In this document: in pieces, positions 1-32,429 of the stretch
Numbering within the stretch: position 1 is the first letter of the stretch
Layout of the letters: every line of letters starts with the position of its first letter
Origin: Minisyncoccota bacterium
GTDB taxonomy: Bacteria; Patescibacteriota; Minisyncoccia; Phycocordibacterales; UBA9973
NCBI GenBank assembly: GCA_017991395.1
Contig: JAGOQQ010000004.1
Span: 1-32,429 of the forward strand
Direction of reading: 5' to 3'
Length of the DNA stretch: 32,429 nucleotides
The notes under the pieces: generated by a model
Databases searched by the model: none
Told to the model about the DNA's origin: nothing
Seen by the model: the letters and a program-made list of their open reading frames with translations, nothing else
Made by a program: the position numbers and the translations under genes

Positions 1-114
1 GAGAAAAATATCTGTGACCGAATCCCTCACCGCGCACTATTAAAAATTACGTCTAGAAGGCTATTTCTATTTGGGCACTTACAAGAACTAAATGCAGTGC
101 AAAAACTTAATTGA
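1..114 (+). CDS. Possible C-terminal fragment of a gene cut by the window start
   Basis: Frame 1 is open from the first base for 37 codons and closes at TGA 112-114. The peptide is basic and leucine-rich and ends with FGHLQELNAVQKLN. It reads like a protein tail rather than spacer, but it is too short to assign to a family. It could equally be a chance open stretch, because 37 open codons are not rare in AT-rich DNA. The preceding sequence would settle it. Confidence 0.3.
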   Translation, partial: EKNICDRIPHRALLKITSRRLFLFGHLQELNAVQKLN

Positions 115-150
115 TCTAGTTTCCAATTCAGAACTTTAACGATGATTTGT

Positions 151-156
151 TATACT
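151..156 (+). promoter_or_regulatory. -10 box TATACT, leaderless start of the zincin-like gene
   Basis: TATACT lies 8 nt before the ATG at 165. Transcription normally starts about 7 nt past a -10 box, so the message would begin at or next to the start codon. No Shine-Dalgarno sequence is present. This also argues against the upstream in-frame TTG at 147, which would lie upstream of the -10 box. Confidence 0.55.
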
Positions 157-164
157 ATGCAAAT

Positions 165-683
165 ATGCACGAACAATTTACAAGCAAAAATTTTCCAGAA
201 TCGCGGATAACTTTCAGTACGGGGCAGAAAATTAATATTGAAAACAATGAAGGAGTGCCAACTGAATTCGAAATAATCAATGTGTTGGATTCGGGGCACG
301 CTGCTGCAACACTTGGTTTAGACTACGATATTAAAAATCCTGTGCAAATATTGATTTTAAATAAAGAGATGAAAGGGAATCTTGCAGCGTACCATCCTGA
401 CCTCAATGTTATTCTTGCTAATAATGACACACCACCACAAGTGATGCATCATGAAATCATTCATTCATTGGAGATGTCTAAGTTAATACCTAACGATTTA
501 GAGAAATTTTATGAAAAAGTATTAGATATGTTTCCTGACACCTCAAATCTTAATCCAAATTTTAGAAATAATATTCATGAATTTATTGCCGATGGATATT
601 CAAAAGCAGGTTTTATACAGACACTCAAGGATAAGGATATGCACGAAGAGTTTAAAAGTTTAACTAAATACATATTTGAATAG
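165..683 (+). CDS. Small putative zinc metallopeptidase-like protein (HEIIH motif)
   Basis: A 172-residue protein of no recognised family. The clearest signal is HEIIH at residues 96-100, which fits the HExxH zinc-binding and catalytic motif of zincins. A second acidic motif, HEFIAD (138-143), lies about 40 residues downstream where a gluzincin-type third ligand could sit. No signal peptide or membrane segment is visible, so it is probably cytoplasmic. The ATG at 165 is preferred over the in-frame TTG at 147 because TATACT overlaps the longer start. Its neighbours (HAD hydrolase, EVE protein) do not suggest a pathway. Peptidase activity is inferred from the motif alone; the protein could be catalytically silent or bind metal for another reason. 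Confidence 0.7.
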   Translation: MHEQFTSKNFPESRITFSTGQKINIENNEGVPTEFEIINVLDSGHAAATLGLDYDIKNPVQILILNKEMKGNLAAYHPDLNVILANNDTPPQVMHHEIIHSLEMSKLIPNDLEKFYEKVLDMFPDTSNLNPNFRNNIHEFIADGYSKAGFIQTLKDKDMHEEFKSLTKYIFE

Positions 684-742
684 CAAGAGTATATAAAAGA
701 AAATAATATTAACTAGACGCACGAGAAGTCCACCAGTGAACG

Positions 743-772
743 TTGTGAATGTCGTGAACGTGTTGGTATACT
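743..772 (+). promoter_or_regulatory. Promoter of the HAD hydrolase gene (TTGTGA / extended TATACT)
   Basis: A -35-like TTGTGA (743-748) lies 18 nt before TATACT (767-772), which is preceded by TGG and so forms an extended -10. Only 7 nt separate the box from the ATG at 780, so the transcript should be leaderless. Confidence 0.6.
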
Positions 773-779
773 GGAATAA

Positions 780-1412
780 ATGAATACAAAGATAATAATT
801 TTTGATATGGACGGAGTTTTGGTTGATACCATTCCTAACGCAAGAGAGGCATTTTTGAAGCGACATACTGGGGTAACTACTGATATGTATAACGAAATTC
901 ATACTGGGAATTATCATACGGAGGCTAAAAAATATGCACACCTTAGAATTCCTGAGACGGACGAAGAAAAAGATAAGCGTGAAGCCTCTTATGTTGAAAT
1001 GAAAAGTAAGACACCGTTGTTTAATGGAGTTAAAGACTTACTAGAGAGTCTGTATTCTAAAGGTCATACTTTGGTATTAAACACTAATGCGTACAATAAG
1101 AATTGTTTACCGTTGCTTGAAAATTTAGGAATAAAAAAATTGTTTGATTTTATCGCAACAGCTGAAGTATCAAAAGATAAAGTTGAAAAATTCAAAATGA
1201 TTGAAGAAAAATATGGAGCATCTGAAAAAGATATGCTATTTGTTACTGATGCGTTAGGTGATGTAAAGGATGCGGCTACTGCTGGAGTATCGACTGTGGC
1301 TGTAACTTGGGGGGTACATGATAGAGCCTACTTTGAGAAGGAGAAACATACTCATCTTGTTGGAATTATAGATACAGTAGATGCTCTGCTTAATTTTATT
1401 GCAGAGAGTTAG
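780..1412 (+). CDS. HAD-superfamily hydrolase (phosphatase-like)
   Basis: A 210-residue HAD-fold enzyme, likely a cytoplasmic phosphatase acting on a small phosphorylated metabolite. Motif I is DMDGV at residues 9-13, with nucleophile Asp9 and acid/base Asp11. Motif II is near LVLNTN (98-103). Motif III is a Lys around 132-140. Motif IV is FVTDALGD (154-161), giving Asp157 and Asp161 for magnesium. Residues 18-85 form the helical cap typical of phosphoglycolate phosphatase/beta-phosphoglucomutase-like (subfamily I) members. The length is normal. The substrate cannot be read from sequence: gph-like or nucleotidase roles are both possible. It stands alone with its own promoter. Confidence 0.88.
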   Translation: MNTKIIIFDMDGVLVDTIPNAREAFLKRHTGVTTDMYNEIHTGNYHTEAKKYAHLRIPETDEEKDKREASYVEMKSKTPLFNGVKDLLESLYSKGHTLVLNTNAYNKNCLPLLENLGIKKLFDFIATAEVSKDKVEKFKMIEEKYGASEKDMLFVTDALGDVKDAATAGVSTVAVTWGVHDRAYFEKEKHTHLVGIIDTVDALLNFIAES

Positions 1413-1501
1413 CCAATTCCAATAGGCTCATTTTTATACACGCTTTTTGTCAGCAAGTTCTGAGAGCTACCTTATTTAGTGAATCTATATAACCATATTT
1501 T

Positions 1502-1510
1502 TGCTATACT
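1502..1510 (+). promoter_or_regulatory. Extended -10 (TGCTATACT) of the EVE-domain gene
   Basis: TATACT at 1505-1510 preceded by TGC; only 6 nt separate it from the ATG at 1517. No -35 consensus or Shine-Dalgarno sequence is visible, so this looks like a -35-independent promoter giving a leaderless message. Confidence 0.6.
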
Positions 1511-1516
1511 ATCAAT

Positions 1517-1981
1517 ATGTCAAAAAACTACTGGCTTATAAAATCCGAAGAGGCGTGTTACTCGATTGACGATATGAAATCCGACAAAAAGACAGCATGG
1601 AGCGGAATTCGTAATCATCAAGTAAAAAATTGTATTTTGAAAGAAATCAAGATTGGCGATCTTGCGCTCTTCTATCATTCAAACGGCAAACCTTCTGGTG
1701 CTGTTGGTGTGGTCAAGGTTACAAGTAGACCGTATCCCGACCCAACACAGTTTGATAGAAAAGATGAGCACTTTGATCCAAAGGCATGCAAAGAAAAACC
1801 AATTTGGTATGTAGTGGATATGAAGTTTGTTCAGAAATTTAAAAGGGCAGTGCTTTTGCCGGAAATTAAGAATGACCCAAAACTAAAGGGAATTATGGTC
1901 GCAGAAAAAGGGAACATGCTTTCAGTCCAACCCGTTTCTTTCGCCCATTTTGAGCACATTGTCTACCTCGGAAAAAGCTAA
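1517..1981 (+). CDS. EVE-domain protein
   Basis: A 154-residue single-domain protein of the EVE (PUA-like) family, related to thymocyte nuclear protein 1. Family hallmarks are the opening NYWLIKSEE (residues 4-12), the WSGIRNHQVKN segment (28-38), IGDLALFYHSN (46-56) and GVVKV further on. EVE domains are proposed to bind modified bases in DNA or RNA and occur both with restriction systems and as stand-alone housekeeping proteins. No restriction gene is nearby, so no defence role is claimed. The gene ends 21 nt before the prenyltransferase start but has a separate -10 box in front of that gene. The family call is confident; the ligand is unknown. Confidence 0.9.
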   Translation: MSKNYWLIKSEEACYSIDDMKSDKKTAWSGIRNHQVKNCILKEIKIGDLALFYHSNGKPSGAVGVVKVTSRPYPDPTQFDRKDEHFDPKACKEKPIWYVVDMKFVQKFKRAVLLPEIKNDPKLKGIMVAEKGNMLSVQPVSFAHFEHIVYLGKS

Positions 1982-1990
1982 ATTTTTTAG

Positions 1991-1996
1991 TATACT
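1991..1996 (+). promoter_or_regulatory. -10 box TATACT of the prenyltransferase gene
   Basis: TATACT ends 6 nt before the ATG at 2003, immediately after the EVE gene stop. The spacing again implies a leaderless transcript. No -35 match is seen. Confidence 0.55.
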
Positions 1997-2002
1997 TACA
2001 CC

Positions 2003-2848
2003 ATGGAACCACTACGAATACTCAAAATAAGTCGTCCGCGATTTTGGCTATATGAACTCGGGACATTTTTTATTGGTGCACTTACCGTTATTCCGACATA
2101 TGCTGAGCTCACAAGATATGATATTTTGCTGTACGCATTATTTTTCTTGCTCCCTGCAAACTTGCTCATATATGGAGTAAACGATATTTTTGATTATGAG
2201 ACTGATAAGAATAATCCAAAAAAAGGAGAGTATGAAGCGCTCGTTCATCCAAAAGAACACTCATCTCTGTACGCATGGATACTCATGCTCACACTTCCGT
2301 TTGCAGTGATAACCCTTTGGCTTCCACTTCCACACATTTTGGCATTTTATGCATTTATTTTCTTTGCAGTGTTTTATTCTGCAAAACCAATTCGAGCAAA
2401 AGCGCGCCCGTTTTTTGATTCATTTTTCTCAGCGGGACACTATATTGCAACCGGAGTTTTTGGGTACTATCTCGCAGGCGGTGAGCAGTTTCCATGGCTC
2501 GGTGTGATTGCGGGTATGTGTTGGGCAGTCGCCATGCATGCATTTTCTGCGATACCTGATATCAAAATGGACAAGGAGGCAGGATTGCAAACTATCGCGA
2601 CTCGACTCGGAAAATATCCTTCAATGCTTTTGTGTTCATTTCTTTACATTATTTCGGCACTCTTGATGTACTTTGTAATCGGCTGGTACGCCCTTTTTGC
2701 AGGAGTGGTGTATGTGGTGCTCGTGTACCACGCATACACGGCAAAATCGTACTATAGACTCTTCAAGATATATACCTACTTCCCATGGGTCAATGCTATT
2801 GTTCCAGCTGTGTGGTGCATGGGATATATCAAAGGGATTTTTTCTTAG
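2003..2848 (+). CDS. UbiA-family prenyltransferase, lycopene elongase-like
   Basis: A 281-residue polytopic membrane prenyltransferase of the UbiA superfamily. The first Asp-rich motif is NDIFDYETD (residues 60-68) and the second is DIKMDKEAG (186-194); both bind magnesium-diphosphate. The YSAKPIRAKARPFFDS stretch (125-140) is also typical. The opening SRPRFWLYELG and the run LLPANLLIYGVNDIFDYETD resemble haloarchaeal and actinobacterial lycopene elongases (LyeJ/CrtEb), which add C5 units to lycopene on the way to C50 carotenoids. The crtI-crtB-crtE genes lie about 600 bp away on the other strand, which supports that reading. The substrate is inferred; a generic quinone or other prenyl acceptor cannot be excluded. 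No UbiA partner genes for quinone or heme synthesis are seen here. Confidence 0.82.
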   Translation: MEPLRILKISRPRFWLYELGTFFIGALTVIPTYAELTRYDILLYALFFLLPANLLIYGVNDIFDYETDKNNPKKGEYEALVHPKEHSSLYAWILMLTLPFAVITLWLPLPHILAFYAFIFFAVFYSAKPIRAKARPFFDSFFSAGHYIATGVFGYYLAGGEQFPWLGVIAGMCWAVAMHAFSAIPDIKMDKEAGLQTIATRLGKYPSMLLCSFLYIISALLMYFVIGWYALFAGVVYVVLVYHAYTAKSYYRLFKIYTYFPWVNAIVPAVWCMGYIKGIFS

Positions 2849-2873
2849 ACTTTGCATTTTTCGAAAAAAAATG

Positions 2874-2879
2874 TATAAA
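2874..2879 (+). promoter_or_regulatory. Candidate -10 (TGTATAAAT) before the small membrane protein
   Basis: TATAAA preceded by TG lies 17 nt before the ATG at 2897, with an A-rich leader and no Shine-Dalgarno sequence. It is a possible secondary start, because the 48-nt gap after the prenyltransferase could also be simple read-through. Confidence 0.35.
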
Positions 2880-2896
2880 TAGAAAAAAAGAAAATC

Positions 2897-3376
2897 ATGG
2901 ACTCACTACAAATTCATAGTATATCGGTTCTCATTTGGGTATTCGTACTTGGGACAGTTGTTTACTATTTAAACGAAAATCGGGAAAAATTCCTATTGTC
3001 CTATCGATTGTGGCTTATCGTGGGATCTGCTGTATCAATGCTATTTTTGCTCTGGTCAATATGGGACACTAAAGGTACATTCTTATTCATTGTGTGGTCG
3101 TTGATATGGTCATACATAAAAATTTACAAAAACAGAGTTCATAGAAGTATTTTGCCATCGACAATTGATGACTCAAGTTTGCCTTTGAATAGATTTTTCG
3201 CTTATCCACAAATCAGGTACGGCAATTGGAATGTATACTCAACAGATTTCGCATTTAGAAGTACTGCGTATGTATGGCATGTCGCAAATGATCTAATCGC
3301 ATTCTTCTCTGTGTATATCATCGGAAGATTTCTCGAAAAAATTATTGTGAAAATCAGTTCGCTTTTTGAATTGTGA
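2897..3376 (+). CDS. Unknown small integral membrane protein
   Basis: A 159-residue protein of no recognised family. Four hydrophobic stretches are visible, roughly residues 6-25, 36-56, 60-77 and 126-146, separated by a polar loop (78-125) rich in Arg, Tyr and Asn. It has no signal peptidase site and none of the PxxxWD-type motifs of heterodimeric carotenoid cyclases. It follows the lycopene elongase-like gene by 48 nt and converges on the phytoene desaturase gene, so a role in carotenoid modification or membrane placement is conceivable, but only by position. The stop is TGA. Confidence 0.75.
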   Translation: MDSLQIHSISVLIWVFVLGTVVYYLNENREKFLLSYRLWLIVGSAVSMLFLLWSIWDTKGTFLFIVWSLIWSYIKIYKNRVHRSILPSTIDDSSLPLNRFFAYPQIRYGNWNVYSTDFAFRSTAYVWHVANDLIAFFSVYIIGRFLEKIIVKISSLFEL

Positions 3377-3395
3377 ATGTAAAATCGAATATTGC

Positions 3396-3423
3396 AAAAG
3401 CCCCAATTTCGGGGCTTTTTTTG
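3396..3423. terminator. Bidirectional Rho-independent terminator
   Basis: AAAAGCCCC (3396-3404) pairs with GGGGCTTTT (3411-3419) across a 6-nt loop. T-runs lie on both strands, so it serves both the plus-strand membrane gene and the minus-strand crt operon, whose last stop codon is at 3424-3426. Confidence 0.9.
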
Positions 3424-4947
3424 TTAGATTTTTTCAAGTGGATTTGCGGATTTGATGCCTTTGATTCTTTTGTACACAAGTTCAGCGGAAATAAGACATA
3501 TTGGCATACCGATTCCTGGATTTGTACCAGCACCTGCGTAGTAGAGATTTTTAACTTTTTTTGAGAAGTTGTTTGGGCGAAAGAGTGCAGTTTGTCGAAG
3601 TGTGTGGGCGAGACCAAGTGCGGTACCTTTGTATGCATTGTATGTACTATAAAAATCCTTTACACAAAAAGTTCTTGAAAATACAATGTGCTCATTGAGA
3701 TCTTGGATGTGTAGTTGCTCGCTGATTGTAGTAAGTATTTTTTGTTTGTAGTTTTCCAAATCACTTTCGGTATATTCGAGACCAGATGCTATCGGTACAA
3801 GTACAAACATATTTTCCATTCCTTCGGGTGCGACGGCAGGATCTGTTTTTGATGGTGTACAAATGTAGAGAGAAGGATCGGTGGGGAATTGTGGTGAGTC
3901 AAAAATCTGTTCGAAATTTGTCTTCCAGTCTTTTGAAAAAATAAGTGAGTGATGTACTAGTTCGGGAATTTTTTTGTTTACACCAAGATAGAGAATAAAT
4001 GCTGAAGGTGCCATTGTCTTTTTGCCCCAATACTTTTCGGGGTATTGTTGGTACTTTGTTTCAAGTAGTGCAGTTTCGGTGTGATGCATGTCTGCATTCG
4101 AAATCACAATATCTGCTTTGAGAATTTCTCCATTTACAAGCTCCACACCACACGCAGTACCGTTTTCAACCAGTATCTTTTTTACCGGTGAATTGGTGCG
4201 TATGCGTGCTCCATTTTTTTCTGCAATGTTTTTGAGTGCGGTCGGTACTTCAAATATTCCATTCTTTGGATAAAATACTCCCATATTAAAATCAATATGA
4301 TTCATAATATTGTACAAAGCCGGCGTATTGTAAGGCGATGAACCTAGGAAAACCAATTGGTATTCGATAATCTTTTGAATGATTGCAGATGAAAAAAATT
4401 TCCTTACATACGAGTGCATTTGAGAAAATACTTTGAGTCGTGAACCTTCAATAGCGACTCGTGGTGTGAGGAAATCAAATATAGAATTGTAGTTTTTGTA
4501 CATGAACTCATTCTTTGCAATGTCGTAGCTGTGCTTTGAGCGCGCAAGATAGTCGGTCAATTTTTCTGCAGAGCCCTTTTCAATATTTTCAAAAGTCTCT
4601 AAGTCTTTGGTGAGATCAGAGTACATGTCTACCACAAGAGGTGTACCGTCAGATTTCTTTTCATCTTTGAAAAAAATTCTATACGAAGGTGAAAGTTTTT
4701 GAAGAGTGAGATGGTCGTGTATATTTTCGCCCATAATTTTGAAATAGTGCTCAAAAATATCTGGCATCAAATACCAGCTTGGACCCATGTCAAATCGAAA
4801 ACCATCAGATTCAAAAATGTTTGCGCGTCCACCAACATGTTCATTTTTTTCTACAATAGTGACGTCATATCCGTCTTTTGCAAGATATCCCGCTGTGCCC
4901 AGTCCTGCGATTCCGGCACCTATTACTATTACTTTCTTTTTTTCCAT
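3424..4947 (-). CDS. crtI: Phytoene desaturase-family FAD oxidoreductase
   Basis: A 507-residue FAD-dependent carotenoid desaturase. The N-terminal dinucleotide fold has GAGIAG at residues 10-15, followed by the VEKNEHVGGRA segment that contacts FAD. The C-terminal part carries the family signature in YYAGAGTNPGIGMP, followed by a helix near the end. Length matches CrtI enzymes, which take phytoene through successive desaturations to neurosporene or lycopene. It is the last gene of trxB-crtE-crtB-crtI and overlaps the crtB end by 19 nt, so translation is probably coupled. Related enzymes (CrtN, CrtD, CrtO) share this architecture, so the number and position of double bases introduced is inferred from the crtB neighbour. 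Confidence 0.92.
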   Translation of the reverse strand: MEKKKVIVIGAGIAGLGTAGYLAKDGYDVTIVEKNEHVGGRANIFESDGFRFDMGPSWYLMPDIFEHYFKIMGENIHDHLTLQKLSPSYRIFFKDEKKSDGTPLVVDMYSDLTKDLETFENIEKGSAEKLTDYLARSKHSYDIAKNEFMYKNYNSIFDFLTPRVAIEGSRLKVFSQMHSYVRKFFSSAIIQKIIEYQLVFLGSSPYNTPALYNIMNHIDFNMGVFYPKNGIFEVPTALKNIAEKNGARIRTNSPVKKILVENGTACGVELVNGEILKADIVISNADMHHTETALLETKYQQYPEKYWGKKTMAPSAFILYLGVNKKIPELVHHSLIFSKDWKTNFEQIFDSPQFPTDPSLYICTPSKTDPAVAPEGMENMFVLVPIASGLEYTESDLENYKQKILTTISEQLHIQDLNEHIVFSRTFCVKDFYSTYNAYKGTALGLAHTLRQTALFRPNNFSKKVKNLYYAGAGTNPGIGMPICLISAELVYKRIKGIKSANPLEKI

Positions 4948-5780
4948 ACAATTGTTTTGATTAAGATAACTACTTTTCTAAGATTGGAAATTCTGTTTCG
5001 AGTTGCAAATACATTATAGTCCGCGTCCACTATTGCGTCGAGAATCGCTTCGTAGAATCTGGATGCCACACGTACTGCAAGTCGCCCGTGTCTATCAAGT
5101 AAGTCAATTCCTTCTTCTGCATCGGCATAAAGACGATGTGCACGGGCTACTTCAAATTTCATCATTGATTTAAAATTCTCATCGACAATGTGTCGCTTGA
5201 AGTGTTCCTCAGTGACGCCAAACTTCGTGAGACTTTCTTGTGGAATATATATTCGGTCACGCAATTCATAATCCTCTTTGATGTCCCGAAGGAAATTGGT
5301 CAGTTGCATAGCTTCAGAAAGTTTTTTTGCAAAGGGAAGCGCGCCTTCTTTGTGACCAATAAAAAGAGACATAGTGTATCCGACAATCGTTGCCGACCCG
5401 TACATATAGTCTTCGAGCTCTTGGTATGTGGTATATCGCGATTTGAATGTGTCTTGAATCATCGATTCAAAAAAACTCTCTGTATACTCGCGTGGGACTT
5501 TGTAGAGCGTGTAGTAGTATGCAAATGCCTTAATGTTTTGGTTTGTTGAGGGAGCACCATCGATATACGCATTCCACTCATTTTTATATTTCTCAATCAG
5601 ATTTTTTGCCGAATCTCTCGTGTTTCTAGTCGAATCCACTATTTCATCAACTTCACGCAAAAAACCGTAAAAAGAAAAAACTGCGAGCTTGATATTTTCT
5701 GGGAACAATATTGTCGCGAGATAATACGATGTGCTGTAGTTTTTTTGTACAGTAGATGGTTTTGGAATGTTGGTATTCAT
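4929..5780 (-). CDS. crtB: Phytoene synthase (squalene/phytoene synthase family)
   Basis: A 283-residue enzyme expected to condense two geranylgeranyl diphosphates head-to-head into phytoene. The first Asp-rich motif is DEIVD (residues 45-49). The second, RDIKED, is at 165-170 within the QLTNFLRDIKEDYELRDRIY region that identifies the family, followed by YIPQESL. The ATG at 5780 is preferred: an upstream in-frame ATG at 5828 would overlap crtE by 43 nt, whereas 5780 starts 5 nt after the crtE stop. Squalene or dehydrosqualene synthase are alternatives within the fold; the adjacent desaturase and long-chain diphosphate synthase favour phytoene. Confidence 0.92.
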   Translation of the reverse strand: MNTNIPKPSTVQKNYSTSYYLATILFPENIKLAVFSFYGFLREVDEIVDSTRNTRDSAKNLIEKYKNEWNAYIDGAPSTNQNIKAFAYYYTLYKVPREYTESFFESMIQDTFKSRYTTYQELEDYMYGSATIVGYTMSLFIGHKEGALPFAKKLSEAMQLTNFLRDIKEDYELRDRIYIPQESLTKFGVTEEHFKRHIVDENFKSMMKFEVARAHRLYADAEEGIDLLDRHGRLAVRVASRFYEAILDAIVDADYNVFATRNRISNLRKVVILIKTIVWKKRK

Positions 5781-5785
5781 TGGAT

Positions 5786-6808
5786 TTAGGCAATACGATT
5801 TGCGAGACGTGATAGTAGAACTGCCCATGTGTTTTCTTTTTCGCCAAGTAATGAAATTTTATTCTCGGCATTTTCGAAGTGAGTTTTGATTTCACTTTTT
5901 GCAAACTGGAGTGCACCAGAAGATTCGAACAGTTCTTGGGCGATTTTTATTTCATCTTCGGTCAATGAGCGCTTTGAAAGCTGATTGAGTGTGTCTTGTG
6001 TTGATTGAGGACAATGCTCTTTTATGTAAAAACTAAGGAGAGTCTCTTGTCCGTTATACAAATCTTGCAAAGGTGTTTTCTTCGTGTCTTTTTTTGATCC
6101 GTAAATATCAATAATATCGTCAGTAATTTGATAAATAATTCCAAGCTCTTCTCCGAGGCTGAAATATAGGGCTTCATCCTTTGAATTGATTTCGGAAAGC
6201 ATTGCACCAATTTGCATCGGTCGAGCAAAAGAGTATCTCGCTGTTTTGAAGAGCATTCGTTCTCGAATCATTTCTTTTGTCACTTTTTTCTCGAACGGAA
6301 TGCGTATATCAAGCATTTGACCTGTGATGACTTCATCGACAAGCTCAAAAAATAATGGCAACGCACGTATGCCTTTTCCTTTTGAAAATAATTCATACGC
6401 AAATGAGAAAATTAAATCACCGAGCAAAATCGCTTCGTATTTGCCTTGGAGATTTTTGTTTGGGAGATCCTCGTAACAATTTTCTGAAAATGAGTTCATT
6501 GATGCGACACCATGTCGAGTCAATGCTTCATCCATGATGTCATCGTGAACAAGTGCAAAAAGATGAAGAAGCTCAATCCCCACAAGTTGGTCGCAAATTT
6601 CGCGTGCATCATCAAAAGCATGTGCACCATATGAAAGTGCCATCACATACGGGCGGATACGCTTTCCGTTTTTTGCGAGTTCGTAGGTATGAGAAAGAAG
6701 CCCATGAATATGGGTGTTGTGTACACGCTTTTTGGTTCGAGATAGTAGTCTATCCAGTTCACTCAAAAAAATTTCATCAAAAGAATGTTTGAATGATTCA
6801 ATATCCAT
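5786..6808 (-). CDS. crtE: Polyprenyl diphosphate synthase, probably GGPP synthase
   Basis: A 340-residue trans-prenyltransferase that would build geranylgeranyl diphosphate for CrtB. Both catalytic Asp-rich motifs are present: DDIMD (residues 89-93) and DDIID (230-234), with the KNGKRIRP substrate-binding segment at 47-53. The residue five places before the first motif is Phe84 and the fourth is Ala85, a pattern that in archaeal-type enzymes goes with a C20 product. It sits 12 nt after trxB and 5 nt before crtB. A longer-chain octaprenyl-type product is possible, but operon context argues for C20. Confidence 0.92.
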   Translation of the reverse strand: MDIESFKHSFDEIFLSELDRLLSRTKKRVHNTHIHGLLSHTYELAKNGKRIRPYVMALSYGAHAFDDAREICDQLVGIELLHLFALVHDDIMDEALTRHGVASMNSFSENCYEDLPNKNLQGKYEAILLGDLIFSFAYELFSKGKGIRALPLFFELVDEVITGQMLDIRIPFEKKVTKEMIRERMLFKTARYSFARPMQIGAMLSEINSKDEALYFSLGEELGIIYQITDDIIDIYGSKKDTKKTPLQDLYNGQETLLSFYIKEHCPQSTQDTLNQLSKRSLTEDEIKIAQELFESSGALQFAKSEIKTHFENAENKISLLGEKENTWAVLLSRLANRIA

Positions 6809-6820
6809 GTTTATGGAGTG

Positions 6821-7747
6821 TTATCGCGTTTTTAGCCACACATATATATCTTCGAGCGCTTTGACTGCATCGCCTGTAGCAATATTGTTTTGATGGTAGA
6901 GGCCGTTTGTAGCGTCTCCGGCAGACCAAATACCTTCGACTGAGCTACGCTGTGTCCACGGGTCGACAACAATTTTCTTGTTGTCATCGAGAGTGACGAG
7001 ATCTTCAACAAGTCCTGTGTTTGGAATTTGTCCTACCTCAACAAATATTCCCGTGGTTGCTATTTCGTGCGTATCGCCTGAAATTTTGTCTTTGTAGACA
7101 AGTGAAGAAACAAATTTGTCACCTTTGACTTCGAGAAGCTCGGCATTTGTGATTGCTTTCATCTTTGGATTGGCAAGAACTTTTTCGACAGTGATCTTGT
7201 CTGCTTTAAAATCGGCACTTCGGTGAATGAGTGTAACACTTTTGCAGTATGCGAGAAGTTGGGCAGCAGTCTCAAATCCAGCGTTTCCTCCGCCAATCAC
7301 TACAACGTCTTGGTCAGAAAAAAGTGGGCCATCACATGATGCACAATACGTGATACCTTTGTGTTCAAAAATATCTGCACCCGGAATTGTGAGCTTTCGT
7401 CGTCCAGAACCAGAGGTGATAAGTACAGATTTTGCCAAAAGTTCCTCGCCATTTTCAAGTGTCAATTTAAACTCTTCATCAACTTTTTCTACCTTTGATA
7501 CATTGAAACCTTCCTTCAGTGTGAGGAATTTGTTTTCATACGCTTTCATGTGAGCGCGAAAAGATTCAGCGAGTGCGTGTCCGCTAATTTCAGGAGTTCC
7601 AATCCAGTTGTAAATTGTTTCTGATACGGTTGATTGACCGCCAATTTCTTTGGCAACAAGAAGGGTATTTAGTTGTTTTCGAGCAGCGTAGACTGCACCC
7701 GCTGTTCCGCCTGGGCCTGCGCCGATAATGATGAGATCGTAAATCAT
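6821..7747 (-). CDS. trxB: Thioredoxin reductase-like flavoprotein
   Basis: A 308-residue NAD(P)H-dependent disulfide reductase. The FAD fold opens with GAGPGG (residues 9-14). The redox-active pair is CASC in the ITYCASCDGP segment (about 135-138). The pyridine-nucleotide fold GGGNAG follows, and the C-terminal FAD motif is GIWSAGDAT. Length is that of low-molecular-weight thioredoxin reductases. It is the first gene of an operon with crtE, crtB and crtI, an unusual partner that might supply redox balance or simply share the promoter. No thioredoxin gene is in the window; the electron acceptor is unknown. The leader holds a 7-nt periodic repeat also found before frr and rseP. Confidence 0.93.
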   Translation of the reverse strand: MIYDLIIIGAGPGGTAGAVYAARKQLNTLLVAKEIGGQSTVSETIYNWIGTPEISGHALAESFRAHMKAYENKFLTLKEGFNVSKVEKVDEEFKLTLENGEELLAKSVLITSGSGRRKLTIPGADIFEHKGITYCASCDGPLFSDQDVVVIGGGNAGFETAAQLLAYCKSVTLIHRSADFKADKITVEKVLANPKMKAITNAELLEVKGDKFVSSLVYKDKISGDTHEIATTGIFVEVGQIPNTGLVEDLVTLDDNKKIVVDPWTQRSSVEGIWSAGDATNGLYHQNNIATGDAVKALEDIYVWLKTR

Positions 7748-7790
7748 AAAAATAGTAAGTAATAAGTAGTTAGTAGTAAGTAGAAAATGA
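7748..7790 (-). repeat. Heptad-repeat leader upstream of trxB
   Basis: Read on the minus strand, the 43 nt before the trxB ATG are built from TACTTAC, TACTAAC and TACTTAT units. The 15-nt core CTACTTATTACTTAC (plus 7755-7769) recurs exactly before frr and rseP. It ends 7 nt before the ATG. It has no purine-rich ribosome-binding site. Confidence 0.75.
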
Positions 7791-7844
7791 AGACACTAAA
7801 ACACAGGAACACCGAACTTGGAAACATTAAAACTATTCTTACAT

Positions 7845-7853
7845 ATTATCATA
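7845..7853 (-). promoter_or_regulatory. Candidate extended -10 for the trxB-crt operon
   Basis: On the minus strand TATGATAAT gives GATAAT with an upstream TATG extension. A start near 7838 would leave a leader of about 90 nt containing the heptad repeat. There is no clear -35, so this is tentative. Confidence 0.35.
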
Positions 7854-7878
7854 TTGGGCAAGTTATAAAAAATATTAC

Positions 7879-7909
7879 AAATGAGCGGCGCCTATGGCGC
7901 CGCTCATTT
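7879..7909. terminator. Perfect 14-bp hairpin downstream of ftsZ
   Basis: Arms 7879-7892 and 7896-7909 are perfect complements around a 3-nt TAT loop, with the GC-rich core GAGCGGCGCC. On the plus strand T-rich sequence follows at once. On the minus strand, the ftsZ direction, a T-run comes after a short gap. It most likely ends ftsZ transcription and insulates trxB. Confidence 0.82.
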
Positions 7910-7919
7910 TTTAATTGTA

Positions 7920-7964
7920 TCCTTCCGCGCTAAGTCTGCGTCATGCCCGCGCAGTTCCGCGTCT
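7920..7964 (-). repeat. Post-stop degenerate repeat after ftsZ
   Basis: Directly after the ftsZ TAA, the minus strand reads AGACGCGGAACTGCGCGGG and then MGACGCAGACTT- and GCGCGGAAGG-like units. The same motif follows the stops of priA and frr in sense orientation. Confidence 0.6.
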
Positions 7965-9185
7965 TTACTTCTTTCCTCGTCGTAGAAATGCTGGAATTGC
8001 ACCCCAGTCATCTTCGCCCTCGTCGAGGTCTATGACTTCACCAATTTCTGGCTTAGGTTCTACTTTTTTTACAAAGCCATTTTCAGAATTGTCAGGAAGG
8101 GAATTGTGAATTTCTTTTTTGATGGGTTCACGAGATACCACAGGTCCTGTTGATTCTTCTTTCTTTTGTGAAAATACTTCTTGTTGCTGAGTTTTTGGAG
8201 CAGTGTTGAAAAGTGATCGGCGTGGGAGGTCTGTAGGGAATCCAGTCGCAATAACTGTGACTTTGATTTCGCCCTTTTTGAGTCTGTCGTCTCGGATTGC
8301 ACCAAAGATGACTTTTGCGTCTTTGTCGATTGATTCTGTGATGACTTGTGAGGCTTCTTGAACTTCGTTCAATGTGAGGTCTTCTCCTCCAGAAATCGCG
8401 TAGAGTACGCCACGAGCGCCATTTATAGATACTTCAAGGAGTGGTGAGTTGATTGCCATAAGAGCAGCTTGAGATGCACGATTTTCACCTGAAGCAGAGC
8501 CAATACCCATAAGTGCTGTTCCAGCGTCTGTCATGACGGCTTTGATGTCAGAGAAGTCCACGTTGATGATACCGGCAGTAGTGATGAGGTCAGAGATACC
8601 TTCAACAGCATGTCGAAGCACTTCGTCACACATAGCAAATGCTTCTTTGAGCCCAGTGTCTTTTCCAGCGATTGAGAGAAGTCGGTCGTTTGGAATAACG
8701 ATGATTGCATCAACTTCTTTTTCGAGTTCAGCGATACCTTGTTCAGCGAGTCGCATACGTTGTTGACCTTCAAAGAAAAATGGACGAGTGACAACACCAA
8801 CAGTGAGAATGCCTTGTTCTTTTGATGCACGCGCAATGATAGGTGCTGCACCTGTGCCTGTTCCTCCACCCATTCCGCACGCGATGAATACCATGTCTGC
8901 ACCTTTGATGACATCTTGGATTTCAGCTTTTGTTTCTTCGGCTGCTCGTTTTCCAACTTCTGGATTCATTCCCGCACCAAGACCTTTAGTAAGATTTTTT
9001 CCAATATGAATTTTTTTCTCAGCTTGCGAATAATGCAGATCTTGTGTATCTGTATTCATTGCAATAAACTCAACACCTTTTACTTTTGAACTAATCATGT
9101 GGTTGAGAGCGTTTTTTCCTGAACCCCCAACTCCAATTACCTTTATTCGTGCGAATGTCTCTATGTCTGGATTAATTTTTGCCAT
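7965..9185 (-). CDS. ftsZ: Cell division GTPase FtsZ
   Basis: A 406-residue tubulin homologue that polymerises into the division ring. The N-terminal GTP-binding part has GVGGSGKNALN (residues 18-28). The tubulin signature GGGTGTG is at 106-112. The catalytic T7-loop region is NVDFSDIKAVM, around 208-218. A variable acidic and basic linker of about 70 residues leads to the conserved tail IPAFLRRGKK, which binds FtsA. Length is ordinary. It is separated from ftsA by its own terminator, so at least part of its transcription must start in the 99-nt gap. No strong Shine-Dalgarno sequence precedes the ATG. Confidence 0.98.
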   Translation of the reverse strand: MAKINPDIETFARIKVIGVGGSGKNALNHMISSKVKGVEFIAMNTDTQDLHYSQAEKKIHIGKNLTKGLGAGMNPEVGKRAAEETKAEIQDVIKGADMVFIACGMGGGTGTGAAPIIARASKEQGILTVGVVTRPFFFEGQQRMRLAEQGIAELEKEVDAIIVIPNDRLLSIAGKDTGLKEAFAMCDEVLRHAVEGISDLITTAGIINVDFSDIKAVMTDAGTALMGIGSASGENRASQAALMAINSPLLEVSINGARGVLYAISGGEDLTLNEVQEASQVITESIDKDAKVIFGAIRDDRLKKGEIKVTVIATGFPTDLPRRSLFNTAPKTQQQEVFSQKKEESTGPVVSREPIKKEIHNSLPDNSENGFVKKVEPKPEIGEVIDLDEGEDDWGAIPAFLRRGKK

Positions 9186-9261
9186 ATGTATCTTTTAATT
9201 CTAGTAAATATCTGAACTCTGCTATAGGCATAATCATAGCAAAATAAGCCTAAAAAAGAAA

Positions 9262-9283
9262 ACAACCCTCAAAATGGGGTTGT
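9262..9283 (-). terminator. Terminator between ftsA and ftsZ
   Basis: On the minus strand ACAACCC (from 9283) pairs with GGGTTGT around an 8-nt loop and is followed by TTTTCTTTTTT. It begins at the ftsA stop codon, so it would cut ftsZ off from the upstream transcript, fully or partly. Confidence 0.8.
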
Positions 9284-9284
9284 A

Positions 9285-10454
9285 TTAGGGCAAAAGCTGG
9301 CGGATGAAATTTGAGGCTTGTTTTTTAAGGTTTTTCCACCATTCAGGCAGGGTACTGGTGCCCGATGGGTCATAGGCATTGTCATGGTTTACAACACACA
9401 ACCCAATCGCTGTCATCCATGAAGCGTCCTTTTGCTTGTTTTGTGAGTTATGAAAAAATTCCAATCCTCCAATCTTTGCGTGAAATTTCAAAGTCTCGCG
9501 CGCAATCTGTTCAATGTTTGGAATTTGAGAACCTCCACCTACTAAAATCGCTCCAGCAGGAAGTAATCCACTGCGACGTAGTTGTTTGAGATATCTATCA
9601 ATGAGTTCGAAAATGTCAGTGAGTCGTGCTTCGATTATTTCATCAAGTTTTCTTTTTGAAAAACTCGCCGGTGTAACTCCAACTTTAATAGCTTCTGCTT
9701 CTTCGGGTGAAATTCTAAAACCAAGTGCAATGTCAGAAGTGATGACGTTTGATCCGATTTGAAATACGTGTGTCGAGACCATCACGCCATTTTCAAATAC
9801 TCCGACTGATACAGTTTCTGCGCCGATATCAATCAAAATACATCCAAGCGCTTTTTGTTGATCAGAAAGTGTGACTGCACCTGATGCGAGTGGTGAGGCA
9901 ACAACATCGAGTACTTCTACTCCAGCTTCTGAAACAACATGAATAAACGATTTAATGTGTTGTTCGATACACGTAACAAAATGAGTTTTGACTTCGAGTT
10001 TGATACCTTTCATTCCTTCCGGTCTGCCATATATTTCTTTTCCATCAAGTAAGAATTTTACAGGAATAGTGTGGAGAATTTTTTTGTTTACAGACGAGAG
10101 GGATTGTTCGCTTTCGTCTATAGCTTTTGATATATCAAGCATCGTAACTTCACTGTCTGCCTTTGAGATGATTGCATTGCCTGTGCCATGCTCCGAGGAG
10201 AGACCAGTTGAGCTAATAGAAAGAGAGGCTTTTCGGATACGAATACCACTTTGACGCTCTGCTTCACCAATAGCCTTTTTGAGAGATTTAATGACTTCGT
10301 CTTCGTTGATGATATAGCCAAAGCGTAGACCACTCGTAGGAGCATATCCAGTAGCAATAATATGAGGCCACACACTACCTTTAGTGAGTTCTCCAATTGC
10401 GACGCGTATTCCTTGTGTGCCTATGTCGATTCCGACAGTGATATTTTTTGACAT
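9285..10454 (-). CDS. ftsA: Cell division actin-like protein FtsA
   Basis: A 389-residue actin-fold ATPase that tethers FtsZ to the membrane. The phosphate-1 motif is VGIDIGTQGI (residues 7-16). The second phosphate loop is LIDIGAETVSVGVF, and the adenosine motif is ILVGGGSQIPNIEQ. The KGIKLEVKTHFVTC stretch belongs to the SHS2-like 1C domain that distinguishes FtsA from MreB and DnaK. The tail PEWWKNLKKQASNFIRQLLP is a plausible amphipathic membrane-targeting helix. ATG 10454 is chosen over an in-frame ATG at 10481: it starts exactly before the conserved N-terminus, and CATACT lies 6 nt upstream. It follows ybeY by 47 nt. Confidence 0.96.
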   Translation of the reverse strand: MSKNITVGIDIGTQGIRVAIGELTKGSVWPHIIATGYAPTSGLRFGYIINEDEVIKSLKKAIGEAERQSGIRIRKASLSISSTGLSSEHGTGNAIISKADSEVTMLDISKAIDESEQSLSSVNKKILHTIPVKFLLDGKEIYGRPEGMKGIKLEVKTHFVTCIEQHIKSFIHVVSEAGVEVLDVVASPLASGAVTLSDQQKALGCILIDIGAETVSVGVFENGVMVSTHVFQIGSNVITSDIALGFRISPEEAEAIKVGVTPASFSKRKLDEIIEARLTDIFELIDRYLKQLRRSGLLPAGAILVGGGSQIPNIEQIARETLKFHAKIGGLEFFHNSQNKQKDASWMTAIGLCVVNHDNAYDPSGTSTLPEWWKNLKKQASNFIRQLLP

Positions 10455-10501
10455 TGAGATAGTATGAGAAAAAAATATCAAAATCTCGCTCGCGTAGAAA
10501 A

Positions 10502-10900
10502 TTATTTTCGTGGAAGTACACCGAGCTTCTTTTGATATTTTATTTCTTCACTATCCATTGTACTACCATGATCGTATCCTTTCAAATGAAGCATTCCGTG
10601 GATAAGTAAATATGCCAAGAAATTTTCGTAACTACGTTCAAATTCTTTTGCGTCTTTGCGAACTTTTTTTAGGTTGATGACAATTTCACCTGAACTTTCT
10701 GTGAGAGGGAAACTCAAAATATTTGTTGCATAGTCTTTGTCGCGAAATTGTTTATTGAGCTTTCGACACAATGCGTCGCCCGCAAACATAATAGAGAGCT
10801 CGTACTTTTTTCCCAAAATGGTGTTTTTGAAATCAAGAAAAGACAAGCGTGGAAGCTTGTCTTTCGTGGTTATCTTTACGTTGAGTGTCTCGTCAGACAT
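10502..10900 (-). CDS. ybeY: Endoribonuclease YbeY (rRNA maturation)
   Basis: A 132-residue single-domain zinc endoribonuclease of the UPF0054 family, involved in 16S rRNA 3'-end maturation and ribosome quality control. The metal-binding signature HGMLHLKGYDH is at residues 101-111, giving His101, His105 and His111. RDKDYATNILSFP (53-65) is the second conserved block. The ATG at 10900 is preferred over the TTG at 10921, which would overlap bS21; with the ATG the gap is 7 nt. The pairing with bS21 puts two small-subunit factors in one unit ahead of ftsA. Confidence 0.95.
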   Translation of the reverse strand: MSDETLNVKITTKDKLPRLSFLDFKNTILGKKYELSIMFAGDALCRKLNKQFRDKDYATNILSFPLTESSGEIVINLKKVRKDAKEFERSYENFLAYLLIHGMLHLKGYDHGSTMDSEEIKYQKKLGVLPRK

Positions 10901-10907
10901 ATAGTAG

Positions 10908-11141
10908 TTATCTTCGTTCAATTACTTTTCCGAGTTTCTTGAGGTGCTCAATTTCTTTTCTTCGTGCCATTTTCTTGAGGGCGGCGTTCTTTTGAGCGAG
11001 TTTTGATGAAGCGCGTTGGTTGTATCGCTTTGACTTAACTTTTTGGAGAATTCCAGATTCTTGTACACGACGTGTAAAACGGCGAAGGGTGTTCGCGTTG
11101 TTTTCGTTTGCGTTTTTCTTGATTTCTATTACGGTTGCCAT
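10908..11141 (-). CDS. rpsU: Small ribosomal subunit protein bS21
   Basis: A 77-residue, very basic protein (many Lys and Arg) matching bS21, which sits near the 16S rRNA 3' end and affects initiation. Hallmarks are NTLRRFTRRVQESGIL (about residues 18-33) and a basic helix ending in a coiled, charged tail. ATG 11141 begins the conserved MATVIEIKKN; an in-frame ATG at 11168 adds an unconserved nonapeptide. TATTCT with an upstream TG lies 10 nt before the ATG on the minus strand. It is slightly longer than the E. coli protein (71 residues). Confidence 0.93.
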   Translation of the reverse strand: MATVIEIKKNANENNANTLRRFTRRVQESGILQKVKSKRYNQRASSKLAQKNAALKKMARRKEIEHLKKLGKVIERR

Positions 11142-11159
11142 ATGTGGAAATAGAATAAC

Positions 11160-11222
11160 ATAAGTCACGAACTAACGCAAACTGTACGCTGACTTACGCA
11201 TTCTGAACTCTCAGCTGGGCTC
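11160..11222. repeat. Degenerate ACGCnnACT-type repeat tract
   Basis: Plus-strand units such as ACGAACTAACGCAAACT and GTACGCTGACTTACGC resemble the post-stop repeats elsewhere. Here the orientation is antisense to both flanking genes, so it breaks the strand rule seen at ftsZ, priA, frr and rseP. Confidence 0.45.
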
Positions 11223-11290
11223 AAATTAAAAGGGAAGTGGAGCTTTCTAACGTTTCTGAAAAATTCATAAATCTTGCGTTTCAGAATCAA

Positions 11291-11320
11291 CAAAGAAAAA
11301 GAGCCGCTTATTGAGCGGCC
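11291..11320 (-). terminator. Terminator of the unknown 217-residue gene
   Basis: Inverted arms GCCGCT (11302-11307) and AGCGGC (11313-11318) around a 5-nt loop. On the minus strand they are followed by a T-rich tract (11291-11300). It lies just past the stop of the gene ending at 11327. Confidence 0.85.
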
Positions 11321-11326
11321 CGTTAA

Positions 11327-11980
11327 TCACGAGGGGTTTTTTTCTATTCTAATCATACCATTCGTAGTATCTACGCTTATGGTGATTTTATGACGTTCTT
11401 TGCTGTCATTAAAATCTGTCCCAGAAATCACAATTGAGTCAACTTTTGTTTGTGAAAGGATATCCTTAATTTGGTTTTCAAGAACCAAATTGACGCTTTC
11501 TGAGTCTATCTGTCCATATGTCCGGGTACTCTTTTTCGTCACTTGTTCAGGAGTTAGGTCTTTAGTCATCTTTGCCTTGACGACGTACCCGGCCTTCCAT
11601 TGCTCGTTGTGTTCCAGAGTCAGTACTGCTTTGTCGTCTTTGATTGTGAGGCAGGGGTAATATTCCTTGCCATAACGGATATAGGGCGAGCCGAACGCAA
11701 CAAAATCGATCTTCGTTTTGTAGTCGGAGCGGTTTTCTTTTGCTACCGTGGAGAGCAGATCGAAGATGTCTGCGGGCCCCGCTGCTCCTTGCACTTTCGC
11801 GCGGCAAATAGATTCAAGGATATCTTCTGTGGAATAATGGTCCATTAGAGTACGAACCATAAGTTGTCTACCTAGGGTTGATTCTTCTACTGGAGGAAAG
11901 TTTGTGTCATTGAGGTCTGAATCCTCAATCAGAACTCCTGTTTGCGCACAGAGTTCGGTTAATGTGATTTTTTTTCCCAT
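11327..11980 (-). CDS. Unknown soluble protein
   Basis: A 217-residue, hydrophilic protein of no family I recognise. It has no signal peptide, membrane segment or obvious catalytic motif. The N-terminal third (residues 1-80) looks helical. A middle part (about 90-130) has alternating aromatic and charged residues (FGSPYIRYGKEYYPCLTI) that suggest beta structure. The last 70 residues are rich in beta-branched residues. The gene is monocistronic: it has its own consensus promoter, a leader of about 105 nt and its own terminator, unlike the leaderless housekeeping genes. That could mark a regulated or acquired gene. No function is proposed. Confidence 0.8.
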   Translation of the reverse strand: MGKKITLTELCAQTGVLIEDSDLNDTNFPPVEESTLGRQLMVRTLMDHYSTEDILESICRAKVQGAAGPADIFDLLSTVAKENRSDYKTKIDFVAFGSPYIRYGKEYYPCLTIKDDKAVLTLEHNEQWKAGYVVKAKMTKDLTPEQVTKKSTRTYGQIDSESVNLVLENQIKDILSQTKVDSIVISGTDFNDSKERHKITISVDTTNGMIRIEKNPS

Positions 11981-12092
11981 TTTTTTGATTATTAGGTTTG
12001 CATTATTGCTCTATAGAAACCAATAATTGATGTCCAGAGAGCAAAATACAAAACAAGATAATCAAATATCAAAGAACCATACTATTTTTTAT

Positions 12093-12120
12093 ACTATATC
12101 ATACTATAACTATTTGTCAA
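12093..12120 (-). promoter_or_regulatory. Consensus promoter of the unknown 217-residue gene
   Basis: On the minus strand TTGACA (12120-12115), a 16-nt spacer and TATAGT (12098-12093), with TGA just before the -10. The predicted start near 12086 leaves a leader of about 105 nt. Several overlapping TATACT-like and TATAGT-like words surround it. Confidence 0.8.
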
Positions 12121-12172
12121 TACTAACTCTCTGGTGGATACATTCAGAACTCTATATTGCTTCAAATTAAAT

Positions 12173-12205
12173 TAGTCAGCGTCCAGTCTGCGTAAAGTCC
12201 GCGTC
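12173..12205 (-). repeat. Post-stop degenerate repeat after priA
   Basis: Immediately after the priA TAA, the minus strand reads GACGCGGACTTTACGCAG and then ACTGGACGCTGACT. The first ten bases nearly equal those after the ftsZ stop. Confidence 0.6.
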
Positions 12206-14149
12206 TTATAGGACATCATCCGGATCAACAATAATCCTCATATATGGAGGTTGTTGTGTGAGTAGCCGAGAAAGCGTTGGATTGAGACGGCCTTTTTTTG
12301 AAATACTTGAAAGTGTCCATTCTAGACGCGGAACCTTGAGAACAAGTGTGAGCATATATATGTCGCCGATTCGCTTGATAAACGAATTGCAGTACTCACC
12401 TTCAAAATCCTTGAATTCTTCATTGAGCCGAATTTGCTCTTTTTCAACAGCAGGCAGATTGCCCGAAACAGAGAGCTTGATGATTGTAGACCACGGAGGG
12501 TACTTGAGAATTTTACGAATTTTTAGTTCTTCACGATACAGCTCGAGAAGATTGCTTCCAATAAATGCTTTGAGCACATCATTTTCTGGATACTTCGTTT
12601 GAATGATTGTTATGTTTTCAGAAAGATTGTGAAGGGTATATAGTACAAACAATGCTTTTTCGTTTATTCGAAAACTTGGAATTGAAAATAAAGAATCAAA
12701 AGACACCACGGCAGTGAGTCGTACTTTGTGTTTCAAATAATTGAACAAGACCTCAGTTCCAAGAGCGATGGCACGTTCTTCTTTGTAAAATTGTTTTGCG
12801 AGCGCGTCACCTTTTTTGCGAGTTGAAACTGTGTCTTTGTCGAACACATAAAGAGGTACGTCAGGGAAAAGAGCTTTGATTTCTTCGAGTACTCGCTCGG
12901 TGCCGATTCCAAGCGGTGCGAGATTCCAGCTCCCACATACTCCACAGTTCATATGACTATCAGATTCTTCACCACATTTGTTGCACATAAATACTCTTGA
13001 TTCAGGAGTCGCACCTTTGTAGAGGACCAGCGGAGCGTTGCATTTTGGACATGGAAGAGTGGTCCCGCAGTCGTTGCAGACAGTGAGTGGCGCGAGGCCT
13101 TTTCGAAGTGCAAATAGCGCACAGTGTCCTGTGTGGTCAAGTGTTTTTTTGATTTCAGATATAAGCTCATCCGAAAGTGCACGCCATTCTATTTTGCGAG
13201 TTTGCCTAAATCCGACTTCATTTTTTTCTCGACGAGTATCGACAAGTCGAAGTCGCTCACTTGAAGACATTCGAAATGTTGGTGGTGCGACTTCACCGAG
13301 TTCTCCGCTGTCTTTTCGCAAAAGTGTTTCGGGACGAAGTAGTGTGTCGCCAAGAATGAATTTCATTTTTGCATGCCGTGCATACAGCTCTGCAAATATT
13401 CGCGCATCTATATATGGACGACGAAGGGATTTGAATGCACTCGAACTTTCTCGCTCAATGATGAGTGTGCCAAGATCGTGACGTGGAATTCCTAAGAATC
13501 CTGGAGTGATGAGTAGAAGTACAGGATGAGTTTCTGCACGAAGTTTTTTTAGATGTTCAAGCTGTGTGATTTCGCGTTCGTCACTATGAAAAATAAACGT
13601 GTACTCTTCGATTCCTTTTTTGAGTGCGTCTTGATAGTGTTCGATATCGTGAATTGTGGGAAGGCAGATTATGACTGATTGCTTTTTTGCAAAAGATTCA
13701 CGAACAAATGTTTTGTAGTATGAAATTCGGTCATCAAAAGATGCTTGGAAGATGAGTCGTTCACTCATGATGCCGTCATCAACAATTTCTTTGTATTCAA
13801 TTTTTTTCTGTGCTGGTTCTTTGAGAAGTGTTTCCGACAAAAGTGAAGAGAGGATGATGCCAGTGTGAGATGCGAGATAGTCTTTGATTTCTTTGACTGC
13901 TGAAAGAAATGCCGGAGGAAGTGAAGATGGTCCTTTGACTTTGTCTATTTTCTTCATAACAAAGCTTGCTGATTTTACGTCAGCCTTTTCGACTTCTGCA
14001 TCACCACAGTCGATCACAATTCCGGAGATATATTTTTTTCGAACAGGAATACTCACAATATCTCCGATATCAACTTCTTTGGCAGTAAAGTATGTCAGGT
14101 GTTCTTTTGTCATCCCTTTGGCTAGAGGAAGTACCTTGACGACTTTCAT
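12206..14149 (-). CDS. priA: PriA-like primosomal protein with degenerate helicase motifs
   Basis: A 647-residue homologue of PriA, the replication-restart factor. The family is shown by the eight-cysteine zinc module: C358, C361, C367, C370, then C389, C392, C402 and C405. The N-terminal DNA-binding barrel (LAKGMTKEHLTYF, GDIVSIPVRKK) and the C-terminal ALKYPPW-like block (KILKYPPWSTIIKL) also match. The ATPase motifs do not. The Walker A position reads IFQASFDDRISYY (133-145), the DEEH box is ERES (232-235), and the ATPS and arginine-finger motifs are also lost. So it probably binds DNA or partners without unwinding. ATG 14149 is preferred over 14191 because it begins the conserved MKVVKVLPLA and has TATGCT 12 nt upstream. 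Confidence 0.88.
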   Translation of the reverse strand: MKVVKVLPLAKGMTKEHLTYFTAKEVDIGDIVSIPVRKKYISGIVIDCGDAEVEKADVKSASFVMKKIDKVKGPSSLPPAFLSAVKEIKDYLASHTGIILSSLLSETLLKEPAQKKIEYKEIVDDGIMSERLIFQASFDDRISYYKTFVRESFAKKQSVIICLPTIHDIEHYQDALKKGIEEYTFIFHSDEREITQLEHLKKLRAETHPVLLLITPGFLGIPRHDLGTLIIERESSSAFKSLRRPYIDARIFAELYARHAKMKFILGDTLLRPETLLRKDSGELGEVAPPTFRMSSSERLRLVDTRREKNEVGFRQTRKIEWRALSDELISEIKKTLDHTGHCALFALRKGLAPLTVCNDCGTTLPCPKCNAPLVLYKGATPESRVFMCNKCGEESDSHMNCGVCGSWNLAPLGIGTERVLEEIKALFPDVPLYVFDKDTVSTRKKGDALAKQFYKEERAIALGTEVLFNYLKHKVRLTAVVSFDSLFSIPSFRINEKALFVLYTLHNLSENITIIQTKYPENDVLKAFIGSNLLELYREELKIRKILKYPPWSTIIKLSVSGNLPAVEKEQIRLNEEFKDFEGEYCNSFIKRIGDIYMLTLVLKVPRLEWTLSSISKKGRLNPTLSRLLTQQPPYMRIIVDPDDVL

Positions 14150-14161
14150 TAATAGTAGCCT

Positions 14162-14167
14162 AGCATA
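14162..14167 (-). promoter_or_regulatory. Candidate -10 (TATGCT) of priA
   Basis: On the minus strand TATGCT lies 12 nt before the ATG at 14149, in the gap divergent from mreB. There is no -35 match. The predicted leader is about 5 nt. Confidence 0.35.
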
Positions 14168-14254
14168 TTTAAAACGTTTCGGGAGCTTCACGTGGTCGTA
14201 TCTTCATTGCACAATATTTCACCTCACGCGAACCCTATTTTTTGATGAAAAATA

Positions 14255-14263
14255 TGCTATACT
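14255..14263 (+). promoter_or_regulatory. Extended -10 (TGCTATACT) of mreB
   Basis: TATACT at 14258-14263 with an upstream TGC. The distance to the mreB ATG is 22 nt, giving a leader of about 15 nt. This is among the longer spacings of the TATACT class. Confidence 0.55.
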
Positions 14264-14285
14264 GACCCCACTAATACTCTTTGTT

Positions 14286-15299
14286 ATGGGACTTTTTTCT
14301 AAGAAAATCGGTATTGATCTCGGTACCGCTAATACGCTTGTATTTATTCCCGGCAAAGGGATTGTTTTGAATGAGCCTTCTGTGGTCGCAGTATCTGAGG
14401 TGGACAACAAGATTTTGGCAATCGGAATTGACGCAAAAGAAATGATCGGGCGAACTCCGGAGAGTATCATTGCGTATAGACCACTCAAAGACGGCGTAAT
14501 TGCAGATTATCGTATCACCGAAGCGATGCTTCGCTATTTCATCACAAAAGCACTCGGGCCGTACAATCTTTTTAAGCCTGACGTGATGGTATCTGTTCCG
14601 GCAGGTGTGACTTCGACAGAAAGACGTGCGGTAATCGAAGCGACAATCAAAGCGGGTGCGCGAAATGCGTACGTGGTCAAAGAGCCAATCTTGGCGGCAA
14701 TTGGGGCAGGTATTCCAATTCAACAATCGCTTGGACATATGATTGTGGACATTGGCGGAGGTACGACAGACGTCGCGGTAATTTCGCTCGGAGGAATCGT
14801 GGCATCAACCTCTGTAAAATGTGCAGGAAATAAAATTGATCAAGCGATTGCGGACTATATTAAAAAAACATTCAATCTCGCAATTGGAGACAAGACAGCT
14901 GAATATGTGAAAATCAAAATCGGCGCAGCGGTGCCACTTGAAGAAGAGCTCACAATCACAATCAAAGGACGAGATTTCATCCAAGGTCTTCCGCGTTCGG
15001 TACAAATTTCAACAAATGAAATTGTTCGCGCCATCGACAAAGAACTTCGCAATATCATCAAAGCTATCAAAGACGTCCTCCAAGAAACTCCGCCTGAACT
15101 TGCGTCAGATATCATTGATCAAGGTATAATCATGACAGGAGGCACATCAGAACTTCGTGGTCTTCCAGAACTCGTGTATCGCAAGACCGGCGTAAAAGCA
15201 GTACTTGCCGATGAAGCACTTTTTTGTGTTGCAAAGGGAACTGGAATTGCACTTGAGCACTTGGATACATACAAGAAAGCGATTATCACTAAAAAATAA
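14286..15299 (+). CDS. mreB: Rod-shape determining actin MreB
   Basis: A 337-residue bacterial actin that guides peripheral peptidoglycan synthesis. Motifs: KIGIDLGTANTLVF (phosphate 1, residues 7-20), VDIGGGTTDVAVISLGG (phosphate 2), and MTGGTSELRGLPELV (adenosine). Length and sequence are typical. The open frame runs far upstream to 13884, but the upstream part lies over priA in antisense. ATG 14286, which begins MGLFSKKIGIDLG as in other MreBs, is the true start. No mreC or mreD follows; the next gene is holB-like, 6 nt on, forming an operon. Presence of MreB, FtsZ, FtsA and MltG implies a cell wall. Confidence 0.97.
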   Translation: MGLFSKKIGIDLGTANTLVFIPGKGIVLNEPSVVAVSEVDNKILAIGIDAKEMIGRTPESIIAYRPLKDGVIADYRITEAMLRYFITKALGPYNLFKPDVMVSVPAGVTSTERRAVIEATIKAGARNAYVVKEPILAAIGAGIPIQQSLGHMIVDIGGGTTDVAVISLGGIVASTSVKCAGNKIDQAIADYIKKTFNLAIGDKTAEYVKIKIGAAVPLEEELTITIKGRDFIQGLPRSVQISTNEIVRAIDKELRNIIKAIKDVLQETPPELASDIIDQGIIMTGGTSELRGLPELVYRKTGVKAVLADEALFCVAKGTGIALEHLDTYKKAIITKK

Positions 15300-15305
15300 T
15301 TGTGT

Positions 15306-15995
15306 ATGAAAGAGACGTGTGATATTTATTTTGAAAATACGATGCATCATGCGTATTGCATCGAAGGTACGCGTGATTCAACACAATTTCTCGAAGAGTA
15401 TGTAAAAACACTTTTCAAATCTTCGGCACACGTACTCGTCAAAAGCTACGCACTTTTCACCGTGGATGATGCACGAGACATTTCAAAGAATTCGTCATTT
15501 TCCGCCACAGCCGAAACTCCGCATGTGGAAATAGTGTATGCAGATTCTTTTTCACCTGAAGCACAAAATGCACTATTGAAGGCAATCGAAGAACCCGCAC
15601 ATTATACTCATTATATTTTTGTAACTCCTCGATTAAGTCGTGTGCTTCCGACAATATTGTCGCGAAGTGTTTCGTTTTCACTGATGGATACTTCTATTTC
15701 AAACACAGATGAAATTGAAATGAAAGAATTTCTTGGGGGTGGAAGATCAAGTCGCATGCTGATTGTTGCGCGGTACTTGAAAGATTTGGAGGATGAAGAA
15801 GGAGAGACTTCTCGTCGCGCACTTGATACATTTTTTGAAAAATTGATTGTGTATATTTCTGGCACACATTCAGAGATGAAATCGCAGGCGCTTTTGACAG
15901 TAATGAATGCACGGAAGTATATTCGCGACAAAGGTTCCTCTCAAAAAATGATTGCAGAATATGTGGCACTTTTGATACCGGAGCATTTTAAATAA
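15306..15995 (+). CDS. holB: DNA polymerase III delta-prime-like clamp-loader subunit
   Basis: A 229-residue AAA+ fold fragment of the clamp loader. The decisive block is SPEAQNALLKAIEEP (about residues 82-96), followed by IFVTPRLSRVLPTILSR with the arginine-finger SRC-like position reading SRS. There is no P-loop, as expected for delta-prime-type subunits, and the protein is much shorter than E. coli HolB (334 residues), lacking most of the C-terminal collar domain. ATG 15306 is chosen over the in-frame TTG at 15300, which touches the mreB stop. Other clamp-loader subunits are not in the window. Identity as delta-prime rather than a truncated DnaX is likely but not certain. Confidence 0.82.
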   Translation: MKETCDIYFENTMHHAYCIEGTRDSTQFLEEYVKTLFKSSAHVLVKSYALFTVDDARDISKNSSFSATAETPHVEIVYADSFSPEAQNALLKAIEEPAHYTHYIFVTPRLSRVLPTILSRSVSFSLMDTSISNTDEIEMKEFLGGGRSSRMLIVARYLKDLEDEEGETSRRALDTFFEKLIVYISGTHSEMKSQALLTVMNARKYIRDKGSSQKMIAEYVALLIPEHFK

Positions 15996-16055
15996 ATAAA
16001 AGAGTGGGATATACTAGAACATGGGAACACGAGAACATAGAACACTGAATTGAAG

Positions 16056-16095
16056 CCTCCCATTGAGGGGAGGTGCCCGCAGGGCGGAGGGGTAA
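16056..16095. repeat. Twin-hairpin palindrome (CCTCCC...GGGAGG, GCCCGCAGGGC)
   Basis: Hairpin 1 pairs 16056-16061 with 16068-16073. Hairpin 2 pairs GCCC (16075-16078) with GGGC (16082-16085) across GCA. It ends GGAGGGGTAA. The layout resembles small dispersed palindromes known in many bacterial genomes. The mirrored block CTTACCCCTCC begins at 16161. Confidence 0.6.
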
Positions 16096-16115
16096 AAGAT
16101 TTGATTTTGTATTGT

Positions 16116-16142
16116 GTCATCCTGAACTAGTTTCAGGATCTC
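16116..16142. repeat. REP-like 27-nt palindrome, copy 1
   Basis: Arms ATCCTGAA (16119-16126) and TTCAGGAT (16132-16139) around CTAGT, flanked by GTC and CTC. It differs from copies 2 and 3 at one loop base. Confidence 0.85.
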
Positions 16143-16339
16143 TAATTCCTTTAATTTATTCTTACCCCTCCGTCACTTCGTGACACCTTTTCTTACAGAA
16201 ACTGTACACCTTTTGGATATATTTACTCGTATGCTCGAGAAATCTACCTCAAAAGGTCTTGCGAAAGTGTCCCCACTTTCTCACCTCGCGGGGAGGCACG
16301 GATCCACTAAAGCCTAAAGACTAGCGACTAAAGACTTTG

Positions 16340-16380
16340 CTTTCCCTACTTTCTACTTATTACTTACGACTACTTAACTT
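16340..16380 (+). repeat. Heptad-repeat leader upstream of frr
   Basis: The 15-nt core CTACTTATTACTTAC (16353-16367) lies 13 nt before the frr ATG, surrounded by CTACTTT and CTACTTAAC units and preceded by ACTAAAGACTTTG. The same core precedes trxB and rseP. Confidence 0.75.
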
Positions 16381-16917
16381 ATGTATAACATCGCACAATT
16401 TAAACAAGAATTAAAGAAAATCGAAGAATGGTTGCTCAAAGAATATTCTCAAGTGCACACTGGACGAGCGACGCCTATGTTGCTTGATTCTGTCATGGTG
16501 GAAAGTTATGGACAAAGAATGCCACTTAAAAATGTGGCTTCTGTGGTGATTGAAGATCCAAAGACGTTGCGAATCGCACCATGGGATAAAAATTTGGTAA
16601 AAGAAGTTGAGCGAGCAATTGCCGCATCAAATCTCGGACTTTCACTTGCAGTAGGCTCTGATGGTTTGCGTGCAATTTTCCCAATGCTCACCGGTGAACG
16701 CCGAACACAGCTTGTAAAATTGTTGAAAGAAAAATTGGAAGACGCTCGAATTTCAGTACGAAAAGAACGAGAATCAGCTCTTTCTGAAGTCAAAGATTTA
16801 GAGCTTCCAAAAGATACTGAATTTCGTGTCAAAGAAGATATCCAAAAGGTGGTTGATGAAATCAATGGTACACTTGAATCAATATTTGATAAAAAAGAAA
16901 ACGAAGTGATGAACTAA
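16381..16917 (+). CDS. frr: Ribosome recycling factor
   Basis: A 178-residue RRF that, with EF-G, splits post-termination ribosomes. Signatures: the opening helix to TGRATPMLLDSVMVESYGQ (residues 27-45), then PLKNVASV, APWDKN (67-72) and, in the C-terminal three-helix bundle, GERRTQLVKLLKEK and ARISVRKERE. Length is slightly under the bacterial norm of 185. No ribosome-binding site: the ATG follows a heptad-repeat leader. After the stop comes a GCGGA repeat and a five-fold 22-bp tandem array. Confidence 0.98.
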   Translation: MYNIAQFKQELKKIEEWLLKEYSQVHTGRATPMLLDSVMVESYGQRMPLKNVASVVIEDPKTLRIAPWDKNLVKEVERAIAASNLGLSLAVGSDGLRAIFPMLTGERRTQLVKLLKEKLEDARISVRKERESALSEVKDLELPKDTEFRVKEDIQKVVDEINGTLESIFDKKENEVMN

Positions 16918-16963
16918 ACTTATGCGGACTATACGCGGAACTACGCAGAACAGACGCGGATAA
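16918..16963 (+). repeat. Post-stop degenerate repeat after frr
   Basis: Contiguous units ATGCGGACT, ATACGCGGAACT, ACGCAGAAC and AGACGCGGAT run directly after the frr stop, matching those after ftsZ and priA in sense orientation. Confidence 0.65.
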
Positions 16964-17073
16964 GGGAACACTTATGCAAAGCTAAGGGAACACTTATGCA
17001 AAGCTAAGGGAACACTTATGCAAAGCTAAGGGAACACTTATGCAAAGCTAAGGGAACACTTATGCAAAGCTAA
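16964..17073 (+). repeat. Five perfect 22-bp tandem repeats
   Basis: Five identical units of 22 nt begin at 16964, 16986, 17008, 17030 and 17052. Each starts GGGAACACTT and ends GCAAAGCTAA. The CTTA and TAAG ends can form a weak hairpin. There are no spacers, so this is not a CRISPR array. Identity between units suggests a young, slippage-prone array. Confidence 0.97.
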
Positions 17074-17095
17074 TTTCGCGGAAAAGGTGCGGTTT

Positions 17096-17158
17096 TCTAA
17101 AGACTAAAGACTTTGATCCTCCTACTACCTACTTATTACTTACTACTAACTATTTTAT
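17096..17158 (+). repeat. Heptad-repeat leader upstream of rseP
   Basis: CTAAAGACTAAAGACTTTG is followed by CTACTAC, the core CTACTTATTACTTAC (17129-17143) and TACTAAC. The core ends 15 nt before the ATG. A CCTCCT word at 17118-17123 resembles the 16S anti-Shine-Dalgarno sequence, not a ribosome-binding site. Confidence 0.75.
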
Positions 17159-18259
17159 ATGTCCATAATCATTTTTATAATCATCCTCCTCGTTCTTGTT
17201 GTTGTGCATGAATTTGGACATTATATTGTTGCAAAGAAAAATGGCATTCGTGTGGATGAGTTTGGTTTTGGATATCCACCAAGAGCGATGAAGCTTTTTC
17301 GTAAATGGGATACAGACTTCACTCTCAACTGGATTCCTTTTGGAGGATTCGTCAAAATTTATGGTGAAGATCCAAATGATGAAAATACACACGGACCAGA
17401 CAGTCACAGAGCAATGGTCAACAAACCTGCGCGTGTACAAGCAGCGGTGCTTGTGGCGGGTGTAGTGTTCAATATTATACTTGCGTGGATACTTCTTTCT
17501 GTTGGATTTATGACTGGGCTTCCATCTACTGTCACCAATGATGGGATGGGTAAATATGTTCAAAATCCTGAACTCACTATTACTCAAGTAATGAAAGAGT
17601 CTCCAGCAGCTGAAGGAGGACTACAACTCGGTGATGTGATTGTGGGAGCGAAAACAGACACTCGTGTACTTTCTGACTTCACACAAAGTGGACTAATTTC
17701 TTTTGTTACTACAAGTGCGGAGGGTGAAGAAATCACTTTTACACTTGATCGAAAAGGAGAAACTATTGAAGAAAGTGTTGTAGCTCGCGAAGGTGTAGTG
17801 GAAGGAAAGCGCGCGATTGGAGTATCAAGTGATCTCGTTGGTACACTCAAACTTCCAATTCATCAAGCATTCATAGAGGGAACAAAACAAACATGGAATA
17901 TGACAAAAGGAACTGCGGTATCACTTGCAGTTTTGGTGCGTGATGCGTTTTTGGGTAGAGCAGATGTAAATACACTTTCTGGTCCAGTGGGAATAGTAGG
18001 AATAGTGGGCGATGCAGCAGACTTTGGATTTGTGTACTTGATGTCATTTACTGCACTTATCTCAATCAATCTTGCAATCATTAATTTGATTCCATTTCCA
18101 GCACTTGATGGCGGACGACTACTCTTTCTCTTAATTGAAAAAATTAAGGGTTCTCGAATCAGTCCACGAATTTCAAATACATTAAATACTGTAGGATTCT
18201 TTATTCTAATCGCACTGATGCTAGTGGTGACGTATCATGATATAGCAAAATTAGTATAG
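17159..18259 (+). CDS. rseP: Site-2 membrane zinc protease RseP-like
   Basis: A 366-residue M50 intramembrane metalloprotease. HEFGH at residues 17-21 in the first membrane helix supplies two zinc ligands and the catalytic Glu. A PDZ domain occupies about 125-215 (QVMKESPAAEGGLQLGDVIVG). The third ligand is in ALDGG (315-319) in a later helix, and a last helix is at about 345-362. One PDZ domain, as in B. subtilis RasP, rather than two as in E. coli. It would cleave membrane-bound anti-sigma factors or leftover signal peptides; no such substrate is in the window. No ribosome-binding site: the ATG follows a heptad leader. Confidence 0.95.
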   Translation: MSIIIFIIILLVLVVVHEFGHYIVAKKNGIRVDEFGFGYPPRAMKLFRKWDTDFTLNWIPFGGFVKIYGEDPNDENTHGPDSHRAMVNKPARVQAAVLVAGVVFNIILAWILLSVGFMTGLPSTVTNDGMGKYVQNPELTITQVMKESPAAEGGLQLGDVIVGAKTDTRVLSDFTQSGLISFVTTSAEGEEITFTLDRKGETIEESVVAREGVVEGKRAIGVSSDLVGTLKLPIHQAFIEGTKQTWNMTKGTAVSLAVLVRDAFLGRADVNTLSGPVGIVGIVGDAADFGFVYLMSFTALISINLAIINLIPFPALDGGRLLFLLIEKIKGSRISPRISNTLNTVGFFILIALMLVVTYHDIAKLV

Positions 18260-18303
18260 TGGTACGTTGTACGTAGAACGCGGAACGTAGAATGCAGAAT
18301 TCC
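18260..18303 (+). repeat. Post-stop degenerate repeat after rseP
   Basis: Units GTACGTTGTACGTAGAACG, CGGAACGTAGAATGC and AGAATTCC follow the rseP stop directly. They belong to the GCGGAAC family by eye, with CGTAGAAC variants as after alaS. Confidence 0.55.
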
Positions 18304-18305
18304 GT

Positions 18306-18332
18306 GTCATCCTGAACTTGTTTCAGGATCTC
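18306..18332. repeat. REP-like 27-nt palindrome, copy 2
   Basis: Same palindrome as at 16116, with loop CTTGT. It is the exact reverse complement of copy 3 at 30845-30871. Confidence 0.9.
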
Positions 18333-18338
18333 AAAATA

Positions 18339-18369
18339 AAAATAGCGACGGTTATTCCGTCGCTATTTT
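18339..18369 (+). terminator. Terminator downstream of rseP
   Basis: Perfect 13-bp arms AAAATAGCGACGG and CCGTCGCTATTTT around TTATT. The T-run works for the plus strand, and an A-run on the other side could also serve the minus strand. Confidence 0.92.
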
Positions 18370-18390
18370 AATTTAGAAAAACGCAAATAA

Positions 18391-18421
18391 AAATTCCCCC
18401 GATTGAAAAGCGGGGGAATTT
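18391..18421 (-). terminator. Terminator downstream of the ParB-like gene
   Basis: Arms AAATTCCCCCG and CGGGGGAATTT (18391-18401, 18411-18421) around a 9-nt loop. On the minus strand T-rich sequence follows. It faces the rseP terminator, so two convergent units are each closed. Confidence 0.88.
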
Positions 18422-18455
18422 GATTTATTAGACAAAAATAATTTCCGGAAATTTA

Positions 18456-19256
18456 TTACATTTTTTCCATACGAGTTTTCTTGTCAGTCAAATCTCTGAG
18501 TTTTTGTTTTGAGCTATTTATTGCGTAGTCATAAACTTGAAGTACGCTATCTTTTGAAATTTCGCCCTCATCAAAAAGTTTTTCAAGTTTCGTAAACACA
18601 GATCTGACTTTTTGACCATGAGAACGATATTGCGAATTTAAATCGCGATTGAAATCACCAGGACCAACTTTTGTTTTACGCTTTTTTCCACCCATTTCTT
18701 CTCGTAACTTGTCTGGGTCTATACCATGTTGAGCTGCTGCAGCAAGTATTCCAAGTCCATCATCTAGTACGGCTCGTTTTGCATCTCTTATGCAATCACG
18801 ATAGATTCCGTGACGAGCTTCATCATAAAGTGAAGTCGCGGTTTTTAATGGAAACATTTTGACCATAATATCCAAAATGTCCGATTTTTTGCATCTTTCA
18901 TGAATGAGCTGTTTTATTGTTAAAATAGCGTCACCTTTTGTGGGAGGTTTTGGTGAATCAGGATTAATATTGGATTCAAAAGCACGCTTGATTTGCTCCA
19001 ATCTATTCTTTACAGGAAATACGATTGCACATATCTCTGTTTTATCTGCAAGCAAGGCACCCGCAATCCTGTGACGTCCATCAGTTAGGCTATTTTCTTG
19101 CGTAATTTCGATAGGGTTAACAGACTCAGGCTCTTTTTCAAACCGTTCTGCCCAATACCACACACGATCATCGTCGAGTCGTTCTCGAACAAATAATTCT
19201 TGTGTAATTTCAGAAATTTTAACAGTAGTAACTGTAGATTTAATTTTTGTTGACAT
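18456..19256 (-). CDS. ParB/Srx-fold DNA-binding-like protein
   Basis: A 266-residue protein whose first 85 residues match the ParB/sulfiredoxin N-terminal fold: VKISEI at the start, then SLTDGRHRIAGALLA (56-70) with the box II-like DGRHR (59-63). A helical middle part (100-170) may hold an HTH, and the basic C-terminal region (190-266) has GKKRKTK. No ParA is next to it and no parS-like palindrome was seen, so it is more likely an orphan ParB-domain regulator or nuclease than the chromosome partition protein. It is divergent from typA and has a consensus promoter and its own terminator. Confidence 0.75.
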   Translation of the reverse strand: MSTKIKSTVTTVKISEITQELFVRERLDDDRVWYWAERFEKEPESVNPIEITQENSLTDGRHRIAGALLADKTEICAIVFPVKNRLEQIKRAFESNINPDSPKPPTKGDAILTIKQLIHERCKKSDILDIMVKMFPLKTATSLYDEARHGIYRDCIRDAKRAVLDDGLGILAAAAQHGIDPDKLREEMGGKKRKTKVGPGDFNRDLNSQYRSHGQKVRSVFTKLEKLFDEGEISKDSVLQVYDYAINSSKQKLRDLTDKKTRMEKM

Positions 19257-19284
19257 GAGTATTTTGTTTTTAAGATTTAATTCT

Positions 19285-19312
19285 ATTATACATAAACTTT
19301 AATTTTTGTCAA
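19285..19312 (-). promoter_or_regulatory. Consensus promoter of the ParB-like gene
   Basis: On the minus strand TTGACA (19312-19307), 16 nt, TATAAT (19290-19285). The predicted start is about 20 nt before the ATG at 19256. It is the strongest match to the housekeeping consensus in the window. Confidence 0.88.
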
Positions 19313-19320
19313 TATCCACC

Positions 19321-19349
19321 TTGTGCTCAATAAAAAAATACTGTATAGT
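19321..19349 (+). promoter_or_regulatory. Candidate typA promoter
   Basis: TTGTGC (19321-19326), 17 nt, TATAGT (19344-19349) preceded by CTG. A start near 19356 would run straight into the hairpin at 19359, leaving a leader of about 120 nt. Confidence 0.5.
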
Positions 19350-19358
19350 ATTGACATC

Positions 19359-19380
19359 AAGGCGAGAGCCTTATTTTTTA
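19359..19380 (+). terminator. Terminator-like hairpin in the typA leader
   Basis: AAGGC and GCCTT close a GAGA tetraloop (19359-19372), followed by ATTTTTTA. No plus-strand gene lies upstream before rseP, which has its own terminator, so the hairpin looks like a leader attenuator rather than a gene end. Confidence 0.55.
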
Positions 19381-19382
19381 TT

Positions 19383-19462
19383 CTAGCGACTGGCAACTAG
19401 CAGCTGGCGACTAGCATTTATTAAGTAGTTGTATGACTAGACGCTAGTAGCTAGTCACTTAA
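19383..19462 (+). repeat. 14-nt CTAGCnACTGGCnA repeats and hairpin in the typA leader
   Basis: CTAGCGACTGGCAA and CTAGCAGCTGGCGA match at 11 of 14 positions, followed by CTAGCATTTATTAA. Then GACTAG (19435-19440) pairs with CTAGTC (19451-19456), and outer TTAAGT (19421) with ACTTAA (19457). Confidence 0.6.
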
Positions 19463-19475
19463 AATTTGTATTTAT

Positions 19476-21284
19476 ATGGATATCAGAAACATTGCGATCA
19501 TTGCACACGTGGACCACGGAAAAACAACCCTTACAGACGCCCTTATGCGTCAATGCGGAATGGTTGAAGAAGGAATTTCGATGGACTCAAATGATCTTGA
19601 AAAAGAGCGTGGAATTACTATTTACGCAAAAAATACTTCTGTTAACTATAAGGATACAAAGATCAATATTGTAGACACACCAGGACACGCGGACTTCGGA
19701 TCAGAAGTTGAGCGTGTGCTTCGTGCTATCGACTCTGTGCTTCTCGTGGTGGATGCTCAAGAAGGTCCTATGCCACAAACTCGCTTCGTACTAAAAAAAT
19801 CTCTCGAACTCGGACTCAAGCCAATCGTAGTAATCAACAAAATCGACAAACCAGCTGCAAATCCTGCGCGTGTACACGACGAAGTTCTTGAACTCTTTAT
19901 GGAACTCGGTGCAAATGATGATCAGGTTGATTTCAAAACAGTGTACGCTATTGGACGTGAAGGTATCGCAAAACGAAATCTCGCAGACGAATCAACAAAT
20001 CTATTTCCACTTCTTGATGTAGTACTCGAAGAAGTACATGTTGCATCTGGAAAAGAAAACGATCCAGCTGTTGCACAAGTATTCAATCTTGCATACGACA
20101 ACTTTCTTGGACGACTCGCTGTGGTGCGTGTGTACGGCGGTGTGATTCAATCTGGAAAAGATATTTTTGTTAAACATGGTGTGGATTCTAGAAAAGCGCG
20201 AATTACAAAAATGTTCACATTTTCTGGAGTAAATCGTGTTGAAGCTCAGTCTGTCTCATCAGGTGACATTGCTATTATTGCCGGAATTCCGGATGTATAC
20301 ATTGGAGAAACTATTTGTGTTGATGATTCTGTGGCATCACTTCAATCTATCTCTATCGACGAGCCAACAATCTCCCTCAACTTTCTCGTAAACGATTCTC
20401 CATTTGCTGGACGTGAAGGAAAGTTTGTCACAGGACGACAAATCCGAGAACGTCTTGAAAAAGAACTTGAAGTAAACGTGGGACTACGCGTAGATTTTGA
20501 CCCAGAAAGACTCGAAGGTGATACTGGACCAAGTTATTACAAAGTATACGGACGAGGAGAGCTTCACATTTCTGTGTTGCTTGAAAATATGCGACGTGAA
20601 GGATACGAAATTCAAGTATCTCAACCTCAGGTTATTATCAAAATGGAAAATAATCGCAAACAAGAGCCGTACGAAGAACTCATTATTGATGTTCCAACAG
20701 AAGTATCTGGTGCCGTAATTGAAAAAATTACAAAGCGTCGTGGACTCATGCAAAATATGATTGAACACAGCGGAATGACTCGTATTGTGTTTGAAATTCC
20801 AACTCGAGGACTTCTTGGATACCGAAGTCAGTTTGTGATTGATACAAAAGGTGAGGGAATCATGTCATCACGTGTAATCGGATTCAAAGAATATGCGGGT
20901 GAAATCAAAAAGCGTGAAGTGGGCTCTATGGTCTCAATGATCAGTGGAATGGCTGTCACATTTGCTCTCGGAAATCTGCAGGATCGAGGTGTACTTTATA
21001 TTGGTCACGGTGCACAAGTGTATGAAGGAATGGTTATTGGTAATACGTCAAAAGGTGACGAAATGATGGTAAACCCAATCAAGGGAAAACAGCTTACAAA
21101 CATGCGCGCATCTGGTACAGACGAGGCAATATTCTTGAAACCACCATTTGAGCTATCAATCGAGCGTGGTCTTGAAACAATGGCAGAGGATGAATACCTT
21201 GAAGTCACACCTACCTCAGTGCGTCTCCGAAAGAAATATTTGACTGAACTCGACAGAACACGAACTTCACGTAAGACAATGTAA
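19476..21284 (+). CDS. typA: Ribosome-associated GTPase TypA/BipA
   Basis: A 602-residue translational GTPase of the EF-G fold. G1 is [10 protein letters not shown] (residues 10-19), the switch I Thr lies in RGITI, G3 is DTPGHADF, and G4 is NKIDKP. The C-terminal BipA block includes [10 protein letters not shown] and the tail that replaces EF-G domain IV. Known members help 50S maturation and stress or cold growth. Length is standard (about 605). No Shine-Dalgarno sequence precedes the ATG; a leader with an attenuator-like hairpin and repeats does. Confidence 0.98.
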
Positions 21285-21306
21285 GCGCACTTTGTAAAGG
21301 GCATGT

Positions 21307-21334
21307 TTGACTTTTTGAGGATTAGTGATAAAAT
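21307..21334 (+). promoter_or_regulatory. Promoter of the sigma4/HARE-HTH gene
   Basis: TTGACT (21307-21312), 16 nt, TAAAAT (21329-21334) with TGA just before. The 16-nt spacing and TGA extension equal those of three other genes here. The predicted leader is about 58 nt. A second TATAAAAT at 21369 may be an alternative -10. Confidence 0.65.
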
Positions 21335-21398
21335 GGATATGCATTGTAGAGATTATAAGAAATATCATTATAAAATAAGCATTATTTAGAATTTCGTT

Positions 21399-22430
21399 AT
21401 GGCCAAAACTATATCATTCAAACCAAAACAAGTTAGCAAAAAGCTCCTCTCGGAGCTCCAAGACCGTGCTCTAGATGTCATTTCAAATCGATTTGGCCTC
21501 AACGCCGAAGCTGAACGCAAGACGCTCGAAGCTATCGGAGAAAAGTACGGAATCACTCGTGAGCGAGTACGTCAGATCGAAAACGCAGCTCTTGCGACAA
21601 TTCGCAAAAGTGATGCATTCAAGTCTGAGAAGCAAGTATTTGATGAGTTGCACGAAATCGTCAAAGAACTTGGCGCACTCGTGTCTGAGGAAGAACTCCT
21701 CAAAGGTCTTTCAAAAGATCCTCTGACTCAAAATCACGTACACTTCTATCTTGTTCTTGGTGATGAATTCAACAAACACAAAGAAGATGAACACTTCTCA
21801 TCACGATGGACAACAGATACAGATGTTGCTGATTTGGTACATGACGCTCTCAAAAATCTCTACGCATCTCTCTCAGACGATGAACTTTTCTCAGAAAATG
21901 AAATCATCGCAAAGTTTCTCGAACACTTGAAAGGACTCTCAGATGAATACCGAAATGAAGAAATCGCACGACGATGGCTCGGACTTTCAAAAACAATTGG
22001 AAAGAATCCACTCGGTGAATGGGGAAAAACAGAATCTTCAAATGTGAAGACTCGTGGAATCAAAGATTATGCCTTCCTTATCATGCGAAAGCACGGATCT
22101 CCTATGCACTTTCGTGATGTTGCAAAATCAATTTGCGATACATTTGGCAAAAAGACTCATGTTGCAACTTGTCACAACGAACTCATCAAGGATCCACGTT
22201 TTGTACTCGTAGGACGAGGACAGTACGCACTCGCTGAGTGGGGATACAAAAAAGGTGTTGTACGTGATGTGATCAAAGAAATTCTCAAGAAAGATGGACC
22301 GCTTACAAAAGAAGATATTGTGGACAAAGTGATGAAAGAAAGATTTTTGAAAAAGAATACAATTCTCGTCAACTTGCAAAATCCAAAATATTTCAAGAAG
22401 AACAAAAACGGACTCTATTCAATCGCATAA
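21399..22430 (+). CDS. Sigma-70 region 4-like / HARE-HTH fusion protein
   Basis: A 343-residue presumptive transcription factor. Residues 26-70 (DVISNRFGL ... EKYGITRERVRQIENAAL) are a clear sigma-70 region 4 helix-turn-helix, the part that reads the -35 element. There is no region 2, so it cannot act as a full sigma factor. Residues 221-283 form a HARE-HTH module (DYAFLIMRKHGSPMHFRDVA ... GRGQYALAEWG), like the N-terminal domain of RNA polymerase delta. A second similar winged helix follows at 286-343. The middle (75-210) is acidic and helical. It may tether RNA polymerase or modulate promoter choice. It is monocistronic with a strong terminator. Confidence 0.85.
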   Translation: MAKTISFKPKQVSKKLLSELQDRALDVISNRFGLNAEAERKTLEAIGEKYGITRERVRQIENAALATIRKSDAFKSEKQVFDELHEIVKELGALVSEEELLKGLSKDPLTQNHVHFYLVLGDEFNKHKEDEHFSSRWTTDTDVADLVHDALKNLYASLSDDELFSENEIIAKFLEHLKGLSDEYRNEEIARRWLGLSKTIGKNPLGEWGKTESSNVKTRGIKDYAFLIMRKHGSPMHFRDVAKSICDTFGKKTHVATCHNELIKDPRFVLVGRGQYALAEWGYKKGVVRDVIKEILKKDGPLTKEDIVDKVMKERFLKKNTILVNLQNPKYFKKNKNGLYSIA

Positions 22431-22442
22431 ACTATTTTAAAT

Positions 22443-22470
22443 AAAAACCCTGAAGCAATTCAGGGTTTTT
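22443..22470 (+). terminator. Terminator after the sigma4/HARE-HTH gene
   Basis: Perfect 12-bp arms AAAAACCCTGAA and TTCAGGGTTTTT around GCAA, followed by further T-rich sequence. Confidence 0.95.
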
Positions 22471-22495
22471 ATTTTGCGAAAATTGATTTTCATTT

Positions 22496-22501
22496 TATAC
22501 T
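22496..22501 (+). promoter_or_regulatory. -10 box TATACT, leaderless start at 22510
   Basis: TATACT ends 8 nt before the in-frame ATG at 22510 and overlaps the longer reading frame from 22474, so the shorter start is preferred. Confidence 0.55.
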
Positions 22502-22509
22502 TGATATGT

Positions 22510-23064
22510 ATGAAAACAAATTACTCTCGTGGTTCGGTGGGTGGTGTCATTTTGATTGTGGTGGGAATTGTCCTGTGCTTTCTTTTACTTGGTGTGCTTG
22601 TCAAAACATTTCGCAGTTCTGGTAGTTTTTCAAATTCACTTGTACCAATTTCGACCACTGCAACACCTAAAACTCAAACTACTACACCATCAAACATGGT
22701 GTCGACACAAGTGCAAAATAATTTTATTGCAGCCGGAAGTGACTGTAAAATGGTGATCAATGATCCAATCGATGAAGACAATGTTGATATACCAATATTT
22801 TTTAGTGGGTATCTTTCTGGGTGTGGCACAGTTAATGCGCAGATGTTGCTTGGAAGTGTTACAGTCTACCGGTATGGCACTGCAGAAGCATTGGCGCAAT
22901 CAATTACACTTCGTGCACAAAACACGGTACGTGAAGGCAATATCAACTTTTCAGGATATCTAAACATTCCAAGTGGTATAAAGGCAGAAAAAGGTCTTAT
23001 CAAATTCAAACATTTTCTACCTGATGGAGGTACTGATACACACAATGTTGTTGTGTATTTCTAA
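22510..23064 (+). CDS. Membrane-anchored protein with extracytoplasmic beta domain
   Basis: A 184-residue protein of unknown function. A short basic start (MKTNYSRGS) leads into one membrane helix at about residues 10-35 and a Thr/Ser/Pro-rich linker (45-70). The outside domain (about 75-184) has two cysteines (DCKM and SGCG) and repeated beta-rich FSGYL motifs (two copies: FFSGYLSGCG and NFSGYLNIPSG). This is an N-in, C-out layout. The outer domain is a possible Ig-like or Gmad2-like fold, on pattern only. It is followed 40 nt on by another membrane gene that has its own -10 box. Confidence 0.72.
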   Translation: MKTNYSRGSVGGVILIVVGIVLCFLLLGVLVKTFRSSGSFSNSLVPISTTATPKTQTTTPSNMVSTQVQNNFIAAGSDCKMVINDPIDEDNVDIPIFFSGYLSGCGTVNAQMLLGSVTVYRYGTAEALAQSITLRAQNTVREGNINFSGYLNIPSGIKAEKGLIKFKHFLPDGGTDTHNVVVYF

Positions 23065-23080
23065 TGAGTCTCATGTGCGA

Positions 23081-23086
23081 TATACT
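23081..23086 (+). promoter_or_regulatory. -10 box TATACT before the 410-residue membrane protein
   Basis: TATACT lies 17 nt before the ATG at 23104, predicting a leader of about 10 nt with no Shine-Dalgarno sequence. Confidence 0.45.
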
Positions 23087-23103
23087 TAACACACATTATA
23101 TTC

Positions 23104-24336
23104 ATGTATGAACAAACCATTGTAGAAGGAATAGCATTAGGAATTACGTTTATCACAAAAACCGCGTTTTTGTGGGTTCCTCCAATTTTGGCTTACATTG
23201 CATGGCAGTCGTGGATATACTACATAAATCGTCTGCATCTGTCTGAAATCAAATGGACATTACTTGAGATTAAAATCCCAAAAGATATTACAAAATCACC
23301 CCTTGCGATGGAACTTGTGATTATCAATGCACTTTATCAGACAGGTGGAGTGGGAACATGGTATCACAAATACTGGCTCGGCAATCTTCCCGCATGGTTT
23401 TCACTTGAAATGATTTCAATCGAAGGGAATGTGCGTTTTTTTATTCGAACACAATCAAAATTTAAATCTATAGTTGAAGCACAAATATACTCTCAGTACC
23501 CACAAGCAGAAGTGAAAGAAGCGGAAGATTATACACTTGATGTTCCTCCGCACAACAAAAACGGTGAATGGAGCATGTTTGGTACCGAGTTTAAACTTAC
23601 GGGAAATGATGCAATTCCAATCAAAACGTACGTTGACTACGGCCTCGACAAACCAGCTCCAATGATGGCGGGAAACGAAACCACAAATAGCCAAATTGAT
23701 CCAATATCATCAACGGTAGAATTTTTTGGATCACTTAAAGAAGGTGAGCAAATTTGGACACAGATTTTGATTCGCCCATCACACTGGGCGCGCTATCCAA
23801 AAGCCGGAGAATGGTTCAAGAAAGAAAAGTGGACAGATGCAGGAAAAAAGAAAATAAAAGAAATTCAAGATGATGCAAAAGAAAAAGGAAATCCTGTTTC
23901 TAAGTCTGATCAAGATCTCATCAATGTGATACAGCGAAGTATTACTAAATATGGATTTGATGCTGGTATACGTGCATTGTATATTGCAAAAAAAGAAAGC
24001 TTTGATGCATCGCGAATCGCAGGTCTTACAGGAATGTATCGGCAATACAGTTCGCCTGAATTAAATGGATTTGCACCAACAAATGTCACAAGCTTTGATT
24101 ATCCATGGCAAGATTTTAGTGGAAGTCGTGTCGTCGAACTCAAGCACGCACTACTCGAATCATATAGACATAGAGGATTTTTCTATCCACCATACCAGGA
24201 GGGAAAGACAATATTTATCTTAAACACAGAAGAAATTGCAACACTCTTTCATTTCCCTGGACGAGTATCAGAAACTCCATCATTCCAACGTATCGAAGCA
24301 AAGAAATCAGAACCACCAGCAAATCTGCCAATCTAA
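23104..24336 (+). CDS. Unknown N-terminally anchored membrane protein
   Basis: A 410-residue protein with one N-terminal hydrophobic region (about residues 8-38) and a large soluble part. It has a charged helical stretch rich in Lys, Glu and Asp (about 235-275), and the end EEIATLFHFPGRV ... EAKKSEPPANLPI is strongly patterned. That end resembles sequence next to the ATPase domain in CPR HerA/VirB4-like conjugation or secretion proteins, but no ATPase motif is present here and none is in the window. Function unknown; a membrane assembly partner of such an ATPase is a guess. It is followed 9 nt on by mltG, so probably co-transcribed. Confidence 0.75.
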   Translation: MYEQTIVEGIALGITFITKTAFLWVPPILAYIAWQSWIYYINRLHLSEIKWTLLEIKIPKDITKSPLAMELVIINALYQTGGVGTWYHKYWLGNLPAWFSLEMISIEGNVRFFIRTQSKFKSIVEAQIYSQYPQAEVKEAEDYTLDVPPHNKNGEWSMFGTEFKLTGNDAIPIKTYVDYGLDKPAPMMAGNETTNSQIDPISSTVEFFGSLKEGEQIWTQILIRPSHWARYPKAGEWFKKEKWTDAGKKKIKEIQDDAKEKGNPVSKSDQDLINVIQRSITKYGFDAGIRALYIAKKESFDASRIAGLTGMYRQYSSPELNGFAPTNVTSFDYPWQDFSGSRVVELKHALLESYRHRGFFYPPYQEGKTIFILNTEEIATLFHFPGRVSETPSFQRIEAKKSEPPANLPI

Positions 24337-24345
24337 TTATTTTTT

Positions 24346-25350
24346 ATGGATACAAACCCATTTGCAAATCTAAACACAATTTCAACACGCCCCAAGAATT
24401 CATTGGGGCGTTTTGTGCTTAAGTTTATTGTAGTTGTTGTGGGTGCGGTGTGTGTACTGACATTGTGGGCATACATTTTTTTCATCAGTGCGCCACGTAG
24501 TTTGAACACCTATCCAGTATCACTTCAAATATCAAGCGGAGATACATTGAATGAAATTTCAGTTCGGTCAGAGGAAATGAATCTCGTGCGTTCAAAGACA
24601 GCATTTCAAACAATGATGTTTATTCTTGGAGGTGATACAAAAATTCTCGCAGGGACATATGTATTTGATGGACCGCAATCTGTGGTAGATGTGGCACTCA
24701 AGATTTCACGAGGTGATCGAGATGTGACATCAATGAAAATTACAATTCCTGAAGGATTTACAAACAAAGAAATTGCCGCTGTGTTTGAATCAAAACTCAA
24801 AAAATTTGACTCACAGGAATTTTTGGAAAAAACAAAAAGCATGGAAGGGTATCTTTTTCCTGATACGTACTTTTTCTTCGAAGATGCTACTTCTGCTGAC
24901 GTAATTGCGTCAATGACCGCGCAGTTTGAGAAGAAAATAAAAGACGTTGAGCTTGGAGGAAAATCTCTTGAAGAAATTATTATTATGGCATCGATCATCG
25001 AAAAGGAAGCATCTGGTGACGATGATCGCAAACTAATTTCTGGCATACTTTGGAAAAGGCAATCAATAGGCATGGCACTGCAAGTAGACGCAACATTCAA
25101 GTATATTCTCGGAAAAGAATCACGCGATTTAACAGTGGCAGATTTGAAAATTGATTCACCATTCAACACCTATACCAACAAAGGTCTTCCACCGTCTCCT
25201 ATTTGCAACCCTGGACTCAAATCAATCATGGCTGCACTTGAGCCAGAAACTTCGCCCTACATATATTATCTTCATAGTAGTGATGGCAATGTGTATTTTG
25301 CAAAGAATTTTGAAGAACACAAAAAAAACAAAGCAAACTATCTGAAATAA
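24346..25350 (+). CDS. mltG: Endolytic peptidoglycan transglycosylase MltG (YceG-like)
   Basis: A 334-residue cell-wall enzyme that cuts nascent glycan strands and limits their length. One N-terminal membrane helix (about residues 26-50) anchors a periplasm-side domain. A LysM-like segment precedes it (LAGTYVFDGPQSVVDVALKI). The catalytic core carries MEGYLFPDTYFF, the active-site Glu in MASIIEKEAS, then LQVDATFKYILG and NTYTNKGLPPSPICNPG. Length is typical. The first 25 residues are polar; the DNA there holds a terminator-like hairpin, so a shorter start at the GTG near 24415 is a weak alternative. The stop is one base before the dnaQ ATG, so translation is likely coupled. Confidence 0.95.
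   Translation: MDTNPFANLNTISTRPKNSLGRFVLKFIVVVVGAVCVLTLWAYIFFISAPRSLNTYPVSLQISSGDTLNEISVRSEEMNLVRSKTAFQTMMFILGGDTKILAGTYVFDGPQSVVDVALKISRGDRDVTSMKITIPEGFTNKEIAAVFESKLKKFDSQEFLEKTKSMEGYLFPDTYFFFEDATSADVIASMTAQFEKKIKDVELGGKSLEEIIIMASIIEKEASGDDDRKLISGILWKRQSIGMALQVDATFKYILGKESRDLTVADLKIDSPFNTYTNKGLPPSPICNPGLKSIMAALEPETSPYIYYLHSSDGNVYFAKNFEEHKKNKANYLK
24387..24414 (+). terminator. Terminator-like hairpin inside the 5' end of mltG
   Basis: ACGCCCCAA (24387-24395) pairs perfectly with TTGGGGCGT (24403-24411) around a 7-nt loop, then TTTT. It may cut back mltG transcription or end the preceding gene. Confidence 0.5.
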
Positions 25351-25351
25351 T

Positions 25352-25912
25352 ATGTCACAAATACTCAAGAAAAATCTGGCATTTATTGATGTTGAAACTA
25401 CTGGATTAAATCCTGATATCCATGAAATCATTGAACTTGGTTGCGTGATCGTATCACAGGAAGGTGTGGGAAGCGGAAAACCTGTATTCAAAGTTATCAG
25501 TGAAATAGATTTAAAGATAAAGCCAGAACATATCGAAAATGCAGATCCAGTGGCACTTCGGGTCAATGGATATGATGAAGCTGATTGGGTGTTTGCGTAT
25601 TCACTTCGCGAGGCTATGACGGTCCTTTCTGAAAAAGCAGGGGACGCAATAATGGTGGGACACAATGTGAGTTTTGATGCAGGGTTTATTGAGAAAGCAT
25701 TTCGTTCTACAAGCGTTGAGAACAAACTTCATTATCACAAGCTCGACACTATATCTATTGCATTTGCAAAGCTTCATTTGAATGTGGATGTAGACAAATT
25801 CTCTTTAAATTTTCTATGTTCACACTTTGGTATTGAAAACAAAAAAGCTCACTCTGCGCTCTCTGATGCGCGGGCGACATTTGAATTGTACGAGAAGCTA
25901 CTCTGTCTTTAG
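25352..25912 (+). CDS. dnaQ: DEDDh 3'-5' exonuclease, DNA polymerase III epsilon-like
   Basis: A 186-residue proofreading-type exonuclease. Exo I is FIDVETTGL (residues 11-19, catalytic Asp13 and Glu15). Exo II is VGHNVSFDAGF, and Exo III is HSALSDARAT with the His and last Asp. All four acidic residues of DEDDh are visible. It is nearer to stand-alone epsilon-like exonucleases than to PolC-embedded ones. It could proofread for DnaE or act in RNA or oligonucleotide turnover. It directly abuts mltG, an odd pair that is probably one transcript. Confidence 0.9.
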   Translation: MSQILKKNLAFIDVETTGLNPDIHEIIELGCVIVSQEGVGSGKPVFKVISEIDLKIKPEHIENADPVALRVNGYDEADWVFAYSLREAMTVLSEKAGDAIMVGHNVSFDAGFIEKAFRSTSVENKLHYHKLDTISIAFAKLHLNVDVDKFSLNFLCSHFGIENKKAHSALSDARATFELYEKLLCL

Positions 25913-25933
25913 AGTGGTTCGCAGTCGGTTCTA

Positions 25934-25961
25934 TTGACATTTCTCCTCAATCTGATATAGT
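25934..25961 (+). promoter_or_regulatory. Consensus promoter of the unknown 221-residue gene
   Basis: TTGACA (25934-25939), 16 nt, TATAGT (25956-25961) with TGA just before. The predicted start is near 25968. Here an AGGA sequence lies 5 nt before the ATG, one of the few ribosome-binding-like sites in the window. Confidence 0.82.
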
Positions 25962-25985
25962 TTGAGAAACAAAAAATAGGAAAAT

Positions 25986-26651
25986 ATGGGGAAAAGTACG
26001 AGTAAGACACTAGAGGACTTTGATGGTCAGGTGATTACTGACTACTTTCAAAACCTTGTTAATTCAAAACAAATTGAAAGTATGTTTCTTTTTGAAAAAA
26101 CAGAAGAACCATCATATGTTGAATATACATGGCATCTTGAAATCAAAAAAAGATGGAGCTATAAATGTGTCATTGTTTTGCATTCGGCTGATGTCAAACG
26201 TGATAGCATAGAAGTAAAATCTTTAAGCAGAAGGTGTAGGATTGTACTACATCAACATGAGAGTATTGCTATGTTAATGGGTTGTGTGAATAATGCGATT
26301 CAGTCTGTACTACGTGGTGTGCATGCGGAAAAATTTGTGATGAATGTGATTAATAATGAATTGGTGTTAAAGAACAATGGTGCATTTCACTGTTTTCCGA
26401 CTTCAGAAAAGGATGACAGAAACGGAGCTGATCTTTCTGTGTATTACAAAGAAAATCCAAGTAGTATTGCAGTTAGAATACAGATTCAAGTCACACGAGA
26501 TTCAATGGAATCAGACAAAGTAGTAAATCATTTAATTAAGTATCCGAATATTCCGATCCTTGTTTTTAAGGAAGACAGCGAATATATCAAGGACAAGGTA
26601 ATTGAAATATTTAATGATTATTTTGAAAAAGGACAAGGCACAGCAATGTAA
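25986..26651 (+). CDS. Unknown protein with possible nuclease-like motif
   Basis: A 221-residue soluble protein of no recognised family. The first half (1-115) has beta-rich stretches and several Arg and His residues (SRRCRIVLHQHESIAM). Within 145-180, ENDRNGADLSVYY followed by IAVRIQIQVTRD resembles the D-(x)n-(E/Q)xK core of restriction-endonuclease-fold proteins, but the final Lys is Thr, so this is weak. The last helix is charged. It is monocistronic, with a full-consensus promoter, a weak ribosome-binding site and its own terminator, which sets it apart from neighbours. No methylase or partner gene is adjacent. Confidence 0.7.
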   Translation: MGKSTSKTLEDFDGQVITDYFQNLVNSKQIESMFLFEKTEEPSYVEYTWHLEIKKRWSYKCVIVLHSADVKRDSIEVKSLSRRCRIVLHQHESIAMLMGCVNNAIQSVLRGVHAEKFVMNVINNELVLKNNGAFHCFPTSEKDDRNGADLSVYYKENPSSIAVRIQIQVTRDSMESDKVVNHLIKYPNIPILVFKEDSEYIKDKVIEIFNDYFEKGQGTAM

Positions 26652-26653
26652 TC

Positions 26654-26688
26654 GCCCGAGACACAAATGTTTCGGGCTTTATTTTTTA
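26654..26688 (+). terminator. Terminator after the unknown 221-residue gene
   Basis: 10-bp stem GCCCGAGACA and TGTTTCGGGC (one G-T pair) around CAAA, followed by TTTATTTTTTAT. Confidence 0.92.
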
Positions 26689-26704
26689 TAAAAAAAGTGT
26701 AGTG

Positions 26705-26710
26705 TATACT
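26705..26710 (+). promoter_or_regulatory. -10 box TATACT of mnmA
   Basis: TATACT lies 12 nt before the ATG at 26723, giving a leader of about 5 nt. An in-frame GTG at 26702 would put the -10 inside the gene and is rejected. Confidence 0.55.
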
Positions 26711-26722
26711 TACACAACAACA

Positions 26723-27811
26723 ATGAAAAAGAAGCTTGCATCAAAAAAGAAGACTGTGTTTGTTGGCCTTTCAGGGGGCGTAGACTCTGCGGTATCTGCC
26801 GCGCTTCTTTGTCGTTCTGGGTTTGATGTGGTGGGTGTATTTATCAAGACCTGGCAACCAGACTTTATTGAGTGCACCTGGAAAGAAGAAAGAAAGGATG
26901 CGATGCGTATCGCAGCACATTTAAATATCCCATTTATCACACTTGATCTTGAACACGCATACAAAGAAGGTGTTGCAGAATATATGATTGCTGAGTACGA
27001 AATGGGACGTACTCCAAACCCAGACGTGATGTGCAACAAGGAAGTCAAATTTGGCGCGTTTTTATCAAAGGCGCTTGTGATGGGTGCGGATGCCGTAGCG
27101 ACAGGCCACTATGCTCAAAATATTTTGAATAATGGAAGATTTGAACTTCACGCATCACCTGATAGCACAAAAGACCAATCATACTTTCTTTGGACGCTCA
27201 AAGAAGAACAACTCATGCATGTTATTTTTCCTGTCGGCGGAATGAACAAAAAAGAGGTTCGAAAATATGCCGAGTTTTTCAAGATTCCCGTCGCAACAAA
27301 AAAAGATAGCCAAGGTGTATGTTTTCTTGGACCACTCGATATGAAAGAATTCCTTGGACACTACATAAAAAATAAAAAAGGAAAAGTTCTGTCGAATGAA
27401 GGTAAAATTATTGGCGAGCATGATGGTGCATGGTTTTATACACTCGGTGAAAGACATGGGTTCACTATTACACAAAAAAGTGCACATGATATGCCGTATT
27501 ATGTTGTGGCAAAAGATATCAAAAAAAATACGTTGACTGTATCAACTACACCAAAAGCACTCGGTGAAAAATCAAACACACTTACACTTGAACAATTTCA
27601 TATCGTCACACCTGGAAGTGCAAAGGATGGCGGATCATATGATGCAGTTGTCAGATATCACGGTGAAAGATTTGCAGTAGAGTTGTTGCGACTACATGAT
27701 GGAGGTGCTCAGCTTCGTTTTAAAAATGAAAAACCATTGGTGTCTTCTGGCCAATCTGTTGTGCTTTATCAAAAAGAACGTGTGATTGGCGGAGGTGTTG
27801 TGGCAGGCTAG
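26723..27811 (+). CDS. mnmA: tRNA 2-thiouridylase MnmA
   Basis: A 362-residue ATP-dependent enzyme that thiolates U34 of Lys, Glu and Gln tRNAs. The PP-loop SGGVDS is at residues 17-22. The first catalytic Cys sits in NPDVMCNKEVKFG (about 95-107) and the second in DSQGVCFLG, giving the persulfide pair. The C-terminal beta-barrel reads LGERHGFT ... YYVVAKD and ends with GQSVVLYQKERVIGGGV. Length and order match the family. ATG 26723 is used because of the TATACT box upstream. The sulfur donor (IscS-like) is not in this window. Confidence 0.97.
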   Translation: MKKKLASKKKTVFVGLSGGVDSAVSAALLCRSGFDVVGVFIKTWQPDFIECTWKEERKDAMRIAAHLNIPFITLDLEHAYKEGVAEYMIAEYEMGRTPNPDVMCNKEVKFGAFLSKALVMGADAVATGHYAQNILNNGRFELHASPDSTKDQSYFLWTLKEEQLMHVIFPVGGMNKKEVRKYAEFFKIPVATKKDSQGVCFLGPLDMKEFLGHYIKNKKGKVLSNEGKIIGEHDGAWFYTLGERHGFTITQKSAHDMPYYVVAKDIKKNTLTVSTTPKALGEKSNTLTLEQFHIVTPGSAKDGGSYDAVVRYHGERFAVELLRLHDGGAQLRFKNEKPLVSSGQSVVLYQKERVIGGGVVAG

Positions 27812-27845
27812 ATGTGTTTCCACTTCTGTAATTTTAATTTTTCTA

Positions 27846-27851
27846 TATACT
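27846..27851 (+). promoter_or_regulatory. -10 box TATACT of the mgtC-like gene
   Basis: TATACT ends 9 nt before the ATG at 27861, so the message is predicted to be leaderless or nearly so. Confidence 0.55.
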
Positions 27852-27860
27852 TAAACGTAT

Positions 27861-28352
27861 ATGGAATCATTTATGAGTTCGCACTATGATATTTTTATAC
27901 GATTATCAATCGCAATGATTTGCGGAATGATAGTTGGCGCGGAGCGTATTGTTGCACACAAGACTGCTGGTATGCGTACGTATGCACTTGTGGCAATGGG
28001 ATCGTCACTTCTTGTGGTGATATCTCAAATGGCCGGAGAACTCTTTGTACAAGATGGAAGCTTCGATCCAATTCGAATGGCATCACAGATTGTAGTCGGT
28101 GTAGGATTTCTCGGAGCAGGATTGATTGTTCTACGCGACAAGGAGGTTGTGGGGCTCACCACAGCGAGTGGTTTGTGGGTATGTGCAGCGATTGGAATGG
28201 CATCAGGATTTGGATTTTTTACACTCGCGTTTATGTCTACATTTCTCACATTGTTTATTTTTGTAGTGTTGTGGTTTATAGAACAACGATTCAAAAAGTT
28301 TATTCCTGGAATAGAAAAGAAAATTGGGGATCCATCTGATATCAACGAATAA
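27861..28352 (+). CDS. MgtC/SapB-family membrane protein
   Basis: A 163-residue inner-membrane protein with about four helices. The MgtC/SapB signature GAERIVAHKTAGMRTYALVAMGSSL begins at residue 22, and the second conserved helix region VGVGFLGAGLIVLRDKEVVGLTTASGLW (about 75-102) is clear. The C-terminal ACT-like domain of longer MgtC proteins is missing; this is the short form. In other bacteria members affect magnesium homeostasis, acid or virulence responses; transport itself is doubtful. It is a single-gene unit closed by a strong terminator. Confidence 0.93.
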   Translation: MESFMSSHYDIFIRLSIAMICGMIVGAERIVAHKTAGMRTYALVAMGSSLLVVISQMAGELFVQDGSFDPIRMASQIVVGVGFLGAGLIVLRDKEVVGLTTASGLWVCAAIGMASGFGFFTLAFMSTFLTLFIFVVLWFIEQRFKKFIPGIEKKIGDPSDINE

Positions 28353-28359
28353 GAAATAC

Positions 28360-28389
28360 AATCAACCGTAAAAGACGGTTGATTTTTTC
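28360..28389 (+). terminator. Terminator after the mgtC-like gene
   Basis: Perfect 10-bp arms AATCAACCGT and ACGGTTGATT (28360-28369, 28375-28384) around AAAAG, then TTTTTCT. Confidence 0.95.
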
Positions 28390-28401
28390 TTTATTATTTA
28401 G

Positions 28402-28407
28402 TATGCT
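28402..28407 (+). promoter_or_regulatory. Candidate -10 (TATGCT) of the two small ORFs
   Basis: TATGCT lies 32 nt before the ATG at 28440, just after the mgtC terminator. The predicted leader is about 26 nt. No -35 match. Confidence 0.35.
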
Positions 28408-28439
28408 CAGATTCAATCGTTCATCTAAAAAAATAATCT

Positions 28440-28595
28440 ATGGCTCAAAAAAAGAAAACGCGAACTCGAACACAAAAAACCGATGGGCACTCCAGTGCCT
28501 CACAAAACTCAGTTTTTGCCGGAAAGGGAACTCCACCTTATTCCTCAACCAAACCAGTTAAAGTACCTCGACTCACCCAACGAAAAACCCGGTAA
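28440..28595 (+). CDS. Small basic protein, 51 residues
   Basis: Translation gives a 51-residue peptide opening MAQKKKTRTRTQKTDGH and ending VPRLTQRKTR. It has about one third Lys, Arg and His with Ser, Thr and Pro, no hydrophobic core and no membrane segment, so it is probably disordered and binds nucleic acid or ribosomes. It is followed 3 nt later by a second small basic ORF, with a terminator after both. The tight spacing, basic composition and shared terminator argue that both are real, but no family is known to me. Confidence 0.5.
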   Translation: MAQKKKTRTRTQKTDGHSSASQNSVFAGKGTPPYSSTKPVKVPRLTQRKTR

Positions 28596-28598
28596 CGT

Positions 28599-28775
28599 AT
28601 GACGAAGAAAAAAATTGATGCAAATCCACAGACTTGTTTGATGAACAAGCATCACCGAAATGCCAGAGGAAGCACTCCTAAAAAAGAAGAGAGACCTCTT
28701 GATGGTCTACCAAAAGAATCACGCCAAAACAATGGCGGAGGATCGACCGGCAGGCTTACTCAATATGAATCATAA
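28599..28775 (+). CDS. Small basic protein, 58 residues
   Basis: A 58-residue peptide opening MTKKKIDANPQTCLMNKHH and ending with GGGSTGRLTQYES. Charged and glycine-rich, with one Cys, no membrane helix and low hydrophobicity. It starts 3 nt after the preceding small ORF. The same composition as its neighbour suggests a pair with related work. Reading the two in order MTKKK/MAQKKK suggests possible duplication, but the bodies do not align by eye. Function unknown. Confidence 0.5.
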   Translation: MTKKKIDANPQTCLMNKHHRNARGSTPKKEERPLDGLPKESRQNNGGGSTGRLTQYES

Positions 28776-28794
28776 GTTGTAACAACATCCCAAC

Positions 28795-28828
28795 CGCCGT
28801 CACTTAAAAGTGCCGGCGCTTTTCTTTT
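28795..28828 (+). terminator. Terminator after the two small ORFs
   Basis: CGCCGTCACTT (28795-28805) pairs with AAGTGCCGGCG (28808-28818), one mismatch, followed by CTTTTCTTTT. Confidence 0.85.
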
Positions 28829-28852
28829 GTGGAAAAAAAGTCATTTTTTTTG

Positions 28853-28858
28853 TATACT
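28853..28858 (+). promoter_or_regulatory. -10 box TATACT of alaS
   Basis: TATACT ends 7 nt before the ATG at 28866, again predicting a leaderless mRNA. An in-frame TTG at 28827 lies upstream of the box and is not the start. Confidence 0.6.
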
Positions 28859-28865
28859 CGAGTGT

Positions 28866-30608
28866 ATGACATCACAAGAGATCCGAAATCGATTTATAGC
28901 ATTTTTCAAGAAGCGTGATCACCATGTTCTTCCGTCGGCGTCGCTCGTCCCGGAAAATGACCCGTCAGTGCTTTTTAATACTGCAGGAATGCAACCTCTT
29001 GTGCCGTATCTTCTCGGACAAGCTCATCCGCTTGGAAAGCGCTTGGCGAACATTCAAAAATGTGTGCGTACTGGAGACTTGGATGATATTGGCGACAATC
29101 GACACTTGTCGTTTTTTGAGATGATGGGAAATTGGTCCCTAGGAGATTATTTTAAAGAAGATGCAATAAAGTGGAGTTATGAATTTCTTACATCAGAAGA
29201 CGAAGGTTTGGGGCTTGATGTATCGCGGCTGTACGTGACTATATTTGAAGGTGATGAAAATGCACCATATGATCAGGAATCAAAAGATATTTGGATGAAT
29301 CTTGGAATTCCCGAACATCGAATCTACGCACTTTCGGCCGAAGACAACTGGTGGAGTCCGGGAGACAATGGACCTTGTGGGCCGTGTAGTGAAATGTTTT
29401 ATGACATGACAGGTAATGTCGGTGATATTTCAAAAGAAGATTTTTTGACTGCAATAAAAAATGAAGACGTCGTTGAAATTTGGAACGACGTGTTTATGGA
29501 ATACGAAAAGAAAGACGGCAAAGTCATTGGTAAACTTTCTCAAAAAAATGTTGATACGGGTGCGGGACTTGAGCGTATTACAGCAGTAATGCAAGAAAAG
29601 AAAACAGCATATGAGACAGACATTTTTGCACCTGTAATTCAGATGATCAAAACTCATGCAAAAAATTATGATGAACGTAAGGCTCGAATCGTAGCTGACC
29701 ATGTGCGGGCATCAGTGTTTTTGGTAGGTGATGGCGTGATACCAGGCAACAAAGATCAAGGATACGTTCTTCGTCGACTCATTAGACGTGCAAGTGTGCA
29801 AGCGCGTGCACTTGGTTTGCCAAAAGAATTTATTGTGGACCATGTTGCAAACTACTATTCTGAAAATTACAAAGAAACATACAAAGAAGTGGGAGATGGA
29901 AAGGTGGAAGAGATTGTTCGTACTGAATGCCGAAAATTTGAACATACTCTTGAACATGGAATCAAAGAATTTGAAAAAGGAATTGATCCGTTTGTTCTTG
30001 CAACAACATACGGTTTTCCGATTGAGCTCACACTTGAGCTTGCGCATGAACGTGGAACTGAAATCGATGTAGAAGATTTTCATCAAAAAATGGCAGAACA
30101 CCAAAAGCTCTCACAGACAGCGGGCGCAGGAATGTTCAAAGGTGGACTTGCAAATCACAACGACAAAACAATTCGCCTTCATACCGCACACCATCTGTTG
30201 CTTTCTGCACTTCAACAAGTGCTTGGCAAAGACGTAAAACAACGCGGAAGTAATATTACGGAAGAAAGACTTCGAATCGATTTTCTTTTTGATAGAAAAA
30301 TGACGGATGAAGAAAAAGCGCGCGTTGAAGAAATTGTAAATAAGTACATACAAGATGATTTGGTCGTGGAACGACGAGAAATGTCTCTAGATGATGCAAA
30401 GAATCTTGGAGCTGAAATGGAGTTTGGTGCAAAGTATCCTGAAATGGTTTCTGTATATATGATTGTTGATAAAGACGGCAACGCGATTTCAAAAGAATTT
30501 TGTGGTGGACCACACGTATCTCGCACAAGCGAACTCGGACACTTCACACTTCAAAAGGAAGAAGCATCTTCTGCGGGTATTCGCAGGATTAAGGCAGTAC
30601 TTGGATAG
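28866..30608 (+). CDS. alaS: Shortened alanyl-tRNA synthetase
   Basis: A 580-residue AlaRS (E. coli has 876) that should charge tRNA-Ala. The class II core is intact: motif 1 around FNTAGMQPLVPYLLG, motif 2 RHLSFFEMMGNWSLGDYFK and motif 3 DQGYVLRRLIRRA. The editing (SAD) part keeps the zinc-ligand pair HTAHH and CGGPH and ends at AGIRRIKAVLG, exactly at the normal end of editing. Two parts are absent: the beta-barrel of roughly 80 residues that normally lies between FKGGL and the HxxxH motif, here joined by LANHNDKTIRL, and the whole C-terminal C-Ala/DHHA1 region. The stop is real; repeat-rich spacer follows. Confidence 0.95.
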   Translation: MTSQEIRNRFIAFFKKRDHHVLPSASLVPENDPSVLFNTAGMQPLVPYLLGQAHPLGKRLANIQKCVRTGDLDDIGDNRHLSFFEMMGNWSLGDYFKEDAIKWSYEFLTSEDEGLGLDVSRLYVTIFEGDENAPYDQESKDIWMNLGIPEHRIYALSAEDNWWSPGDNGPCGPCSEMFYDMTGNVGDISKEDFLTAIKNEDVVEIWNDVFMEYEKKDGKVIGKLSQKNVDTGAGLERITAVMQEKKTAYETDIFAPVIQMIKTHAKNYDERKARIVADHVRASVFLVGDGVIPGNKDQGYVLRRLIRRASVQARALGLPKEFIVDHVANYYSENYKETYKEVGDGKVEEIVRTECRKFEHTLEHGIKEFEKGIDPFVLATTYGFPIELTLELAHERGTEIDVEDFHQKMAEHQKLSQTAGAGMFKGGLANHNDKTIRLHTAHHLLLSALQQVLGKDVKQRGSNITEERLRIDFLFDRKMTDEEKARVEEIVNKYIQDDLVVERREMSLDDAKNLGAEMEFGAKYPEMVSVYMIVDKDGNAISKEFCGGPHVSRTSELGHFTLQKEEASSAGIRRIKAVLG

Positions 30609-30719
30609 TGCCTTTTTCGTAGAACATTGAGCGTAGAACGTTAAATCTAGGATTCCGCCTCCCCTTAGAGTTTAGCTTGGGAAAGGGACCCAGGCGCAAG
30701 TACTTTTGAAATTCTATTT
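30609..30719 (+). repeat. Post-stop repeat and spacer after alaS
   Basis: After the alaS stop, CGTAGAACATTGAGCGTAGAACG (in two pieces) resembles the post-rseP repeat. A CTTGGG ... CCCAGG hairpin (about 30675-30695) follows. No gene is seen from here to 30950. Confidence 0.5.
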
Positions 30720-30833
30720 ATTCTGGTTTCCAAAAACCAGAATCCTCCTTATTTAAAACATTGCGCAAGACTGACGAGTCGAGCATAGGAATTTGCCAGT
30801 AGGCAAATATCCGTGTTTTTAATAAGGAGGATT
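30720..30833 (+). ncRNA. Nested inverted repeat, possible structured RNA
   Basis: Hairpin 1 pairs ATTCTGGTTT (30720-30729) with AAACCAGAAT (30734-30743). A long arm, AATCCTCCTT then ATTTAAAACA (30741-30760), pairs with 30814-30833 at 19 of 20 positions. The 53 nt between hold TTGCGCAA, GACT-GACG-AGTC and a 7-bp hairpin ATTTGCC-AGTA-GGCAAAT (30791-30808). The 3' arm carries a perfect Shine-Dalgarno-like AAGGAGGA, sequestered by the 5' arm. No family was recognised. It could be a leader RNA, a free RNA or a DNA-level hairpin or mobile remnant. Confidence 0.45.
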
Positions 30834-30844
30834 GAAAAAATATT

Positions 30845-30871
30845 GAGATCCTGAAACAAGTTCAGGATGAC
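30845..30871. repeat. REP-like 27-nt palindrome, copy 3 (inverted)
   Basis: Exact reverse complement of copy 2 at 18306-18332: arms ATCCTGAA and TTCAGGAT. Its GGATGACC end creates an in-frame ATG at 30867 that is not the true start of the next gene. Confidence 0.9.
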
Positions 30872-30934
30872 CCAATGCAAGTTCAAAATCATACAATCCG
30901 CTTTATTCCTATTTGAAAATATTCAATCACGTTC

Positions 30935-30940
30935 TACAAT
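30935..30940 (+). promoter_or_regulatory. Candidate -10 (TACAAT) of the PilM-like gene
   Basis: TACAAT lies 10 nt before the ATG at 30951, so the leader would be a few nt. It fits the short-spacing class but is not TATACT. Confidence 0.35.
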
Positions 30941-30950
30941 AGAACTATAT

Positions 30951-32135
30951 ATGGGTTTATTTTCACACTCTCGCAAAGAACCACACATTGCGTTACTTAT
31001 TGATATCGGCAGTGGAAGCGTTGGCGCTTCTTTGATTTCGTATTCGTACACAAAAGACGGAACACTTGAAAAGCCGGTGGTGCTTTATGCGTTACGTAAA
31101 TCTTTTACACTCACTGCATCTGCGTCATACGATCAACTCATTACACTAATGAGAAAAAATCTTCGAGAAATATTGGGAACAATTCATGATGTCAAATTGG
31201 GAATTCCAGACAAAGTGTATACCGTGTTGAGTGCACCGTGGTACACATCTCAGACGCGTACAATTGTATACAACAAAAAACCTGCATTTGTCGTGTCAGA
31301 AAAGCTTGTAAACGATTTGGTAAAAAAAGAAATTGATTTCTTCAAAGAAACTGTTGCCGCCGAAATCGAAGGAGAGGCATATATTATCGAAAACACCATT
31401 CAGTCACTGACGCTCAATGGGTATTCGCTCACAGATCCAATAGGTAAAAAAGCAGAAGAACTTAAAATCTCCTTGTTTCTAAGCTTGAGTCCTCGGCAAG
31501 TCATCGATGTGATTCACGAAGAGGTTGAGCAGATTTATAGACTAAAAAAAATTCAATTCTCATCAGGTGGTGCATGTTGCTTCGTGTCTCTTCGCGATGT
31601 GTTCCCAAATGAAGAATCGTTTATTGTGGTATCGGTTGGTTCTGAAGTCACGGATGTAGTACTTGTACGAAATCACACACTCGCGACTGCGTTTACATTT
31701 CCAAAAGGTTCACACAGTGTCTATAGAACTATATCTGAGTCACTCTCAATTGATTTACAAGATGCAAAAACCCGGGCTTTGTTGTGCGAAAATGGTCACG
31801 CCTCAGCAGAAATGATTCGCACAGTATCACCATTACTTTTGAAAGCTCGTTCTGAATGGGTTGATATGTTTTCAAAATCTTTGTCTATGTACGTCAATGA
31901 TCTCTCTATTCCACATACTGTTTTTGTACTTGCACCAAACGATTTGGGTTGTTGGTACCGTGATTCTATTGTAAATGAATCATTTCACCAATACACACTC
32001 ACTGAAAAAGATTTTAATGTTATACTTGTGGGGAGTGAGACATTGCACGAATATATTACGCAGAAAGACGGTGTCACCCAAGACTCGTTTATGTCTCTAC
32101 AATCACTTTTTATTCGTCGATATCTTGATAATTAA
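30951..32135 (+). CDS. Actin-like ATPase, PilM/FtsA-related
   Basis: A 394-residue actin-fold protein. IALLIDIGSGSVGASLISY (about residues 12-30) matches the phosphate-1 loop and FIVVSVGSEVTDVVLVRN (about 222-239) the phosphate-2 loop. A VLVGSE-type adenosine motif lies near the end. It differs from the window's FtsA and MreB and looks nearer to PilM-type proteins that recruit pilus or membrane partners. ATG 30951 is preferred over the in-frame ATG at 30867, which lies in a repeat. The next gene, 9 nt on, is a single-pass membrane protein, fitting a PilM/PilN-like pair, but no pilus gene is in the window. Confidence 0.78.
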   Translation: MGLFSHSRKEPHIALLIDIGSGSVGASLISYSYTKDGTLEKPVVLYALRKSFTLTASASYDQLITLMRKNLREILGTIHDVKLGIPDKVYTVLSAPWYTSQTRTIVYNKKPAFVVSEKLVNDLVKKEIDFFKETVAAEIEGEAYIIENTIQSLTLNGYSLTDPIGKKAEELKISLFLSLSPRQVIDVIHEEVEQIYRLKKIQFSSGGACCFVSLRDVFPNEESFIVVSVGSEVTDVVLVRNHTLATAFTFPKGSHSVYRTISESLSIDLQDAKTRALLCENGHASAEMIRTVSPLLLKARSEWVDMFSKSLSMYVNDLSIPHTVFVLAPNDLGCWYRDSIVNESFHQYTLTEKDFNVILVGSETLHEYITQKDGVTQDSFMSLQSLFIRRYLDN

Positions 32136-32144
32136 CACACAACT

Positions 32145-32429
32145 ATGAATCGAAACATTCTCCAAGACATAAAACCTCTCACAAGTTCTGGAAAACGGGG
32201 TGTTATTACTGAACTCAAATCAAGAGAAGAGTATGTAGCACCACAGAGTGTGCCTGGAAATTCTCAGATTCCACCGCGTCGGCCAAGCAATGAATATGAA
32301 TCACATCAAGACGATCACACGCCAAAATCTCGAAAGGGAATTTGGATTGTCACCATTCTCGCACTTGTCGGGTTGTTTATTGCTGTGTCATTTGTATTCA
32401 AAGGTGCCACAGTTCTAGTAACTCCAAAA
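32145..32429 (+). CDS. Single-pass membrane protein, cut by the window end
   Basis: The first 95 codons of a gene running off the window. A polar, disordered cytoplasmic part (1-66), MNRNILQDIKPLTSSGKRG onward, precedes one membrane helix IWIVTILALVGLFIAVSFVF (about residues 68-87) and a short outside start KGATVLVTPK. It follows the PilM-like gene by 9 nt and probably shares its transcript. The topology is that of a PilN-like or secretion-platform protein, though no identity can be fixed from the fragment. No Shine-Dalgarno sequence is evident. Confidence 0.75.
   Translation, partial: MNRNILQDIKPLTSSGKRGVITELKSREEYVAPQSVPGNSQIPPRRPSNEYESHQDDHTPKSRKGIWIVTILALVGLFIAVSFVFKGATVLVTPK

Follow-up and report, generated by a model that had tools for sequence, protein, structure and literature searches.

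We analyzed a window of 32,429 nucleotides from a genome of the Minisyncoccota. Its minus strand carries a priA-like gene whose reading frame begins with an ATG at 14149 and ends with a stop at 12206. The frame is intact over its 647 residues, as the original prediction, made from the letters alone and without naming a strand, had held; the plus strand across the same interval contains many stops. A pseudogene or frameshift was ruled out, as the frame is unbroken and members of the order also lack stops. The protein has TIGR00595 (PriA) as its best family, with 204.5 bits (E = 2.5e-60) against a cut-off of 230.35, and a sequence comparison retrieves PriA chains of the PDB at E = 5.6e-29 or so stated best value. 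The NCBIfam PRK14873 models, which we take to represent actinobacterial PriA, score it worse than TIGR00595 does. At the N-terminus, the match to the 3′ DNA-binding domain (PF17764) reaches 22.5 bits (E = 1e-4; cut-off 22.7). Judged by sequence, homology to PriA is clear even though the TIGR00595 equivalog cut-off is missed. A second, intact PriA in the same genome was ruled out, as TIGR00595 finds this gene and otherwise short, weak matches to other helicases.

The gene adjoins mreB (14289–15299) in divergent orientation, and the two are neighbors in 32 loci of the order; this recurrent pairing points to vertical inheritance of priA. On its other side, a minus-strand gene (11327–11980) encodes a 217-amino-acid protein that has no Pfam match and was not seen beside priA in the loci of relatives. 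Farther away, positions 2003–7747 hold a carotenoid-type cluster (UbiA prenyltransferase, CrtI-like desaturase, phytoene synthase, and polyprenyl synthase) in what is a 763-kb Patescibacteria genome.

Table 1. Features of the priA-like gene, with window coordinates
Feature	Residues	Coordinates	Strand	Basis
priA-like gene, catalytically degenerate (pseudohelicase)	647 aa	12206..14149	(-)	frame, profiles, model, pattern scan
3′-end DNA-binding domain, N-terminal	1-105	13835..14149	(-)	PF17764, model, linker lengths
Former RecA-like lobe 1; fold retained in model	131-282	13304..13759	(-)	predicted model
Former motif I/Walker A, QASFDDRI; Arg141 at catalytic Lys position	135-142	13724..13747	(-)	alignment
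Former motif II/Walker B DEEH, IIERESS	230-236	13442..13462	(-)	alignment
Former motif III, GDTLLRPE; order consensus GDTLLRVE	267-274	13328..13351	(-)	alignment
Zinc module, eight cysteines	358-405	12935..13078	(-)	alignment, pattern scan
Former motif V, IALGTEVLFNYLKH; GTQ to GTE	461-474	12728..12769	(-)	alignment
Motif VI site; GRxGR arginine-finger segment deleted	505-513	12611..12637	(-)	alignment
PriA C-terminal domain	526-647	12209..12574	(-)	PDB sequence matches, model

Alignment to Escherichia coli PriA reveals how thoroughly the motor has been rewritten. GVTGSGKT has become QASFDDRI, DEEH has become ERES, GSATPALE has become GDTLLRPE, and GTQMLAKGHHF has become GTEVLFNYLKH; nothing remains of the GRAGR segment. 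Three elements can still be recognized: motif IV (LFALRKGLAP versus LFLNRRGFAP), the IQT strand, and, within motif V, the GT. The original prediction had called Walker A and DEEH unrecognizable, and it placed both correctly, QASFDDR on GVTGSGK and IIERESS on VIDEEHD. Its further claim that the later ATPase motifs are unrecognizable slightly overstates the loss, given the three elements just listed. A pattern scan of the whole 647-residue protein found no GKT/GKS, DEE/DExH, SATP, or GRxGR, so the catalytic motifs have not been displaced elsewhere in the protein; such displacement, the counter-evidence named in the original prediction, was thus looked for and ruled out. The protein therefore lacks the signature of a PriA helicase (Walker A, DEEH, SAT, and GRxGR) and carries that of a pseudohelicase of the Deinococcus radiodurans type, with the Walker Lys replaced by Arg (Arg141) and a poor Walker B (IIERESS). 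The same scan located four CxxC pairs, whose eight Cys residues (358/361/367/370/389/392/402/405) lie inside lobe 2.

An AlphaFold2 model built with 78 sequences (pLDDT 93.1, pTM 0.91) predicts a confident, full PriA fold with the 3′ DNA-binding domain, two RecA-like lobes, and the C-terminal domain; being a prediction, it is not a structure from which nucleotide binding can be read. The nine best structural matches in the PDB are all PriA chains, led by the E. coli PriA–PriB–fork complex (8fak; TM 0.77, E = 1e-39) and followed by a winged-helix deletion (6dcr), with the ADP-bound structure 4nl4 lower (TM 0.66). Two of the checks originally proposed, structure prediction and motif-by-motif alignment, thus agree on a retained fold and lost motifs. 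Identification as PriA from the eight zinc cysteines and the C-terminal block is likewise borne out by the family profile, the PDB matches, the CxxC pairs, and the predicted fold. Linker lengths leave no room for a winged-helix domain after residues 1–105 in this protein or in intact Patescibacteria PriA. A tie between loss of the winged helix and loss of the motor was accordingly ruled out, since the intact proteins also lack this domain. The stretch before motif I is about 20 residues shorter in motorless than in intact Patescibacteria PriA.

We aligned the motifs of 187 homologues, comprising 51 intact PriA and 47 pseudohelicases from the order, 71 from elsewhere in the class, and 18 from elsewhere in the phylum. 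In intact PriA, the catalytic K, T, D, E, and Q are each present in 51/51 proteins and the motif VI arginines in 51/51 and 50/51. At the Walker Lys position, where all 51 intact proteins have Lys, the 46 alignable order members all have Arg (one more has a gap). The Walker B Asp is changed to Glu in 42/47 order members and the following Glu mostly to His, Arg, or Lys; in motif V, Glu replaces Gln in 40/47, and the column of the second motif VI Arg is a gap in all 47. Recurrence of the same changes in every aligned order homologue argues against chance. Motor loss extends to 71/77 aligned homologues from the rest of the class, leaving 6 intact, and to several other Patescibacteria lineages. Whole-clade sharing, which the original prediction had suggested checking, was therefore found across the order and most of the class. 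A five-row alignment search of public genome records returned relatives in Candidatus Nomurabacteria, Vogelbacteria, Terrybacteria, and other Paceibacterota.

The zinc Cys residues are complete in 43/47 order members, 69/71 other class pseudohelicases, and 16/18 from the rest of the phylum; three order members have lost the second set. The second set is replaced in L097 (G061), L125 (G241), L096 (G309), L156 (G425), and L176 (G252), and also in one otherwise intact helicase, L181 (G137). Within the order, the derived motif II, III, and V sites lie at the 83rd to 89th percentile of conservation, and motif I as a whole and the motif VI sites show no elevation. Strongly conserved derived positions include GTEMAL.YL, GDxLLRxE, ExESS, and W408 (47/47).

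A PriA profile matched in all 40 genomes of a first set drawn from the family and order, about 35 of them with a stop-free frame of roughly 600–750 amino acids; the weak or broken matches come from a few small or fragmented assemblies. Across the class, the order profile matched at a threshold of 1e-10 in 156 of 287 genomes that are at least 90% complete, leaving 131 with no PriA match at that threshold. About 14 of the 156 look intact, as judged by score and by where the TIGR00595 match starts. Intact and motorless PriA coexist in the phylum, and because the sample was chosen by score, their ratio there is not a census.

The motor appears to have been lost repeatedly. With the motif columns left out of the tree, there are four changes of P-loop state, and five when the longest rows are also removed; we count at least four losses in the phylum. 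A motorless group (G611/G350) falls with an intact protein of the same family (G638), motorless G662 sits among intact class members, and motorless G252 adjoins G137, an intact protein from its own family. The hypothesis that all losses share one origin was rejected (lnL difference 257, p-AU 2.7e-5; 32-row set, simple model). How deep the main motorless clade lies is uncertain because of long branches.

Whole-gene dN/dS in close pairs spans 0.07–0.21 for motorless PriA and 0.05–0.21 for intact PriA, and lobes 1 and 2 taken alone in motorless pairs give about 0.06–0.19; these values are rough, because most pairs have a nearly saturated dS. Such low values in the former ATPase lobes speak against neutrality and fit a protein needed as a scaffold. 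The view that the loss was selected and does not reflect recent decay is upheld by the clade-wide loss, the intact frames, the confident fold, and the low dN/dS of the lobes.

The genome encodes DnaB, at G000:C3:61787-63088, along with RecG and two UvrD-family proteins, so unwinding could come from other helicases. No DciA was found in this genome, and a single sub-cut-off match was found among 21 relatives; searches of the genome detected no DnaC/DnaI beyond a DnaA-sized match and no DnaD/DnaB_2. DciA, DnaC/DnaI, and DnaD were accordingly dropped as candidate partners of PriA. The RecG of this genome (G000:C1:85850-88339, L192) contains an insert of about 150 amino acids between motif II (DEQHRFG) and motif III (SMTATPIPRT), which matches PDDEXK_3 (PF13366) at E = 4.7e-33; in most relatives, the RecG match spans this place in one piece and has no such insert.

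As the original prediction proposed, the loss of the motor would be best explained by replication restart that needs no unwinding, or by a change of role. The E. coli enzyme provides a guide: the K230R substitution, Lys to Arg alone, abolishes ATPase and helicase activity, and ATPase-dead variants, K230R included, still assemble primosomes (PMC4504706). Within the preprimosome of E. coli, a swing of the zinc module encloses the lagging strand in a pore and exposes the docking sites (PMC13377028). The parts retained here are those of this docking function, from which we infer fork recognition and DnaB docking without remodeling. We think it probable that the protein is a PriA pseudohelicase that binds forks and helps to reload DnaB while Rep/UvrD-like or RecG helicases unwind. 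Its ancestor would have been an ordinary PriA helicase that gave up its ATP-binding, hydrolytic, and arginine-finger residues and kept the 3′-end DNA-binding domain, both RecA-like lobes as a scaffold, the eight-Cys zinc module, and the C-terminal domain. The pseudohelicase would recognize abandoned replication forks, hold the lagging-strand single strand in the zinc-module pore, and dock DnaB, directly or via an unknown partner, to reload the replisome. The nascent lagging strand would be unwound by another helicase (UvrD-family or RecG), or not at all.

Other explanations fit parts of these data. PriA could have left restart to become a structural or regulatory protein that binds forks or single-stranded DNA, for example a general DnaB-loading helper that might also act at the origin where known loaders are lacking. 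The presence of DnaB alongside undetected DciA, DnaC/DnaI, and DnaD/DnaB_2 loaders would suit such a role, as would the strong conservation of the derived positions, yet the many class genomes without PriA must load DnaB some other way, and the loader families may simply have diverged too far for detection; we regard this explanation as unlikely. A more specific proposal for the Paceibacteria, that the erased ATP site was rebuilt as a conserved latch and that motorless PriA serves as the main DnaB-loading adaptor, is speculative and seems to us rather improbable. Here, the Arg that substitutes for the Walker Lys, the acidic residues E232/E234/E466, and the excision of motif VI would hold a state like the fork-bound one, and the protein would be the main adaptor where DciA, DnaC/DnaI, and DnaD go undetected. 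The same altered and conserved sites (Arg141, E232, E234, and E466), together with two folded lobes, could instead be read as a cryptic, rebuilt nucleotide site in a protein that is still an ATPase or helicase. This we consider very improbable, given that the Lys, the catalytic Glu, and both motif VI arginines are all gone and that K-to-R by itself kills E. coli PriA (PMC4504706).

The possibility of slow decay, in which reductive evolution removes the motor, then the zinc module, and then the gene, draws on proteins found elsewhere in our sample. Reduced relics exist: three proteins of 573–607 amino acids lack the motif I region (L193/L195/L197 from G565/G600/G617), one of 457 amino acids has a reduced zinc module (L196, G041), and one of 407 amino acids has no zinc module (L194, G048). 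The second zinc set is gone in the three order members noted above, and priA is absent altogether from some genomes, including near-complete G624 and G649 of the window's own family; this outright loss in close relatives indicates that the restart role is not indispensable everywhere. Decay does not, however, account for low dN/dS in every domain, for stop-free frames across the order, or for a confident full fold whose derived residues are conserved anew over dozens of genera. It is already weakened by the selection data, and we judge it unlikely.

Fork binding and DnaB reloading by a pseudohelicase thus remains our preferred reading. In this large class of ultra-small bacteria, most PriA proteins are motorless, a form that arose several times and would offer evidence from nature that PriA docking can be uncoupled from the motor. 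The independent losses provide comparisons for finding residues important in fork recognition and DnaB reloading. Motorless PriA is itself of a known kind, from Deinococcus; the apparent novelty lies in its spread across the clade, in how much more deeply the motor is erased, in the renewed conservation of the derived motifs, and in the repeated origin. Our search found no literature on PriA motifs in Parcubacteria or Patescibacteria, which is not proof that none exists.

Several known proteins invite comparison. Database annotations describe actinobacterial PriA as having no detectable helicase motifs; on that description, it would be a further naturally motorless PriA, in an unrelated lineage. 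Intact Patescibacteria PriA (e.g., G564, G300, and G091) share the domain plan of the window protein, including the absent winged helix, but retain a GxTGSGKT-type Walker A, DEEx, SATP, GTQ, and mostly GRxGR. The E. coli and Klebsiella proteins (8fak, 6dcr, and 4nl4) share the fold, the 3′ DNA-binding domain, the RecA lobes, the eight-Cys module, and the C-terminal domain; the window protein differs in lacking the catalytic motifs and the winged helix, with about 18% identity over the structural alignment. Deinococcus–Thermus is described as the exception to an almost universal conservation of PriA helicase motifs among bacteria; the D. radiodurans protein, which has Arg for Lys, shows neither ATPase nor helicase activity but still binds forks and DnaB (Lopper et al. 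2015; PMC4504706). The resemblance to this protein is close, as both have Arg for the Walker A Lys, a poor Walker B, and PriA architecture without a working motor. In the window protein, however, each of motifs I, Ia, II, III, V, and VI has been rewritten or removed, VI by excision. The hosts in this case are Paceibacteria/Patescibacteria, the derived motifs have become conserved anew, and the loss took place at least four times in the phylum.
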